64,000 nt of DNA, from contig NZ_WAHS01000001.1 in the NCBI RefSeq assembly GCF_015714715.1, positions 806,001 through 870,000 of the forward strand, read 5' to 3'. Numbering within the stretch: position 1 is the stretch's first letter; every line of letters starts with the position of its first letter. The notes beneath the pieces are model-generated. The model had not been told where the DNA came from. It saw only the letters and a list, made by a program, of their open reading frames with translations, and did no database searches. The position numbers and the translations under genes are program-made. This DNA comes from Aestuariivirga litoralis. GTDB taxonomy: Bacteria > Pseudomonadota > Alphaproteobacteria > Rhizobiales > Aestuariivirgaceae. Positions 1-64,000 of this stretch are shown here, in pieces.

Positions 1-2
1 GC

Positions 3-851
3 GATAGATTTATGACGGGGTCTCAACACGCAGGAATTGATTTTCAATGGCTGCTAGCAAATCTCGAAATCAGGTCTGTTGAAACGGGGGTGGATGATCA
101 GCCAACTGGTTCTGTTGAAACCTTTGTCATCGGACCGAAAGCTGTTCATGCTGCTGAGGCATTTGTGTTGGGGCTATTTCAACTTTATCCCACGGTTTAT
201 TTTCACAAGGCGACACGAGGAGCGGAGAAGCTTTTTGAGGAGCTTCTAGTTCGGGTCATCACCTTAGTGCAGTCTGAGGGTACAGCATCCACTGGACTTT
301 TTGATAATCACCCGATCGTTCGATTTGCAAAGGATCCAGAAAGTGCGGAGCTAGCGCTCATGTTGGACGATACAGTGGTGTGGGGTGCTCTCCCTCTCAT
401 GATTGATGCTTCGGATAAAGTTGTTGCGCATGTTGCCGCACGACTCAGAGACCGAAAATTGTTGAAATGCTATGATGTGCGGGAGCGGATAGCCCTTCGA
501 ATTGATCCTAAGTCATCGAATATGCGTGAAAAAATTGATCAGATCGACAAGTGTTGCGCTTCGGTTAAGGTGAAATTAACTGGCAAATTCCCAAATGGTG
601 ACGGGTTTCCGAAGATTCTCTTCGATGAAGACGAACGATCCCCTTACCGATCAGTTGATCGGTCAAAAGGGCCCTTGAACCAAATTATGGTGCGTTCAGG
701 CGATCATCTGGTTGATCTGAACGAGCGTTCAAGTGTTGTTAGTTCGCTTAAAGTGTTCAAGCTTTTCCGGGCGTATTTTTCCAAAGACGACCCGCAGATT
801 GAAGCTGAAATTGATTCAGCCATGGAGGAAGGGATTTCAGAATGCCGTTAG
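3..851 (+). CDS. HD-superfamily phosphohydrolase, C-terminal part (5' end outside window)
   Basis: The frame is open to the left edge, so this is the 3' portion (282 codons seen) of a longer gene. The first residues (DRFMTGSQHAGIDFQWLL) and the block VYFHKATRGAEKL at about residues 66-78 resemble the segment that follows the catalytic HD domain in COG1078-type nucleotide phosphohydrolases (SAMHD1/dGTPase-like). The HD motif itself would lie upstream and is not visible, so activity cannot be judged. The ATG at position 12 is internal, not a real start. The 3' end overlaps the next gene by 10 bases, implying coupled translation. The DNA is more AT-rich and uses more A/T-ending codons than the rest of the window, which may mark acquired DNA. 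The family assignment is from remembered motifs. Confidence 0.65.
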   Translation, partial: DRFMTGSQHAGIDFQWLLANLEIRSVETGVDDQPTGSVETFVIGPKAVHAAEAFVLGLFQLYPTVYFHKATRGAEKLFEELLVRVITLVQSEGTASTGLFDNHPIVRFAKDPESAELALMLDDTVVWGALPLMIDASDKVVAHVAARLRDRKLLKCYDVRERIALRIDPKSSNMREKIDQIDKCCASVKVKLTGKFPNGDGFPKILFDEDERSPYRSVDRSKGPLNQIMVRSGDHLVDLNERSSVVSSLKVFKLFRAYFSKDDPQIEAEIDSAMEEGISECR

Positions 852-1351
852 CGCAGAGGGTTCGCCAAATTGTTGTTGATGCTGGTGGGGAAGTTGTTGG
901 GCGCACCAAGCTTCAAAAGCTCGTCTATTTTCTCGTGACAGCTGGATTTGAACCTGACATCCAGTTTTTTTACAAGCACTACGGGCCATACAGTGAAGCG
1001 TTGGCCTCGGCTTCGCGCGAAGCCAGCCTTCTCGGATTGGTGAATGAACGAGAAGAACGGGCTGGCTGGGGAGGTCTTTACTCGATCTACTCGACTGATG
1101 GCGCTCAAGCTGAGGGGGCTGATGCCCACCGTCTGCAAATGGCTCAAATGGCTGCCGCTGCGGATGCTGTCGAGCTTGAACTCGCGGCTACCGCTTTGTT
1201 CTTGGAAGAGGAAGGCGTGGATGATCCTTGGAATGAGACTGCGCGCCGAAAGCCTGAGAAGGCTAACTTTGTTAGATTGGAAAACGCTCGTGCGCTTTAT
1301 CGCAGATTGTCCGCTATTCAATCACCTCATCCTTTGCCAAATCTAGATTAG
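842..1351 (+). CDS. YwgA-like small protein of unknown function
   Basis: A 169-residue soluble protein. Near the N terminus it has GRTKLQKLVYFL (about residues 20-31) followed by FYKHYGPYSEAL (about 43-54). This GR-K-LQK-(M/L)-VY plus HxYGPYSEEL pattern recalls the Bacillus subtilis YwgA family and, more distantly, Panacea/SocA-type domains. The start ATG lies inside the last codons of the HD phosphohydrolase gene (10-base overlap in another frame), so the two form one transcription unit. In B. subtilis ywgA lies next to the COG1078 HD gene ywfO, which supports the pairing. No catalytic motif is visible. Function is unknown; a partner or modulator of the HD enzyme is only an inference. Composition is as AT-rich as the upstream gene. 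Confidence 0.6.
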   Translation: MPLAQRVRQIVVDAGGEVVGRTKLQKLVYFLVTAGFEPDIQFFYKHYGPYSEALASASREASLLGLVNEREERAGWGGLYSIYSTDGAQAEGADAHRLQMAQMAAAADAVELELAATALFLEEEGVDDPWNETARRKPEKANFVRLENARALYRRLSAIQSPHPLPNLD

Positions 1352-1365
1352 TATCTATAAAAACA

Positions 1366-1394
1366 TTGACAATATATTCCTATAGGAGTATATG
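1366..1394 (+). promoter_or_regulatory. Candidate sigma70 promoter
   Basis: A perfect -35 hexamer TTGACA (1366-1371) is followed after 17 bases by TATATG (1389-1394), four of six matches to TATAAT. It lies in an AT-rich segment just after the YwgA-like stop codon, and would start transcription near 1400, about 30 bases before the small ORF. Sequence inference only. Confidence 0.5.
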
Positions 1395-1430
1395 CCTTCG
1401 CGAACGCTAACCCAAATTAAGGAGGGGACG

Positions 1431-1715
1431 ATGTCGACAGCGTCTCATCATCGCGGGTTTCGTTTGCAGCGCCTGCAGCTCATCCGGTTTAACGCGCCGG
1501 TGGGTTCCGGGAGCTCCGGTTCTGGACCGCAGGCACTAAGACTTGCGCGCCTTCAATGGCTAACCAATATCAGCTCCGGATTTAAAATCGCTGCGTTCCT
1601 CACCCGGGCTTTGGCCCATGTCTTTTCATCAGAATTCTGCATCGGGCCGAAGCCAGGGCGGAGCTTTCTCCTCCGCTTCCTTGACGACCGGAAAGCGGGG
1701 CTCGGTTTGCGCTGA
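1431..1715 (+). CDS. Possible small ORF or leader peptide
   Basis: ATG at 1431 is preceded by AAGGAGG ending four bases upstream, one of the best ribosome-binding sites in the window. It starts MSTASHHRGFRLQRLQLIRF and would run 94 residues. It is basic at the start and then Gly/Ser-rich, with no recognisable domain. Its stop codon (1713-1715) falls in the loop and right arm of the terminator hairpin, so translation would physically interfere with that hairpin. This could be a regulatory leader peptide, or only its first 20-30 codons may matter. I do not recognise the peptide. A longer version starting at the ATG at 1392 is unlikely, because that ATG overlaps the promoter -10 element. Confidence 0.35.
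   Translation: MSTASHHRGFRLQRLQLIRFNAPVGSGSSGSGPQALRLARLQWLTNISSGFKIAAFLTRALAHVFSSEFCIGPKPGRSFLLRFLDDRKAGLGLR
1658..1676 (+). other. Hairpin upstream of terminator
   Basis: GCGGAG (1658-1663) pairs with CTCCGC (1671-1676) across a seven-base loop. It lies 15 bases before the terminator stem. Its relation to the terminator (anti-terminator or independent stem) is not clear from sequence. Confidence 0.4.
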
Positions 1716-1728
1716 GCCCCGCTTTTCT
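1692..1728 (+). terminator. Strong Rho-independent terminator
   Basis: A perfect 12-base-pair stem, AAAGCGGGGCTC (1692-1703) with GAGCCCCGCTTT (1714-1725), encloses a ten-base loop and is followed by a T-rich stretch (TTTTCTCTTTT). It would end the transcript starting near 1400 before it reaches eno. Confidence 0.75.
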
Positions 1729-1775
1729 CTTTTCCGCTGCGGATGACACGCGGCGAACAGGGGCGGAGCCGTGTT

Positions 1776-3141
<1,366 letters not shown>

Positions 3142-3144
3142 GCT

Positions 3145-4479
3145 TCAGGCGGCAGGGCCGCCTGGTTTCACAATTCTCACGCTCAAGCCTCCCAGGCTTG
3201 AGCGTTCGTATTTGAGGGCAAGGCCGTAGCCTTCCAGCAATTCGCGCGCGATGGCGAGGCCCAGCCCGTGCCCGGCGCGTGCGTTATCCAGCTTGAAGCC
3301 GCGCTTTTCAATCTCTGCCATCTGCTCTGGCACAACACCCGGCCCATCGTCTTCGATGCGCAACAGATCAGTGTCGTGCGAGATGCGTACTGTGGTCCTG
3401 GCCCATTTGCGGGCGTTGTCGAGCAGGTTGCCCAGCAGCTCCAGCAGGTCGCGCGGCTCAATCGCCACTGCGTCATCGGCGGCGATGGTGTTGTCCCATT
3501 GCAGCTTGGCGCCCTCAGGCGTTTTGGAGAGCGCGCGCAAGATACGTTCGACATTTGGGCGCAAGGGCGTGGGCGCGATGTTTTGCCCGCCCGCCATGCG
3601 GGCGCGGGCCAATTGCCGTTCCACCTGGTTGTGGATGAATTCCGCGTTCTCACGGATGGTCATCGCGGCCTGCGTTTGACCGTGCCGGCTGAGGTCATCG
3701 GCAACGGCGCCCAAAACGGTGAGTGGTGTCTTGAGACCATGCGCCATGTTACTCGCCCGCTGCCTGGCCCGTTCAAGGGCGTCGTCACGCGCGGAAAGCA
3801 ACTCATTCAAGCTGGAAACGAGCGGTTCAACCTCGGACGGGAATTTTCCGGTGAGGTGCTTGGCGTCACCGCCATGAATATCCTTGACCGCAGATTCCAG
3901 ATCTTGCAGCGGCTTCAGCCCGAGCAAGATCTGGATGAGAGCACCCGTCAGCAGCGCCGCCAGCAGGATGAAAAGGCCAAGCCCCAGATCGTTTCTGAAG
4001 CCCTGCGCGGCATCGTCAATCTCGCTGCGATCCACCGCCATCGTTACCGAGAGTTTGCGCCCAGTGCCATCGGCCAGGGGCAGCACCAGTGATTTGACCA
4101 AGGCAAAAAGTGGTGTCTGGTTTGGCCCGTCAATCAGCTCGATGGTGCGCCCGGCGGTAAGATCGGGCAGGGCGGCATCGAATAGCGAGCGCGACCGGAT
4201 GGGCTCCTGGTCCGGTTCATCAATCTGCCAGTAGAGGCCGCTATAGGGTTTTTCAAAACGCGGGTCGCTCAGCGCGCCATCGACCACGATCTTGTTGCCC
4301 GGGTTTATGCGGACTTTTGCGGCGAGCTGCACAAAGTCATTTTCCAACTCGCGCTTCGCCAAGTCGCCGGCATAGTGAAGGAAGATGAAAAGAAACGCGG
4401 CGCCCGCCACCAGCAAAGAAAGCGCAATACCCAAGGCCGCCGCCAGAAGGAGCCGCAGCTTCAGGGACCTCGCGTTCAT
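3145..4479 (-). CDS. PhoQ-like sensor histidine kinase
   Basis: A 444-residue inner-membrane kinase. It has a transmembrane helix at about 9-35, a periplasmic sensor of about 130 residues, a second helix at about 168-187, a HAMP-like linker, the H-box around His247 (NMAHGLKTPLTVLG), an N-box (LGNLLDNARKW) and ATP-lid glycine motifs (IEDDGPGV, GHGLGLAIAREL). The start codon shares one base with the stop of the response regulator (TGATG), so the pair is co-translated. It is related to PhoQ/QseC-type sensors; the signal is unknown. The periplasmic domain and the upstream PepSY gene suggest an envelope signal such as divalent metals, pH or cationic peptides (inference). The C-terminal coding region contains a perfect hairpin (3179-3205). 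Confidence 0.88.
   Translation of the reverse strand: MNARSLKLRLLLAAALGIALSLLVAGAAFLFIFLHYAGDLAKRELENDFVQLAAKVRINPGNKIVVDGALSDPRFEKPYSGLYWQIDEPDQEPIRSRSLFDAALPDLTAGRTIELIDGPNQTPLFALVKSLVLPLADGTGRKLSVTMAVDRSEIDDAAQGFRNDLGLGLFILLAALLTGALIQILLGLKPLQDLESAVKDIHGGDAKHLTGKFPSEVEPLVSSLNELLSARDDALERARQRASNMAHGLKTPLTVLGAVADDLSRHGQTQAAMTIRENAEFIHNQVERQLARARMAGGQNIAPTPLRPNVERILRALSKTPEGAKLQWDNTIAADDAVAIEPRDLLELLGNLLDNARKWARTTVRISHDTDLLRIEDDGPGVVPEQMAEIEKRGFKLDNARAGHGLGLAIARELLEGYGLALKYERSSLGGLSVRIVKPGGPAA
3179..3205. repeat. Perfect 12-bp inverted repeat just downstream of eno
   Basis: ACGCTCAAGCCT (3179-3190), three-base loop CCC, then AGGCTTGAGCGT (3194-3205): a flawless stem, 38 bases after the eno stop and inside the last codons of the opposing kinase gene. 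With only three bases between the two convergent genes, this is the only place for an eno transcription-ending hairpin. No long T run follows (TCGTATTT), so its strength as an intrinsic terminator is uncertain. Confidence 0.55.
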
Positions 4480-5141
4480 CAGGCCGGGTTCTGCAGATAA
4501 TAGCCGAAGCCGCGCCGGGTGCGGATCAGGTCATTGCCCAGCTTGCGGCGCAGGCGGCTGACCACGGCTTCGATGGCGTTAGCATCGCGATTGTGATCGT
4601 GATCGTAGAGGGCATCGGCAATCTCGGTCTGGGTGGTCACGCGGCCTTGCTGCATGGCGAGGTATTGGACCAAACGGAATTCAAGCGGGGTCAAAGCGAT
4701 GGCCGTGCCATTCACGCTGACCGTCCGGTCTTTCAAGTCGATGAGCAGCGGGCCAACGGTGAGGGTGGATTTTGCGGCACCACCAGAGCGCCTCAAAAGT
4801 GCGCGCAGGCGGGCCATCAGCTCCTGCATCTGGAAAGGCTTGGCGAGGTAGTCATCGGCACCGCTGTCAATCCCATCCACCCGTTCGGCCCAGGAGCCGC
4901 GGGCTGAAAGCACGATCACCGGAAAATCCAGACCTTCGGAACGCCAGCGCTTGATCACGCTGAGGCCGTCCAGCTTGGGCAGGCCGAGATCCATGATCAC
5001 GGCGGCATAGTTTTCTGTCGCACCCTTGAACCAGGCGTCTTCGCCATCGCCGGAAATGCTGGTGACAAAACCTGCCGCCTGAAGCGTTTCGGCGATGTTG
5101 CGGGCAATGGCGGCTTCGTCTTCAACAATTAGAATGCGCAT
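4479..5141 (-). CDS. OmpR/PhoP-family response regulator
   Basis: A 220-residue DNA-binding response regulator paired with the adjacent kinase. The receiver domain (about 1-115) has the acidic pocket EDE at 7-9, phospho-acceptor Asp51 (VIMDLGLP) and the conserved Lys in DDYLAKPFQ. The C-terminal winged helix (about 125-218) ends in the typical VSRLRRKLG...IRTRRGFGYYL segment. The length is standard. It sits three bases after the PepSY gene and overlaps the kinase start by one base, so all three genes form an operon read leftwards from about 5840. By analogy with PhoP it should activate envelope or metal genes, probably including its own operon, but no direct-repeat operator was identified. 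Confidence 0.92.
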   Translation of the reverse strand: MRILIVEDEAAIARNIAETLQAAGFVTSISGDGEDAWFKGATENYAAVIMDLGLPKLDGLSVIKRWRSEGLDFPVIVLSARGSWAERVDGIDSGADDYLAKPFQMQELMARLRALLRRSGGAAKSTLTVGPLLIDLKDRTVSVNGTAIALTPLEFRLVQYLAMQQGRVTTQTEIADALYDHDHNRDANAIEAVVSRLRRKLGNDLIRTRRGFGYYLQNPA

Positions 5142-5144
5142 GTT

Positions 5145-5837
5145 CTACTTTCGGCTGAGGGTCATGGCGTCCAGGAACAGGGTGCGTAACTCAATGATGT
5201 TGGCGAGGTAGCGCACTTCATACACCAGCCCTTCGCCCGTGGCATGAAGCTTCACGTCCAGTACCTGGCCCGGGAATTTCTGGTTCATATAGGCAAACAG
5301 CAGCGGCATGCTTGCGGCCTGGCCTTGCTGGATCACCTGTTTGGATTGTTCCTGGTCGAGCACGGGTGTTTGTACGAACCGGGCAGCGGCTCGCTGTTTG
5401 AGGGGATCGCTGTTTCCGTCCGAATTCCCGTCCGCTGCTGCAGGCGCCGATGCGCCGTAAAGGCTGGGGGCACCATCAGGTTGGGGTGCAGAAGAAGTGA
5501 ATGGATCAGTGCCGGGCTGCGTTGCGGGAGCTCGCGTCGCGTTAGTCGGATCAGGGCTGTTATCGCCGGTACCATTGTCGCCATCGGCATTGTGGTCAAC
5601 GGGCGGCCCGTGATGATCACCACCACCATCTCCAGGGTGATGGCCGCCATCGTCATGGCCGTCACCGCTATTGCCAGACCAGCCACCTCCGCCATTATTG
5701 TGATAGCCACCACCACCGCCAGGACCGCCGCCCCCGTCACCGTGACCACCACCAGAAGCGAAAGATGTGCTGGCCAATACGCCGGGCAGGGCGAGCAGCG
5801 ATGCAATCAACATGAATTGGCGGGAGTGGCGGAACAT
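5145..5837 (-). CDS. Secreted Gly/His/Asp-rich protein with C-terminal PepSY-like domain
   Basis: A 230-residue exported protein: a signal peptide (about 1-27, MFRHSRQFMLIASLLALPG...ASA-type cleavage), then a low-complexity region to about 130 rich in Gly, His, Asp and Asn, then a folded C-terminal part (about 160-230) containing FPGQVLDVKLHATGEGLVYEVRYL, which matches the PepSY pattern. PepSY domains occur as small periplasmic modules encoded beside PhoPQ-like systems and are thought to modulate envelope proteases or sensors (family knowledge). It is the first gene of the operon with the response regulator and kinase. The His/Asp-rich segment could bind divalent metal (inference). The low-complexity region makes homology by length unreliable. 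Confidence 0.7.
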   Translation of the reverse strand: MFRHSRQFMLIASLLALPGVLASTSFASGGGHGDGGGGPGGGGGYHNNGGGGWSGNSGDGHDDGGHHPGDGGGDHHGPPVDHNADGDNGTGDNSPDPTNATRAPATQPGTDPFTSSAPQPDGAPSLYGASAPAAADGNSDGNSDPLKQRAAARFVQTPVLDQEQSKQVIQQGQAASMPLLFAYMNQKFPGQVLDVKLHATGEGLVYEVRYLANIIELRTLFLDAMTLSRK

Positions 5838-6097
5838 GACCTGAATTAAGCGAGATTGGGCCCCGCTTCAATTGATGCATCCAAGGTGTTGGGCTTAGGG
5901 CGGCACCTTGGGAACCAACGAAACGGGACCCGTATTTCAACTACCGGACGAGCCGCATGAAAGAGCCGCATCCAAACGCAATTGACATATCACCAAACCG
6001 GATTGGGGTACGGGACGGCGATGACTGACAGATAGAGCCGCGAAGCTGACGATTCGCCCGCGCGGCCTATCAGTGGATTGTCAGGTTGGAAACAGGC
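5838..6097. other. Intergenic region upstream of the PepSY/two-component operon
   Basis: Some 260 bases between the PepSY start (minus strand) and the Rrf2 stop (minus strand). It must hold the promoter of the PepSY operon and possibly a terminator for the Rrf2 gene. I see no convincing hairpin with a T run, no tRNA and no credible ORF. A TTGACA near 5980 on the plus strand has no matching -10. Confidence 0.4.
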
Positions 6098-6532
6098 TTA
6101 GGCGCTGAGGGCGACAGGTTGTTGCTTAGGCGAAAGGTCGCTGAGCTTGGTGGTGGCCAGCTGCATCTGCATGGCCTTGGAGGCCTCTGCAAGCCGTGGC
6201 ATCAGCGCGCGGAAGATGGCACGTGCGGTTTCGCATTCCGGATTGTCGCTGTTGCGGTGAGTGCGGAACACTTGTTCGTCTTCCACCGACTGATAGACTT
6301 CGGCCAAGTTGATATCTGCAGCAGGTTTGGCCAGCAGGAAGCCACCGGCACGGCCGCTGGTGGAATGCACCAATCCTCCGCGCTCCAGCTGCGACATCAA
6401 CCGGCGGATCACCACCGGATTGGTCTCAACGCTTTGGGCAATGATGGACGAACAGACCGGGCCTTTTTTGCCGTAATGGTCAAGCAGGCTCAGGACGTGG
6501 ACGGCCACAACAAATCGGCTGGAGGATAACAT
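6098..6532 (-). CDS. Rrf2-family transcriptional regulator
   Basis: A 144-residue winged-helix regulator of the Rrf2/BadM family. The N-terminal HTH shows the family pattern FVVAVHVLSLL, SVETNPVVIRRLMSQLERGGLV and GRAGGFLLAKPA with the usual wing. Family members such as IscR and NsrR carry three cysteines that bind an Fe-S cluster. Here only two cysteines are visible (Cys27 and one in NPECETARA near residue 99), so a classic cluster is unlikely and it is closer to the YwnA-like, cluster-free group. It is monocistronic and divergent from ftsB. Targets are unknown; redox or nitrosative signals would be guesses. Confidence 0.85.
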   Translation of the reverse strand: MLSSSRFVVAVHVLSLLDHYGKKGPVCSSIIAQSVETNPVVIRRLMSQLERGGLVHSTSGRAGGFLLAKPAADINLAEVYQSVEDEQVFRTHRNSDNPECETARAIFRALMPRLAEASKAMQMQLATTKLSDLSPKQQPVALSA

Positions 6533-6630
6533 GAGTTACAGATCGGCCTTGTTGCGCCAAAAATCAAGTCCTGCCAGGAAACAGGCTTATTTTAAGAGGC
6601 CGTTAACGGTGCTGATCACAAATAGAAGCC

Positions 6631-6930
6631 ATGGGATTCATCCTCCGCCACCGACTCGAATTGCTGGTCTCCATGTCCTGCCTGGCTTTGATGGCGTATT
6701 TTGCCCTGCAGGCCACGATGGGCGGGCGCAGCTATTCCGACCGGGCTGAACTCACTCAGCGGTTCGCCCAGCTTGAGGATACGCTCTCCAATGTCACCCG
6801 TGAGCGGATGGCGCTGGAGGACCGGGTGGCCCAGATGCGGCCCGGCAATGTGGATGCGGACCTTTTGGATGAAATGGCGCGCCGCACACTGAATCTCGGT
6901 CTGGAAAACGACGTGATCGTGAAGTTCTAG
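6631..6930 (+). CDS. ftsB: Septum formation initiator FtsB/DivIC-family protein
   Basis: A 99-residue bitopic membrane protein: short cytoplasmic N terminus, one helix (about 9-28), then a coiled coil (about 33-75, heptads in SDRAELTQRFAQLEDTLSNV) and a short C-terminal tail (ARRTLNLGLENDVIV). In the divisome FtsB pairs with FtsL and FtsQ and signals to FtsWI. Length and layout match the family. In alphaproteobacteria ftsB typically sits between eno and pdhA, as here. A strong promoter-like extended -10 lies between it and pdhA, so they may be transcribed separately. Confidence 0.88.
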   Translation: MGFILRHRLELLVSMSCLALMAYFALQATMGGRSYSDRAELTQRFAQLEDTLSNVTRERMALEDRVAQMRPGNVDADLLDEMARRTLNLGLENDVIVKF

Positions 6931-6961
6931 GCGCTAATAGCCTCACGAATTCCACTAGATA

Positions 6962-6976
6962 AACTGAATTCCAGTT
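6962..6976. promoter_or_regulatory. Inverted repeat upstream of pdhA
   Basis: AACTG (6962-6966), AATTC, CAGTT (6972-6976): a 15-base interrupted palindrome about 40 bases before the candidate pdhA -10. It could be an operator for a dimeric repressor or activator of the pdh operon. No trans-acting gene points to it. Confidence 0.3.
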
Positions 6977-7011
6977 AACTCATGATTTTTGCATTTGCAC
7001 CAATAGTTTAG

Positions 7012-7020
7012 TGCTATAAA
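7012..7020 (+). promoter_or_regulatory. Candidate extended -10 promoter of the pdh operon
   Basis: TGCTATAAA (7012-7020) is an extended -10 element (TGN followed by TATAAA, five of six matches), 30 bases before the pdhA ATG. No good -35 lies at 17 bases, which is common with extended -10 promoters. The 118-base gap after ftsB is AT-rich, as expected for a promoter. Confidence 0.45.
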
Positions 7021-7049
7021 GCTCCTACAAAAATCAGGGGAGCGAGAGC

Positions 7050-8096
7050 ATGGCGGTGAAGTCAGCTTACCTGGCGCGTAAAAACGCCAAGGAAAAATCC
7101 GGCAAAAAAACGGATTTGAAGAATTCCGGCTTTTCGGCCGAAGAGGAGCTCAAATCCTACCGTGACATGCTGCTGATCAGGCGCTTCGAAGAGAAGGCCG
7201 GGCAGCTTTATGGCATGGGCGTGATCGGCGGCTTCTGCCATCTCTATATCGGCCAGGAGGCCGTGGTGGTGGGTCTGGAAATGTCTGCCAAGGAAGGCGA
7301 CCAGCGCATTACCTCCTACCGCGACCATGGCCACATGCTGGCCTGTGGCATGGACCCCAAGGGCGTCATGGCTGAGCTGACGGGCCGCAAGGGCGGCCTG
7401 TCCAAGGGCAAGGGCGGCTCGATGCACATGTTCAGCAAAGAGAAGAACTTCTACGGTGGGCATGGCATCGTTGCTGCACAAGTGCCGCTGGGTGCTGGGC
7501 TGGCCTTTGCGAACCGCTACCGCAAGAACGATAATGTGAGCTTCACCTATTTCGGTGATGGCGCGGCCAACCAGGGCCAGGTCTATGAGACCTTCAACAT
7601 GGCTTCGATCTGGAAGCTGCCGGTGGTCTTCGTGATCGAGAACAACCGTTATGCGATGGGTACCGCCAATACGCGTTCGACTGCTGCCGCCGAGCATCTG
7701 GGTGCGCGTGGCGAGGCTTTCGATATTCCGTCAGAGCAAGTGGATGGCATGGATGTGGAAGCGGTGAAGGAAGCCGCCGATCGCGCGGTGGAACATTGCC
7801 GTTCGGGCGAGGGCCCCTATATCCTCGAAATGATGACCTATCGCTATCGTGGCCATTCCATGTCTGATCCGGCGAAATACCGCAGCAAGGAAGAAGTGCA
7901 GAAGATGCGCGAAGAGCATGACCCGATCGAGCAAGTCAAGGCGCGCATCCTGAAGGCCAACCGCGCGACTGAAGATGATCTGAAAAAGATCGATGCCGAA
8001 ATCCGCGAGATCGTGACGGCAGCGGCAGACTTCGCCACCGCGGATGCGCCGCCGGATGACAGCGAGCTCTATACCGACATTTACAAAGTAGCGTGA
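7050..8096 (+). CDS. pdhA: Pyruvate dehydrogenase E1 component, alpha subunit
   Basis: Thiamine-diphosphate subunit of the pyruvate dehydrogenase complex, which converts pyruvate, CoA and NAD to acetyl-CoA, CO2 and NADH. The protein is 348 residues, the normal size for the alpha2beta2 type. The TPP-binding motif runs from GDG at 169-171 to NN at 198-199. YRYRGHSMSDP (about 264-274) corresponds to the loop that is phosphorylated in mitochondrial E1. The Lys-rich N terminus (1-25) is typical of alphaproteobacterial PdhA. The start ATG follows GGGGAGCGAGAGC, a good ribosome-binding site. First gene of pdhA-pdhB-(DUF5076-like)-pdhC-(SGNH)-lpdA, with 12 bases to pdhB. Confidence 0.97.
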   Translation: MAVKSAYLARKNAKEKSGKKTDLKNSGFSAEEELKSYRDMLLIRRFEEKAGQLYGMGVIGGFCHLYIGQEAVVVGLEMSAKEGDQRITSYRDHGHMLACGMDPKGVMAELTGRKGGLSKGKGGSMHMFSKEKNFYGGHGIVAAQVPLGAGLAFANRYRKNDNVSFTYFGDGAANQGQVYETFNMASIWKLPVVFVIENNRYAMGTANTRSTAAAEHLGARGEAFDIPSEQVDGMDVEAVKEAADRAVEHCRSGEGPYILEMMTYRYRGHSMSDPAKYRSKEEVQKMREEHDPIEQVKARILKANRATEDDLKKIDAEIREIVTAAADFATADAPPDDSELYTDIYKVA

Positions 8097-8108
8097 GGTA
8101 AAGACCAG

Positions 8109-9452
8109 ATGCCAACCATCCTCATGCCCGCGCTCTCGCCTACGATGGAAGAGGGCAAGCTTTCCAAATGGCTCAAGAATGTCGGTGACCAGATCAAGTC
8201 TGGCGACATTCTGGCCGAGATTGAAACCGACAAGGCCACGATGGAAGTGGAAGCCGTCGATGAAGGCCCGCTGACGGAAATCCTGGTTCCCGCCGGCACT
8301 GAAGGTGTCAAAGTGAATGCGCCGATTGCAGTGATTGGCACGGCGGATGCGAAAGCTGCAGCTCCTGCGGCGGCGGCTCCGGCACAACAGGCTGAAGCAC
8401 CGGCGGCACCGGCGGTTCATGCCGCTGCTCCGGTTGAACTGGCTGATCCCGAAATTCCCGAAGGCACCGAGATGGTGCATATGACGGTGCGTGAGGCGAT
8501 CCGCTCTGCCATGTCGGAGGAAATGCGCGCCGACAAGGACGTGTTCCTGATGGGCGAAGAAGTGGGCCAATATCAGGGTGCCTACAAGATTTCGCAGGGC
8601 ATGCTGGATGAGTTCGGGCCTGACCGCGTGCTGGATACGCCAATCACCGAACATGGCTTTACTGGTATCGCTGTGGGCGCGGCTTTTGCCGGCCTGAAGC
8701 CCATCGTCGAATTCATGACCTTCAACTTCGCCATGCAGGCGATTGACCAGATCATCAACTCCGCCGCCAAGACGCTTTATATGTCTGGCGGTCAGATGGG
8801 CTGCCCCATTGTGTTCCGCGGGCCCAATGGTGCCGCTGCGCGCGTGGCCGCCCAGCACAGCCAGGATTATGCCGCATGGTATTCGCAAATCCCCGGCCTC
8901 AAAGTGGTGATGCCGTATTCTGCGGCCGATGCGAAGGGCCTGATGAAGGCCGCCATCCGTGATCCCAATCCGGTGATCTTCCTTGAAAATGAAATTCTTT
9001 ACGGCAAGAGCTTTGACGTGCCGAAGCTGGATGATTGGGTGGTGCCGATCGGCAAGGCGCGCGTTGCGCGTGCTGGCACGCATGTCACCATCGTATCCTT
9101 CGGCATCGGCATGACTTATGCTTTAGGCGCGGCGGAAAAGCTGGCCGCCGAAGGCATCGAAGCCGAAGTGGTTGATCTCCGCACCATCCGCCCGATGGAT
9201 ATCGAAACCGTGGTGAAGAGCGTGCAGAAAACCAACCGCGTGGTCTGCGTGGAGGAGGGCTATCCGCGCTTCTCCGTCACCTCGGAACTGGCTGCCGAGA
9301 TCATGACGCATGCGTTTGATTATCTCGACGCGCCCGTTGCCCGCGTGGCCGGCAAGGATGTGCCGATGCCCTACGCTACCAATCTTGAAAAACTGGCCCT
9401 GCCCAATGTCGATGAAGTGGTGGCCGCTGTGAAAGGAGTTCTCTATGTCTAA
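8109..9452 (+). CDS. pdhB: Pyruvate dehydrogenase E1 component, beta subunit, with N-terminal lipoyl domain
   Basis: Partner of PdhA. Residues 1-78 form a lipoyl domain with the modified lysine at Lys42 (ETDKATME). Then comes an Ala/Pro-rich mobile linker (about 79-118), then the E1-beta fold (about 125-447), including [12 protein letters not shown], the [17 protein letters not shown] loop and a C-terminal transketolase-like domain ([13 protein letters not shown]). The fusion of a lipoyl domain to E1-beta is characteristic of alphaproteobacteria and explains the 447-residue length compared with about 330 elsewhere. The 3' end overlaps the next gene by eight bases. Lipoylation would depend on lipA, also in this window. 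Confidence 0.97.
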
Positions 9453-9828
9453 GAAACCGCAAGGCGGCCATGAAGGCCACGGCCATGACGATCATGGCCA
9501 CGAGCATCATCACCATGATCACAGCCACGATGTTCACCCCCATCAGCTGCAGCCGCCGCATGAAGTGTTTCATGATGCCAATGCGGGCGAAATCGTGCGC
9601 GGCTGGATCACCGGCGGGCATCTGAGCCTGTCGCTGCATTCCATGGCCTTCGGCAAGGCCGATATGTGGGGCCACGTTCTGTCCGGAATGGCGCAGCAAG
9701 TTGCTGCTTCGATGGAGGAGATGGGCCACGGCACCACCGCTGCCAATCTCGATATCATTCGCAAGGTGCTGACGGAGGATCTGAACAAGGCCGCCGCACA
9801 AAGTTCGGTTCTCTCCAACAAGGGTTAA
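9445..9828 (+). CDS. His-rich DUF5076-like protein in the pdh operon
   Basis: A 127-residue soluble protein between pdhB and pdhC. Residues 9-33 contain 13 histidines alternating with Gly, Glu and Asp, a likely metal-binding or disordered tail. The folded part (about 42-120) includes [19 protein letters not shown] and a conserved-looking [15 protein letters not shown]. This fits the pattern I remember for DUF5076 proteins, which occur at the same operon position in other Hyphomicrobiales. The start overlaps pdhB by eight bases and the stop is four bases before pdhC, so it is made together with the complex. Role unknown; an accessory or structural factor of pyruvate dehydrogenase is an inference from position only. 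Confidence 0.6.
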
Positions 9829-9832
9829 ACCC

Positions 9833-11125
9833 ATGTCCGCCACGGTTCTGATGCCCGCGCTCTCTCCCACGATGGAAAAGGGCAAGCTTGCCAAATGGCT
9901 CAAAAAGGAAGGCGACGCCGTGAAGTCCGGCGATGTTCTCGCCGAGATCGAAACCGACAAGGCCACGATGGAAATCGAAGCCATCGATGAAGGCAAGCTC
10001 GCCAAGATCCTGGTGGCCGAAGGCACAGATGATGTGCTGGTGAACACGCCGATTGCCATCATCGCCGCTGACGGCGAGAAGGTGGAAGCGCCTGCTGCCG
10101 CAGCTGCGCCAAAGGCAGCGGCCCCCGCAGCTGCTGCGCCAGCACCTGCCGTTGCCGCATCTGCGCCAGCCGCTGCCGCGCCGAAGGCCAACGGCGCTGC
10201 CGCTGGTGGCCGCGTGTTCGCCTCGCCTCTCGCACGCCGTATCGCCAAGCAGAAGGGTGTGGACCTTGCTGCACTCGCAGGCTCCGGCCCGCATGGCCGC
10301 ATCGTGATGAAGGATGTGGAAAGCGCCAAACCGGGTGCAGCACCTACCGCTAAAGCCGGCGCTGCGGCTGGCTTCTCGCCGGCGCCGTCGGATGAATCTA
10401 CCCTCAAGATGTTCGAGGCCGGTTCTTACGATCTCGTGCCGCATGATACGATGCGCAAGGTGATTGCGCGCCGCCTCACGGAATCGAAGCAGCATGTTCC
10501 GCATTTCTATGTGAGCGTGGATGTGAGTCTGGAAAACTTGCTGGCCTTGCGTGAGCGGCTGAACCCGCAGGCCCCGAAGGACAAGGACGGCAAACCGGCT
10601 TGGAAAGTCTCGGTCAATGATTTCATCATCAAGGCACTTGGCATGGCTCTGGTGAAGGTGCCGGATGCCAATGTGTCCTGGCTGGAAAGCGCCATGGTGC
10701 ATCACAAGCATGCTGATATCGGGGTGGCCGTTTCGATCCCCGGCGGGCTGATCACGCCCATCGTGCGCAAGGTGGAAAGCAAGGGCTTGGCCCAGATCAG
10801 CCAGGAAATGAAGGACTATGCCGCCCGCGCCAAGACGCGCAAGCTGAAGCCGGAAGAATATACCGGCGGCTCGGCCTCGGTGTCGAATATGGGCATGATG
10901 GGGGTCTCCAACTTCGCCGCCATCGTCAACCCGCCGCAAGCCTCGATTCTGGCCATCGGTGCCGGTGAACGCCGCCCGGTGGTGAAGGGCAATAACATCG
11001 TAATCGAACAGCAAATGACGATCACCCTCTCCACCGACCACCGCTGCATCGACGGCGCTCTGGGTGCGGAGCTGATTGGCGCGATCAAGATGTATCTGGA
11101 AGAACCCGGCTTGATGCTGGTCTGA
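9833..11125 (+). CDS. pdhC: Dihydrolipoyllysine-residue acetyltransferase (E2) of pyruvate dehydrogenase
   Basis: Core subunit of the complex, transferring acetyl from lipoyl-lysine to CoA. A single lipoyl domain (1-79, modified Lys43 in ETDKATME) is followed by an Ala/Pro linker, the peripheral subunit-binding domain (about 125-162, FASPLARRIAKQKGVDL...GPHGRI), a second linker and the catalytic domain (about 200-430) with the active-site motif DHRCIDG (His403). The N-terminal lipoyl domain is nearly identical to that of PdhB, suggesting duplication. The length of 430 is typical for one-lipoyl E2. It is followed seven bases later by the SGNH hydrolase start. Confidence 0.97.
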   Translation: MSATVLMPALSPTMEKGKLAKWLKKEGDAVKSGDVLAEIETDKATMEIEAIDEGKLAKILVAEGTDDVLVNTPIAIIAADGEKVEAPAAAAAPKAAAPAAAAPAPAVAASAPAAAAPKANGAAAGGRVFASPLARRIAKQKGVDLAALAGSGPHGRIVMKDVESAKPGAAPTAKAGAAAGFSPAPSDESTLKMFEAGSYDLVPHDTMRKVIARRLTESKQHVPHFYVSVDVSLENLLALRERLNPQAPKDKDGKPAWKVSVNDFIIKALGMALVKVPDANVSWLESAMVHHKHADIGVAVSIPGGLITPIVRKVESKGLAQISQEMKDYAARAKTRKLKPEEYTGGSASVSNMGMMGVSNFAAIVNPPQASILAIGAGERRPVVKGNNIVIEQQMTITLSTDHRCIDGALGAELIGAIKMYLEEPGLMLV

Positions 11126-11132
11126 GGTGACC

Positions 11133-11771
11133 ATGAAAAACATTCTGGCGTTTGGTGACTCGCTCACTTGGGGTGCTGTGGCACTGAAGTCTTTGCGGCA
11201 TCCGTTCGATGTGCGCTGGCCGAATGTTTTGGCGGCGGGGCTGGGCGGCAAGGCGCGGGTGATTGAGGAAGGGCTCAATGGCCGCACGACCGTGTTTCCT
11301 GATCCGACCGAAGATGTGGAGCGCAATGGTGCTGTTGCACTTCCCATGCTGCTCAAGACGCATGAGCCGCTTGATCTGATCATCATCATGCTCGGCACCA
11401 ATGATATCAAATATGCAAATCGCTGCCGGGCGTTTGATGCTTCGATGGGCATGTCGCGGCTGATTGGGTTGGCAAAGCGCTTTCCCTACAATGAGAACTA
11501 CGCCAGCCCGAAGATTCTCATTATGAACCCGCCGCATCTTGTGAAGACGGATGATGAGTGGTTCAACGACCTCTGGGGCCACGCGATTGAAGAGTCCAAA
11601 TTGCTGCCAAAGCATTACGCGCGCGTGGCGCAGGAAGAAGGCGTGCATTTCTTTGATACCAACGCCGTTGCCAAGTGCGACCCCACGGATGGCGGGCATC
11701 TTGATTCTGCCAATACGGCCGCCATCGGCATGGGCCTGGTGCCCGTCGTGAAGAAAATTCTGGAGATCTGA
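11133..11771 (+). CDS. SGNH/GDSL-family hydrolase (arylesterase-like)
   Basis: A 212-residue esterase/lipase-fold protein. Block I is FGDSLTWG (catalytic Ser in GDSL), block III is MLGTNDIKY and the C-terminal Asp/His pair lies in DGGHLD. There is no signal peptide, so it is probably cytoplasmic. I chose ATG 11133, preceded by GAGGTGA; a GTG at 11127 would overlap that site. Sited between pdhC and lpdA with one base before the lpdA start, it is probably part of the pdh operon; the same placement recurs in related genomes as far as I recall. Substrate unknown; a thioesterase or repair role for acyl-CoA or acyl-lipoyl products is possible but unsupported. Confidence 0.82.
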   Translation: MKNILAFGDSLTWGAVALKSLRHPFDVRWPNVLAAGLGGKARVIEEGLNGRTTVFPDPTEDVERNGAVALPMLLKTHEPLDLIIIMLGTNDIKYANRCRAFDASMGMSRLIGLAKRFPYNENYASPKILIMNPPHLVKTDDEWFNDLWGHAIEESKLLPKHYARVAQEEGVHFFDTNAVAKCDPTDGGHLDSANTAAIGMGLVPVVKKILEI

Positions 11772-11772
11772 A

Positions 11773-13212
11773 ATGGCCGACACAGCATTTGACGTGATCA
11801 TTATTGGCGGCGGGCCGGGCGGCTATGTGGCCGCGATCCGTGCGGCACAGCTGGGCCTGAAGACCGCCGTAGTTGAGCGTGAACATCTGGGCGGCATCTG
11901 CCTGAACTGGGGCTGCATTCCGACCAAGGCGCTGCTGCGCTCGGCTGAAATCTATCATTACATGAAACATGCTGACGCCTACGGGCTCTCCGCCAAGGAT
12001 GTGTCGTTTGATCCGTCTGCCGTGGTGCAGCGTTCGCGCAATGTGTCGGGCCGCCTCAATATGGGCGTGGGTGGATTGCTCAAGAAGAACAAGGTGCAGG
12101 TGGTCTGGGGTGAAGCCAAGGTTTCCAAGGTGGGCGAAGTGACCGTGGGCACCAGCACCAAGCCGGTGATGTTGCCGCAGAACCCGCCGCCCAAGGGCAC
12201 TCTGGGGGCAGGGGTCTATACCGCCAAGCACATCATCATTGCTACCGGCGCGCGTCCGCGTGCGCTGCCCGGGCTGGAGCATGATGGCAAGCTGGTGTGG
12301 TCCTACTTCGAAGCCATGGTGCCGAAGGAGATGCCGAAGTCTCTGCTGGTCGTCGGCTCTGGCGCCATCGGCATTGAATTCGCGTCCTTCTACAATTCGA
12401 TGGGCGTGGATGTGACAGTGGTCGAGATCATGGATCAGATCATGCCGGTCGAAGATAACGAGATCAGCAAGATTGCGCAGAAGCAGCTGGAAAAGCAGGG
12501 CATCAAGTTCCGCATTTCCGCCAAGGTGGCCAGCCTGAAGAAGGGCGCCAACAACGTCACCGCCACGGTTGAAGCCGGCGGCAAGAGCGAGACGATCACG
12601 GTTGACCGGGTGATTGCCGCCACGGGCGTGGTCGGCAATATCGAAAATCTGGGTCTCGAAGCGCTCGGTGTGAAAACCGAGAAGGGCTGCGTGGTGATTG
12701 ATGGCTACGGCAAGACCAATGTGGCCGGCATCTATGCGATTGGCGATGTGGCCGGTCCGCCGATGCTGGCCCACAAGGCCGAACATGAGGGCGTGATCTG
12801 CGTCGAAAAGATCAAGGGCCTTGATGCGCATCCGATGAAGAAAGAGCAAATTCCCGGCTGCACCTATTGCCACCCGCAGGTGGCCTCCGTGGGCCTCACC
12901 GAAGCCAAGGCCAAGGCCGCAGGCTTCGAGGTCAAGGTGGGGCGCTTCCCGTTCCTGGCCAATGGCAAGGCCATTGCGCTGGGCGAAGACCAAGGTCTGG
13001 TGAAGACGGTATTCGACGCCAAGACCGGCCGCCTGCTGGGCGCCCATATGGTGGGTGCCGAAGTGACCGAACTGATCCAAGGGTTTGTGATCGCCATGGG
13101 GCTTGAGACCACCGAGGAAGAGCTGATGCACACCGTGTTCCCGCATCCGACTCTGTCCGAGATGATGCATGAAAGCGTGCTGGATGCTTACGGCCGTGTC
13201 ATCCACATGTGA
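11773..13212 (+). CDS. lpdA: Dihydrolipoyl dehydrogenase (E3)
   Basis: FAD-dependent disulfide oxidoreductase that reoxidises dihydrolipoyl groups with NAD. The protein is 479 residues. FAD-binding GGGPGGYVAAIRAA lies at 12-25, the redox-active disulfide is Cys43/Cys48 (GGICLNWGCIPTK), NAD-binding GSGAIGIEFASFY is mid-sequence, and the C-terminal dimerisation domain has the catalytic HTVFPHPTLSE. An insert of about 25 residues around 125-150 (TKPVMLPQNPPPKG) occurs in alphaproteobacterial PDH-type LpdA. It is the last enzyme gene of the pdh operon. Confidence 0.96.
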   Translation: MADTAFDVIIIGGGPGGYVAAIRAAQLGLKTAVVEREHLGGICLNWGCIPTKALLRSAEIYHYMKHADAYGLSAKDVSFDPSAVVQRSRNVSGRLNMGVGGLLKKNKVQVVWGEAKVSKVGEVTVGTSTKPVMLPQNPPPKGTLGAGVYTAKHIIIATGARPRALPGLEHDGKLVWSYFEAMVPKEMPKSLLVVGSGAIGIEFASFYNSMGVDVTVVEIMDQIMPVEDNEISKIAQKQLEKQGIKFRISAKVASLKKGANNVTATVEAGGKSETITVDRVIAATGVVGNIENLGLEALGVKTEKGCVVIDGYGKTNVAGIYAIGDVAGPPMLAHKAEHEGVICVEKIKGLDAHPMKKEQIPGCTYCHPQVASVGLTEAKAKAAGFEVKVGRFPFLANGKAIALGEDQGLVKTVFDAKTGRLLGAHMVGAEVTELIQGFVIAMGLETTEEELMHTVFPHPTLSEMMHESVLDAYGRVIHM

Positions 13213-13264
13213 TCTTGAAGTGGCGGTACAGCTTCGCCATATTCGAGATTAAACGGGGGTTCCC

Positions 13265-13513
13265 ATGGATACAAAGAACGTCGTCATCGCCATCATCCTC
13301 GGCATCATTGCCGGGTGGCTTGCCTCGTGGATCGTCGGCGGGCACGGGCTGGTGCAATATCTGATCAGCGGTGTGCTGGGCTCGTTTGTCGGCTCGTTCC
13401 TGCTGCAGAAGGCCGGCATCAATCTGGGCATCCGCAATGAAATCGGCCGTGACATCGCCACGGCCACCATTGGCGCTGTGGTCGTGATGATCATCGCGCG
13501 TATTCTGAGTTAG
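13265..13513 (+). CDS. GlsB/YeaQ/YmgE-family small membrane protein (copy 1)
   Basis: An 82-residue Gly-rich protein with three hydrophobic helices, GWLASWIVGG after the first and GVLGSFVGSFLL in the second. This is the transglycosylase-associated (GlsB/YeaQ/YmgE) family, found in stress regulons but biochemically undefined. It is the first of three paralogues in tandem between lpdA and lipA, and 12 bases separate it from copy 2. The similarity to its neighbours (GxxAGW, GxxGSxxG spacing) indicates local duplication. Confidence 0.8.
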   Translation: MDTKNVVIAIILGIIAGWLASWIVGGHGLVQYLISGVLGSFVGSFLLQKAGINLGIRNEIGRDIATATIGAVVVMIIARILS

Positions 13514-13525
13514 AGGGAAAGAAAA

Positions 13526-13810
13526 ATGAACAACATTATGCAACTGGGCGGCGGCCTGGGCTTTTGGGGCACCATTCTTGTCGGCATCCTGGCCGGCTGG
13601 CTGGCGCACACCGTCATGGGCGGCCGCGGCGGCATCATCTGGAACCTGATCATCGGTGTGATCGGTTCTTGGCTTGGCTTCTTTGTTGCAGAGAAACTGA
13701 ATATCCATCTGGGCGAGCTTTTCCACGGCTGGTTCTGGGGCAATCTGCTCGTCTCGGCGGCGGGTGCGATTGTGCTGCTGTTCCTGCTGCGCTTGTTGCG
13801 CGGGCGCTGA
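13526..13810 (+). CDS. GlsB/YeaQ/YmgE-family small membrane protein (copy 2)
   Basis: 94 residues. The helices contain GILAGWLAHTVMGGRGG, NLIIGVIGSWLGFFVA and a C-terminal hydrophobic helix ending LLRLLRGR. The start follows AGGGAAAG. It is the most diverged in length of the three tandem copies, with an N-terminal extension (MNNIMQLGGGLGFWG). Membrane-embedded, function undefined; co-transcribed with copy 1 by spacing. Confidence 0.8.
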   Translation: MNNIMQLGGGLGFWGTILVGILAGWLAHTVMGGRGGIIWNLIIGVIGSWLGFFVAEKLNIHLGELFHGWFWGNLLVSAAGAIVLLFLLRLLRGR

Positions 13811-13895
13811 AGGCTGTTACACTATCCGGCATTGCCGGGCCGTTGTGGCATTAGTCCGGTGACTCAAATAGTTTGCCACAGGGAAAGGAATTAAC

Positions 13896-14147
13896 ATGGA
13901 CGGATATGGTATCCTCTGGTCGATCGTTCTGGGCGGCATTGCCGGCATCATCGCTGAAAAAGTGATGAGCTTTAACACCGGCCTGATCCTCTCGATCATC
14001 CTGGGCATTGTTGGCGCTGTCGTTGGCAATTTCGTGCTCGGCCTGCTGCATATTTCCATCGGCGGCGGCGTGATCGGCACGATCATCGTGGCGGTGCTGG
14101 GCGCCTGCATCCTGATCTTCCTGTACAGGCTGATCAACCGGCGCTGA
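13896..14147 (+). CDS. GlsB/YeaQ/YmgE-family small membrane protein (copy 3)
   Basis: 83 residues with the same three-helix layout ([50 protein letters not shown]). Ribosome-binding site AAGGAA. The stop shares one base with the lipA start (TGATG), so lipA expression is coupled to this small membrane gene. An 85-base gap separates it from copy 2, enough for a promoter, but none is obvious. Confidence 0.8.
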
Positions 14148-15094
14148 TGGCCACACTGATCGACATAACAAATCAAAACCGGCCGAGGCACCCTGAAAAG
14201 GCGCACCGGCCGGAAACCCCGTTGTTGCGCAAGCCGGACTGGATCCGCGTCAAGGCGCCGGGCTCTCCCATCTATGCCGAGACCCAGAAGATCGTACGGG
14301 ACCAGAAGCTGGTCACCGTCTGCGAGGAAGCAGGCTGCCCCAATATTGGTGAATGCTGGTCGAAGAAGCATGCCACCTTCATGATCATGGGCGACACCTG
14401 CACGCGGGCTTGCGCTTTCTGCAATGTGAAGACCGGTTTACCGGATGCGCTCGACCTGGGCGAGCCTGAGCGTGTCGCTGACGCCATTGCGCAGATGGGC
14501 CTGCATCATGCGGTGATCACATCGGTGGACCGCGATGATCTGGCTGACGGGGGGGGCGAACATTTCGTGCGCACCATCAAAGCCATCCGCAAAGCTTCGC
14601 CGCTGACCACGATCGAAATTCTCACGCCGGATTTCCTCAAGAAGGATGGCGCGCTTGAGCGCGTGGTGGAAGCGCAGCCTGATGTGTTCAATCACAATAT
14701 GGAAACCGTGCCGGGCCTGTACCTCAAGATCCGCCCGGGTGCGCGTTACTTCCATTCGCTGCGTCTGCTGCAGCGGGTGAAGGATCTGGACAAGAACATG
14801 TTCACCAAGTCCGGCATCATGGTGGGCTTGGGTGAAACGCGCGAGCAAGTGATGCAGGTGATGGACGACATGCGGTCTGCGTCGATTGATTTCATCACCA
14901 TCGGGCAATATCTGCAGCCATCGCGCAAGCACGCCGCGATTGACCGGTTCGTGACGCCTGAGGAATTCAAGGGTTACGAAACCACGGCCTATGCCAAGGG
15001 CTTTCTGATGGTTTCATCTTCGCCGCTGACGCGCTCGTCGCATCATGCGGGTGAGGATTTCGCGCGGCTGCGGGCGGCGCGGCTTGCCCGCTGA
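14147..15094 (+). CDS. lipA: Lipoyl synthase
   Basis: Radical-SAM enzyme that inserts two sulfurs into protein-bound octanoyl groups to make lipoyl cofactors for PdhB and PdhC. The auxiliary cluster cysteines are Cys59, Cys64 and Cys70 ([12 protein letters not shown]); the radical-SAM cluster is Cys85, Cys89 and Cys92 (CTRACAFC). The C-terminal RSSxHA motif reads [11 protein letters not shown], which provides the conserved serine. The length of 315 is normal. Placement beside the pdh genes is functionally logical. The stop overlaps the next start (TGATG). Confidence 0.97.
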
Positions 15095-15570
15095 TGGCGA
15101 AAGTTTCCGTCCAGCGCATCGTGCCGATTACCATGGATCAGGCGTTCGAGATTGCCGCTGACGTGGCTTCCTACAAGGAATTCATCCCGCTGGTCACGCG
15201 TTCCACTATTCGCGGTACTGTGAATGAGGAGGGGCAGGTGAAGCGCTTCGCCGCTGATCTGATGATCGCGGTGGAGAAGTTGCATTTGCACGAAGGTTTC
15301 ACCAGCCAGGTTGTGACTGATGCTGCGCACCGCACTGTGGTGGCCACTTCGCAGGATGGGCCAGTGAAAGACCTGAAGGCCGTGTGGACGATGAAGCCGA
15401 TGAATGGCGGGCGTTCACAGGTCTCCATCGAGATCGACTATCACTTCCGCAATTTCCTGCTGCAGCTGGCGGCCGGGCGATTGATGGATCATGCGGTGGC
15501 GAAAGTGTTGCACGCGTTTGAAGAACGTGGCCGCAAACTTTATCCGGCGAGTGCTTTGCCCAACATCTGA
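15094..15570 (+). CDS. RatA/COQ10-type START-domain protein
   Basis: A 158-residue SRPBCC/polyketide-cyclase-fold protein. Features typical of the COQ10/RatA group are VPITMDQAFEIAADVASYKEFIPLV near the N terminus and a long C-terminal helix (MDHAVAKVLHAFEERGRKLY). The family includes Coq10 (ubiquinone binding in respiration) and E. coli RatA, which was reported to hinder ribosome association. In this lineage a quinone-binding role is more likely than a toxin, because there is no paired antitoxin gene. It is coupled to lipA by a one-base overlap. The last 31 bases overlap the 3' end of the convergent cinA. Confidence 0.85.
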   Translation: MAKVSVQRIVPITMDQAFEIAADVASYKEFIPLVTRSTIRGTVNEEGQVKRFAADLMIAVEKLHLHEGFTSQVVTDAAHRTVVATSQDGPVKDLKAVWTMKPMNGGRSQVSIEIDYHFRNFLLQLAAGRLMDHAVAKVLHAFEERGRKLYPASALPNI

Positions 15571-16010
15571 AGCGCGAAATTGCGCGCTGCCAGACGGATC
15601 GCGGCGCGGTCACCGGGAAACACCTGGCGCTCATGGCGCTCGTAACCGGCCTTTGACGCACAGGCAAAATGCACAAGGCCCACTGGCTTTTCTGCACTGC
15701 CACCTGATGGTCCTGCGATCCCAGTGATGGCGACGGCTAACGTGGCGTTCGAATGCGCCAGCGCGCCTTTGGCCATGGCGCGGGCGACGTCCTCGCTCAC
15801 GGCACCATGCGCAGTGATCAGTTCAGTGGGCACGCCGATCATCTCGTTCTTGGCTTCATTGGAATACGTCACGAAGGCGCGGTCAAAAATCGCGGAGGAG
15901 CCGGCAATGTCAGTGATGGCTGCGGCCACCATGCCGCCGGTGCAGCTTTCTGCGGTGGCAACGACTGCCTTGTACTTGATGAGTTCGGCGACGAGTTCAG
16001 CGGCCTTCAT
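15540..16010 (-). CDS. CinA C-terminal-domain protein (nicotinamide-nucleotide amidase type)
   Basis: A 156-residue stand-alone CinA C-terminal domain, the PncC-type NMN deamidase fold that recycles nicotinamide mononucleotide. Motifs: TAESCTGGMVAAAITDIAGSS near the N terminus, TYSNEAKNEMIGV, HGAVSEDVARAMA and AITGIAGPSGGSAEKPVGLVHF. The N-terminal molybdopterin-binding domain of full CinA is absent, as is common here. The start ATG at 16010 overlaps the ispDF stop by four bases (ATGA). An in-frame upstream extension to 16280 is an antisense-type shadow of ispDF and was discarded. Confidence 0.9.
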   Translation of the reverse strand: MKAAELVAELIKYKAVVATAESCTGGMVAAAITDIAGSSAIFDRAFVTYSNEAKNEMIGVPTELITAHGAVSEDVARAMAKGALAHSNATLAVAITGIAGPSGGSAEKPVGLVHFACASKAGYERHERQVFPGDRAAIRLAARNFALQMLGKALAG

Positions 16011-17164
16011 GGCAACCTCACCGTGGCGGTGGCCATCGCCGCCATGCCTTCTTTGCGGCCGATGGCACCCATCTTCTCGGTAGTGGTGGCCTTGATGGCG
16101 ATGCGGTCTGCGCTGATGCCCAGCATCTGCACGAGGGCCGCTTTCATCGCCGGGATATGCGGGCTGATCTTGGGGGCTTCGGCAAGGATGGTGATATCGA
16201 CATTGGCGATCACGCCGCCCTTGGCTTCCAGCAATGCCCTGGCCTTGGCCACGAAGATTGCCGATTTCGCGTTCTTCCACTGCGGATCAGAAGGTGGAAA
16301 ATGCGTGCCGATATCGCCTTCACCAATCGTGCCGAGCAAAGCATCGGTCAGTGCATGCAGCGCTACATCGGCGTCTGAGTGACCTTTGAGCTTGTGACTG
16401 TGCGGCACTTCCACGCCACAGAGCCAGACAGCATTGCCCACTTCGAACACATGGAAGTCCATGCCGCTGCCAACTCTGATATCCGGCTTGTCCATGCTAT
16501 TATCTAATTCGCGGTTTGCTGCGGCGATGTCTTCCGCGGTGGTGAGCTTGCGGTTGCGCGGATCACCCGGAACGATATGCACTTTCATTCCGGCAGCTTC
16601 TGCCACTGCTGCATCATCGGTCAATTGGTTCTCGCCTGCCTTCGCCGCGCGTTCATGCGCCGCGCGAATCTTGGCATAGTGGAATCCCTGCGGTGTCTGC
16701 ACATGGTAGAGTGCGGACCGGTCTAGCGTGCGCCCGATCACGCCATCTTTCACTTCCTTGATCGTATCCGCTACCGGAAGAGCGGGGATAACTGCTTCCG
16801 CCGTTCCCAGCTTGGCAATAACCGCGCTGATGAGAGTGTGCGACACGAAGGGTCTCGCTGCATCATGGATCAAAATCAAATCAGGCGCGTCGCCTACGCA
16901 GGCTTCGATGCCCAAGCGACAGGATTCCTGCCGGGATGACCCACCCCGAACTGCGGCTGAAAGGCCTTGAGAAGCTCTTGAAAACAGATCGTCATGGCCT
17001 TCGCCTATCACCGTTATTGTTTTCGTTATGAGGGGATGTGTGGCAAACGCTTCCAGCGTGAGGCGCAGCACGGGCTTTCCGCCAATCAACTGATATTGCT
17101 TGGGTATCTCTCCGCCAGCGCGCAGGCCCGAGCCTGCCGCGACAATCACGGCCATGACTTTCAT
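16007..17164 (-). CDS. ispDF: Bifunctional IspD/IspF enzyme of the MEP pathway
   Basis: Two isoprenoid-precursor steps fused in 385 residues: the IspD cytidylyltransferase (about 1-225; AVIVAAGSGLRAGGEIPKQY nucleotide loop, DAARPFV) and the IspF cyclodiphosphate synthase (about 229-385; metal ligands in GMDFHVF and HSDADVALHA, then GDIGTHFPP). The fusion is common in alphaproteobacteria. I chose ATG 17164 (MKVMAVIV); the second ATG at 17155 is also possible, while the longer ORF to 17317 adds an unconserved leader. It is divergent from dusB, whose start lies about 140 bases away, so the promoters of both sit in 17165-17305. Downstream it overlaps cinA by four bases. Confidence 0.95.
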   Translation of the reverse strand: MKVMAVIVAAGSGLRAGGEIPKQYQLIGGKPVLRLTLEAFATHPLITKTITVIGEGHDDLFSRASQGLSAAVRGGSSRQESCRLGIEACVGDAPDLILIHDAARPFVSHTLISAVIAKLGTAEAVIPALPVADTIKEVKDGVIGRTLDRSALYHVQTPQGFHYAKIRAAHERAAKAGENQLTDDAAVAEAAGMKVHIVPGDPRNRKLTTAEDIAAANRELDNSMDKPDIRVGSGMDFHVFEVGNAVWLCGVEVPHSHKLKGHSDADVALHALTDALLGTIGEGDIGTHFPPSDPQWKNAKSAIFVAKARALLEAKGGVIANVDITILAEAPKISPHIPAMKAALVQMLGISADRIAIKATTTEKMGAIGRKEGMAAMATATVRLP

Positions 17165-17305
17165 GTCATCGGAAATAGAAGATTTCGGTGTGAAAGCAAC
17201 TGGGCGATTCACTATGGCTTGGGCAAAAGCCAGAAAGAGCTTGATTTTGGGCTCTGGATTCGTAATTTGATCAAATATTAGCCGTTGGCAGGAATTGACT
17301 AAAAT

Positions 17306-18319
17306 ATGGGCATTCAAATCGGAAAGGTTACGACGCGCAACAACGTGTTCCTGGCACCCATGTCAGGTGTTACCGATGAGCCGTTCCGCAAAGTGGCTCA
17401 TGATACGGGTGCCGGGCTGGTCGTTTCCGAGATGGTTGCCTCCGATGCCCTCGTGCAGGAACGGCGCGACATGGTGCGCCGCGCGCGCGGTGCCAAGCAG
17501 CTCCAGCCGTTTGCGATGCAGCTCGCCGGGCGCGAGGCCAAATGGATGTCCGAAGGTGCCAAGGTGGCGCAGGACATGGGTGCCGATATTATCGACATCA
17601 ATATGGGTTGCCCCGCCCGGCAGGTGACGGGTGGCCTATCAGGTTCTGCGCTGATGCGCGATCTGGGTCATGCGGTCACACTGATTGAAGCGACGGTGGC
17701 CGCTGTGAAAGTGCCGGTCACGCTGAAGATGCGTCTGGGCTGGGATGACGGCATGCGCAATGCACCAGAGCTTGCGCGCTATGCGGAAGCTTCTGGGATT
17801 GCCATGGTCACCGTTCATGGCCGTACGCGCTGTCAATTTTATAAAGGCAAGGCCGACTGGAACGCTATTCTAGCGGTGCGAGATGCCATCAAGATTCCCT
17901 TGGTTGCCAATGGCGATTGCAATACCGCCGACGATGCCCGCGCGATGCTTGCCGCTTCGGGCGCTGATGCCGTCATGGTGGGGCGTGGCGCCTATGGTCG
18001 GCCATGGCTGCCGGGGCAGATCGCAGAAGCATTGGAACGTGGCACAGGTGGCAAACCCTTGGGGTTGAGCCAGGAACTCGCCTTGTTGTTGCGCCAGCAG
18101 GACGAGACACTCGCGCTCTATGGTGCAACCTTAGGCAACAAGATTTTCCGCAAACATTTGAGCTGGACAGTGACTCGCTTGGAAGAGCGGGAATTGATCT
18201 CCGATGAAGCTGCTGCCAGCCATCGCACTGCGCTGCTGGGCGAGACTGACAATGCGGCTGTGACCCGACTCTTGCGCTCCATCTATTCCGACTTCCCGCA
18301 GGAGCGGCTGGTCGCATGA
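17306..18319 (+). CDS. dusB: tRNA-dihydrouridine synthase, NifR3/DusB type
   Basis: FMN- and NADPH-dependent enzyme reducing specific uridines in tRNA D-loops. The protein is 337 residues. Motifs: LAPMSGVTDEPFR near the N terminus, MQLAGREAKWMSEGAK, INMGCPARQV (catalytic-region Cys), VTVHGRTRCQFYKG, VANGDCNTADDA and VMVGRGAYGRPW. In rhizobia and Rhodobacter this gene is known as nifR3 and is the first gene of the ntrBC operon, exactly as here. It overlaps ntrB by four bases (ATGA). The start follows GGAATTGACTAAAAT and lacks a strong Shine-Dalgarno. Confidence 0.95.
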   Translation: MGIQIGKVTTRNNVFLAPMSGVTDEPFRKVAHDTGAGLVVSEMVASDALVQERRDMVRRARGAKQLQPFAMQLAGREAKWMSEGAKVAQDMGADIIDINMGCPARQVTGGLSGSALMRDLGHAVTLIEATVAAVKVPVTLKMRLGWDDGMRNAPELARYAEASGIAMVTVHGRTRCQFYKGKADWNAILAVRDAIKIPLVANGDCNTADDARAMLAASGADAVMVGRGAYGRPWLPGQIAEALERGTGGKPLGLSQELALLLRQQDETLALYGATLGNKIFRKHLSWTVTRLEERELISDEAAASHRTALLGETDNAAVTRLLRSIYSDFPQERLVA

Positions 18320-19410
18320 TCGCTGATGAGCAACTGGCGCGTTCCATTCTGGAAGCGCTTCCCAATCCGCTGTTGTTAGTAGACGGCAAGAACCGCATCG
18401 CGATGGTGAATTCAGCCTGTGAGGATTTCTTCCAGGCCAGCGCCACCATGCTGCGCAAGAATACTGCTGAAGACCTGTTCCCTTTTTCCAGCCCGGCGCT
18501 GGAGGCGATTGCGCGGGCCCGCGATGAGGGCGGCGTGATTAACGAATATGCCACTTCGATTGGCACGCCACGCTTTGGCGGCGAGCGCATTGTGGATGTG
18601 CAGACCACCGGGCTGGGCGACATGCCGGGCACCGTGTTGATCATCATATTGCGCCAATCGATGGCGCAGAAATTTGATTTCCAGCTCTCGCACCGGGGGG
18701 CCGCGCGGTCTGTTTCTGGCATGGCAGCGATGCTGGCCCATGAAATCAAGAATCCGCTTTTTGGCATCAGGGGTGCAGCGCAATTGCTGGAGCCTACCGT
18801 TGGCCCACAGGACCGCTCACTCACCCGGCTGATTTGCGACGAGACTGACCGCATCCGCAACTTGGTGGACCAGATGGAAGTGTTCTCTGATGAACGGCCA
18901 CTGGAGCGCCAACCGGTCAACATCCACGTAGTGCTGGATAGGGTGCGCCAGATCATTCTGGCGGCCAATCCCAACGGTGTCACCCTTACAGAGAATTACG
19001 ATCCTTCGCTGCCGCCGGTTTCCGGCAACCACGACCAACTGGTGCAGGTATTTCTCAACCTCGCCAAGAACGCGGTTGAAGCGATGAATTCTGATCAGGG
19101 CGGCAAGCTTGAATTCACCACCGCCTTCCGTCCCGGCGTGAAGCTTGCTGTGCCGGGCTCAAGCGAGCGCGTTTCGCTGCCGCTGGAAGTCTGCGTGAAT
19201 GACGACGGCCCCGGTGTGGAAGAAGAACTGCGCCCCTTCATCTTTGATCCCTTCATCACATCGAAGGCGCAAGGCAAAGGTCTGGGGCTTGCTCTGGTGG
19301 CCAAAATTGTGCGCGATCATGGCGGTGTGGTCGAATGTATCGGGCGTGAACGCGGGGCCACGTTCCGCGTTCTTTTGCCTCTCGAAAAACGTGTTGAAAA
19401 GGCTGATTGA
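18316..19410 (+). CDS. ntrB: Nitrogen regulation sensor kinase NtrB (GlnL)
   Basis: A cytoplasmic kinase of 364 residues that phosphorylates NtrC under nitrogen limitation and is controlled by PII proteins. An N-terminal PAS domain (about 10-110) is followed by the H-box with His142 ([20 protein letters not shown]), the N-box ([11 protein letters not shown]), the G1 box (NDDGPGV) and the G2 box ([10 protein letters not shown]). There is no membrane segment, as expected. Coupled by overlaps to dusB (ATGA) and ntrC (TGATG). Confidence 0.96.
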
Positions 19411-20858
19411 TGAGCGCCAAAACCATTCTGCTGGCTGACGACGACAGTGCCATCCGCACGGTGCTTACGCAGGCATTGACGCGTGCCGGCTATAGCGTGC
19501 GCTCCACCGCCACGGCCACCGCATTGTGGCGCTGGGTACAGGAAGGCCAGGGCGACATCATCGTGACCGACGTGGTGCTGCCGGATGAAAATGCTTTCGA
19601 GATGCTGCCGCGCATCAAGAAGCTGCGGCCGAAGATTCCCGTGATCGTGATGAGCGCGCAGAACACCATCATGACCGCCATCCGTTCCACCGAGCTTGGC
19701 GCCTATGATTATCTGCCCAAGCCGTTTGATCTCAATGTGCTGCTCCAAACCGTGGCGCGGGCGCTGGAACAGGTCAACAAGCCCAACCTACCCAAACCCA
19801 TTGAGAACAGCGAGAACCTGCCGATCATCGGGCGTTCGTCAGCGATGCAGGAAATCTACCGGGTGATTGCGCGCCTGACGCAGACTGACCTGACTGTTAC
19901 CATCATCGGCGAAAGCGGCACCGGCAAGGAATTGGTGGCGCGTGCGCTGCATGATTTCGGGCGGCGCAAGCGGGGCCCTTTCGTTGCCGTCAACATGGCT
20001 GCGATCCCGCGTGAATTGATCGAGAGCGAATTGTTTGGCCATGAGAAGGGCGCTTTCACCGGTGCCTCCAACCGCATGCCCGGACGTTTTGAACAGGCCG
20101 AAGGCGGCACATTGTTCCTCGATGAAATCGGCGACATGCCACTGGAGGCGCAGACTCGACTGCTGCGCGTGTTGCAGCAGGGCGAATATACCAGCGTGGG
20201 CGGCAATGCGCCGATCAAGGCCAATGTGCGCATCATTGCCGCCACCCACCGTGACCTGAGGCAATTGATCGGGCAGGGGCAGTTCCGCGAAGATCTGTTC
20301 TTCCGCCTCAATGTCGTGCCGCTGCGCCTGCCTTCATTGAGGGACCGGGTGGAAGACATTCCCGATCTGGCAAGGCACTTCCTCAACACTGCGGTGAAGG
20401 ACGGCTTGCCGCCGAAAGACATTTCGCCTGAAGCAGTGGACGCGCTGAAATCCTATCGCTGGCCCGGCAATGTCCGCGAGCTGGAAAACCTGATGAAACG
20501 CCTGATGGCGATGGAGATCGACGACACGATTGGTGCCGCCTCGGTCAATGCCGAGCTGGCGGGCAGCGGTCCATCGCCGGTGAATTCAGAAGGCAGTGGG
20601 TCAGATACGCCTGACAGTGTGATTGAGTTCATGGAGCGTCATCTGGCGCGATATTTCACTGCTTTTGGCGAAAGCATGCCACCGGCCGGGCTTTATGACC
20701 GGATTCTCAATGACGTTGAGCCACCGCTTCTACGTGCCGTTTTATCGGCCACCAAGGGCAATCAGCTCAAGGCAGCGGAAGTTCTGGGGATCAATCGGAA
20801 CACCTTGCGTGTGAAGATAAGACAGCATCAAATCAAGGCCTTGCGTGGCTTTTCCTAA
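19410..20858 (+). CDS. ntrC: Nitrogen regulation response regulator NtrC (GlnG)
   Basis: A sigma54 enhancer-binding activator of 482 residues. The receiver domain (1-120) has Asp54 as phospho-acceptor (VTDVVLP) and Lys in YDYLPKPF. The AAA+ domain (about 140-380) carries Walker A GESGTGKE (about 167-174) and the sigma54-contacting GAFTGA (about 213-218), intact. The C-terminal Fis-type HTH (about 440-480) contains [19 protein letters not shown] start at ATG 19410, which overlaps the ntrB stop by one base, rather than the TTG at 19407. It controls nitrogen-assimilation genes such as glnA and amtB elsewhere in the genome. Confidence 0.97.
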
Positions 20859-20944
20859 GTAAAGCCTCAACTCTTGGGATGATGGGTGTGGCATCCTTGC
20901 GTCACTGGTGTTGATTTTGGGCAACGGTTGCGCTTATTGGCGTG

Positions 20945-23149
20945 ATGCCAAGTCAAATTGATAACCGGCTCTACCGCCGGATCAGGGGATTTTCGGGCTG
21001 GGCCGCCGCCGCACTTGTAGGCGTGGGAGCCTTTCTGGGCTTTGCCACTTTCCTGCTGCTTACCGGCCTGACACCCATCCAGCCTTCGGGCAAGAACATC
21101 ACCTATCTATTGATTGCCAATGCCGTTGTCGTTGCCATCATGGTCGCGATGATTGCCGCCCAGTTTCTGCATTTGCTATGGGAGCGGCGGCGCGGAACAG
21201 CCGGTGCGGGTTTGCATGTCAGGTTGGTGGGCCTGTTCAGCCTGGTGGCAGTGGTGCCGGCGCTGTTGGTGGCGGCCTTTGCCACGGTGACGCTCAGCCG
21301 TGGTCTTGATACCTGGTTTTCAACCCAGACCCGCGGCATTGTTGAAACGGCAGCTTCGGTGGCCGATGCCTATGTCACCAATGCCTCAGAAGCCACCCGG
21401 AATGATCTTGCCAATATTGCTGGCGATTTAGTGCAGCAGCAGCAAATTCAATCTTTCAACGAAGACAGGCCCACATTTTCCCAGCGGCTGACTCGGCACG
21501 CGTCCTTGCGAAATCTCGGCGCCATATTTGTGGTCGACATCACCAGCCAGGAAGTTGACACCAGCGTAGCGGCATCGAAGGAGATTGGATTCCTGCCCCC
21601 ATCCACCGACATTCAGGCGCAAATCGCAAAAGGCGATCCGGTGCTTATTCCGCCGGCCCGGGGCAGCAATCTGATCCGCGCGGCGATGAAGTTGCAGGGC
21701 TATCCCAACGCGTATCTCTATATCTACCGCCTGGTTTCGCCGGCCGTGATCGAGCAACTTGAAAAGACACGAGCTGCCAAAGCGCAATATGACCAATTGC
21801 AGAATGACCGTTTTGGCGTGCAGCTCAATTTTGCACTCGTCTATTCCCTTCTGGCGCTAATCTTTTTGTTGGCTGCTGTATGGGCGGGCATGTGGTTTTC
21901 CGATCGCCTGGTTGCGCCCATCGTGCGGCTTCTCAACGCCTCGCGCGATGTGGCGCGTGGCGATTTCAATGCCAAGGTGAAAGTGATTGACGGCCCGGGT
22001 GACTTGCAGCGCTTGTCGCAGACTTTCAATCTGATGACCGACCAGATTGCACAGAGCCGTGACCAATTGGTTGAAACCAACCAGCAGCTCGATGGCCGCC
22101 GCCGCTTCACCGAAGCCATGCTGGAAGGCGTCTCCGCTGGCATCATCGGCATCGGCTCGGATCAACGGATCACGCTGGTGAACAAATCAGCACTTAATCT
22201 GCTGGGCAAGGCTGACCATGAATTGATGGGGCAGTCGGTGACGAATGCCCTTCCGGAATTTGCCGCGATCTACCATGCCGCGCAGGCCCGCAGTGTGGGT
22301 TCTGCTGACGGACAAATCGACTACAAGGTGAGGGGTCAGGATCTCAGCTTCATCGTGCGCATCACCACAGAGCTTGGCACCCATGCGGATCATGGCCATG
22401 TATTGACCTTTGACGACATTACCCAATTGGTTTCGGCGCAGCGAAATTCGGCCTGGTCTGACATCGCGCGGCGCATTGCCCATGAAATCAAGAATCCGTT
22501 GACTCCCATTCAATTGTCGGCGGAGCGGCTCAAGCGCAAATACCTGAAGGAAATCCAGTCTGACCGGCAGATCTTCGAACAATGCACTGATACGATCATT
22601 CGTCAGGTGGGCGATATTGGGCGCATCGTGGATGAGTTCTCGTCCTTCGCACGCATGCCATCTGCAGTGCCGGAACCCAACAATCTGAATGACATGGTGC
22701 GCGAGGCCACTGTCCTGCAGCGCGTTTCAGCTTCGGATGTTGATATCGAATTTGCCTTTGGTTCGGATCAATTGGTGTTCCCGTTTGATCGCCGATTGCT
22801 GACCCAGGCCGTGACCAATCTGGTCAAGAATGCGGGCGAGGCTATTGAGGCGCGCAATGCCGACGCACCGCGTGGCCGGATTTTGATCTCCACCGGATTG
22901 CACGGCGATGTGCCCTTCATGAGTGTGACCGACAATGGCATCGGCTTGCCGGAAGAAAACCGCAACAGACTGGCGGAGCCCTATATGACCACACGTGAAA
23001 AGGGCACGGGCCTTGGCCTGGCCATCGTCAAACGCATCATGGAAGAGCATGGCGGCTTCCTGCGCCTGTCGGATGCGCCGGGAGGCAAGGGTGCTGTGGT
23101 GACGCTGGAATTTGCGCCGCAGCCTGAACTCGTTAGGGAGAGTGCGTAA
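20945..23149 (+). CDS. ntrY: Sensor histidine kinase NtrY
   Basis: A membrane kinase of about 734 residues: three N-terminal helices (about 17-42, 54-79, 92-116), a periplasmic domain (about 117-285), a fourth helix (about 287-308), HAMP, PAS, then a kinase core with His513 ([27 protein letters not shown]) and G boxes (VTDNGIGLP, GTGLGLAIVKRIMEEHGG). The family senses an envelope or redox signal and phosphorylates NtrX in nitrogen and respiration control. ATG 20945 is preferred over GTG 20942. The 86-base gap after ntrC can hold a separate promoter. The stop overlaps ntrX by one base (TAATG). Confidence 0.95.
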   Translation: MPSQIDNRLYRRIRGFSGWAAAALVGVGAFLGFATFLLLTGLTPIQPSGKNITYLLIANAVVVAIMVAMIAAQFLHLLWERRRGTAGAGLHVRLVGLFSLVAVVPALLVAAFATVTLSRGLDTWFSTQTRGIVETAASVADAYVTNASEATRNDLANIAGDLVQQQQIQSFNEDRPTFSQRLTRHASLRNLGAIFVVDITSQEVDTSVAASKEIGFLPPSTDIQAQIAKGDPVLIPPARGSNLIRAAMKLQGYPNAYLYIYRLVSPAVIEQLEKTRAAKAQYDQLQNDRFGVQLNFALVYSLLALIFLLAAVWAGMWFSDRLVAPIVRLLNASRDVARGDFNAKVKVIDGPGDLQRLSQTFNLMTDQIAQSRDQLVETNQQLDGRRRFTEAMLEGVSAGIIGIGSDQRITLVNKSALNLLGKADHELMGQSVTNALPEFAAIYHAAQARSVGSADGQIDYKVRGQDLSFIVRITTELGTHADHGHVLTFDDITQLVSAQRNSAWSDIARRIAHEIKNPLTPIQLSAERLKRKYLKEIQSDRQIFEQCTDTIIRQVGDIGRIVDEFSSFARMPSAVPEPNNLNDMVREATVLQRVSASDVDIEFAFGSDQLVFPFDRRLLTQAVTNLVKNAGEAIEARNADAPRGRILISTGLHGDVPFMSVTDNGIGLPEENRNRLAEPYMTTREKGTGLGLAIVKRIMEEHGGFLRLSDAPGGKGAVVTLEFAPQPELVRESA

Positions 23150-24534
23150 TGGCCGCCGATATTCTGATCATTGACGATGAGGCGGATATCCGCGAATTGA
23201 TCGCAGGCATTCTGCAGGACGAGGGGTTCGAGACACGCCTCGCGCATAATTCCGATGCCGCTTTGTCGGAGATTTCGCAACGCAAGCCATCGCTGGTCAT
23301 CCTCGATATCTGGTTGCAGGGTTCGAAGCTCGACGGGCTCGATCTGCTGCTGGAAATCCAGAACATGCAGATGGGCGTGCCGGTCATCATCATTTCCGGC
23401 CATGGCAATATCGAAACGGCGGTCGCTGCCATCAAGCGCGGCGCTTATGAATACATCGAAAAGCCGTTCAATTCCGAACGCCTGTTGCTGGTTGTCAGCC
23501 GTGCGCTGGAAGCCACGCGTCTGCGGCGCGAGAATGAAGAATTGAAGGGCCGCTCCGGCGTTGATGCGGAATTGCTGGGGCAGAGTGCCGTGATGCGGCA
23601 ACTGCGGCAGACCACCAAGAAAATTGCATCCGCCAACAGCCGCGTGCTGATCACCGGGCCGATGGGGGCGGGCAAGGAACTCGTTGCGCGTTCGGTGCAT
23701 AGGCTTTCACAGCGCGCCGAGCGTTCCTTCGTGGTGATGGGTGCGGCGGCGATGGCGCCTGAGCGCATGGAAGAAGAACTCTTCGGGATTGAATCGCATG
23801 CCGGCGAACCGTTGCGTGTTGGCGCACTGGAAGAAGCGCATGGTGGCACGCTTTACATTGACGAAGTGGCCGATATGCCGCTGGAAACCCAGGGCAAGGT
23901 TTTGCGGGTGCTGGTGGACCAGACATTCCAGCGGGTAGGCGGCAAGAAAAAGGTGAAGGTCGATGTGCGCATCATCACTTCGACGTCGCGTGACCTCGTG
24001 ACATTGATCGCCGCCCAACAATTCCGGGAAGACCTCTATCACCGCCTCGCGGTGGTGCCACTGCATGTGGCTGGCCTCAACGAACGCCGCGACGACATTC
24101 CGGAGCTGATTGATTATTTCTGCAAGAATTTTGCCGCCACCTCGGGACAACAAGTGCGGCGGTTCTCGCCAGAAGCCGTCACCACCATGCAGACGCGTGA
24201 CTGGCCGGGTAATGTGCGCGAGCTGCGCAACCATGTGGAACGCGCTCTGATTCTTTCAACCGGCGATGGGAATGACGTGGTGACCCCGCAATATCTGAGC
24301 GGCGATAATGCGCAGGTTTCTGCCCCCGGCTTCTCGCAGGATAACTTGCTGGCGCTACCCTTGCGCGAAGCGCGCGATTTGTTTGAGCGGGAATATGTTG
24401 CCGCACAATTGTCACGTTTTGGCGGAAACATCACCAAGACAGCGCAATTCATCGGAATGGAACGGTCCGCTTTACACCGTAAAATCAAGATGTTGGGTCT
24501 TGCTGCCAAAGAACAAGAAGAAGAACCGGTCTGA
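23149..24534 (+). CDS. ntrX: NtrX response regulator
   Basis: 461 residues: receiver domain with Asp53 (VILDIWLQGSKLDGLDLL), AAA+ domain with Walker A-like GPMGAGKE (about 170), and a C-terminal Fis-type HTH (ITKTAQFIGMERSALHRKI). Unlike NtrC, the segment that should hold GAFTGA reads GIESHAGEPLRVGALEEA, so the sigma54 contact loop is missing. This is a recognised feature of the NtrX family, which acts at sigma70 promoters in Brucella and Rhodobacter. Partner of NtrY; together they regulate nitrogen metabolism, respiration and envelope genes in related species. Confidence 0.95.
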   Translation: MAADILIIDDEADIRELIAGILQDEGFETRLAHNSDAALSEISQRKPSLVILDIWLQGSKLDGLDLLLEIQNMQMGVPVIIISGHGNIETAVAAIKRGAYEYIEKPFNSERLLLVVSRALEATRLRRENEELKGRSGVDAELLGQSAVMRQLRQTTKKIASANSRVLITGPMGAGKELVARSVHRLSQRAERSFVVMGAAAMAPERMEEELFGIESHAGEPLRVGALEEAHGGTLYIDEVADMPLETQGKVLRVLVDQTFQRVGGKKKVKVDVRIITSTSRDLVTLIAAQQFREDLYHRLAVVPLHVAGLNERRDDIPELIDYFCKNFAATSGQQVRRFSPEAVTTMQTRDWPGNVRELRNHVERALILSTGDGNDVVTPQYLSGDNAQVSAPGFSQDNLLALPLREARDLFEREYVAAQLSRFGGNITKTAQFIGMERSALHRKIKMLGLAAKEQEEEPV

Positions 24535-24615
24535 AGCTTTTACCCAACCGCCTGAATCAGCTAAGGTTGGCCAACTGGTTTGGGCGTAAAAACAACAACA
24601 ACCCACGGTATGGTC

Positions 24616-24858
24616 ATGGCACAAGAAAAACAACAAAACCTGCAAGACACCTTTCTCAATCACCTGCGCAAGACAAAAGTGCCCGTCACCGTGTTTTTGG
24701 TGAACGGCGTCAAGCTGCAGGGCATCATTACCTGGTTTGATAATTTCTCCATGCTGCTGCGGCGCGATGGCGTTTCGCAGCTGGTCTACAAGCACGCGAT
24801 TTCAACCATCATGCCGGGCGCCCCGATCAGCCTTTTTGAAGACGAGAACCGCGAGTAG
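24616..24858 (+). CDS. hfq: RNA chaperone Hfq
   Basis: 80 residues forming a hexameric Sm-like ring that pairs small RNAs with mRNAs. The Sm1 motif is [25 protein letters not shown] and the Sm2 motif is [12 protein letters not shown] with the KH dipeptide that lines the proximal uridine pocket. I start at ATG 24616 ([15 protein letters not shown]), which matches the family; an ATG two codons upstream (24610) is possible. It is followed by hflX with a three-base overlap (TAG inside TAGTG). The ntrX-hfq-hflX order is conserved in alphaproteobacteria. Confidence 0.97.
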
Positions 24859-26198
24859 TGACTGGTAAAGGTATTGATTTTTCGCGCGAGGGGCCTGAGG
24901 CCGCTCGCGCCATTGTGGTTCACGTCGAGCCCAAGACCAACAAGGCACAGCATGCTTTTGAGCGCACTGCTGCTTCCAAGCTGGAAGAGGCGATGGGCTT
25001 GGCTGATGCCATTGATCTTGAGATCGAGCTCGCGATCATTGCGCCCTTGGCTGCACCCAAGCCTGCTACCTATATTGGCTCCGGCAAGGTCGAGGAAATC
25101 GGCAAGAAGGTTAAGGAGACCGGGGTTGAGTTGGTCATCGTCAACGCCCAGCTTTCTCCTATTCAGCAGCGCAACCTTGAAACCGCGTGGGACTGCAAGG
25201 TGCTGGACCGCACGGGTTTGATCCTGGAAATTTTCGGCCGCCGCGCTTCGACGCGTGAAGGCTCACTGCAGGTCGAACTCGCACATCTGCAGTATCAGAA
25301 ATCACGCCTGGTTCGCTCATGGACCCATTTGGAGCGGCAGCGCGGCGGCTTCGGCTTCCTTGGTGGCCCTGGCGAAAGCCAGATCGAAGCGGATAGGCGC
25401 CTCATTCAAGAGCGCATCGCCAAGATCGAGCGCGAGCTTGAAGTGGTGGTGAAAACCCGTGACTTGCACCGCAAGGGCAGGGAACGCGTGCCCTATCCGA
25501 TCGTCGCACTGGTGGGCTACACCAATGCCGGCAAGTCTACGCTGTTCAACAAGCTGACGGACGCCAATGTGTTCGCCAAGGATTTGCTGTTTGCCACGCT
25601 CGACCCGACGATGCGCAACATCACGCTGCCTACGGGCCGCAAGATTATCGTGTCTGACACGGTGGGCTTCATTTCCGAATTGCCAACCACGCTGGTCGCC
25701 TCGTTCCGTGCCACGCTGGAAGAAGTGCTGGCGGCCGATGTGATCCTGCATGTGCGTGACATTGCCCATGAAGAGTCCGAGGCACAGGCCATTGATGTGG
25801 CCAAGGTGCTTGGTGATCTGGGTCTTTCAGAAGACCGCAAGAATCTGATCATCGAAGTGTGGAACAAGGCCGACCTTCTGGATGAGGCTGCGCGCAGCGG
25901 CATGCTGGCCAAGTCTGACCGGCGCGCCGATGTGGCCTTGGTCTCCGCACTTTCGGGCGAAGGCATTCCTCATTTGCTGGATCTGGTTGAACTGAAACTG
26001 GCGAAAACCAGCACGGTCTATGAATTGACGCTAGACGCTTCAGATGGGCAGGGCCTCGCCTGGGCGCATCAGCGCGGCGAAGTGATTGATCGTCACATTT
26101 ATAAGGACGGGCGCACCAAGCTTACGCTGCGGCTGGATGCCAATGCGGCGGGGCAGGCTGCTGCACGCTTCGGTAAGACAATCAAGGCTCGGGCTTAA
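24858..26198 (+). CDS. hflX: GTPase HflX
   Basis: Ribosome-associated GTPase of 446 residues involved in rescuing or splitting stalled 70S ribosomes. The N-terminal HflX domain includes YIGSGKVEEIG and RTGLILEIFGRRASTREG. The G domain has G1 GYTNAGKST (about 218-226), G3 DTVGFISELP, G4 NKAD and G5-like SALSGEG. The start is GTG 24858, overlapping the hfq stop codon; no better in-frame ATG is near. The C-terminal extension after the G domain (VYELTLDASDGQGLAWAHQ) matches family layout. Confidence 0.95.
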   Translation: MTGKGIDFSREGPEAARAIVVHVEPKTNKAQHAFERTAASKLEEAMGLADAIDLEIELAIIAPLAAPKPATYIGSGKVEEIGKKVKETGVELVIVNAQLSPIQQRNLETAWDCKVLDRTGLILEIFGRRASTREGSLQVELAHLQYQKSRLVRSWTHLERQRGGFGFLGGPGESQIEADRRLIQERIAKIERELEVVVKTRDLHRKGRERVPYPIVALVGYTNAGKSTLFNKLTDANVFAKDLLFATLDPTMRNITLPTGRKIIVSDTVGFISELPTTLVASFRATLEEVLAADVILHVRDIAHEESEAQAIDVAKVLGDLGLSEDRKNLIIEVWNKADLLDEAARSGMLAKSDRRADVALVSALSGEGIPHLLDLVELKLAKTSTVYELTLDASDGQGLAWAHQRGEVIDRHIYKDGRTKLTLRLDANAAGQAAARFGKTIKARA

Positions 26199-26274
26199 GT
26201 TCAGCCCATTCCGTTGCGCGGAATTATCCTCTAAGACTGCGGCACCACATGGTGCTCAGGCCCGAGAGGATTTC

Positions 26275-28368
26275 ATGCGCGTTCTGATTTTTCTGATTTC
26301 GATTTTCGTCATCGCTTTTTCCAGCCAGGCGCGCGCCAGCGGCGACGCAGGCTGCACACCCAGCCTGCAAGCCTTCCACACGGATTTCAGCAGCTGCGAT
26401 AACATGGCGGTGATTTCGCCGGCCAATGACACGCGGGTTAATTTCACGCTACTGCTGCTCGATCTGCGCGGCAAGAGTGCAGACAAGCTGAATGATGCAC
26501 AATCATCCGCCTATTCAAACTGGCCGAACAGTGATTGGGCCTGGCCCACTGACTGGCAGAGCTTTGCGGCCCTGTTCGCTGCGCCCGTGGATGACGCACA
26601 GAAGCCTGCCGATGATGGTTCAGAGACTTATGGGGAAGGGACTATCTGCATCAGCGATAGCAGCGGTGCCGATGGTTTTGTAAAAGCTGTTACGAGTGAC
26701 AGCGGCGTTGAAGATACCGAGAAGCAGGCGCTGACTGATGCCCGCAAGCAGATCCATTGCTCGTCATCCAGCGATGCGGCCGCAACGCCGCTTCCCACGC
26801 TCACCGTGCATTCTCCCGCAGCCACCGAATTTGCGGCTTATCTGGCGGCAATCAACAAGTTCTACACGGTGGATCACAATGATCCGGCAGGCTTCACCTC
26901 GCTCAAGGAGGCCAAGCAGCCCTGGGTGAAGGAAGCGGCGATTTATATGGAAGCGCGCGTCAAACTTCTGGCGGCATTGCAATCGGGTTTGAGTGATTAC
27001 GGTGACGTTGATCTCGCCAAATCCGACAAGACTGCTGCAGCTGCTGCAGGTGAAGCGCTCAACGCCTATATCAAGGCTTATCCAGAAGGCACCTATCTCA
27101 ATTCGGCACGCGGGCTGCTGCGCCGGGCCTTCTGGTTATCGGGCGATGCCAAGCAGCAATTGGAAGCCTACAGCGCTCAGATCAATGATACGGCGGATGC
27201 CGTGAAGGCTCTAAGCGAGACTGACCTTTCGCAAGAAATTGATGCCAAGCTTCCCAGTGACGCCTACCACGATGCTAAGGCTGATCCTTTGCTGCTGGCG
27301 ACCGACCTGTTGAAGCGCATGCGCCCCAATGCCCCTGAAGATGCCAAGCTTGATCTCACCGAAGCTAATCTCGATGCGGTGAAAGACGTATTCAAGGATA
27401 AGCCGGAGCTTTTTGTGTATCTCCAAGCCGCGCTTGCACATTTCGTGAAGCATGATGACAAGGCGGTTCTGGCCCTGCTTCCGGAACAGAAGATCACCGA
27501 CAAACTCAACAACCTGGCCTTTGCAACGGCGATGCTGAGGGCCGAAGCGGCGCATGATGCGAAGGGTTTTGCGGATGTGATCGAGCATGCCAGCTCGCCC
27601 TTGCAACGCGCTAATGCGGAGCTCGCTTTGGCCATGGTTCAGGAGCGGGCAGGCAAGGCCGATGCCGTGTTCGCCAAGGACAGTCCGGTGAGCAGCACTT
27701 TGGTGCGCGTGCATCTGCTGGAATATGTGGCGGGGCCCGGCCTGCTGCGCCGTGAGACTATCAATGCCGCGACCAGCCGGTCGGAGCGCGAGCTGGCGCT
27801 TTACACGCTGCTCTACCGCGACCTGACGCAGGGCGCTTACAAATCCTTCGTGGATGATGTGAAGCTGATCGCGCCAGCGGCGGCCAACGTGGAAACGCCG
27901 GACCTGAAGCTTGGGCCGCGACCGGCGCTCAAGGATTTCCTGTGGGATGGCAAGGGGGAGGGGTTTGATTGCCCTGCACTTGCAGCCATCGCCGCCAAGC
28001 TTGCGGCTTCACCCAAAGATGGCCATGCCAAACTTTGCCTGGGTGAGTTCCTGCGGCTGGTGATCGGCGATGAGTTTGAGCTTGCCACAAGGCCGGCCAA
28101 GGATGAGCTGGGAGGGTCTGCGCTCATGTTCCCTGGTACTACCATCACGCGACAAGACATCTACACGCAGGTCATGGCCGATGTGAAAGCTGCCGGTGAC
28201 GACAAGGCCTTTGCACTTTCGCGCGCGATCAATTGCTATGCCTCGGTGGGCGACAACCATTGCGGCGGCAAGGATGTGGACAAGAATGTGCGCAAGGGCT
28301 GGTTCAACAGGCTGAAGTCGGAATTCGGCAGCACGGCTTATGCGCGCGACACGAAATACTATTACTAG
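26275..28368 (+). CDS. Large secreted protein of unknown function
   Basis: A 697-residue exported protein. ATG 26275 gives a clear signal peptide (MRVLIFLISIFVIAFSSQARA, cleavage near 21-23) and has a GAGAGGA ribosome-binding site, so the longer ORF from 26086 inside hflX is rejected. After the signal comes a Cys-containing segment (Cys in GDAGCTPS, FSSCDNM), then a mostly helical, Ala/Lys/Asp-rich body with TPR-like stretches (EALNAYIKAYPEGTYLNSARGLLRRAFWLSGD at about residues 260-291). The C-terminal part has paired cysteines (NCYASVGDNHCGG). No enzyme motif is recognised. The last 29 bases overlap the start of the DUF3142 gene, indicating a common operon and perhaps a joint periplasmic or surface function. 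Confidence 0.75.
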   Translation: MRVLIFLISIFVIAFSSQARASGDAGCTPSLQAFHTDFSSCDNMAVISPANDTRVNFTLLLLDLRGKSADKLNDAQSSAYSNWPNSDWAWPTDWQSFAALFAAPVDDAQKPADDGSETYGEGTICISDSSGADGFVKAVTSDSGVEDTEKQALTDARKQIHCSSSSDAAATPLPTLTVHSPAATEFAAYLAAINKFYTVDHNDPAGFTSLKEAKQPWVKEAAIYMEARVKLLAALQSGLSDYGDVDLAKSDKTAAAAAGEALNAYIKAYPEGTYLNSARGLLRRAFWLSGDAKQQLEAYSAQINDTADAVKALSETDLSQEIDAKLPSDAYHDAKADPLLLATDLLKRMRPNAPEDAKLDLTEANLDAVKDVFKDKPELFVYLQAALAHFVKHDDKAVLALLPEQKITDKLNNLAFATAMLRAEAAHDAKGFADVIEHASSPLQRANAELALAMVQERAGKADAVFAKDSPVSSTLVRVHLLEYVAGPGLLRRETINAATSRSERELALYTLLYRDLTQGAYKSFVDDVKLIAPAAANVETPDLKLGPRPALKDFLWDGKGEGFDCPALAAIAAKLAASPKDGHAKLCLGEFLRLVIGDEFELATRPAKDELGGSALMFPGTTITRQDIYTQVMADVKAAGDDKAFALSRAINCYASVGDNHCGGKDVDKNVRKGWFNRLKSEFGSTAYARDTKYYY

Positions 28369-29056
28369 GCTGGCTGTCGTTCTGCTGGCCCTATGGCCCG
28401 CCCTGGTGAGCGCGCAGCCGGTATCCGCCGACGATTACCGTGCCTTCTGGCTGTGGTCGGGGGTAACGCCCAAGCCGGCACTGGCCAAGGCGCAGGAAGT
28501 GTTCTTGCTGGCTGGCGAGGTGACGGCGCGGGGGATCACCTCTCAGCGCGGGGCCACGCCGCGCGTGAAGACCAGCAAGGTCTGGATTGTTTACCGGGTG
28601 CAAACGCTGGACTGGCCTCCTGGTGCGATGGAAAATATCCTGCGCCATGTGGCGGCGTGGCAGGATGCAGGCAATGACATGGCGGGCCTGCAGATTGATT
28701 TCGATTCCGGCACGCGCAATCTCGGTAGCTATGTGGCCTTCCTCCGGGATGTGAGGGCGAAGCTTCCATCAGAGCTGAAGCTGGGCATTACCGGGCTGCT
28801 TGATTGGGGTGCCAATGCGCGGGCAGCGGACCTGGCTGCACTGCATGGCGTGGTGGATGAAGTGATCCTGCAGATCTACCAGGGGCGACGGGTGATACCC
28901 GGCTATCAGAACTATCTGGTGCGGTTGCAAAAGCTCAATGTGCCGTTTCGCGTTGGCCTGCTGGAGGGTGGCGGGTGGAGTGCACCGGGCAATCTGGCGG
29001 CTGATCCGATGTTCAGGGGCTATGTGGTTTTCCTGGTGAATGGAGCAGGGCGCTGA
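28340..29056 (+). CDS. DUF3142 protein
   Basis: 238 residues with an N-terminal signal or anchor segment (about 8-25, LAVVLLALWPALVSA) and a region resembling a TIM-barrel glycosidase-like fold of the DUF3142 family: AFWLWSGVTPKPAL, LQIDFDSGTRNLGSYVAFLRD, LGITGLLDWG and VDEVILQIYQGR. The D-x-D pair in QIDFDS is the best candidate catalytic or metal motif. The start overlaps the preceding secreted-protein gene by 29 bases. It ends exactly where the convergent mazG ends (TGA/TCA abutting), leaving no room for a terminator. Function is unproven; periplasmic carbohydrate processing is an inference. Confidence 0.75.
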   Translation: MRATRNTITRLAVVLLALWPALVSAQPVSADDYRAFWLWSGVTPKPALAKAQEVFLLAGEVTARGITSQRGATPRVKTSKVWIVYRVQTLDWPPGAMENILRHVAAWQDAGNDMAGLQIDFDSGTRNLGSYVAFLRDVRAKLPSELKLGITGLLDWGANARAADLAALHGVVDEVILQIYQGRRVIPGYQNYLVRLQKLNVPFRVGLLEGGGWSAPGNLAADPMFRGYVVFLVNGAGR

Positions 29057-29857
29057 TCACGCCTTCTCGGCCTTCTTGGCTGCGTCCCACAGGCCGTCCA
29101 TTTCCGCCAGATCGGAATCCTTGGGCTCCTTGCCTGCCTTGGCCAGCTCGATTTCGATGAAGTCGAAGCGGCGCTCGAATTTGGCATTGGCGCCGCGCAG
29201 TGCAGCCTCCGGGTCGATGCCCAAATGCCGCGCCACATTGGCCATGGCAAAGAGCAGGTCTCCGAATTCTTCCTTTTTGTGGTCGGCGTCAGCTTCCTTG
29301 AACTCGGCAATTTCCTCGGTGATCTTGTCATAGACATTGTCCACGGAGGGCCAGTCGAAGCCGACCTTGGCGGCCTTGGCCTGCAGCTTGAGGGCGCGGG
29401 TGAGGCCGGGCAGGTTCACAGGCACATTGGCCAGCACGCTTTGCTTGGGAGCACCCGCACGCTCCTTGGCCTTGTTGGCCTCCCAGAAGCCCTTGGAGAC
29501 GCCAGCGGCCTTGGCAGCCTCGTCACCAAAGACATGGGGGTGGCGGCGGATCATCTTGGTCACCACGGCCTCGATCACATCGTCAAAGGTAAAGGCGCCA
29601 GCCTCGGCGGCTATCTGGGCGTGATAGACGGGCTGGAACAGAAGGTCGCCCAGCTCGTCCTTCAGGGCTGCCATATCCTTCTTCTCGATGGCCTCTGCCA
29701 CCTCATAAGCTTCCTCGATCGTGTAGGGTGCGATCGTGTCGAAGCTCTGTTCAAGGTCCCATGGGCAGCCGGTGACAGGCGTGCGCAGGGCCGCCATCAC
29801 AGCTAGGAGGGTATCGATGGAGCGTGGGTCCATGCGGGTCGGGTCTTGTTCTGACAT
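29057..29857 (-). CDS. mazG: Nucleoside triphosphate pyrophosphohydrolase MazG
   Basis: 266 residues hydrolysing NTPs and dNTPs to monophosphates and PPi, a house-cleaning and (p)ppGpp-linked enzyme. Two tandem MazG domains are visible: the first with EEAYEVAEAIEKKDMAALKDELGD (EExxE...ExxD metal ligands, about residues 47-71), the second with EIAEFKEADADHKKEEFGD (about 183-201). The start ATG follows GAAGGATTGA. A perfect 16-bp AT palindrome lies 16-31 bases upstream. In alphaproteobacteria mazG normally follows hflX; here two genes and a strand switch separate them. Confidence 0.94.
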   Translation of the reverse strand: MSEQDPTRMDPRSIDTLLAVMAALRTPVTGCPWDLEQSFDTIAPYTIEEAYEVAEAIEKKDMAALKDELGDLLFQPVYHAQIAAEAGAFTFDDVIEAVVTKMIRRHPHVFGDEAAKAAGVSKGFWEANKAKERAGAPKQSVLANVPVNLPGLTRALKLQAKAAKVGFDWPSVDNVYDKITEEIAEFKEADADHKKEEFGDLLFAMANVARHLGIDPEAALRGANAKFERRFDFIEIELAKAGKEPKDSDLAEMDGLWDAAKKAEKA

Positions 29858-29872
29858 TCAATCCTTCATTCG

Positions 29873-29888
29873 CATAATATATATTATG
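29873..29888. promoter_or_regulatory. 16-bp perfect palindrome in the mazG promoter region
   Basis: CATAATAT (29873-29880) followed directly by ATATTATG (29881-29888), a perfect palindrome in an otherwise GC-rich region, 16-31 bases upstream of the mazG ATG. It contains CATAAT and TATATT, which could serve as the -10, so a protein bound here would block or shape transcription. Confidence 0.45.
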
Positions 29889-29938
29889 GAATATTCTGAG
29901 ATGGTAGAATTTGGCGGAAAGCTGGCCCCATCAAAGTG

Positions 29939-30739
29939 CTACGCCAGATCCTTCAGTTCCAGCTTCATGCCATCATAGGCAGGTACGGCATTCTCTGGCA
30001 GCTCCTTGGCGAGGGTTTCATAGTCCAGATCAATGTGCATGTTGGTGATCACGGCGCGCTTTGGCTTCAGTGCCTTGATCACGCCGATGGTCTCCTCAAG
30101 CCTGAAATGGCTGGGATGCGGCTTGTAGCGCAGCGCGTCGATGATCAGCAGGTCTAGGCCTTGGAGCGCCGTCATGGCAGGCTCGGGTACGCCATTCACA
30201 TCGGGCATATAGGCGGTGTCGCCACTGCGGAAGCACAGCGCGTCGATATTGCCATGGCGCACAGGGATGGGCAGGGCCGTGATGCTTCCCCCTGCTCCAT
30301 GGCTTAATACCGTAATGTAAGGCGTGATCTCGTGGGGCTGGGCGATGGCCGGGTAGTCATTGGCGGAGACGAAACAATAGGCGAAGCGCGACTGCAAGGT
30401 GCGCATGGTCTCCGGCGTGGCATGGATGGGCAGGCGCTTGCGGCCGATCAGATAGAGCGGCCGCAGGTCATCGATGCCGTGGGTGTGGTCAGCATGGTCA
30501 TGCGTGAACCACACACCATCGAGATGCGAGACTTCAGCTGACAGCAGCTGCTCGCGCAGATCAGGCCCGGTATCGACCAGCACCTTGGTGGTACCGTCCG
30601 GGCCCTTGCGTTCCAGCAGGATCGAGCAGCGGCGGCGGCGGTTCTTTGGGTTGGCCGGGTCACAGGCGCCCCAGTCATTGCCGACGCGCGGCACGCCTGC
30701 CGATGAGCCGCAGCCCAAGATGGTTAATGCCAGCGTCAT
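29939..30739 (-). CDS. MBL-fold metallohydrolase, PhnP-like
   Basis: 266 residues of the metallo-beta-lactamase fold. The metal site motif is THDHADHTHGID (HxHxDH) with further ligands in SHGAGGSI...VRHGN and NMHIDLDYETL. The N-terminal ILGCGSSAGVPRVGNDWGACDP is the signature of the PhnP/YcbJ-type group that includes cyclic-phosphate phosphodiesterases. A gene of this type sits after tatD in many alphaproteobacteria. The start overlaps the tatD stop by four bases, so it is the distal gene of a minus-strand operon running from dac or tmk. The substrate is not defined; a role in general nucleotide or RNA metabolism is likely because no phn genes are present. Confidence 0.85.
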   Translation of the reverse strand: MTLALTILGCGSSAGVPRVGNDWGACDPANPKNRRRRCSILLERKGPDGTTKVLVDTGPDLREQLLSAEVSHLDGVWFTHDHADHTHGIDDLRPLYLIGRKRLPIHATPETMRTLQSRFAYCFVSANDYPAIAQPHEITPYITVLSHGAGGSITALPIPVRHGNIDALCFRSGDTAYMPDVNGVPEPAMTALQGLDLLIIDALRYKPHPSHFRLEETIGVIKALKPKRAVITNMHIDLDYETLAKELPENAVPAYDGMKLELKDLA

Positions 30740-31545
30740 GCCGCATTCCGGAAAGTGGCTGGCATTTGTATCTTGTCGAATAGCCGGAAGAAATTGGCCG
30801 AGGTGAGATAGGCCATCTCGTCGCGCGTGAGGCCTCTTGTGGCGGCCAGTGTCTCCAGCGTCTTCACGACGTAGCTTGGTTCATTGTCCTTGCCGCGAAA
30901 CGGTACTGGCGCGAGGAAGGGCGCATCGGTCTCCACGAGCAGACGATCGACTGGCATCGCCTTGGCGGTAGTGCGCAGGTCTTCTGCATTCTTGTAAGTG
31001 AGGATGCCCGAGAAGGACACATAGAGGCCGAGTTCCATCCCCTTCTCTGCCAGCCATTGCTGTGAGGTGAAGCAATGCAGCACAGCCTTGAAAGCGCCCT
31101 TTGCCATTTCCTCTTCCAGCACGCGGGCGGTGTCTTCCTCCGCCTGCCTGGTGTGGATGACCAGCGGCAGGCCGGTTTCACGCGCGGCGGCGATGTGGTT
31201 TTTGAAACCAGTCATCTGCGCATCGCGCGGGCTGAGGTCATAGTGATAATCGAGGCCCGCCTCGCCGATGCCGACGCATTTGGGGTGCTGAGCCAGCTTC
31301 ACCAGCTCTGCAACCGTAATGTCGAGTTCCTCATGTGCATTGTGCGGATGGGTGCCCACGGTGCAGAAGATGTTGTCATGGGCTTCAGCGATGGCCTTCA
31401 CACGATCGAAATTTTCCACACGGCTGCTGATGGTCAGCATCAGGCCAACCCCCTGCTCGCGGCAACGCGCCAGCACATCCGGCAACTGGTTCGACAGCCC
31501 GTCATAGTCGAGATGGCAATGGCTATCGACGATCAGCTGCCTCAT
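30736..31545 (-). CDS. tatD: TatD-family metal-dependent DNase
   Basis: 269 residues, TIM-barrel hydrolase of the TatD/YcfH group (3'-5' exonuclease activity in studied members). Metal-binding residues: [11 protein letters not shown] (HxH, residues 7-14), the E in [13 protein letters not shown] in [12 protein letters not shown] in AVLHCFTS and D in [18 protein letters not shown]. It follows metG with a four-base overlap, a standard arrangement (metG-tatD) in proteobacteria. In E. coli nomenclature this position corresponds to ycfH. Confidence 0.93.
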
Positions 31546-33086
31546 GCCTTGGCCTCAGGCTCCACGTAGCGTGGGAAGATCGGCTGTGGGGCTGGCAGCG
31601 GCGTGCCGGATTTCAGCGCCGTGTCGAAGCTGGCAAAACTGCGTTCCTCTTGTGGCACAGCCAGTGCGTCAAGCAGCTTGGCAGCGGATTGCGGCACATA
31701 GGGCTGCACCAGCAGGCCGACGCGGCGCAGTACTTCGGCGGTGACATAGAGCACCGTTTCCATCTTGGCTGGATCGGTCTTCTTCAGGCCCCAGGGCGCT
31801 TCGCCGGCGAAATAGCGGTTGGCCTCAGCGACCACTTTCCAGATCACATCCATGGCCTTTGAAATGGCGTAGGCGGCATGCTGGTTCCGCACTTCGGCCA
31901 GCATGGCTTGCGCCATCGCCAATATCGCCTTGTCGTTGTCCGACAGCGAGCCGCAGACCGGCACCACCGCATTGCAGTTCTTGTTGATCATTGACAGCGA
32001 GCGCTGGGCGAGGTTGCCGAGATCATTGGCGAGGTCGGCATTCATCCGGCCCTGGATGGCATCCTGGCTGTAGGAACCATCATTGCCGTAAGGCACTTCG
32101 CGCATGAAGAAATAGCGCACTTGGTCGACGCCATATTGATCCACCAGGTCCTTGTGGCTGAGCACATTGCCGGTGGATTTCGACATCTTCTCGCCCTTGT
32201 TGAACAGGAAGCCGTGAACGACGATCTGCTTGGGCGTGGGCAGTTTGGCCGACATCAGGAAGGCCGGCCAATAGATGGCGTGAAAGCGTGTAATGTCCTT
32301 GCCGATCACATGGGCAGAAGCGGGCCAGAAATGGGCGAGCGGTGCCTTGGCATCGGGATAGCCGGTGGCAGTGATGTAGTTGGTGAGCGCGTCGACCCAA
32401 ACATACATGACGTGCTTCGGATTGTCCGGCACCGGCACGCCCCAATTGAAGGTGGTGCGGCTGATTGAGAGATCCTTGAGGCCGCGCTTCACGAAGGAGA
32501 CGATTTCGTTGCGGTATTGCTCCGGCACGATGAAATCTGGATTCTCGTCGTAGAATTTCAGCAGCGGCTCGGCATAGGCGGAGAGCTTGAAGAAATAGCT
32601 CTCCTCTTCTACCCATTCGACCAGCGTATTGGTTTTCAGCGAAAAGCGGCGTTCCTCGCGGACTTCGGTTTCGTCCTCGTCGTAGTAAGCCTCGTCACGC
32701 ACCGAGTACCAGCCGGAATATTTGGCGAGATAAATATCGCCATTGGCTTCCATGCGGCGCCAGATATCCTGCACCGCTTCGCGGTGGCGCGCTTGGGTGG
32801 TGCGCACGATGTCGTCAGCTTTGGCGTTCAGGTCTTCACCCATCTGCTCGAACAGTACCGCCGTGCGGTCGGCCAGCTGGATTGGTGTAATGCCTTCGCG
32901 CGCTGCCGTCTGCTGCATCTTCTGGCCATGCTCATCCATGCCGGTGATGAACAGGACATCAGCGCCGTCCAGCCGCTTGAAACGCGCCATCACATCAGTG
33001 GCGATCCGCTCATAGGCATGGCCAATATGGGGCGCGCCATTAGCATAGGGAATGGCGGTGGAAATCAGATAGGTCTCTTTGGTCAT
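31542..33086 (-). CDS. metG: Methionyl-tRNA synthetase (short, zinc-free form)
   Basis: 514-residue class I synthetase charging tRNA-Met. The HIGH motif is [12 protein letters not shown] (about residues 20-31) and the KMSKS loop is KMSKSTGN (about 305). The connective peptide ([18 protein letters not shown]) lacks the CxxC zinc knuckles of the E. coli enzyme, and the C-terminal tRNA-binding dimer domain is absent, as in other alphaproteobacterial MetRS. It overlaps tatD by four bases and begins 22 bases after holB. Confidence 0.97.
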
Positions 33087-33108
33087 GAGCTTGGCTATAG
33101 CGCCGGGG

Positions 33109-34077
33109 TCACGACGCTTTCAAGGCATCATTCACGATCTGGAGCTGCTCCATCGCGGCCTGCTTCCGATCGAGGTTGAAGCCTTCGGCAATGCGGGCGC
33201 GTTCGGCCAGGCGGCTATAGGCTTCGGCCAGTGCGGGCGAGGCCGTAGACTTGGCGCGGGCGGCCGTCCATTCCAGAAGCAGGCGGTTGAAGATGCCGAA
33301 CTCATCCCACGAAACGTTGCGGCCACCTAGCTGTTCTGCTATGGCCAGCAGCTCTCCAGCGCGCGGTTTTGTCAATCCGGCAAAGCGCGCGAAGGCTTTG
33401 GCTCCGGTTGAGGACAGCAGCGCCAGCGTTTGCGAGATGCTGCCGCCGGATTGCGCCACCGCTCGGTCCAACTCCTCAGGGTTTGGTCGAGCATCTAGAG
33501 GCAAGTTATTGATAATGCTTAGAACCTGCTCTTGCACAAGCGGCTGCATGATCATCCGCAAGCAACGTGATTTGAGGGTGCGCAGTAACCGGCCCGGCTG
33601 GTGAGATACCAGAAAAATCAATGTCTTGGCTGGTGGCTCTTCCACCAGTTTGAGAATGGCATTGGCGCTTTCGGAATTCAGATCATCCGCCGCATCCACG
33701 ATGACTACGCGCCAGCCTGAAGCCGTACGGGCGAGAAAGTTGGCCAGGCCGCGTGCATCATCCACCGAGATTTCGGCGCGCAGCCTCCGCGGCTTGGAAT
33801 CATTGAGCTGGCGCTCCAGCACGAACAAATCCGGATGCGCCCTGCTCTCCATCCAGCGCCGCGCCTGATCAGTGCCGCCCAACACCTTGATGGCCAACTG
33901 GTAGGCCATGGTGGCCTTGCCGATGCCTTCCGGCCCGCAGAGCAGCCAGGCATGATGCGGCTTGCCAGATTTGAAGGCCTTTTCAAATTGGCTCACTTCG
34001 GCGGCGTGGCCGATAAGCTTTGTGGTGTAGCGCGGATGCCAGGGGCGTTCGCGCGGGTCTTCATTTTCCTCAGCCAT
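33109..34077 (-). CDS. holB: DNA polymerase III delta' subunit
   Basis: Clamp-loader stator subunit, 322 residues. AAA+ fold with [15 protein letters not shown] at the P-loop position (residues about 49-63), and the sensor 1-like region [15 protein letters not shown]. The four zinc-binding cysteines of the E. coli protein are not present, a common alphaproteobacterial trait. It overlaps tmk by eight bases and precedes metG; tmk-holB-metG-tatD is a conserved operon. Confidence 0.92.
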
Positions 34078-34678
34078 TGACCACCTGCCATATCTTGGCG
34101 GAAACAGCTTCGATGGATTGCGAAGCGTCGATCAGCTTGCAACGCTGGGGTTCTGCCTTGGCGATAGTGAGAAAGCCTTCACGCAGCTTCTGATGAAAGC
34201 CCAAGCCTTTGCGCTCAAACCTGTCTTCGGCGTCGGTGCCGCGGTTGCTGGCGCGCGCGAGGCCGAGTTTCGGATCGAGATCAAAAATCAAAGTGAGTGC
34301 CGGGCGAGTATCAGCGACTATAGATTTTTCCAGATGGTCGATCAGTTCGAAAGGGCAGCCCCCAGCATAGGCTTGATAGGCACGAGTAGAATCCATGAAG
34401 CGGTCGCAGAGGACGTGTTGGCCCTTAGCAAGTGCCGGGCGGATCACGTGGCGCAAATGGCTGTCACGGGCTGCGTAATTGAGCAGCGCCTCGGCTTTGG
34501 CTGACCAGCGCCCCGTGTCTCCGGACACCAGAAGATTGCGCAGGGCCTCGCCTTCAGGCGTGCCGCCGGGTTCACGCGCGGTGATGACGTCCTTGCCGTC
34601 TTGGCGCAGGCGCTCTGCCAGCAGCTTCACCTGTGTCGACTTCCCGGTGCCCTCGCCGCCTTCGAAAGTAATGAGCAT
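34070..34678 (-). CDS. tmk: Thymidylate kinase
   Basis: Phosphorylates dTMP to dTDP. 202 residues. The P-loop GGEGTGKSTQ (residues 7-16), DR motif (HVLCDRFMDSTRAYQ) and lid region (LGLARASNRGTDAEDRFE) are standard. I chose ATG 34678 because it places MLITFEGGEGTGKST at the start and has GGAGG just upstream; the longer frame to 34729 overlaps dac. Only two bases separate it from the dac stop. Confidence 0.96.
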   Translation of the reverse strand: MLITFEGGEGTGKSTQVKLLAERLRQDGKDVITAREPGGTPEGEALRNLLVSGDTGRWSAKAEALLNYAARDSHLRHVIRPALAKGQHVLCDRFMDSTRAYQAYAGGCPFELIDHLEKSIVADTRPALTLIFDLDPKLGLARASNRGTDAEDRFERKGLGFHQKLREGFLTIAKAEPQRCKLIDASQSIEAVSAKIWQVVNG

Positions 34679-34680
34679 GC

Positions 34681-35853
34681 TTAGCCTCCGAAGAGCGCGA
34701 TCAAGGCCGTGTCCAGCGCCTTGTGCCACATGGAGGTTGTCGCAGGAACGTCAGTAGCGGTTTCCAGCTTGGCCTCAGCCATGACTTGGCCGTCCACCTT
34801 CAGCCGGATCACGCCTTGCGGGGTGCCGGCTTTGACCGGGGCCATCAGTGGACGCGAGTAGCTTACGCTGATGTCTGCCTTGTTCTGCTCAAACGGGGCC
34901 AGCGCCGTGTCGAAACCTTGAGGTGCCACAAGGTCTACCCATGGCGTGTCGCCACCCCACACGCGGGCCTTCACAACAACATCGCCGGGCTCATAGACGC
35001 GGATGGGTTTGAATTGTGCAAAGCCATAATCCAACAGCTTCTGCGCGGCCTGCTGGCGGGCACTGACACTGTCGAGGCCAGCGACCACGATGATCAGCCT
35101 GCGGCCATCGCGCTCAGCCGAGCCCACCAGACTGTAGCCAGATTCCTTGGTGTAGCCCGTCTTCATACCGTCCGCGCCGTCATAGTCTTTCAGCAGCGGG
35201 TTGCGATTAGGCTGGGTGATCTTGTTCCAGGTGAATTCACGCTGGCCGTAAATTTTGTAAAACTCGGGATAGGTGTCGATGATGTAGCGGGCAAGGATGC
35301 CAAGGTCTCGCACGCTCATGCGCTCGGCAGGGTCCGGCAACCCTGTTGAATTGGCGAACGAAGAATTGGTCAGGCCCAATTCCTTCGCGCGGACATTCAA
35401 CCGCTGGGCAAACACAAGTTCACTGGTTGCAATGTTTTCTGCCAGTGCGATGCAAGCATCATTGGCGGACTGGATGATGGCGCCGTGGAGCAAATCATCC
35501 ACTGCCACTTGTGAGTTGGGATTGGCGAACATGGTGGAACTGCCGCCGGCGGCACCGCCAATTTTCACCGCATTGGGGCTGACAACCATCAACTGGTCCA
35601 GTTTCACATCTCCCCTCTTGATCAGATCAAACACATAAGCTTGGGTCATCAGCTTCGCCATGGAGGCGGGCGGGATAGGCTTGTCAGAATCTTTTTCGAA
35701 AAAGACGTAGCCGGATTTTGCGTCGATCAGGATTGCACTGCGGGCCGGAATATCAAAAGCAGGTGCCGCCGCCGGCGGGTTGGCCGGGGCCGCCCAGGCG
35801 GGTGCGGCCAAGAGCAGGAGAAACGCAATCAGGAGGCGCGGGAGCATGGGCAT
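34681..35853 (-). CDS. dac: D-alanyl-D-alanine carboxypeptidase (PBP5/6 family)
   Basis: Periplasmic serine peptidase trimming peptidoglycan pentapeptides. 390 residues. Signal peptide 1-21 (LLIAFLLLLAAPAWA). The active site is SMAK (Ser64, Lys67), SxN is QSANDAC and KTG is GMKTGYTKES. The C-terminal beta-rich domain and final amphipathic helix (about 370-390) fit membrane anchoring. Standard length. Upstream of tmk, which also matches the conserved order in this group; eight bases after ung. Confidence 0.94.
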   Translation of the reverse strand: MPMLPRLLIAFLLLLAAPAWAAPANPPAAAPAFDIPARSAILIDAKSGYVFFEKDSDKPIPPASMAKLMTQAYVFDLIKRGDVKLDQLMVVSPNAVKIGGAAGGSSTMFANPNSQVAVDDLLHGAIIQSANDACIALAENIATSELVFAQRLNVRAKELGLTNSSFANSTGLPDPAERMSVRDLGILARYIIDTYPEFYKIYGQREFTWNKITQPNRNPLLKDYDGADGMKTGYTKESGYSLVGSAERDGRRLIIVVAGLDSVSARQQAAQKLLDYGFAQFKPIRVYEPGDVVVKARVWGGDTPWVDLVAPQGFDTALAPFEQNKADISVSYSRPLMAPVKAGTPQGVIRLKVDGQVMAEAKLETATDVPATTSMWHKALDTALIALFGG

Positions 35854-35861
35854 GGCTTAAG

Positions 35862-36557
35862 CTAGTTGGCGGGCAATGCCCAGTTGATTTCGCCTTCGCC
35901 GTGTTCAGCAAGGAAAGCGTTGGCTTTTGAAAAGGGCTTCGAGCCGAAGAAGCCATTATGGGCGGAGAGCGGCGAGGGGTGGGCTGAAGGGATCACCAGG
36001 TGTTTGCTGCGATCGACAAAGGCAGCCTTCTTCTGCGCATAGGAACCCCAGAGGATGAAGACCAGCGGGCGGCTTTGCGCATTCAGCGCTCGGATGATGG
36101 CATCAGTAAAAAGTTCCCAGCCTTTGCCCTGATGCGATGCTGCACGGCCTGACTCGACGGTTAGAACAGAATTCAGCAGCAGCACGCCCTGCTCCGCCCA
36201 ATGTTGCAGATTGCCGCTGCGCGCTGGCTTGATACCGAGGTCTGTTTCCAGTTCCTTGTAAATATTCACCAAAGAAGGTGGCGGGCGCACGCCATCGCGT
36301 ACAGAGAATGAAAGGCCGTGCGCCTGGCCCTCACCGTGATAGGGGTCCTGCCCCAGAATCACCACGCGCACCTTGTCCAACGGCGTAAAATTGAGGGCCG
36401 CAAACCATTCCGAGCCCTTAGGGAAAATCTGCTTGCCCGACTCGCGTTCGGCCAGCAGGAAATCGCGCAGCTTGTGCATATAAGGCGCGTTGAATTCCCC
36501 GGCGAGCGGTTTGAACCAGCTGTCATGGAGTTTGATCGGAGAGGATGTTTCAGACAT
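35862..36557 (-). CDS. ung: Uracil-DNA glycosylase
   Basis: Removes uracil from DNA in base-excision repair. 231 residues. The catalytic water-activating motif is [18 protein letters not shown] (Asp in GQDPYH), the uracil pocket is [10 protein letters not shown], and the DNA-intercalation loop is [11 protein letters not shown]. The C-terminal residues include the conserved EINWALP. It reads in the same direction as dac and may be the first gene of that run. Eighteen bases separate it from the XRE-cupin gene, which is read in the same direction. Confidence 0.97.
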
Positions 36558-36575
36558 GAGCCGAAACTAGCAGGC

Positions 36576-37190
36576 TTAGGCAGGCGCGCCAAACTGCTTG
36601 AGGGCCAGCATCATTACGGCATGGGCTGCGCCCGGCCCGATATTGACAATCTTGTGCGGCACGTCGGCGCGAAAGCGCACCGCCTCGCCTGCCCGGCCGA
36701 TGCGGGTTTCGCCGCCGGTGGTGATTTCGAGTTCGCCGGTCACGATATAAAGATGCTCGATGGTGCCAGCAGGGTGCGGCGAGGATTCCAGCACGCCTTT
36801 TTCCTGGGCATGGAAATCATACCATTGGAATACATCAACGAGGCTCAAGGGTCCGACGATGGCGAGGCGGCACAGGCCGTCCTGGCTTTCCAGCATGGGA
36901 ATACCCGACTTGGTCTGGTGATCAATAAAGAGTGATTGCTGCTCGCCCCGCAGCACTTCATCCACCGTCGTATCGAGCGCGCGGGAGAGGCGCACAACGG
37001 TTGAAAGCGTGGGGTTGGTTTCGTTGCGCTCGATCTGCGAAATGATGGATTTGGCCACGCCGGATTGTTCGGAAAGTTCGCCCAGCGACATGTTGTAAGC
37101 CTTGCGCAAACGCTGGATGGTCTTGCCCAGATCGGCCCCTGCATCCTCTGTCGCAGTTGTGGAACTCTTGGGGTCGCGGCGGCTTGACAT
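36576..37190 (-). CDS. XRE-family regulator with C-terminal cupin domain (SutR-like)
   Basis: 204 residues: HTH-XRE domain (about 22-80; LRKAYNMSLGELSEQSGVAKSIISQIERNETNPTLSTV) and a cupin sensor (about 105-200; HPAGTIEHLYIVTGELEITTG, RFRADVPHKIVNIG). ATG 37190 is preferred to TTG 37205. E. coli SutR (YdcN), an XRE-cupin protein, regulates sulfur-use genes. Here the gene is divergent from the cysG-cysI-cysH operon, and the shared intergenic region holds an inverted repeat GTTCG-N6-CGAAC only 27 bases from this start, so self-regulation and control of cys genes are likely (inference). The ligand of the cupin pocket is unknown. Confidence 0.85.
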   Translation of the reverse strand: MSSRRDPKSSTTATEDAGADLGKTIQRLRKAYNMSLGELSEQSGVAKSIISQIERNETNPTLSTVVRLSRALDTTVDEVLRGEQQSLFIDHQTKSGIPMLESQDGLCRLAIVGPLSLVDVFQWYDFHAQEKGVLESSPHPAGTIEHLYIVTGELEITTGGETRIGRAGEAVRFRADVPHKIVNIGPGAAHAVMMLALKQFGAPA

Positions 37191-37216
37191 AGGCTGGTCC
37201 TTCAAATAGAACTGGC

Positions 37217-37232
37217 GTTCGGAATAACGAAC
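37217..37232. promoter_or_regulatory. Inverted-repeat operator between XRE-cupin gene and cys operon
   Basis: GTTCG (37217-37221), GAATAA, CGAAC (37228-37232). It shares 14 of 16 bases with the palindrome in front of the peroxiredoxin gene at 46709-46724. It is 27 bases upstream of the regulator ATG and about 108 bases upstream of cysG. A half site CGAAC occurs at 37324-37328 near the cysG ribosome-binding site. Confidence 0.65.
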
Positions 37233-37339
37233 AAACTGCCTTTACGCCCAAAAGATAGTCCAAATCCAGTGTTTTTTAAAGGAAAAGCTGGTGTTTGGTG
37301 AAAATGACGGCGGACCAGTAAAGCGAACGGAGCGCTCCC

Positions 37340-38293
37340 ATGCGATATTTCCCGCTGTTTTATGACCTCGAAAATGCCCGCATTGCCGTGATCGGCGGCG
37401 GCGAGGAAGCCTTGCGCAAAATCCGCCTGCTGCTGAAGACGCCGGCGCAGATTGAAGTGATTGCCGATGATCTTCACCCGGAATTGAACGCCAATCCGCG
37501 CGTGATGTGGAAGGCGAAAACCTATCAGGCGAAGCATCTGGATGGGGTGAAGCTGGTGTTCTCTTCCGTGCCGGAATGGAATGCGCAGGTTTCCGCCGAT
37601 GCGATGGCGCGCGGCATTCCGGTCAATGCGGTGGATGATGCCGCACTCTCTTCTTTCCTGGTGCCCTCCATTGTAGATCGCGACCCGGTGGTGATTGCCA
37701 TTGGAACTGAAGGTGCTGCACCCGTGTTGGCGCAGGCCTTGCGGTCGAAGATCGACGCATTCGTTCCTAGCCAATTGGGTGCTGTGGCACGCCGGGCTTC
37801 GGCTTTGCGGACCTTGGTTGCCGAGAAGATTGAGGCTGGTAAACGCCGCCGTAGCTTTTGGGCGGACTTCTTCTTTGGTTCGGTGGCGGATGCTCTGAAG
37901 GACAAGGATGAAGTGGCTTATGAACTGGCCGTGGGGGATGCACTGTTTCATCACGCGCATAGCAGCAAGGGCCGCCTGACCATCATTAGCGCTCCTGCCG
38001 ATATTGATGAACTGACGCTGAAAGCGCAGCGCCGCCTGATGGAAGCCGATGTGATCGGTCGGGTGGGCGATGTTGCCCCTGCCCTGATTGAAATGGCACG
38101 GCGTGATGCTGTACGCATTGATGGCACTGAAAACCTGCTTGATGAAGTGAAGCGCGGCCAGTTGGTGGTCGTTCTCGGCAATGCCACTGCGCTGAAAGCC
38201 AAAGCGGAGGCTGAAGGCGTTGTTGTTGAGACGGTTGCACCCGCACATGCGGCTGACCATATCTATCCTGAATTTGAGAAAGCAGCATCATGA
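37340..38293 (+). CDS. cysG: Siroheme synthase, CysG N-terminal type with truncated methylase remnant
   Basis: 317 residues. The N-terminal part (about 1-205) is the precorrin-2 dehydrogenase/sirohydrochlorin ferrochelatase module: NAD-binding IAVIGGGEEALRK, NAVDDAALSSFLVPSIVDR, then the dimer helix LRTLVAEKI. The C-terminal part (about 214-262, RLTIISAPADIDELTLKAQR and DVAPALIEMARRDA) matches only the first section of the uroporphyrinogen-III methylase domain, where active enzymes read V-G-A-G-P-G-D-P-x-L-L-T-L; the rest is missing. It therefore probably does the last two siroheme steps but not methylation, which must come from another gene. First gene of the operon supplying siroheme to CysI; overlaps the next gene by four bases. 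Confidence 0.85.
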   Translation: MRYFPLFYDLENARIAVIGGGEEALRKIRLLLKTPAQIEVIADDLHPELNANPRVMWKAKTYQAKHLDGVKLVFSSVPEWNAQVSADAMARGIPVNAVDDAALSSFLVPSIVDRDPVVIAIGTEGAAPVLAQALRSKIDAFVPSQLGAVARRASALRTLVAEKIEAGKRRRSFWADFFFGSVADALKDKDEVAYELAVGDALFHHAHSSKGRLTIISAPADIDELTLKAQRRLMEADVIGRVGDVAPALIEMARRDAVRIDGTENLLDEVKRGQLVVVLGNATALKAKAEAEGVVVETVAPAHAADHIYPEFEKAAS

Positions 38294-38628
38294 GTGCGGA
38301 AGAAAAGGGCCAGGTGATGACGGCCAATCGTTTGGGCGACGGCATTGCCGTGTTCCTGCAACGCAATGGCAGCTGGAGCGAGAAGATTGACGATGCAGTG
38401 CTGGCGCTGGAGCCCGAAGCTACGGCAGCCCTTGAGGCGCGCGCGCTTGCGGACGTGAAGGCCAATGTGGTCACGGGGCAGTATTTCTTCGCCGCAACGC
38501 GCATTAACGGCAAAATCCGGGCAACTGACAATCGCGAGCGTATTCGCACTTTGGGCCCCACGGTTCGGCTCGATCTGGGCAAACAGGCAGAAGGCACCGC
38601 CGGTGCGTTTCTGCTGGATGAGGTTTAA
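38290..38628 (+). CDS. DUF2849 protein of the sulfite reductase operon
   Basis: 112 residues, soluble. The pattern VMTANRLGDGIAVFLQRNGSW at the N terminus and RERIRTLGPTVRLDLG near the C terminus matches DUF2849, a small family found almost only between cysG and cysI in Hyphomicrobiales. Coupled to cysG by an ATGA overlap and three bases before cysI. Role unknown; by position it may assist assembly or regulation of the siroheme sulfite reductase. Confidence 0.8.
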   Translation: MSAEEKGQVMTANRLGDGIAVFLQRNGSWSEKIDDAVLALEPEATAALEARALADVKANVVTGQYFFAATRINGKIRATDNRERIRTLGPTVRLDLGKQAEGTAGAFLLDEV

Positions 38629-38631
38629 GCC

Positions 38632-40287
38632 ATGTATCGTTATGATGAGTTTGATGCCAAGTTTGTGAGCGAGCGCACCGCGCAGTTCCGTGACCAGGCC
38701 AACCGCCGCCTGTCTGGCGCATTGACGGAAGATGAGTTTCGCCCGCTGCGTTTGATGAACGGGCTTTATCTGCAGCTGCACGCTTACATGCTGCGCGTGG
38801 CCATTCCCTACGGTACGCTTTCTGGCAAGCAGATGCGCAAGCTGGGCGACATTGCCGACAAGTGGGACAAGGGCTACGGCCATTTCACCACACGCCAGAA
38901 CATCCAATATAACTGGATCAAGCTGGAAGACACCGCCGACATTCTGCAGGCTTTGGCCGATGTGGAAATGCATGCCATTCAAACATCCGGCAATTGCATT
39001 CGTAACGTGACTACCGATCATTGGGCTGGTGCTGCCGCTGATGAACTGGCTGATCCGCGCCCGATTGGTGAATTGATCCGCCAATGGTCATCGCTGCATC
39101 CGGAATTCTCCTACCTGCCGCGCAAGTTCAAGATCGCCATTACCGGTGCGCCGCATGACCGCGCCGCCGTGAAGGTGCATGACATCGGCTTGCGATTACA
39201 CAAGAATGCAGCTGGCCAGCATGGCTGGGAAGTGATGGTTGGCGGTGGCCAGGGCCGCACGCCGATGATCGCTGTAACTGTGCGCGAACATCTGCCTGAG
39301 AATGAATTGATCGCCTATCTGGAAGCGATCATGCGCGTCTATAATCTCTATGGTCGCCGCGACAACAAGTACAAGGCACGCATCAAGATCCTGGTGCATG
39401 AAATCGGTGCCGAGAAATTCCGCGCCGAGGTTGAGGCCGAATATGCCAAGCATCCGGCGCAACAGACGCAGGTTGAAGAAGCCGAACTCGCCCGCATCAC
39501 CAAATATTTCGCTGTGCCGGCTTTTGAAAGGCTGTCGCGCTTTGCGCCGCATTACGAAGATGCACGCCGCGCTGATCTAGAATTTGCTGGCTGGGCCCGC
39601 AATAATCTGGCGGCCCATGCGCGCGATGGCTACACTATCGTCAACATTTCACTCAAGCCTGAAGGTGGCATCCCCGGCGATGCCACGGGCGATCAGATGC
39701 GCGTGATGGCGGATCTGGCCGAGCGTTTTTCCTTCGATGAGCTGCGCGTCAGCCATGCCCAGAACATCGTGCTTCCGCATGTGAAGCTGGAAGATGCCTA
39801 TACGATCTGGAAAGAACTGAAGACGCATGATCTCGCCGCCGCCAATTATGGGCTGGCTGGTGACATCATCGCCTGCCCCGGCCTTGATTATTGTGCGCTT
39901 GCCACGGCCCGTTCGATCCCTGTGTCGCAGGCGATCAGCCGCAAATTCGGCGATCTGGCCAAGCAGGAAGATTACGGCCCGCTGAAGATCAATATTTCCG
40001 GATGTATCAATGCTTGCGGCCACCACCATGTGGGCCATATCGGCATCCTGGGCCTCGATAAAAAAGGCGAGGAATATTACCAGATCACGCTGGGTGGCTC
40101 GTCATCCGAGAACGCGTCGATCGGTACAATTCTGGGGCCGGGCTTTGCCGCCCATGAGGTGCCCGATGCAATCGAAACCATTCTCAATACCTATGTGAAA
40201 CTGCGCGACAGGGGCGAGGATTTCCTCAGTGCCTATCGCCGCGTGGGGCCCAAGCCCTTCAAGGAGGCGCTCTATGCCACTGCTTAA
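38632..40287 (+). CDS. cysI: Sulfite reductase hemoprotein (nitrite/sulfite reductase family)
   Basis: Six-electron reduction of sulfite to sulfide in assimilation. 551 residues with two ferredoxin-like half repeats and siroheme/4Fe-4S ligands Cys415, Cys421, Cys458 and Cys462 (CPGLDYC and SGCINAC). Conserved active-site segments include TTRQNIQYNWIKLED (residues 86-100) and NCIRNVTTDH (121-130). It lies between DUF2849 and DUF934 genes and before cysH, so the substrate is sulfite rather than nitrite. It probably takes electrons from ferredoxin, since no cysJ flavoprotein is in the operon. The 3' end overlaps the next gene by 14 bases. Confidence 0.94.
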   Translation: MYRYDEFDAKFVSERTAQFRDQANRRLSGALTEDEFRPLRLMNGLYLQLHAYMLRVAIPYGTLSGKQMRKLGDIADKWDKGYGHFTTRQNIQYNWIKLEDTADILQALADVEMHAIQTSGNCIRNVTTDHWAGAAADELADPRPIGELIRQWSSLHPEFSYLPRKFKIAITGAPHDRAAVKVHDIGLRLHKNAAGQHGWEVMVGGGQGRTPMIAVTVREHLPENELIAYLEAIMRVYNLYGRRDNKYKARIKILVHEIGAEKFRAEVEAEYAKHPAQQTQVEEAELARITKYFAVPAFERLSRFAPHYEDARRADLEFAGWARNNLAAHARDGYTIVNISLKPEGGIPGDATGDQMRVMADLAERFSFDELRVSHAQNIVLPHVKLEDAYTIWKELKTHDLAAANYGLAGDIIACPGLDYCALATARSIPVSQAISRKFGDLAKQEDYGPLKINISGCINACGHHHVGHIGILGLDKKGEEYYQITLGGSSSENASIGTILGPGFAAHEVPDAIETILNTYVKLRDRGEDFLSAYRRVGPKPFKEALYATA

Positions 40288-40804
40288 GAACAGTCAGTTC
40301 GTTGATGACGATTACATCACTGTTGGAGATGAAGACGCGCTGCCGCAAGCCGGCCGCGTGTTGGTCAGCTTTCCGCGTTTGAAGAAGGAATGGGACGAGA
40401 TTGCCAAGCTCCCCGCGATGGTGGGTGTGCGTCTGGCCAATACCGACAAAGTCGAAGAACTCACGCCTTATCTTTCGAAGATTGCGCTGGTGGTGTTGAG
40501 CTTCCCGGCCTTCACTGACGGTCGCAGCTATTCGATTGCGCGCGGGCTGCGGCTTGACGGCTATCGTGGCGAGTTGCGCGCCGAAGGCAATGTGCTGCCG
40601 GACCAGCTGCAATATATGCGGCAGATCGGTTTCGATTCATTTTTGGTGACTGACCGTTTCCCGCTCGAAGTCTGGCAGGCCGCGGCACACCAGATGTCGC
40701 TTGCCTATCAGCGCGGGCTGTTCCGTCAGGTACAAGAAACTGAAGTGTGGTCCATCCGCCATCAGGGTTTTGAGGCTTGGGAGGAACAGCCTCATGCTGG
40801 CTAG
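40274..40804 (+). CDS. DUF934 protein of the sulfite reductase operon
   Basis: 176 residues. ATG 40274 (MPLLKNSQFVDDDYITVGDEDALP) matches the DUF934 start; the long frame to 40229 overlaps cysI too far. The signature FPAFTDGRSYSIARGLRLDGYRGELRAEGNVLPDQLQYMRQIGFDSF is diagnostic for DUF934, a family linked to cysI and cysH. There are no cofactor cysteines. Function unproven; it is thought to aid sulfite reduction. Overlaps cysI by 14 and cysH by 11 bases. Confidence 0.88.
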   Translation: MPLLKNSQFVDDDYITVGDEDALPQAGRVLVSFPRLKKEWDEIAKLPAMVGVRLANTDKVEELTPYLSKIALVVLSFPAFTDGRSYSIARGLRLDGYRGELRAEGNVLPDQLQYMRQIGFDSFLVTDRFPLEVWQAAAHQMSLAYQRGLFRQVQETEVWSIRHQGFEAWEEQPHAG

Positions 40805-41561
40805 AAATCCTCAACCACAACCGATCAACCAGAACGAAGTTCTCGAAGCCTATGCGGGCTTGGAAGGACGCGATCTGATCCGTGCCTTCGCGCGTGACTT
40901 TGAAGGCCGTATCGCGCTCCTGTCATCGTTCGGTGCTGAATCCTCCGTGCTGTTGCACATGCTGTCGGAAGTTGATCCCAGCATTCCGGTGATCTTTCTC
41001 GATACGCTGAAGCTGTTTCCGGAAACCATTGCATACCGTGACCGGCTCACGCGTGAACTGGGCCTGCGCGATGTTCGCGTGTTCCAACCGAATGTGGCTG
41101 ATCTGGAACGTGACGATCCGGCGGGTACGCTGCATCTCAGCAGTCCGGACCGGTGCTGCCATATCCGCAAGACCTTGCCGATGGAAAAGGCTTTCCGCGG
41201 TTTTGATGTGATGATTTCCGGCCGCAAGCGCTTCCATGGCGCGGCGCGTTCTGACCTGAAGCCGATCTCATTCGATGACCAGCGCATCAAACTGGAACCG
41301 CTGGCCTCGTTCACTTCGCTCGATCTGCATAATTACAAGGTTATGCGGCAATTGCCGTCACATCCGCTAAATCTGGAAGGCTATCATTCGATCGGCTGTG
41401 CGCCGACCACCTGCACCACCAAGGGCGGCAGCGCGGATAATCCGCGTGCCGGCCGCTGGATGGGGCAAGAGAAGACCGAATGCGGCATTCACTTTTCGGC
41501 CAATGGCAAGATCATCCGCATGGAAGCGCGAGGATCTGCCGCTGATCTGGTGAACGCATGA
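40794..41561 (+). CDS. cysH: Assimilatory adenylyl-sulfate (APS) reductase
   Basis: Reduces adenylyl sulfate to sulfite using thioredoxin or glutaredoxin. 255 residues from ATG 40794. The nucleotide loop is SSFGAESSVLLHML (44-57). The cysteine pairs Cys121-Cys122 (CCHIRK) and Cys202/Cys207 (CAPTTC) bind a 4Fe-4S cluster, which marks APS reductase rather than the PAPS-using E. coli CysH. Catalytic Cys230 lies in KTECGIHF. The operon thus uses APS directly; cysDN sulfurylase is not in the window. Overlaps DUF934 and DUF2061 genes. Confidence 0.94.
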   Translation: MLARNPQPQPINQNEVLEAYAGLEGRDLIRAFARDFEGRIALLSSFGAESSVLLHMLSEVDPSIPVIFLDTLKLFPETIAYRDRLTRELGLRDVRVFQPNVADLERDDPAGTLHLSSPDRCCHIRKTLPMEKAFRGFDVMISGRKRFHGAARSDLKPISFDDQRIKLEPLASFTSLDLHNYKVMRQLPSHPLNLEGYHSIGCAPTTCTTKGGSADNPRAGRWMGQEKTECGIHFSANGKIIRMEARGSAADLVNA

Positions 41562-41821
41562 GCGAGACTTCGCCGAGCGGCGCCGCAGAGAAACACATCA
41601 GTTCAAATTCCAATCCACGCCGGTCATTCGCCAAAGCGGTGAGCTGGCGCATCATCGGTTCGCTCGATACGGCCTTCTGGGGCTGGCTTTTCACCGGGTC
41701 GTTCAAGATCGCAGGATCGATCGCTACGTTCGAAGTGGTGACCAAGATTGTGTTGTATTATTTCCACGAACGCGCTTGGTCTTTTAGTCGCTTTGGCTTG
41801 CGCGATTTAAAGAAAGCATAA
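41558..41821 (+). CDS. DUF2061 small membrane protein
   Basis: 87 residues. After a polar N terminus, SWRIIGSLDTAFWGWLFTG and a second hydrophobic segment with KIVLYYFHERAWSF form the typical two-helix DUF2061 protein. It overlaps cysH by four bases (ATGA) and is the last gene of the operon. A role in sulfate or sulfite transport is only suggested by context. Converges on the PPOX gene with a ten-base gap. Confidence 0.82.
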   Translation: MSETSPSGAAEKHISSNSNPRRSFAKAVSWRIIGSLDTAFWGWLFTGSFKIAGSIATFEVVTKIVLYYFHERAWSFSRFGLRDLKKA

Positions 41822-41831
41822 GCCGACTTGA

Positions 41832-42338
41832 TTAAAGCCGCGTCTTGGCGTTGTCGCCCATATCCGGCTTTGCTCCGGTCAAGGCTGCTGCAATCATTTT
41901 GGTCATCGCCACCAACTTGCTGGGGCTATCCCATAGCTCGCCTTCAGTGGGAGAAACCGTGATCACGCGGATGCTGGGATCGGTCTCGTCGTCCCACCAA
42001 GCTTTGTCGGTTTTCTCCCACAGGTCAGCGATCAGGTCGCGGTCATTTTTGACTGACGCGCGGCCGGTGATGGTGACATATTTGTAGGCAGAGTTATCCG
42101 CCCAAGCCAGCGTGACAATAGGGTTCTGATCGATTTGGGCATTCTTGGCGCCCTCCTCATCCACTAGAAAGTGGATTACATGTTCTTCTCGGAAAACACG
42201 AGCAGAGAGGGGCCGTGCGCGTGGCTGTTTCCCATCCCAAGTGGTAAACATGCAGATGTCAATTTTTTCAGCGAGTTCCCATATCCGGTCGGTCACTTCC
42301 TGCGGGCTCAGATCACTCTTTTGCTGGTCCTTGCTCAT
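41832..42338 (-). CDS. Pyridoxamine-5'-phosphate-oxidase-like flavin protein (general stress type)
   Basis: 168 residues of the split-barrel FMN-binding superfamily, general stress protein 26 group. Visible blocks are IDICMFTTWDGKQPRARPLSA, HFLVDEEGAKNAQIDQNP and a C-terminal WWDDETDPSIRVITVSPTEGELWDSPS typical of this group. Probably binds FMN or F420-like cofactor; substrate unknown. Monocistronic; the upstream gap to metZ (42339-42444) contains its promoter but no clear motif was found. Confidence 0.85.
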   Translation of the reverse strand: MSKDQQKSDLSPQEVTDRIWELAEKIDICMFTTWDGKQPRARPLSARVFREEHVIHFLVDEEGAKNAQIDQNPIVTLAWADNSAYKYVTITGRASVKNDRDLIADLWEKTDKAWWDDETDPSIRVITVSPTEGELWDSPSKLVAMTKMIAAALTGAKPDMGDNAKTRL

Positions 42339-42444
42339 GGTGCACTCCTTGTTGCTTGAACAAGTGGAACATCGGAACCGGGGCGAAGTTCCCTAAAAAA
42401 CGTGCAGCAACATTGGAGGACCCTGTGCGCCCTCCCTCTTATTT

Positions 42445-43656
42445 TTAGCTGTTGACTGCCATTGCCTGCTTCAAGTCAGCCAACAGGTCACTTGCATCTT
42501 CCAGGCCCACCGATAAGCGCAGGCAGCCATCACTGATGCCCATCAGCGCGCGCGCTTCCGGTCCAATATTCTTGTGCGTCGTGGTGGCCGGATGGGTGAT
42601 CAGGGATTTTGAATCGCCCAGATTGTTGGAGATATCAATGATCCTCAGCCTGCGGAGCAAATTGAAAGCGCCTTCCTTGCCGCCCTTCACATCAAAGGAC
42701 ACCATGGTGCCGCCCAGCTTCATCTGCTTCTTGGCCAGGCGCACCTGCGGGTGCGTGTCGTGATGCGGATAATAGACCCGCTCGATGCTGGGCATGCCGT
42801 CCAGGCTGTTGGCCAGATATTCCGCCGAATGGCTGGAGGCGTTGACGCGCAGCTTCATCGTTTCCAGGCCCTTGAGCAGCACCCAGGCGTTGAAGGGCGA
42901 GAGCGTGGGGCCGGTGTGGCGCAGGAAGGGCTTCAACAGCTCTTCCTTGAATTTGGCGGTGGACAGGATCATCCCGCCGAACACCCTGCCCTGCCCATCG
43001 GTGTGCTTGGTGTTGGAATAGAATACGATATCCGCACCCAGCTCCATCGGCTTCTGCAGCAGCGGCGTGGCGAAGACATTGTCGATCACCACCTGCGCAC
43101 CGGCCTTGTGGGCGATGTCGCTGATGGCTTCAATGTCCAGCACTTCGAGCAGTGGGTTCGATGGCGTTTCGAAAAACAGGATTTTGGTTTCTGGCCGGAT
43201 CGCGGCTTTCCACGCACTCAAGTCATTGCCATCGACCAGCGTGGCGGTGATGCCGAAGCGTGGCAAGATTACCGTAAGGATCTGGTAGTTCGAGCCGAAC
43301 AGCGATTTCGACGCGACAATGTGATCGCCGGATTTCAGCTGGCAGGCCAGTGAACCCCAGCAGGCGGCCATGCCTGAGGCTACGGCATAGGCGGCTTCTG
43401 CCCCTTCCAGCATGCGGAAGCGTTCCTCCAGCATGGTGACGGTGGGGTTGCCATAGCGGCCATAGACATAGCCTTCCTCTTCGCCGCTGAAACGGCGCTC
43501 GGCGGATTCCGGATCGTCATAGACATAACCAGAGGTGAGATAGAGCGCCTCGGCGGTTTCGCCGAATTCGGAACGGGTCAGGCCGCCGCGGATCAACTTG
43601 GTTGAGTCACCCCAGCCGGTCGGGTCTTGCGTCTTGGTGTATTTGCCTTTTTTCAT
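42445..43656 (-). CDS. metZ: O-succinylhomoserine sulfhydrylase
   Basis: PLP enzyme joining sulfide to O-succinylhomoserine to give homocysteine, the step that uses sulfide from the cys operon next door. 403 residues. The PLP lysine lies in YSNTKHTDGQGRVFGG; YGRYGNPTV and PSNPLLEVLDI are family hallmarks. I start at ATG 43656 (MKKGKYTKTQD); the longer frame to 43893 runs into the rhodanese gene. Four bases separate it from that gene, so both are co-transcribed. MetZ and the related MetY or MetB are close relatives; motif and neighbourhood favour MetZ. No SAM-II riboswitch was seen upstream. Confidence 0.88.
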   Translation of the reverse strand: MKKGKYTKTQDPTGWGDSTKLIRGGLTRSEFGETAEALYLTSGYVYDDPESAERRFSGEEEGYVYGRYGNPTVTMLEERFRMLEGAEAAYAVASGMAACWGSLACQLKSGDHIVASKSLFGSNYQILTVILPRFGITATLVDGNDLSAWKAAIRPETKILFFETPSNPLLEVLDIEAISDIAHKAGAQVVIDNVFATPLLQKPMELGADIVFYSNTKHTDGQGRVFGGMILSTAKFKEELLKPFLRHTGPTLSPFNAWVLLKGLETMKLRVNASSHSAEYLANSLDGMPSIERVYYPHHDTHPQVRLAKKQMKLGGTMVSFDVKGGKEGAFNLLRRLRIIDISNNLGDSKSLITHPATTTHKNIGPEARALMGISDGCLRLSVGLEDASDLLADLKQAMAVNS

Positions 43657-43660
43657 GATC

Positions 43661-44062
43661 TCAGCTTTGCACCCAGGGAAGACCTGCGGCCTTCCAGCCA
43701 TTGACGCGGGCCCGGTGGCCGTCCGCGTCCTTGTCGCCCTCGAAGCCTTGCGACACGTTCCAGGCATTGGTGAAACCCGCTTGCGCAAGCGCAGTGGCAG
43801 CCGAGGCGGAGCGCGCGCCAGAGCGGCAAATGCAGAACACTTCGGCATCGGGCGGCAGGCCGAGTGCGCGCACCTCTTCGACAAAGCGGGCATTCACATC
43901 CATGGTTGGGTAAACCTGCCATGACAGGCGCACCAGACGGTCCACCTGCGGTACGCCCACAAAGGTCCATTCCGGCTGGGTGCGCACGTCGATGAGCACG
44001 GCGGCGGGATTGGCCTTGAGGCGTTGGTGGGCTTCGGGTGGAGGCAAATCGCCTTTATACAT
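43661..44062 (-). CDS. Rhodanese-domain protein
   Basis: 133 residues, single rhodanese domain. The active-site loop is CRSGARSASAA with catalytic Cys in FCICRSGARS, and the N-terminal AVLIDVRTQPEW is typical. ATG 44062 (MYKGDLPPPEAHQRL) is preferred; the longer frame to 44194 has no family support. It lies four bases upstream of metZ, so it may deliver persulfide sulfur for homocysteine or detoxify sulfide (inference). A hairpin with TTGTCG...CGACAA arms precedes it. Confidence 0.85.
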   Translation of the reverse strand: MYKGDLPPPEAHQRLKANPAAVLIDVRTQPEWTFVGVPQVDRLVRLSWQVYPTMDVNARFVEEVRALGLPPDAEVFCICRSGARSASAATALAQAGFTNAWNVSQGFEGDKDADGHRARVNGWKAAGLPWVQS

Positions 44063-44208
44063 TTGTCGGTCCTTGTCGTTTGTGTCGTCATACAACACCC
44101 GACAAAACCTACAAAGGGGAAAGCTGATTGGACCAGCAGGTGAGACAGTCTGGCTATGATCGTAACGCGCATCAGTGTTAGATTGCCTGATCAAGCAAAG
44201 GATTGGTT

Positions 44209-46665
44209 ATGGCGCAGGAATTTCCGAAACAGGCAGATGTGGTGATTGTCGGGGGCGGCATCGTGGGCTGCTCGATCGCGTACCACCTGACCAAGATTGG
44301 TATCACCAATGTGGTGGTTCTGGAGCGCAAGCAATTGACCTCCGGCACGACATGGCATGCGGCTGGTCTGGTCGGGCAGCTGCGCGCCTCGCGCAACCTG
44401 ACGGAATTGGCCAAATACACGACCAGCCTTTTTGAGGGACTGGAAAAGGAAACCGGACAGGCCACCGGCTTCAAGCAGAATGGCTCAATCTCGTTGGCTT
44501 TGTCTGATGGCCGCTACGAGGAACTGCTGCGCGGCGCTTCGATGGCCAAGAATTTTGGCCTTGCCGTGGATGTGCTGCCGCTGGGTGAATTGAAAGAGCG
44601 CATTCCGCATTACAATTTCGAGGGCGTCAAAGGTGGCGTGTTCCTGCCCAAGGATGGCCAGGTCAACCCGATCGACGTGACGCAGGCTCTTGCGGCCGGT
44701 GCGCGCTCGCGCGGCGCCAAAGTGTTCGAGAACACCAAGGTGACCCGCATTCTGACCAAGGATGGCAGGGCCACTGGCGTGGAGACCACACAGGGCACGA
44801 TCACCGCCGACAAGGTGGTGGTGGCATCCGGCATGTGGAGCCGTGAATTGGGCCGAAGCGTGGGCGTGAACATTCCGCTCCATGCCTGCGAGCATTTCTA
44901 CATCGTGTCCGAGCCCATCGAGAAGCTGCCGCGCAACATGCCGGTGGTGCGCGTGCCCGATGAATGCACTTACTACAAGGAAGATGCCGGCAAGCTGATG
45001 GTTGGTGCCTTCGAACCCAAGGCCAAGCCATGGGGTGGTGGCGGCATTGATGACGAGCATGCCTTCGTCACCCTGCCGGAAGACATGGATCATTTCGAGC
45101 CGATCCTGACCAGTGCCATTGCACGCGTGCCGCTACTGGAAACGGCGGGCATTCAATTGTTCTTCAACGGGCCGGAAAGTTTCACGCCTGATGTGCGCTA
45201 TTATCTGGGCGAAGCACCCGAGCTGAAGGACCTGTTTATGGCCACCGGCTTCAATTCCATCGGCATTCAATCGTCCGGCGGTGCGGGGCTGGTGCTGGCC
45301 GATTGGATCAAGAATGGCCATTCACCGATGGATGTGAACGGCATGGATATTCGCCGCATTCATTCGTTCCAGTCCAACAAGGCCTATGTGCGCGACCGCG
45401 TCACCGAAAGCCTTGGGCTTCTCTATGCGATGCATTGGCCCTACCGTCAGGCCGAAACGGCGCGCGGGGTGCGGCGTTCGCCATTTTATCAGTACACGGA
45501 GAAACTGGGCGCGGTGTTCGGCGAAGTGAATGGCTGGGAACGGCCCAATTGGTACGCCCTGCCCGGCATGAAGAAGGAATATGAATACTCCTATGGCCGG
45601 CAGAATTGGTTCCCTGCCGCACAGGCCGAGGCTGATGCGCTGAAGAATGACGTGGTGTTCTTCGACCAGTCTTCATTTGCAAAGTATGAAGTGGCGGGCC
45701 GCGATGCCTGTAAGGTGCTGAACCGGATTTCATCCAACAATGTGGATGTGGAGCCCGGCAAGCTCGTTTACACCCAATGGCTGAATGAACGCGGCGGCAT
45801 CGAGGCTGACTTGACGGTGACTCGCTTGGCCGAAGATCGCTTCCTCGTCGTCACCGGTGCCGTACCGCAGACGCGCGACATGGCCTGGCTCAAGAAGCAC
45901 ACGCCTGCCGATGCGCATTGCGTGGCCGTGGATGTGACATCCGGCCTGCCGATGCTTTCGATCATGGGGCTAAAGTCTCGCGCCTTGCTGGAGAAGCTTT
46001 CGGGCGCTGATCTCTCCAATGCAGCTTTCCCGTTCGGCACCTCGCAGGAACTGGAAATCGGTTACGCCCGCGTGCGGGCTTCGCGCATCACTTATGTCGG
46101 TGAATTGGGTTGGGAGCTTTACATCCCTGCTGAGTTTGCTGCGCATGTGATAGAAACTGTTTTGGCGGCGGGTGCGGAGTTCAAGCTCAAGCCCGCCGGC
46201 ATGCATACGATGAACAATGCCCGCATGGAAAAGGCTTATCGCCATTGGGGCCATGACATTGCGGATGAAGATACGCCGCTGGAAGCGGGTCTGGGCTTTG
46301 CCTGCGCCTGGGACAAGCCCGGCGGGTTTATCGGCAAGGACGCCCTACTCCCGCATCGCGGCAAGGGGTTCCCCAAGCGCATGGTGGCGCTGGCGCTGGA
46401 AGACACATCTGCCGACGCGCCGATGATTTATCACGAGGAACCGGTATACCGGGACGGCGTTATCGTTGGGTCCACCACGTCGGGCGCTTTCGGGCATCGT
46501 ATGGGCCTGTCTCTTGGATTGGCCTATGTGAAAAACGAAGGCGGCGTGACAGCGGAATGGATCAATGCGGGGACGTGGGAAGTGGAGCTGGCCTGGAAGA
46601 AATACCCGGCAAAAGTGCAATTGCAGAGCTTCTATGACCCAAAGAGTGAGCGGATAAAGGCTTGA
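44209..46665 (+). CDS. FAD-dependent dimethylglycine/sarcosine dehydrogenase-like protein with GcvT domain
   Basis: 818 residues. N-terminal FAD oxidoreductase domain with GGGIVGCSIAYHLTK (Rossmann) and LTSGTTWHAAGLVG, where the histidine corresponds to the residue that covalently attaches FAD in dimethylglycine dehydrogenase. A linker domain follows (about 370-430), then the GcvT folate-binding domain (about 440-700) and GcvT C-terminal domain (to 818). Such enzymes oxidise dimethylglycine, sarcosine or similar N-methyl compounds and pass the one-carbon unit to tetrahydrofolate. The exact substrate is unknown. Monocistronic; divergent from the rhodanese-metZ operon. ATG 44209 chosen over TTG 44203. 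Confidence 0.86.
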   Translation: MAQEFPKQADVVIVGGGIVGCSIAYHLTKIGITNVVVLERKQLTSGTTWHAAGLVGQLRASRNLTELAKYTTSLFEGLEKETGQATGFKQNGSISLALSDGRYEELLRGASMAKNFGLAVDVLPLGELKERIPHYNFEGVKGGVFLPKDGQVNPIDVTQALAAGARSRGAKVFENTKVTRILTKDGRATGVETTQGTITADKVVVASGMWSRELGRSVGVNIPLHACEHFYIVSEPIEKLPRNMPVVRVPDECTYYKEDAGKLMVGAFEPKAKPWGGGGIDDEHAFVTLPEDMDHFEPILTSAIARVPLLETAGIQLFFNGPESFTPDVRYYLGEAPELKDLFMATGFNSIGIQSSGGAGLVLADWIKNGHSPMDVNGMDIRRIHSFQSNKAYVRDRVTESLGLLYAMHWPYRQAETARGVRRSPFYQYTEKLGAVFGEVNGWERPNWYALPGMKKEYEYSYGRQNWFPAAQAEADALKNDVVFFDQSSFAKYEVAGRDACKVLNRISSNNVDVEPGKLVYTQWLNERGGIEADLTVTRLAEDRFLVVTGAVPQTRDMAWLKKHTPADAHCVAVDVTSGLPMLSIMGLKSRALLEKLSGADLSNAAFPFGTSQELEIGYARVRASRITYVGELGWELYIPAEFAAHVIETVLAAGAEFKLKPAGMHTMNNARMEKAYRHWGHDIADEDTPLEAGLGFACAWDKPGGFIGKDALLPHRGKGFPKRMVALALEDTSADAPMIYHEEPVYRDGVIVGSTTSGAFGHRMGLSLGLAYVKNEGGVTAEWINAGTWEVELAWKKYPAKVQLQSFYDPKSERIKA

Positions 46666-46707
46666 AATAAAAATCTTATGGGTCATGCACATTGGTGCAC
46701 TTGACAT

Positions 46708-46725
46708 TGTTCGTTATAACGAACA
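46708..46725. promoter_or_regulatory. 18-bp palindromic operator in the peroxiredoxin promoter
   Basis: TGTTCGTTATAACGAACA, a perfect palindrome (46708-46725), starts two bases after the -35 TTGACA (46701-46706) and fills the spacer to the likely -10. Its core GTTCG-N6-CGAAC equals the site at 37217-37232. A further CGAAC half site is at 46740-46744, before the AGGAGA ribosome-binding site. A small IR (TGCAC-ATTG-GTGCA) is at 46686-46699. Confidence 0.65.
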
Positions 46726-46758
46726 CATTGTAGATATACCGAACGACAGGAGACACAC

Positions 46759-47415
46759 ATGGCATTGCAACTTGGCGATATTGCTCCGGATTTCGAGGCT
46801 GACACGACCGAAGGCCGTATCCGATTCCACGATTACATTGATGGTTCTTGGGCCCTTTTGGTGTCGCACCCCAAGGATTTCACCCCGGTTTGCACCACTG
46901 AACTCGGTGCCATGGCGAAGAAGAAGCCGGAATTCGATAAGCGCGGCGTCAAACTCATCGGCATCTCGGTCGACAGCGTGGATGACCATTTGCGTTGGAA
47001 AAGCGACATCAAGGATGTGGCGGGCGCAGAAGTGACCTATCCGATGATCGGCGACAGCGATCTCAGCGTGGCCAAGCTTTACGGCTTGATCCATCCGAAC
47101 GCATCAGGCGATGCCAAGGGCCGCACAGCGGCGGACAATGCCACGGTGCGCACGGTGTTCGTGATCGGACCGGACAAGCGCATTAAGCTGCTCCTCACCT
47201 ATCCGATGAGCACGGGCCGTAATTTTGATGAGATCCTGCGCGTGATTGACTCGTTGCAGCTCACCGCCACCAAGTCGGTGGCGACACCGGCCGATTGGAA
47301 GAAGGGCGATGACGCGATCATCCTCGGCTCGGTTTCGGATGAAGCCGCCAAGGAGAAATTCCCGCAAGGCTGGAAATCCGTGAAGCCCTATCTGCGCACC
47401 GTGCGCCTCGACTAA
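46759..47415 (+). CDS. 1-Cys peroxiredoxin (Prx6 group)
   Basis: 218 residues reducing peroxides. The peroxidatic Cys45 is in FTPVCTTEL; it is the only cysteine in the protein, so the resolving thiol must come from another molecule. Residues typical of Prx6 are SHPKDFTPVCTTELG, GISVDSVDDHLRWK and the C-terminal extension TPADWKKGDDAIILGSVSDEAAKEKFPQGWKSVKPYLR. It is followed by a strong terminator. Its promoter contains a perfect palindrome shared with the cys-operon regulator region, so expression is probably tied to sulfur or redox status (inference). Confidence 0.93.
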   Translation: MALQLGDIAPDFEADTTEGRIRFHDYIDGSWALLVSHPKDFTPVCTTELGAMAKKKPEFDKRGVKLIGISVDSVDDHLRWKSDIKDVAGAEVTYPMIGDSDLSVAKLYGLIHPNASGDAKGRTAADNATVRTVFVIGPDKRIKLLLTYPMSTGRNFDEILRVIDSLQLTATKSVATPADWKKGDDAIILGSVSDEAAKEKFPQGWKSVKPYLRTVRLD

Positions 47416-47456
47416 TACACTGGCTCCAGGGCTCCTCCCTCCCCTGTCCAGAATGG

Positions 47457-47486
47457 AAAAGCCCGGTCTTTGTGACCGGGCTTTTT
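47457..47486. terminator. Bidirectional Rho-independent terminator
   Basis: AAAAGCCCGGTC (47457-47468), loop TTTGT, then GACCGGGCTTTTT (47474-47486): a strong stem with T runs on both strands. It ends the peroxiredoxin transcript on the plus strand and the gatCA transcript on the minus strand. Confidence 0.85.
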
Positions 47487-47510
47487 CGTTTCATCGTGAG
47501 ATGATGGAAG

Positions 47511-48974
47511 TTACCACCACTTCGGCGCGGTGAATTTTCCTGCCGCCTGTTCGATGGCGAAGCCTGTCTTGAACAGGGTTTCTTCGTCGAAGGGTTTCCC
47601 GATCAGCTGCAGGCCCAGCGGCAGGCCGCTTTCCGAGAGGCCGGCGGGCACGGCGATGCCCGGAAGGCCGGCCATGTTCACCGTCACCGTGAAAATGTCG
47701 TTCAGATACATTTCTACCGGGTCGGTGATTTCACCGGGGGCGAAAGCGGGCGACGGCGTTGCAGGCGTGAGCACCACATCGACCTTGTTCCAGGCTTCAT
47801 CAAAGTCGCGCTTGATCAGTGTACGGACTTTCTGGGCCTTGACGTAATAGGCATCATAATAACCAGCAGAGAGCACATAGGTGCCGACCATCACGCGGCG
47901 CTGTACTTCGCGGCCGAAGCCGGCGGCGCGGGTTTTTTCGTAGGTGTCGATCAGGTCTTCGCCGGGCACGCGCAGGCCGTAGCGCACGCCGTCATAGCGG
48001 GCGAGGTTGGAAGACGCTTCTGCCGGGGCGACGATATAATAGGCGGGCAGCGCATACTTGGTGTGAGGCAGCGAAATCTCCACGATCTCGGCGCCCTGCT
48101 CTTTCAGCCAATGGGCGCCTTTGTCCCACAGCGCGTTGATCTCGGACGACAGGCCATCGGGGCGGTATTCCTTCGGAATGCCGACGCGCAGGCCCTTGAG
48201 GCTCATGCCCAGGCTTGCCTCGTAATCGGGCACCGGCAAGTTGACCGAAGTTGTGTCCTTCTCATCCACCGAAGCCATGGCCTTCAGCATGATGGCCGCA
48301 TCGCGCACGTCGCGGGCGATGGGGCCGGCCTGATCGAGCGACGATGCGAAGGCGACAATGCCCCAGCGTGAGACGCGGCCATAGGTTGGCTTGATGCCAA
48401 CGGTGCCAGTGAAGGCGGCGGGCTGGCGGATCGAGCCGCCAGTATCGGTGGCAGTGGCGGCGGCGCAAATATGCGCGGCCACGGCGGACGCGGAACCGCC
48501 CGACGAACCACCGGGCACCAGCGAGGCGTTGGAGTTCTTGCGCTTCCACGGATTGGTGACGGGGCCGTAGTAACTGGTCTCGTTCGACGAACCCATGGCG
48601 AATTCATCCATGTTGAGCTTGCCCAGCATGACAGCACCTTCGCGCCAGAGATTGGCGGTGACGGTGGATTCGTAACCCGGCTTGAACGCATCCAGAATGT
48701 GGCTGCAAGCCTGGGTGTGCACGCCCTTGGTGGCGAACAGATCCTTGATGCCGAGCGGAATGCCTTCCAGCGCGCCACCTTCGCCCTTGGCCAACTTGGC
48801 ATCCGAGGCCTTGGCCATCGTGACGGCCTGTTCCGGCGTGGTGACGATATAGGCGTTCAGGCCCTTGGCCGCGTCGATGGCCTTCAGATAATCATTGGTC
48901 AATTCAAGGGCCGAGAATTCCTTGGCTTTCAGCTTAGCGCGGGCTTCGGCGATGGTGAGATTGGTGAGGCTCAT
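47511..48974 (-). CDS. gatA: Glutamyl-tRNA(Gln) amidotransferase subunit A
   Basis: Amidase subunit that makes Gln-tRNA(Gln) (and Asn-tRNA(Asn)) by transamidation. 487 residues. The Ser-cisSer-Lys amidase site is visible: Lys in [10 protein letters not shown] (about 72-81) and the serines in [13 protein letters not shown] (about 153-165). It shares one base with the gatC stop (TAATG) and lies directly after it, a typical gatC-gatA operon. gatB is elsewhere. The implied use of the indirect route fits the absence of a visible glnS, though the window is too small to judge. Confidence 0.96.
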
Positions 48975-49258
48975 TATTCCACCACCTTCGGCACCATGAA
49001 GAACTGGTCTTCACTCTGGGTATTGGCCACGATGTCCTTCGGGTAATGGCCGTCGGTCACCACGTCCTTGCGCTTCTTCATGTCTTGGGCCACCACTGAA
49101 GTCAGCGGCTCCACGCCGTCGACATTCACTTCATTCAGTTGCTCGACGAAAGCGAGGATGACATTCAGCTCATCCTGCAGCTTGGGCACGTCATTTTCTT
49201 CAACCTTGATGCGGGCGAGGCGCGCCACACGGCGCACAGTTTTAGCGTCAACAGACAT
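48974..49258 (-). CDS. gatC: Glutamyl-tRNA(Gln) amidotransferase subunit C
   Basis: 94 residues, stabilises GatA/GatB. Conserved N-terminal [37 protein letters not shown] and the C-terminal [10 protein letters not shown]...[18 protein letters not shown] are standard. Ribosome-binding site AAGGAAT. Confidence 0.93.
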
Positions 49259-49294
49259 ATGGGATTCCTTGTTGCCGCGCTGGATAGCAAAGCG

Positions 49295-49810
49295 TCACGA
49301 GGGCCGCAACTTGGCATTCTCACGGTCGATCCGGTAGACCACGCAGTCATCGGCGGCGAACATGCGCCTTTCGACCGCCCGGAAGCCCAGGCGCTCATAA
49401 AGGCGGTGGGCGCGGGTGTTGCTGGCCAATGGGTCCAGGAGCACGGCATTCACCTTCGGATCGGCGAAGCAACGGGCCAAAGCCTGCCGCATGATTTCGC
49501 TGCCGTGGCCTTTGCCAGAATCCGCCAGATCACCCAGCCAAATATCGAGGGCGCACAAATCGGGCTCAGTCTCGCCCCAATAGTGGGTTTCGTCTTCGGC
49601 GGGGTCGATCACCTGAACCACGCCGATGGGGCGGCCATCCAGCTCCGCGATCAGCATTTCAATCCAGCCCCGCAGCGGCGGGAACCATTCAGCCAGCCAA
49701 TCATGGCTGTCTTTCTCGAATGTGCCAGTGGCTTCGATCACATGCGGCTGCGCGTCCCAGTGCCGCAAGAGCGGCAGGTCGTCCCGGGTGGCAGGCCGCA
49801 GCTTGATCAA
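49295..49810 (-). CDS. GNAT acetyltransferase, AAC(6')-like
   Basis: 171 residues of the GNAT fold. The acetyl-CoA pyrophosphate loop is LADSGKGHGSEIM (Q/R-x-x-G-x-G/A form). LLDPLASNTRAHRLYERLGFRAVERR is the typical C-terminal half. The closest remembered relatives are aminoglycoside 6'-N-acetyltransferases and RimI-like enzymes, but the substrate cannot be read from sequence; no resistance claim is made. The start overlaps the next upstream GNAT gene by four bases. Confidence 0.8.
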   Translation of the reverse strand: MIKLRPATRDDLPLLRHWDAQPHVIEATGTFEKDSHDWLAEWFPPLRGWIEMLIAELDGRPIGVVQVIDPAEDETHYWGETEPDLCALDIWLGDLADSGKGHGSEIMRQALARCFADPKVNAVLLDPLASNTRAHRLYERLGFRAVERRMFAADDCVVYRIDRENAKLRPS

Positions 49811-50502
49811 GCCGGAACTTTCAGCTTGGATTTTTCGTTACCGTTCGCATCAAAATTGCTTTCCGCCAGCCAGGCTTCGAAGCCCTTTTTTACTTGCGGC
49901 CAATCCTTGTCGAGCATGGCGAACCAGGCGGTGTCGCGGTTCTTGCCCTTGATGATCATGTGCTGCTGGAAAATACCTTCGAATTTGAAGCCATAGCGAA
50001 GTGCTGCACGGCGCGAGGGCGCGTTGAGCGCATCGCATTTCCATTCCAGGCGGCGCGAGCCCAGATCATCAAAGGCGTGGCGCATCATCAGGTAGATCAC
50101 CTCGGTGCCTTCGCGGGTTTTCTGCAGCGCCTTGGACAGCCAGATAGAGCCGATTTCGATGGCGCCATTGGCGGGGTCAGCCCGCATGAAGGAGCCCATG
50201 CCCAGGGCCTCGCCGGTGTCGCGCTTCACATAGGCGTAGAACCAGGCGTCCTTCTGGACTTGCCGCGCTTTGAGCCAGGCATCGAAGGCCTCTTTGTTGG
50301 CGAAGGGGCCGAAGGCCATATAGGTCCAGAGCTTGCCGTCCTCATCCTTGCCGTCGATGGAGTGCCACAGCTGCGCACCGTGTTTCTCGGTATTCAGCGC
50401 ATCGAGCCGGGCCCAGCGGCCGGGCAAGGGACGCAAATCTGGCAAGGTGCCAGGGGGCTTGGGGTCAACGACGGGGCCTACTGGGTGGGTTTCTGTTGTC
50501 AT
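49807..50502 (-). CDS. GNAT acetyltransferase, RimJ/RimL-like
   Basis: 231 residues. ATG 50502 (MTTETHPVG) was chosen since the longer frame to 50859 overlaps ruvX. It is a GNAT with [30 protein letters not shown] and [39 protein letters not shown], typical of RimJ/RimL-type N-acetyltransferases with a C-terminal extension. Substrate unknown. It is co-transcribed with the downstream GNAT (ATGA overlap) and divergent from ruvX, whose start is only 34 bases away. Confidence 0.82.
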
Positions 50503-50536
50503 GGCTGGTTTATGCCATGTATTGAGGTGCCACGTC

Positions 50537-50998
50537 ATGATCCCTTTTTTGGAAATCGCCCGGTCCAGCATCGAAGCCCTTCCCCCGGGCCAGCGCATCG
50601 TGGCGTTGGACCTTGGCAGCAAGACGATCGGCATTGCCACCAGTGACCTTACTCTTTCCATCGCCACGCCGCGGCACACGATGGCGCGCGGCAAATTCCA
50701 AGCCGATGCCAAGTTGCTGCTGGAATTCGCGGCGGCGGAGGGCATCGGGCTGATCGTGCTGGGCATGCCGCTCAACATGGATGGATCGGAAGGCCCCCGC
50801 GCCCAATCCACCCGCGCCTTTGTGCGCAATCTGGAAAAGCTAACGCCGATTCCGATCATCTACTGGGACGAAAGACTGTCCACTGCGGCTGTGGAACGCA
50901 CCATGCTGGAAGCTGATCTGTCGCGCGCCAAGCGGGCGGAGAATGTGGACAAGCTAGCGGCGTCCTACATCCTGCAAGGATTACTGGATCTGCGTTAG
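50537..50998 (+). CDS. ruvX: Putative pre-16S rRNA nuclease / Holliday junction resolvase-like YqgF
   Basis: 153 residues, RNase H-like fold. The acidic residues sit in [15 protein letters not shown], the second at [11 protein letters not shown] and the [10 protein letters not shown] box, with the C-terminal [10 protein letters not shown]. The family is essential in E. coli, where it processes the 5' end of 16S rRNA; an older name is Holliday junction resolvase. ATG 50537 has GAGGTG 12 bases upstream. The stop overlaps the 3' end of the M1 peptidase gene by four bases (convergent). Confidence 0.93.
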
Positions 50999-53379
50999 GC
51001 ACGGCGGCTCAGGCGTTCGAGCATGCGGGTGTTCAGGCTGATCTGTTCCAGCGTGAGTTTCAGCTGCGGCTCACCGCCCTGGATCTGCGGCAGGATGGGG
51101 CGGATGATCGCGTCCAGGCGCTGGGCGTGATGTTCGGAAGTGAAGGCATCGGCAAATTGAATAATGGCGATATCGGCATCGCCGCCCAGGCGCGTGAGCA
51201 GTGATGGTGCCGCCACATTCACAAAATCCAGCAGGTCATCGCGCAGTTTGGACGAACCGGCGCGGGCGGCGAGATAGTCGCTGATCTCGCCGCTTTTGAT
51301 TTCGCCACTCTCAAATAGCGTGCGCATGCGCGAGGCATTCTGCGGCGAGGCATCTGCTGCGAGTACGGTCAATAGTTCCTCGCGCTCCCAAGCTGTGTCG
51401 GTGTCGCGCAGCACATTCAATATCTGTTCGGAAAATTTGTCCTGACCGGTGCGGATCACAGCGGTAAGGGCACTTTCGCGCATTTCACCGGGCAGCCATT
51501 CGGCGTCGAAAATCTCATCCGGCGCGTCCAATAGGCGCAGGCCGAAATGCAGGAGATCAAGCTCGATCAGTGGGTCAGCATCACTGGCGGAAAAGAATTC
51601 CACCAGGTCTTCGCGCTTGGAAATGATTTGCCAATCCGCGAAGGTGTTGTCGTCGACGCGAGGCACATAACCCAAGTTGCGCAGCATGGGGGCGTAGAGC
51701 TCGCTGGCAAATTCCTTGAGGGATTTGGCCTGCGGCAGTTCGGCAATCAGAAAAGACAGGCGCCCCAGCGCGAAGCCAGCCACGCTCCATTGCGGATGAG
51801 CGGCGAAGGCGCGCACCCCTTCCAGATACTGCGGCAATTGCACTTCGCCGGTTTGCAACGCGAGATCGAGGCTGATGACCGCGCGCAGGGCTTCGGTCTT
51901 GCCCAGCGACTTTCCTTGCGCAAACACCTTCTGCCAATGCTGGCTGCCCAGCTTGGCGCGGTAATAGCTGGGGGCTGAATTGCCTTTCAGGATGAAAGCA
52001 GCATCTGTCGTTTCGGGAATTCCGGTTTCGCCGATCAAGCGGGCGAAGCTTTTGCCGCTGCTGTGCGGAATGGATTTCACGTCGAAGAGCTTAAAGAATT
52101 TCCGTGTGTCGTAGAGGCCGAAGCGGTTTTCCTGCAGCAGGCGTTGCACTGCTGTTTGAAACGGCTTTTCGCCCATTTCACTTTCCAGCATGGAAAGGGC
52201 GACCGCGCCTTTCTGGTAGGTGATGGCATCAAAAGCTGTGGTGATTTCATCCTGGTTAGTGATCGGGCGGTGGATGCGGGAAACTGACGGCAGCAGATCA
52301 AGCTGCATGGCTTCTACGGCATTTTCCTGCAGGTCCGTATCGTAGCCCCAGCCGGGTTGAAGCAAATGTGATATCTTAGCTTCCATGAAAGTGGCGAAGC
52401 TTTCATTGAGCCAGAGGTCATCCCACCAGGCGGGCGATACGAGGTTACCCACCCAGTGATGGGCGATTTCATGGGCATGGGTGGTGAGGCAATCGCGGAA
52501 CTGCTCGAAATCGGAATCCTCGTCGAGCAGGATCAGGCTTTCCTCATACATGATGAGGCCGGCATTCTCCATGCCGCCCGCCGCAAAGTCTGGCACCGCC
52601 ATGAAATCCAGCTTGCTGAAGGGATAGGCCATGCCAAAATAGGTTTCGAGCCCCTGCAGGATGGGCGCTGTCCATTGCATGGCCTGGGACAGGTTCTGCC
52701 CCTGCCCGCGTCTTGCGAAGGCGCGCAAGGGCAGCGGGGCGCGGGGTTGCGTTCCGGGAGGGATGGGCTCGTGTTGCACCAATTCGAAATCGCCCACGGC
52801 GAAGGCCAGCAAATAGGTCGGCAGATTCTGCGTCGTCGCAAAGTGGATGGTTCTCGTGCCTGCCCGGTCGCTGCGGTGGGTTTCCGGCTCGTTGGAAATG
52901 GCCTCGCACTCCATCGGCACATGCAAGGTGATGGCGAAGGTTGCCTTGAAAGCGGGTTCATCGAAACAGGGAAAAGCGCGTCTGGCGCCCAGCGCCTGAA
53001 ACTGCGTAAAGGCACCCCAACTCTGCCCGTTGCGGGCGCGGTAGAGGCCTTCCAAACCGCTGGCGAAGGGGGCTCGGGTGGCAAAGCGCAGATGGTGGGT
53101 GCCGGTCGGCAAAGGCGCGTCAAAGGTGATGGCGATGAGGCCCGGCCCTGCCTCCGTCACCTTGCCTGTTTTCTGGCCTTGCGGCTGCACGAGGTGGACG
53201 GAATCGAAGCTGAGCCCAAGGGCGTGCAGCTCAATTGCCTTCTGCGGCGCATCGCAGATGATCTCGATCTCAGTGGTGCCAGAGAATTCGGCGGCATCGG
53301 GATCAACCGTGAAATTCAGCACATAATGCAGCGGGCGCACCGCCGGGATCAGGCGTTTGAAGGGCAGCGCTGGCTTCAT
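50995..53379 (-). CDS. M1-family zinc aminopeptidase
   Basis: 794 residues, ERAP/Tricorn-factor F3-type M1 peptidase. Zinc motif HEIAHHW at about 303-309 with the distal Glu in [12 protein letters not shown]; the exopeptidase motif usually read GAMEN is GGMEN here ([11 protein letters not shown]). C-terminal ERAP1-like alpha domain to the end. No signal peptide, so it is cytoplasmic and likely degrades peptides. Divergent from pyrB with a 74-base gap; monocistronic on the minus strand. Confidence 0.93.
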
Positions 53380-53453
53380 GGCTTAACCAAGCGGGGAAAA
53401 CCGGCACAGGCAGGCTTGCTCTCGCTTGCGCTTTCGCTTAGACGCAGGCTTTG

Positions 53454-54410
53454 ATGCCCAACGCGCAAAAACGGCCACCGCTCCTCAAAGCCCAACATCT
53501 GCTGGCTGTATCCGATCTTTCCGTTTCCGAAATTCCGCTGCTGCTTGATTTGGCAGATTCCTATGTGGAAGTGAACCGCAATGCGGAAAAGCGCCATATG
53601 ATCCTGCCGGGCGCAACCCAGGTAAATCTTTTCTTCGAAAACTCAACCCGCACGCAAAGCTCGTTCGAAATCGCCGGCAAGCGTTTGGGCGCTGATGTAA
53701 TGAACATGGCGGTTTCCACCTCGTCGATTTCCAAGGGCGAGACGGTGCTGGACACGGCAATGACCATCAATGCCATGCAGCCGAATTTTCTGGTGGTGCG
53801 GCATCAATCCTCCGGCACGGCGGAACTGCTTTCACAAAAAGTATCCTGCGCGGTGATCAATGCCGGTGACGGCCAGCATGAACACCCGACGCAAGCGCTG
53901 CTGGATGCGCTCACCATCAGGCGGCATTATGGCCAGCTTGAGGGTTTGGAAGTTGCCATTTGTGGAGACGTGTTTCATTCGCGCGTGGCGCGGTCCAATA
54001 TTCACTTGCTCACCAAGATGGGCGCGCATGTGCGAGTGGTGGCACCTTCCACCTTGCTTCCCTCGGGCATCGGCAATTTCGGCGTCGAAGTTCATCGCAA
54101 CATGAAAGACGGTTTGGCGGGGGCCGACGTGGTGATGATGCTGCGGCTGCAGTTGGAGCGGATGAGCGGCACTTTCGTGCCCTCGCAGCGTGAATATTAT
54201 CATTTCTACGGTCTCACCGAAGAGAAGCTGAAATATGGCAGGCCCGGCGCGCTGGTCATGCATCCCGGCCCGATGAATCGCGGCGTGGAGATCGACTCCT
54301 CGGTGGCTGATGGCGCGCAAAGCGTGATCCGCGAGCAAGTCGAAATGGGCGTGGCCGTGCGCATGGCGGTGCTCGATGCACTCTCGCGCAATCAGCGGAG
54401 CCAGGCATGA
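53454..54410 (+). CDS. pyrB: Aspartate carbamoyltransferase catalytic subunit
   Basis: Second step of pyrimidine synthesis. 318 residues. The carbamoyl-phosphate loop is STRTQSSFE (about 60-68), a further signature is HPTQALLD (about 144-151), and C-terminal [11 protein letters not shown] is present. ATG 53454 follows the family start; TTG 53451 is unlikely. It overlaps the dihydroorotase-like gene by four bases, and no pyrI regulatory subunit is nearby. Confidence 0.95.
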
Positions 54411-55669
54411 AACGTGCTTATCTCAATGCCAAACTGGCGGGCGGCAACGGCGGATTGCTGATCGAGAATGGCTTGGTGGTTGCCGCTGGTGCTGATGTGA
54501 CCAAGGACAATGTGCCTGGCGCGCAGATGGTGGATTGCGGGGGCAAACTGTTGCTTCCCGGTCTGATCGACATGCGGGTGTTCACGGGCGAGCCCGGCAC
54601 CGAATACCGCGAGACATTGGCGACCGCTTCCGATGCGGCCGCTGCAGGCGGCGTGACCACGATGATCGTGATGCCGAACACTGATCCCGTCATCGATGAT
54701 GCAGCGATGGTGGATTTCATTCTGCGCCGGGCACGAGATACCGCCAAAGTGCGCGTGGCACCGATGTGCGCCATCACCAAGGGCCTCAAGGGCGAAGCGA
54801 TGACTGAGCTAGGCTTGATGAAGGCTGCAGGTGCGGTTGCGGCCACCGATGGCATCAAGTCGGTGACCAACGCGGCCCTGCTCCGCCGCACCATGACCTA
54901 TGCCAAGGATCACGGCATGCTGATCGTGCAGCATGTGGAAGAGCCTGGACTGGCCTCGGGCGTGATGAATGCCGGTGAAGCTGCCTCGCGGCTTGGCCTT
55001 GCGGGTTCGCATGCCATGGCCGAAGTGATGATGCTGGAGCGCGACCTGCGGCTGGTTGAAATGACCGGTGCTTCCTATCACGTGGCGCAGATTTCCTGTG
55101 CCGAAAGTGCCGAGGTGATGCGCCGCGCCAAGGCCAAGGGACTGGCCGTGTCTTGTGGTGTTTCGATCAATCACCTAGTGCTGAACGAGAATGACATCGG
55201 CGCTTACCGCACCTTCTTCAAGCTCTCGCCACCGCTGCGCTGCGAGAACGACAGGCGCGCCTTGGTCGAGGCCCTGCGCGAGGGTGTGATTGATGTGGTC
55301 GTATCAGGCCATGATCCGCAGAGTGATGACACCAAGCGCTTGCCCTTTGCCGAGGCGGCCTTTGGCGCAATTGGGCTGGATACTTTGATGGCTGGGCTTT
55401 TGTCGCTTTATCACAATGAAAACATATCTTTGAGCCGGATCATTGAAGCTGGATGTGAAGCACCTGCGCGCGTTCTGGGCTTGCCCCAAGGCAAGCTGGT
55501 GCCGGGTGCACCGGCTGATTTCTGCTTGGTTGATCCGCAGGCGTCGTGGAAAGTGCAGCCGGAGAGCCTATTCTCGAGGTCTAAAAACTCGCCTTTCGAG
55601 CACCGTACCATTGAAGGCCGGGTGATGGAAACCGTGGTCGCCGGACAGACGGTTTACAGCGCCGCCTAA
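54407..55669 (+). CDS. Dihydroorotase-like protein lacking metal-binding histidines (PyrC')
   Basis: 420 residues of the amidohydrolase/dihydroorotase family. The first metal site, D-x-H-x-H in active enzymes, reads DMRVF here ([14 protein letters not shown]); both histidines are gone. Later catalytic positions are also altered: [10 protein letters not shown] replaces the active D-H-A-P-H type site and SINHLVL replaces the usual PHHL. In Pseudomonas an inactive PyrC' next to PyrB helps assemble aspartate carbamoyltransferase, and the same may be true here. True dihydroorotase activity must come from another gene. Operon with pyrB (ATGA overlap) and followed 20 bases later by plsY. Confidence 0.85.
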
Positions 55670-55689
55670 GCCATTGTAGGGTCTCACTT

Positions 55690-56313
55690 ATGGGCGGCAC
55701 AATCATCACTATCATTATCGGCTACCTGCTCGGCTCAATTCCGTTTGGCCTCCTATTGGCGAGATCTGCGGGTCTCGGCGATGTGCGCAAGATCGGTTCG
55801 GGCAATATCGGTGCGACCAATGTGCTGCGCACCGGCAACAAGACAGTCGCTGCACTCACGTTGGCTTGCGATGTTCTGAAGGGTCTGATCCCAGTCTTGA
55901 TTGGCTGCTATGCCTTCACCTCCGCCGCCGCGATGCTGGGCGGGTTGGCCGCTTTGGCGGGGCACATCTTCCCTGTCTGGCTGGGCTTCAAGGGTGGCAA
56001 AGGCGTTGCGACTGCGCTTGGCGTGCTGCTCGGCTGGTCCTGGCCTTTGGCGCTCATCGTGGCTGCGGCGTGGCTGCTGATGTTTGTGATCTTCCGCATC
56101 TCGTCACTCTCGGCGCTGACGGCTGCTGTGGTGGGGGTGCCGGTCGCGTTCATGTTTGGCATGGTGGGCAATCCGGATGAGCTCTTTGTGTTTGCGACGC
56201 TCTGGCCTCGGGTTTTGATCGTGGCGCTGGTTGTCATCATCACCCACCGCGCCAATATTGCCCGGCTGCTGAACGGCACGGAGCCGCGCTCGTCATTCTC
56301 CAAAGCAAAATGA
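55690..56313 (+). CDS. plsY: Glycerol-3-phosphate acyltransferase PlsY
   Basis: Membrane enzyme using acyl-phosphate to acylate glycerol-3-phosphate, the first step of phospholipid synthesis. 207 residues with about five helices. Motifs: GSGNIGATNVLRTGNK (about 37-52), GHIFPVWLGFKGGKGVAT (about 94-111) and HRANIARLLNGTEPR near the C terminus. Standard size. Overlaps dprA by four bases (ATGA), the usual plsY-dprA pair. Confidence 0.95.
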   Translation: MGGTIITIIIGYLLGSIPFGLLLARSAGLGDVRKIGSGNIGATNVLRTGNKTVAALTLACDVLKGLIPVLIGCYAFTSAAAMLGGLAALAGHIFPVWLGFKGGKGVATALGVLLGWSWPLALIVAAAWLLMFVIFRISSLSALTAAVVGVPVAFMFGMVGNPDELFVFATLWPRVLIVALVVIITHRANIARLLNGTEPRSSFSKAK

Positions 56314-57392
56314 AACTTCGCGCGCTGTCGGATCAGGAGCGTTTGTCCTGGCACCGGCTGGCGCAGAGTGAAAGCATCGGGGCTGCCACTTTCCAGAAAT
56401 TGATCGAGCGGTTTGATACGGCGGATGAAGCCATCGCTGCACTGCCCGATCTGTCGCGCCGCAAGGTCAGTCTTTACGATGCGGCGCGGGCCGAGGCGGA
56501 TTTTGCGCGGGCCAGCCAGTACGGGGCGTTTTATCTGGCGCTGTGTGAGCCGTCTTATCCGGAGTTACTGCGTCAATCCCCCGGCCCTCCGCCGCTGATC
56601 TGCGTGAAGGGACGCATAGGCCTGCTTGAAAAACCTTCAGTGGCGATTGTGGGTGCGCGCAATGCGTCTGCCGTCGGCATGCGCTTTACGCGCACGCTGA
56701 GCAGCGAACTTGGTGGTGCGGGCTTCAGCATTGTCTCTGGACTTGCACGCGGCATTGACCGGGCGGCGCATGATGCCAGCCTTTCCACCGGCACGATTGC
56801 AGTGGTGGCCGGCGGCATCGATCATATTTACCCACCGGAAAATGCGAGCCTGCATGATGCCATTGGAGAGCAAGGATTGCTGGTGGCGGAAATGCCACTT
56901 GGCACGGCCCCCAAGGCGGAATATTTCCCACGCCGCAACCGGGTGATCGCGGGACTGTCGTTGGCCACGATCGTGGTGGAGGCGGCATTGCGCTCCGGTT
57001 CGCTCAGTACTGCAAGGTTGGCCAATGAGGCGGGCCGCGATGTGTTTGCGGTTCCCGGCTCGCCTCTTGATCCACGCTGCGAAGGCACCAATGGGCTGAT
57101 CAAGGATGGCGCGCATATGCTGATGCGGGCGGCTGATGTAATCAATGTGCTGGGCTCAGCGCAGGTTTTATCTATATCAGCATCGCCGCTGATGGCTATG
57201 TCCCCTGCCCCGGCAAGTGATGATGTGAAGCGCCGCGTGCTGGAGCTTTTGTCGCCGACACCGATTGATCTTGATGACCTGGTGCGTGAAGCGGGTGCAG
57301 CACCCGACCAGGTTTTGGCCGTCATCATGGAGCTGGAAATCGCCGGGCAGGTGCAGCGTTTGGCGGGTGGACGGATCGCGCGACTAAGCTGA
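56310..57392 (+). CDS. dprA: DNA-processing protein DprA
   Basis: 360 residues. The Rossmann-like DNA-binding domain holds VAIVGARNASAVGMRF, SGLARGIDRAAHDASL and EYFPRRNRVIAGLS; a C-terminal winged helix follows (about 300-360, PTPIDLDDLVREAGAAPDQVLAVIMELEIAGQVQR). It protects incoming single-stranded DNA and loads RecA in naturally transformable bacteria, but is conserved much more widely. In many alphaproteobacteria it lies directly before topA; here four genes intervene. Confidence 0.94.
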   Translation: MKLRALSDQERLSWHRLAQSESIGAATFQKLIERFDTADEAIAALPDLSRRKVSLYDAARAEADFARASQYGAFYLALCEPSYPELLRQSPGPPPLICVKGRIGLLEKPSVAIVGARNASAVGMRFTRTLSSELGGAGFSIVSGLARGIDRAAHDASLSTGTIAVVAGGIDHIYPPENASLHDAIGEQGLLVAEMPLGTAPKAEYFPRRNRVIAGLSLATIVVEAALRSGSLSTARLANEAGRDVFAVPGSPLDPRCEGTNGLIKDGAHMLMRAADVINVLGSAQVLSISASPLMAMSPAPASDDVKRRVLELLSPTPIDLDDLVREAGAAPDQVLAVIMELEIAGQVQRLAGGRIARLS

Positions 57393-57395
57393 CGC

Positions 57396-58052
57396 TCAAT
57401 CCACTTCGTCTTCCGGGACGATCCACTTTTCCTTCAGCGCTTCCGTGAGCCAACTCCGAAAGGCGGGGCTTTGCAATATAGCATCCATATAGGCGCGGCT
57501 CTGCTTCGAGACGGGGATTGCGTAGGTATCGAGGCGCGTGACGACGGGTGCGAACATCGCATCTGCGTTGGAGAATTTGCCGAACAGGAATGGTCCGCCC
57601 TTGCCGTAGGCTTTGCGTGCATCAGCCCACAGGCTTTCAAGGCGCGCCACATCGGCCCTGATGCCATCCGTCATTGGCACCTGCTTGGGCGGGCGGCGCA
57701 GGTTCATCGGGCAAGCGTTTCGGATATGGCGGAAGCCCGCATGCATTTCAGAACACATGGAACGTGCCAATGCGCGCGCGGCTTTGTTCTTGGGCCACAG
57801 GTTTTTCTCCGGCCAAGTTTCAGCGATATACTCCATGATGGCAAGGGTTTCCCAGATCACCAGACCATTGTGTTTCAGGATGGGCACCAGGCCCGCTTTG
57901 GAAATGCGCTTCACTGTTTTGCTGAATTGCGGCTCGCCGAAGCGGATCATTTTTTCATCGAAAGCAATACCGGCACCGGCCAGCGCCATATAAGGCCTGA
58001 GCGACCAGGATGAGTAATTCTTGTTGCCGATGATGAGCAGTGGTGTTGCCAT
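57396..58052 (-). CDS. Glutathione S-transferase family protein
   Basis: 218 residues, N-terminal thioredoxin fold with GNKNYSSWSLRPYMALAGAGI and a substrate helix GLVPILKHNGLVIWETLAIMEYIAETWPEK, then an all-helical C-terminal domain. The glutathione-contact ES/EY motif is ETLAI. Substrate unknown. It converges on dprA with a three-base gap; part of a four-gene insertion between dprA and topA. Confidence 0.88.
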   Translation of the reverse strand: MATPLLIIGNKNYSSWSLRPYMALAGAGIAFDEKMIRFGEPQFSKTVKRISKAGLVPILKHNGLVIWETLAIMEYIAETWPEKNLWPKNKAARALARSMCSEMHAGFRHIRNACPMNLRRPPKQVPMTDGIRADVARLESLWADARKAYGKGGPFLFGKFSNADAMFAPVVTRLDTYAIPVSKQSRAYMDAILQSPAFRSWLTEALKEKWIVPEDEVD

Positions 58053-58079
58053 ATTGGTCCTCCCCGATGAGGCACAGCG

Positions 58080-59279
58080 TTACATGGATTTTGGCAGATA
58101 GCGCCACACCAAAACGCTCATCAAGCTCACTGATCCACCCAAAATGATGAAGACAATGGATACATCATAATATTTCAGCGCGACGGCATAGACGATCGAG
58201 GGCAGCAGGTCGGAGAAGTCGAGGAAAGTACGATACACCGCCGTCATGCGCTGGCGCTCGTGAAAGCGCACTGAACGCAGATAGGGAATGCCGCCGATGG
58301 AATCGATGCCTGATGCCGCGAGTGCCCCCAGCAACAGCATCGCCGCCGCCAGATAGGGAAAGGTGGTGCCGAAGAAGCCCGTAAGAAGACTTGCCATAGC
58401 CATCGCAGCAAAGCACGCTGCGATGACAATGCGCACGCCGAGCTTCCTGGCGGCCGGCCCATAGAAAAACGCAAAGAGCAGGAAGAATTGGCTCAAAGAA
58501 ATGATCAGGCCGCCGGCCGATTTTCCAAGTCCGCCTTCGATCATCAGCAGCGGGCCATAGGTAAAGAAACCGGCCCAGAAGCAGGATCGCGCAAAGGCGA
58601 TGGACCAGGCCAGACGCAGGCGCGGCTGGCGGACGAAGTGCATCACATTGGCGAGTGGGTTGAAGGGCTGGAGGTTGCCGGATGGCATGGTCACCGGGTC
58701 ATGCAGCCGCATATACCAGAAGGTGGACAAGAGCACGGTTGCCGAAGCGATGGCCGCGATTTGCGGCGCCCATGGTCCGCCGTGCTGGTAAAGCCAGACA
58801 CCGGCGAAGGGCCCCACCACCCAGGCCAAGGTGGAGATGGCCAGGCGGAAGGGTTCACTGGTAGTCAGTTCGGTTTTTTTGATATTGTCGAGGATATAAA
58901 GCTGCAGCGTCACATTGGTGATCGAAGCGCCGATATTGCGCAGCATGGTGCCGGCGATTTGGCCTTCGAGCGTAAATGTTGCCAGCGCCAAGCTGCCCAG
59001 CAGCATCAGTGTGCAGCCCATTGTGTAGGTCCAGCGGCGGCGCATCCGCCGGAACAGGAACGGCAGCAGTAAAGTCGTGACCAGGACCGTGGCGGAAACG
59101 ACGGTACCCAGCACAGAAATTTTCTGGGTGGAATGCAGGATGTCGTAGGCCTGGATGGAGAGCACGCCTGAATTAAACGACCGGGTGAGCGATTCAAGCA
59201 GGAACAGGATGCCAAAGGTCCACACCCCTGCCCGGTTTCGCTTGTCGGGCAGAATCACGGAGGCCATTTGCTCACTCAT
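58080..59279 (-). CDS. Major facilitator superfamily transporter
   Basis: 399 residues, about 12 hydrophobic segments, with the MFS loop (RRMRRRWTYTMGCTL) after TM2. ATG 59279 (MSEQMASVILPDKRNRAG) was chosen because the longer frame to 59450 has no hydrophobic start and overlaps the CDF gene. No substrate family was recognised. It lies 27 bases downstream of the GST start, same strand, and is divergent from the CDF transporter, whose start is 80 bases away. Confidence 0.85.
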   Translation of the reverse strand: MSEQMASVILPDKRNRAGVWTFGILFLLESLTRSFNSGVLSIQAYDILHSTQKISVLGTVVSATVLVTTLLLPFLFRRMRRRWTYTMGCTLMLLGSLALATFTLEGQIAGTMLRNIGASITNVTLQLYILDNIKKTELTTSEPFRLAISTLAWVVGPFAGVWLYQHGGPWAPQIAAIASATVLLSTFWYMRLHDPVTMPSGNLQPFNPLANVMHFVRQPRLRLAWSIAFARSCFWAGFFTYGPLLMIEGGLGKSAGGLIISLSQFFLLFAFFYGPAARKLGVRIVIAACFAAMAMASLLTGFFGTTFPYLAAAMLLLGALAASGIDSIGGIPYLRSVRFHERQRMTAVYRTFLDFSDLLPSIVYAVALKYYDVSIVFIILGGSVSLMSVLVWRYLPKSM

Positions 59280-59359
59280 AAAGCGGCATTTGCAGCGCCA
59301 GTGGGCGGCGCGCAATAGCCACATTGGCCAAAAAGTCTCACCAGCTGTATGAGGGATGG

Positions 59360-60754
59360 ATGAGCGAAACTTCATCCGGAAAACACCAGGCGGCCCTGCT
59401 CTCCATGGTGGTGAGCGCCGCCTTAGCAGGGAGCAAGCTGGTGGTCGCACTTCTCACCGGCTCGCTCGGCGTGCTGTCGGAAGCGCTGCACAGTTTGATT
59501 GATTTCGGCGCCACGGTGATGACGCTGCTGGCGGTGCGTTGGGCCGATGAGCCTGCTGATGATGACCATCATTACGGCCATGCCAAGATTGAGAGCGTGG
59601 CGGCGCTGATGGAATCGGTGCTGTTGGTACTGACTGCACTCTACATCGCCTATGAAGCGGTGTTGAGGTTGATGTCCGGCGCTGCGCCGCACGACTTGCC
59701 CTGGTGGGCGCCTGCTCTGTTCGTCATCGCCATTCTGGTTGATCTCAACCGGTCGCGGGCTTTGATGAAAGTGGCCAAGGCGGAATCGAGCGAAGCGCTG
59801 GCGGCTGATGCGGCGCATTTCCGCTCGGACATGTATGGATCGACGGCCGTGCTGGCGGGTCTGATGGGCATCTGGCTGGGTCTGCCCTGGGCGGATTCTG
59901 CCGCTGCGCTGGTGGTATCTGGTTTCATCGCGTGGATCGCGGTGAAACTGGGCCGTGATACATTGGCCACGTTGCTGGACCGCGCGCCGGATGGTGTTGC
60001 GGAAAAAATAAGAGCGGTGGCGGAGCATGAGGCGGGCGTGCTGCGGGTGAATGAATTGCGGCTGCGGCAGGCGGGCGCCACCACTTATGTTTCGCTCGCC
60101 GCAGAAGTGCCGCGCACCCTGCCGCCCGCCTCCATCGAAGGTTTGCGTGAGGAGCTCAAGCGCAAGATTGAAGCGGCGGTGGGCAAGCCTGATCTGAGCG
60201 TGGTGCTCAATCCCGTGGCGCTGGATTCGGAAACCGCCCAGCAGAAGGTCAGCGTCATTGCTGCCGAGCGTGGGCTCTATATCCACCACCTCGTGGTGCA
60301 AAACATTTCTGGCAAACTTGCCGTGAGTTTCGATGTGGAGATGGACGGTGCAACGCCGCTGGACGAAGCGCATGAACGTGCCACCGAACTTGAGGACGCG
60401 ATCCGCGATGGCCTTGGTGGCGATGTGGAAGTGGAAAGCCATGTCGAGCCCAAGCCGGAAAGCCAGCTGCATGGTGAAGATGCGGGGCCAGCGGTGACGG
60501 CCAAGGTGGAAAAGGCGATCAAAACCATTGCCGCCGCGGAGAATGAGATGAGCGATGTGCATAATGTGCGGGTGCGGCGGGTGGATCAGGGCCTGTTCGT
60601 ACATTACCATTGCCGCTTCGCGCCAGGGATGCGGATCGTTGTCATTCATCAGGTCCAGGATCGGGTGGAAGCGCGGCTGATGGACAAGCTGAAAAATGTC
60701 AGGCGGGTGGTGGCGCATGCCGAGCCCGTTGGCCGGGCACGTCACAAGCTCTAA
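59360..60754 (+). CDS. Cation diffusion facilitator with extended three-module C-terminal region
   Basis: 464 residues. The transmembrane domain (about 10-205) has six helices, with metal ligands in SEALHSLIDFGATV (HxxxD) and AAHFRSDMYGS (HxxxD), consistent with Zn/Fe/Mn efflux; YGHAKIESVAALMES is the usual loop. After it comes not one but apparently three dimerisation-like units: about 214-293 (AEKIRAVAEHEAGVLRVNELRLR), about 299-374 (AAERGLYIHHLVVQN...DVEVESHVEP) and about 385-460 (MSDVHNVRVRRVDQGLFVHYHCRF). Most CDF proteins have one. ATG 59360 chosen. Converges on the next gene with one base between stops. Confidence 0.88.
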   Translation: MSETSSGKHQAALLSMVVSAALAGSKLVVALLTGSLGVLSEALHSLIDFGATVMTLLAVRWADEPADDDHHYGHAKIESVAALMESVLLVLTALYIAYEAVLRLMSGAAPHDLPWWAPALFVIAILVDLNRSRALMKVAKAESSEALAADAAHFRSDMYGSTAVLAGLMGIWLGLPWADSAAALVVSGFIAWIAVKLGRDTLATLLDRAPDGVAEKIRAVAEHEAGVLRVNELRLRQAGATTYVSLAAEVPRTLPPASIEGLREELKRKIEAAVGKPDLSVVLNPVALDSETAQQKVSVIAAERGLYIHHLVVQNISGKLAVSFDVEMDGATPLDEAHERATELEDAIRDGLGGDVEVESHVEPKPESQLHGEDAGPAVTAKVEKAIKTIAAAENEMSDVHNVRVRRVDQGLFVHYHCRFAPGMRIVVIHQVQDRVEARLMDKLKNVRRVVAHAEPVGRARHKL

Positions 60755-60755
60755 C

Positions 60756-61067
60756 TCAGCGCTTCCGGCGGAGCGTCGGCTTGGGCTGTAGGGCCTGCCA
60801 TTCTTCAAAATCCTCAGGCGACACATCCACCGGGTGGGCCGCCGAGTAGGCTTCGTAGTAGGCCAGTTCAAACAGGTCTTCCAAGGGCTTCAGACCCTGC
60901 GTCCGCGCGATTTTCATCATCTGCAAGGTCATGTCGGCCAGATAGACAGCGGCTTCGTGGGGGTGCAGACTGGCTTCGGGGCCAGGTTGCCGATGAGCCG
61001 CTACGATGATGGTTTTTCCCTGGGGCACAGCAAATCTGCGGGTTGTTGTTCTCGTTAGACTCAACAT
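60756..61067 (-). CDS. Hypothetical small protein
   Basis: 103 residues, no signal peptide. The best conserved-looking stretch is AAVYLADMTLQMMKIARTQGLKPLEDLFELAYYEAYSA (about 39-76), a helical pattern seen in small alphaproteobacterial hypothetical proteins; the tail is basic (TLRRKR). Start could be the ATG at 61067 or a later Met. Function unknown. It converges on the CDF gene (one-base gap) and reads away from topA. Confidence 0.6.
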   Translation of the reverse strand: MLSLTRTTTRRFAVPQGKTIIVAAHRQPGPEASLHPHEAAVYLADMTLQMMKIARTQGLKPLEDLFELAYYEAYSAAHPVDVSPEDFEEWQALQPKPTLRRKR

Positions 61068-61205
61068 AGGAGTGCTCCACTCCCTGTAAATAAACCGGAG
61101 GTTGTTGTTGGGTTGTATTTTGCCCGCGTTTCGGGTCGCGCGCAGGCCCCAACTTGCAGATTGGGGGCTTCCACTCTATGTGAAGCGCCTTATCTGGATG
61201 TCTGA
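61068..61205. promoter_or_regulatory. Structured region upstream of topA
   Basis: Two inverted repeats lie between the small hypothetical gene and topA: GGAGTG-CTC-CACTCC (61069-61083) and GCCCCAA (61146-61152) with TTGGGG (61161-61166). The topA promoter must lie here. No clear -35/-10 pair was found. DNA structure near topA could act as a supercoiling sensor (inference only). Confidence 0.4.
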
Positions 61206-63860
61206 ATGACCGTTGTCGTCGTAGAATCGCCCGCCAAGGCCAAAACCATCAACAAATATCTCGGCAAGGATTTCACCGTCCTGGCTTCGTTTGGCCATGT
61301 CCGCGACTTGCCGGCCAAGGACGGGTCGGTAAAGCCCGACGAAGACTTTGCGATGGATTGGGAGGTGGATTCCAAATCCGCCAAGCGGCTGGCTGACATT
61401 GCCGCGGCCCTCAAGGGCTCGGACCGCCTCGTTCTCGCCACCGACCCTGATCGCGAAGGCGAAGCCATTTCCTGGCACGTGATGGAAGTGCTGAAGAAGA
61501 AGGGCGCGCTCAAAGGCAAGACCGTGCAGCGCGTCGCCTTTAACGCCATCACCAAATCCGCCATTCTGGACGCAATGGCGCATCCGCGTGATGTGGATGG
61601 GCCACTGGTTGATGCCTATCTGGCGCGCCGCGCTTTGGACTATCTCGTCGGCTTTACGCTCTCGCCCGTGTTGTGGCGCAAGCTTCCGGGCTCGCGCTCG
61701 GCGGGCCGCGTGCAATCGGTTGCGTTGCGGCTGATCAGCGACCGTGAATTGGAAATCGAAGCCTTCAAGGCTCAGGAATACTGGACCATCGATGGCAAGT
61801 TCGTCACCGCACAGGGTGCCGAGTTTGAAGCAGGCCTCGCCCATGTGGATGGCAAGCGCCTTGAAAAGCTGGCAATTGCGGATGCCGCATCGGCTGAGGC
61901 TATTGCCGCAACTTTGAAAGGCCAGCCTTTCAAAGTGGACAGCCTTGAAAGCAAGCCGGCCAAGCGTAACCCGTTCCCGCCCTTCCGCACCTCTACGCTG
62001 CAGCAGGAAGCTTCGCGGAAGCTTGGTTATTCTTCGGCGCGCACCATGCAGATCGCCCAGCGCCTTTATGAGGGCGTGGACATCGGCGGTGAAACGGTGG
62101 GACTGATCACCTATATGCGTACCGACGGCGTGGATATGGCTTCAGAAGCCATTGCCGCCTCGCGCAACGCCATCCTGAAACATTTCGGCGAGCCCTATGT
62201 GCCGCCGGTTCCGCGCAAATATACCTCCAAGGCCAAGAATGCACAGGAAGCGCATGAAGCGATCCGCCCGACCGATCCATCGCGCCACCCGGACCAGGTG
62301 CGCGGCACGCTGGAACCTGAGCAGTTCGCGCTTTATGATTTGATCTGGAAGCGCACGATTGCCAGCCAGATGGAAAGCGCTGAGATGGAGCGCACCACCG
62401 CCGACATCGCCGCGACGGGCCGTGACGGCAAGGTCTATTCCTTCCGTGCCAATGGCTCGGTGGTGAAGTTTGACGGCTTCCTGCGCGCCTATACTGAAGA
62501 CCTTGATGACGACGAGGACGAAGATGCACGCCGCCTGCCGCCGATGGCGCGCGGTGATTCAACCGGCGTGCGCGGTATTGATCCGGCCCAGCATTTCACC
62601 GAGCCGCCGCCGCGCTATTCGGAAGCCTCGCTGATCAAGAAGCTGGAAGAATTGGGCATTGGCCGCCCCTCGACTTATGTCTCGATCCTCAAGACGCTGG
62701 GCGACCGTGGCTATATGCGCATCGAAAAGAAGCGCCTGATCCCTGAAGATAAAGGCCGCGTGGTTACGGCGTTCCTTGAAAGCTTCTTCAAGCGCTATGT
62801 GGAATATGATTTCACTGCCGATCTTGAAGAACAGCTCGACAAGATTTCCAATGGCGACATTGAATACAAGCAAGTGCTGCGCGATTTCTGGAAGGATTTC
62901 ACGGCGGCGCTTGGCGAAGTGAAAGACCTGCGCATCACTCAGGTGATCGACTCGCTGAATGACTTGCTGGCGCCGCATATTTTCCCGGACAAGGGCGATG
63001 GCACTGATCCGCGCAAATGCCCGAATTGCGAAACCGGCCAGCTTTCGATGAAGCTGGGGCGCTTCGGCTCATTCGTCGGCTGCACCAATTATCCGGATTG
63101 CAATTACACGCGCCCGCTCTCTATTGGCGGCGGCGATGGTGGCGACGCGGTGCCGGCTGACGGCATCGTGTTGGGCCAAGACCCGGAGACCGGGCAGAAC
63201 GTCACGCGCCGTGTGGGCCGCTTTGGCCCCTATCTGCAACTTGGTGAAGCGGTGGACGGTGAGAAGCCGACGCGCGCTTCGATTCCGAAGAATGTAAGCC
63301 CGGCCACGATAGAGCTTGATCAGGCGCTAAAGCTGCTTTCACTGCCGCGCGAAGTGGGCATTCATCCGGAAACGAAAACGCCGATCACCGCCAATTTCGG
63401 CCGCTTTGGGCCCTATATTGTGCATGATGGTGTGTATGCCAATCTGAAAGACCCGGAAGAAGTCTTCACCATCGGCCTCAACCGTGCAGTGGACTTGCTG
63501 GCGGAGAAGCGCCTCAAAGGGCCGTCGAAACGCACACGTCCGGGGGCATTGAAGAATCTCGGCGCGCATCCTGATGGCACCGGAAATGTTGAAGTCTTCA
63601 ACGGCCAGTATGGCGCCTATGTGAAGCATGGCAAGACAAATGCCACCATTCCGAAGGACAAGACGGCGGAGACGATCACGCTGGATGAAGCCGTGTCGCT
63701 CATCGCTGAGCGCGAAATGGCAACGGGCAAGAAGCCGGCGAAGAAAGCTGCCAAAAAGGTTGCGAAGAAAACCGCACCGAAAAAGGCTGCCAAGAAAGCT
63801 CCGGCAAAAAAAGCTGCTGCAAAAAAACCGGCCAAGGCCAAAGTTGCCGAAGAAGCCTAA
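61206..63860 (+). CDS. topA: DNA topoisomerase I
   Basis: Type IA topoisomerase relaxing negative supercoils, 884 residues. TOPRIM domain (VVVESPAKAKTINKYLG; metal-binding ATDPDREGEAISWHVMEVL), active-site Tyr303 (GLITYMRTDGVD), a Cys4 zinc ribbon (CPNCETGQL...GCTNYPDC, about 605-637) and further ribbon-like repeats without cysteines (FGPYLQLG, FGPYIVHDG, YGAYVKHGK). The last about 45 residues are a Lys/Ala/Pro-rich histone-H1-like tail. Standard plus-strand partner of dprA in this group. It overlaps the rnr start by 17 bases. Confidence 0.97.
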   Translation: MTVVVVESPAKAKTINKYLGKDFTVLASFGHVRDLPAKDGSVKPDEDFAMDWEVDSKSAKRLADIAAALKGSDRLVLATDPDREGEAISWHVMEVLKKKGALKGKTVQRVAFNAITKSAILDAMAHPRDVDGPLVDAYLARRALDYLVGFTLSPVLWRKLPGSRSAGRVQSVALRLISDRELEIEAFKAQEYWTIDGKFVTAQGAEFEAGLAHVDGKRLEKLAIADAASAEAIAATLKGQPFKVDSLESKPAKRNPFPPFRTSTLQQEASRKLGYSSARTMQIAQRLYEGVDIGGETVGLITYMRTDGVDMASEAIAASRNAILKHFGEPYVPPVPRKYTSKAKNAQEAHEAIRPTDPSRHPDQVRGTLEPEQFALYDLIWKRTIASQMESAEMERTTADIAATGRDGKVYSFRANGSVVKFDGFLRAYTEDLDDDEDEDARRLPPMARGDSTGVRGIDPAQHFTEPPPRYSEASLIKKLEELGIGRPSTYVSILKTLGDRGYMRIEKKRLIPEDKGRVVTAFLESFFKRYVEYDFTADLEEQLDKISNGDIEYKQVLRDFWKDFTAALGEVKDLRITQVIDSLNDLLAPHIFPDKGDGTDPRKCPNCETGQLSMKLGRFGSFVGCTNYPDCNYTRPLSIGGGDGGDAVPADGIVLGQDPETGQNVTRRVGRFGPYLQLGEAVDGEKPTRASIPKNVSPATIELDQALKLLSLPREVGIHPETKTPITANFGRFGPYIVHDGVYANLKDPEEVFTIGLNRAVDLLAEKRLKGPSKRTRPGALKNLGAHPDGTGNVEVFNGQYGAYVKHGKTNATIPKDKTAETITLDEAVSLIAEREMATGKKPAKKAAKKVAKKTAPKKAAKKAPAKKAAAKKPAKAKVAEEA

Positions 63861-64000
63861 GCGCCCGCCCTCCCCCCAACGCGCTGGCGTGCCCAGCGCT
63901 GAGGATGTGCTGCAATTCATCGCGACCTCGCCCGGCATTGTGGGCAAGCGCGAGATTGCCAAGGCGTTCTCGATCAAGGGCGCTGACAAGCTGGCGCTGA
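63844..64000 (+). CDS. rnr: Ribonuclease R, N-terminal fragment (runs off window)
   Basis: The frame from TTG 63844 is open to the window end (52 codons). VLQFIATSPGIVGKREIAKAFSIKGADKLAL matches the N-terminal winged-helix domain of alphaproteobacterial RNase R. The start is TTG within the last codons of topA (17-base overlap) or GTG 63889; no ATG is available. topA-rnr is a common order in this order of bacteria. The catalytic RNB domain lies outside. Confidence 0.78.
   Translation, partial: MPKKPKRPPSPQRAGVPSAEDVLQFIATSPGIVGKREIAKAFSIKGADKLAL

Follow-up and report, generated by a model that had tools for sequence, protein, structure and literature searches.

Gene content and palindromes of the XRE-cupin/cysG locus

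The window, i.e., the whole 64-kb stretch of DNA that was analyzed, contains an XRE-cupin regulator gene divergent from a run of sulfate reduction genes, followed by metZ and the gene of a 1-Cys type peroxiredoxin (Prx) (Table 1). Domain search identified the regulator adjoining the cys operon as an XRE-cupin protein, with an N-terminal HTH_3 domain (2.2e-14) and a C-terminal Cupin_2 domain (4.9e-11), and not as a LysR protein of the CysB type. CysB, as well as MetJ, MetR, SahR, SamR, and SAM riboswitches, which serve methionine control in Proteobacteria, have similar target genes but belong to unrelated regulator families. No Rfam match for a SAM/SAH riboswitch was obtained within the window at gathering score.

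Table 1. Genes and predicted regulatory elements of the locus (positions in the window)
Feature	Position	Strand	Remark
XRE-cupin regulator, SutR-like, HTH_3 + Cupin_2, 204 aa	36576..37190	-	proposed operator-binding protein
Likely cysG-operon promoter, TTGACA-N17-TAGAAC	37184..37212	+	from conservation
Possible weak second operator O2, GTCCTTCAAATAGAAC	37197..37212	.	20 bp from O1, over cysG -10
Predicted operator O1, GTTCGGAATAACGAAC	37217..37232	.	between divergent XRE-cupin and cysG genes
cysG N-terminal type (NAD-binding/siroheme synthase dimerization region)	37340..38293	+	
DUF2849 protein	38290..38628	+	
Nitrite/sulfite reductase family hemoprotein, cysI role	38632..40287	+	
DUF934 protein	40229..40804	+	ORF coordinates; real start probably later
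cysH, phosphoadenylyl-sulfate reductase family	40701..41561	+	ORF coordinates; real start probably later
metZ, O-succinylhomoserine sulfhydrylase	42445..43893	-	ORF coordinates
Predicted peroxiredoxin operator, GTTCGTTATAACGAAC	46709..46724	.	34 bp 5' of ATG
1-Cys type peroxiredoxin, AhpC-TSA + 1-cysPrx_C	46759..47415	+	

The window contains exactly two matches to the pattern GTTCG-N6-CGAAC (0.07 expected; 0 of 100 shuffles reached two). These are the two palindromes singled out by the initial annotation: the pattern search returned them at the same positions, a recount agreed that they have 14 of 16 bases in common, and both, described there as lying in promoter regions, are noncoding and 5' of genes. 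The peroxiredoxin site sits within an 18-bp perfect palindrome, TGTTCGTTATAACGAACA, and probably covers the -35 region.

A generic sigma-70 scan came back without a promoter for the upstream region of either cysG or the peroxiredoxin. The cysG promoter was missed because the rule of the scan requires the second hexamer to have T as its sixth base, and it was proposed from conservation in place of the scan. TTGACAT is present in 30/30 genus loci at a fixed spacing to O1 and overlaps the XRE-cupin ATG. O1 begins 4 bp past the -10 element of this likely promoter, a distance constant in all 30 cysG loci, and its placement would correspond to the geometry of a repressor. O2 is suggestive only, since its GAAC doubles as part of the -10 element; across the 30 loci, its outer GTCC is found in 20 and its inner GAAC in 24.

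Distribution of the palindrome in the genome and the genus

In the whole 3.33-Mb genome, the loose pattern GTTCG-N6-CGAAC has 4 matches, versus 20 for the backwards control, and raw motif abundance was therefore rejected as evidence. Allowing one mismatch gave no excess across the genome either (10 matches versus 18 in the control). The AT-centered form GTTCKNWWWWNMGAAC has 4 matches versus 0 in the control. The initial annotation had asked whether matches cluster upstream of sulfur and redox genes, and all four AT-centered sites do lie there, upstream of the XRE-cupin/cysG-cysI-cysH genes, the peroxiredoxin, a sulfate-binding protein (sbp), and a ferredoxin-reductase-type gene. Frequent occurrence inside coding regions, which the same annotation took as speaking against an operator, is not seen for the AT-centered sites (0/4 in ORFs, all in promoter regions), whereas two of the four loose matches, with non-AT centers, do lie within ORFs.

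The 37 genus genomes contain 140 AT-centered sites, compared with 32 for the backwards control. They divide into 33 XRE/cysG, 32 Prx, and 75 other sites, and 63 of the latter lie at five further target classes, while one (L084) was read as a contig end bearing the Prx promoter again, with a DMGDH-type gene upstream, and one (L069) as a metK site. In this way 130 of the 140 were placed, at XRE/cysG, Prx, the sulfate-binding protein, a ferredoxin-reductase-type gene, fdxA, a ferredoxin-reductase operon, rhodanese-metZ, and metK. The ten sites without an assigned target (L070, L073, L074, L087, L096, L102, L237, L241, L246, and L263) were excluded from matrix training. A different palindrome, GTTCGGATTTCCGAAC, precedes a Rieske protein (L096, L246, and L263 in the genus and L286 outside it) and was excluded from the regulon. 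The relatedness of the genomes makes these counts interdependent and the Fisher values too optimistic.

Of 3,840 inverted repeats in the upstream regions fetched, GTTC-N8-GAAC is the top-ranking one, being present in 30/30 for XRE/cysG and 27/30 for Prx, which bears out the conservation upstream of orthologous genes that the initial annotation had asked for. Across genomes, the presence of the site follows that of the regulator gene, and the three site-free genomes are also without a regulator orthologue and cysI. In the genus, the predicted regulon would extend beyond the genes first annotated to sulfate uptake, ferredoxins, ferredoxin reductases, and metZ.

The position of the sites bears on the sign of control. 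Besides O1, the operator lies 11 to 14 bp ahead of the start codon at fdxA (16/16) and rhodanese (7/7) genes, within ~30 bp of it at 10/15 fpr genes, and ~20 bp ahead of the ferredoxin gene of the fnr2 operon. In sister species, the rhodanese-metZ promoter has the operator. The window's own genome gave none at rhodanese-metZ or fdxA in a matrix search and contains no close match to fnr2 (best, 27%). The sbp operator is placed differently, 5' of a conserved -35-like element, which is odd for a simple repressor. This is the position of an activator, and E. coli SutR is named a dual regulator in RefSeq; a protein that binds these sites mainly to activate sulfur genes, with a CysB-like logic, nevertheless appears unlikely given the start-proximal operators listed above and the one placed just past the likely cysG -10 element in every locus.

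The Prx sites of the genus are located 34 to 52 bp 5' of the gene and mostly have a Prx-typical form, GTTCTTTATTCCGAAC or GTTCTTTATTACGAAC, which is retained although the flanking DNA has diverged. In two genomes (G036 and G004), the Prx site is on a contig different from that of the cys locus, in keeping with action in trans. Among the 34 genus genomes that have a Prx gene, 3 (G001, G002, and G011) are without the site there, and two further genomes (G042 and G056) have the regulator and no site at Prx, as would be expected if only the cys/XRE site mattered and the Prx site were a functionless copy, whether by chance or as a relic. That reading is very improbable, since 27 of the 30 Prx regions keep the site, mostly in its own form amid diverged flanks, and one genome (G022) bears it at both of its Prx matches. 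Moreover, in the outgroup, where a close orthologue of the regulator is absent, 0 of 11 Prx genes have the site upstream, versus 32 of the 37 genomes with such an orthologue.

Homologues of the regulator and likeness to E. coli SutR

The initial annotation placed the regulator in the family of E. coli SutR (YdcN), whose name refers to sulfur utilization, and this holds. The two proteins share the HTH plus cupin architecture and 30% identity (52/176 aligned) covering both domains, with a common ES-PH-G-EH stretch in the cupin. The E. coli sutR-ydcO gap contains two 16-bp palindromes, GTGCGTTATAGCGTAC and GTCCGTTATAACGCAC, with the core CGTTATARCG in the same 16-bp frame; these are candidate SutR sites, and the pattern used to search for them was written after they had been seen. 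The outer bases of the half-sites differ, being GTGC and GTCC at sutR and GTTC here. With respect to targets, the regulator described here is tied to the core sulfate reduction operon, sulfate uptake, ferredoxin/ferredoxin reductase, and peroxiredoxin.

Among proteins of solved structure, an HTH_3 family regulator of Vibrio cholerae (PDB 1y9q) is the best match by sequence (E 4e-12, residues 21 to 184) and the first by fold, although identity in the fold alignment is only 21% and the overall superposition is poor (TM 0.44). We take this entry to contain a methionine-type ligand and zinc; if right, the ligand fits a sulfur amino acid as effector. In the structure model of the window regulator, the cupin part has high confidence, whereas the HTH part has a pLDDT of 50 to 68 in blocks of ten and was excluded from DNA docking because of this low confidence. 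H139, E145, and H179 are invariant in the 41 aligned sequences (of 49; L162, L180, L184, L194, L206, L208, L212, and L229 were left out after a stop turned up in L208) and could hold a metal.

Among 50 further regulator homologues (80 loci minus 30 from the genus or near it, still including the close relatives L184 to L187 and L189 to L193, of which L190 is labeled Aestuariivirga), GTTC-N8-GAAC is found upstream of 29, more than any other of the 3,840 inverted repeats. The AT-centered form occurs in 25, and any other AT-centered half-site in at most one. The repeat is again first for the homologues at most 62% identical (18/35), and 20/41 bear it at 65% or less. Two Azorhizobium genomes have a homologue of 56 to 57% identity and no strict site. 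In more distant relatives, sites are found at metX, metY-like, and metK genes.

Outside the genus, most sites are without an evident target. Five order-level genomes that have the regulator contain 17 sites in total, all fetched except G042:C10, and only 6 of the 17 lie at an evident sulfur target or at the regulator. The 19 order-level genomes without the regulator contain 16 sites, so background sites exist, and none of the 5 fetched (L284 to L288) is at a regulon gene. One of these (L284) has a different XRE gene with a similar palindrome, GTTCGGAATTCCGAAC, 20 bp upstream, and other XRE proteins may therefore read such sites.

Regulators of other families also use palindromes with this kind of shape, and the XRE-cupin gene, as any target would, has the site within its promoter region. 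Together with that different XRE gene, this is consistent with a reading by another factor (LysR, Rrf2, or IclR type or another XRE), the XRE-cupin gene being just one of its targets. We consider this improbable, because the site stays 5' of XRE-cupin genes in 29 of the 50 homologues while the gene surroundings change and because E. coli sutR is likewise preceded by similar palindromes. In addition, no second regulator gene was noticed recurring beside the sites, on informal inspection.

Proposed control of sulfur assimilation

As judged from the sequence comparisons described above, the palindrome is very probably the operator of the neighboring regulator, which is best read as an autoregulated sulfur repressor of the SutR type that would also control the peroxiredoxin. 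The comparisons support the shared operator and the role of the XRE-cupin protein as put forward in the initial annotation. A dimer of the protein would bind the operator, TGTTCGTTATAACGAACA, through the N-terminal HTH, and the most likely role of the C-terminal cupin is to sense a sulfur metabolite, our guess being a sulfur amino acid. When sulfur is plentiful, the protein would sit over the transcription start of cysG-DUF2849-cysI-DUF934-cysH and block RNA polymerase, and it would also cover its own promoter region. In the genus, ferredoxin, ferredoxin-reductase, and rhodanese-metZ genes would be blocked in the same manner, with the protein over their starts. When sulfur runs short, it would release the operator. 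The peroxiredoxin would be a further member of this regulon, its likely -35 region being covered by the operator. At sbp, the protein may activate or work with another factor, since the operator there is upstream of the likely -35 element.

The main text of a 2014 survey of methionine regulons in Proteobacteria, which included 15 Rhizobiales genomes, has no occurrence of XRE or cupin (PMC4239095). Our literature search, which lay largely outside subscription journals, found no paper on such control of sulfate assimilation in Alphaproteobacteria. The question lends itself to direct testing, since the regulator and the 16-bp operator are both defined and the list of targets is short.

The regulon predicts which ferredoxins and reductases would supply a ferredoxin-type sulfite reductase, and it would connect a thiol peroxidase with sulfur supply. 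In a broader proposal, to which we give an even chance, SutR-type XRE-cupins are a general family of sulfur metabolism repressors in Hyphomicrobiales that replaces control of the CysB/MetJ type. One type of operator would then serve targets that switch between lineages, from sulfate reduction, ferredoxin electron supply, and peroxiredoxin in Aestuariivirga to metX, metY-like, and metK genes in Beijerinckiaceae and relatives, and the common signal would be a sulfur amino acid bound in a metal cupin.

Two matching palindromes and the genes beside them

The palindrome GTTCG-N6-CGAAC occurs exactly twice in the window, against 0.07 copies expected and with none of 100 shuffles reaching two, and its copies are identical in 14 of 16 bases, as the initial annotation had correctly observed. 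Its gene names were likewise upheld by domain searches, which retrieved HTH_3 and Cupin_2 for the regulator, the cysG N-terminal family for CysG, a nitrite/sulfite-reductase-family hemoprotein in the CysI role, phosphoadenylyl-sulfate reductase for CysH, and AhpC-TSA with 1-cysPrx_C for the 1-Cys peroxiredoxin (Prx).

The 3,325,940-base genome contains four matches to this loose pattern, two of them inside open reading frames, versus 20 for the same pattern written backwards; raw abundance was dropped as an argument because the pattern is rarer than its control. The AT-centred (strict) form, GTTCKNWWWWNMGAAC, has four genome sites versus none in the backwards control, and all four lie upstream of sulfur or redox genes: XRE-cupin/cysG, Prx, a sulfate-binding protein gene (sbp), and a gene whose product, with FAD_binding_6 and NAD_binding_1 domains, can be read as a ferredoxin-NADP reductase (fpr). 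Allowing one mismatch gave no excess of the AT-centred pattern in the genome (10 matches versus 18 in the control).

Positions of the palindromes, neighboring genes, and likely promoter elements
Feature	Position	Strand	Context
XRE-cupin gene	36576-37190	minus	divergent from cysG
TTGACA, likely cysG promoter	37184-37189		followed by 17 bp
TAGAAC, likely cysG promoter	37207-37212		followed by TGGC, then the operator
Palindrome 1	37217-37232		between XRE-cupin gene and cysG
cysG	37340	plus	start
Palindrome 2	46709-46724		34 bp ahead of the Prx ATG
Prx ATG	46759		
AT-centred site, sbp	C1:1814192		upstream of sbp
AT-centred site, fpr-type gene	C2:88828		upstream of fpr-type gene

Conservation and targets within the genus

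Genus relatives were gathered by searching with XRE-cupin and Prx. All 30 retrieved XRE/cysG regions contain GTTC-N8-GAAC, as do 27 of 30 retrieved Prx regions, and in these regions it ranks first among 3,840 inverted-repeat patterns (256 half-sites by 15 gaps). The Prx sites have a characteristic form, mostly GTTCTTTATTCCGAAC, and the DNA flanking them differs widely.

The AT-centred pattern has 140 sites in the 37 genus genomes (backwards control, 32). By coordinates, 33 belong to XRE/cysG (33/34 genomes; the G030 site, GTTCTGCAAAACGAAC, falls outside the strict pattern) and 32 to Prx (31/34 genomes, twice in G022). The other 75 were all retrieved and their neighbors assigned by tblastn, which placed 63 upstream of five further target classes: the 7Fe-type ferredoxin gene fdxA (16), fpr (15), the pyridine-nucleotide-reductase gene fnr2 (13), sbp (12), and rhodanese-metZ (7). 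The short gene between the operator and fnr2 reads as a putative [2Fe-2S] ferredoxin. One site at a contig end (L084) appears to be the Prx promoter repeated, and another, in G018, lies ahead of DUF3293-metK and is immediately followed by a SAM-I/IV riboswitch (L069, 1900-2016), an abutment that makes dual control by protein and RNA possible. In all, 130 of 140 sites are placed at a target, and 10 are unassigned. The logic of the predicted regulon is coherent, extending from taking up sulfate and reducing it to sulfide, through supplying a ferredoxin-type sulfite reductase with electrons, to incorporating the sulfide.

At seven loci (L021, L027-L031, and L034), the leading gene of the cysG operon, between XRE and cysG, reads as a [2Fe-2S] ferredoxin. 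A different palindrome, GTTCGGATTTCCGAAC, lies near position 2000 of loci from three genus genomes (L096, L246, and L263) and one outside (L286), ahead of genes encoding a Rieske protein and, by eye, a large arsenite-oxidase-like oxidoreductase; it probably belongs to another regulator.

Co-occurrence of the operator with the regulator

The three genus genomes that carry no site (G014, G015, and G035) are also the three that have no XRE-cupin orthologue (best matches, E of 1.9e-11 or weaker). A search for cysI in these genomes gave no match, an apparent loss of sulfate reduction, with G035 only 74% complete. A site upstream of Prx was found in 32 of 37 genomes with a close regulator orthologue (31/34 in the genus; present in G040, absent from G042 and G056) and in 0 of 11 genomes without one, among which the L115 stretch extends only 126 bp upstream and G045 encodes a homologue of the regulator at 35% identity. 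Fisher tests of this co-occurrence gave small values, computed as if the genomes were unrelated.

At order level, five genomes with a 50 to 60% orthologue have 17 sites (control, 6) and 19 genomes without one have 16 (control, 9). An evident target stands at 6 of the 17 (in G040, at Prx, rhodanese-metZ, and a sulfonate-binding protein gene; in G055 and G057, at metY-like genes; in G056, at XRE/cysG), and the remainder, from 16 of 17 sites retrieved, had no recognizable target. G046, which has no close orthologue of the window's regulator, carries GTTCGGAATTCCGAAC 20 bp ahead of a different XRE-type regulator gene (L284, 2007-2022); the same 16 bases occur in G049 (L285), with no such regulator gene listed there.

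From at least 80 named homologue loci, 30 were set aside as genus or near-genus members and 50 analyzed over the 400 bp preceding the gene, extended by 60 bp to allow for uncertain starts. Among the matches listed, GTTC-N8-GAAC lies upstream of 29/50 homologues and the AT-centred form upstream of 25/50, any other AT-centred half-site reaching at most 1; with the closest relatives removed, GTTC-N8-GAAC still ranks first (20/41 at ≤65% identity, 18/35 at ≤62%). The gene surroundings vary, including fnr2-cysG-DUF2849-cysI, rhodanese-metZ-XRE, and, in two records titled Gammaproteobacteria, cysG-cysI-DUF934-fdxA. Counting as a site an AT-centred match upstream or a strict match at any position of the locus, 23/28 listed homologues whose locus includes any of nine sulfur genes have one, versus 5/22 of those whose locus includes none of the nine. 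Eight of the more distant genomes were hand-picked, one of them (L223) with a known site at the regulator: six have 12 sites in all (control, 1), and no site was found in the two Azorhizobium genomes. Of the 12, eight are close to metK (L303, L306, L307), a metY-like O-acetylhomoserine sulfhydrylase gene (L308), metX (L309, L312, L313), or XRE (L310), and four are without a clear target; assignments come from family search (L306, L308, L309), tblastn (L310), or reading of the sequence, with some starts uncertain. Four loci (L187, L189, L190, and L191) carry three GTTC-N8-GAAC in a row upstream of XRE, 16 and 20 bp apart, which suggests cooperative binding.

SutR of Escherichia coli is 30% identical to the window's XRE-cupin across both domains, and the sutR-ydcO gap contains the palindromes GTGCGTTATAGCGTAC and GTCCGTTATAACGCAC. 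The corresponding pattern never occurs when a 20-kb stretch is shuffled 100 times, a post hoc figure, because the pattern was composed after the palindromes were seen. We regard similar palindromes upstream of this distant relative's own gene as the best independent hint that XRE-cupin reads the palindrome. A ChIP-exo study describes the YdcN motif as palindromic (PMC8464067).

Promoter geometry and predicted regulation

In 30 of 30 genus cysG loci, the spacing between TTGACAT and the operator is constant, and a TAGAAC-like −10 element follows TTGACAT. Since this likely −10 ends 4 bp ahead of the operator, the operator should cover the cysG start site. The operator precedes the start codon by 11 to 14 bp at fdxA (16/16), 11 bp at rhodanese-metZ (7/7), about 20 bp at the ferredoxin gene of the fnr2 operon (eight measured), and within about 30 bp at fpr in 10/15, the rest up to 100. 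Placement at these genes and at cysG is the geometry of a putative repressor; the Prx operator apparently overlaps the −35 region. At cysG, a second dimer may bind a half-conserved site 20 bp from the operator. At sbp, the operator is located upstream of a conserved stretch that resembles a promoter and includes an inverted repeat of its own; another factor may therefore act there. The inverted-repeat-like CTATACTA...TAGTATAG between operator and gene (for example, in L085, L103, L238, and L240) is a possible site for a second regulator.

The cupin part of the structure model is confident, 1y9q and 6b8w are the best relatives with a solved structure, and three residues (H139, E145, and H179) do not vary among 41 sequences; we infer the effector and the sign of regulation. 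The proposal that a SutR-like XRE-cupin links the cys operon with Prx gains support from comparative evidence well beyond the window. Rather than a new kind of system, the predicted regulon would be a new and well-defined one under a regulator of an already known type.
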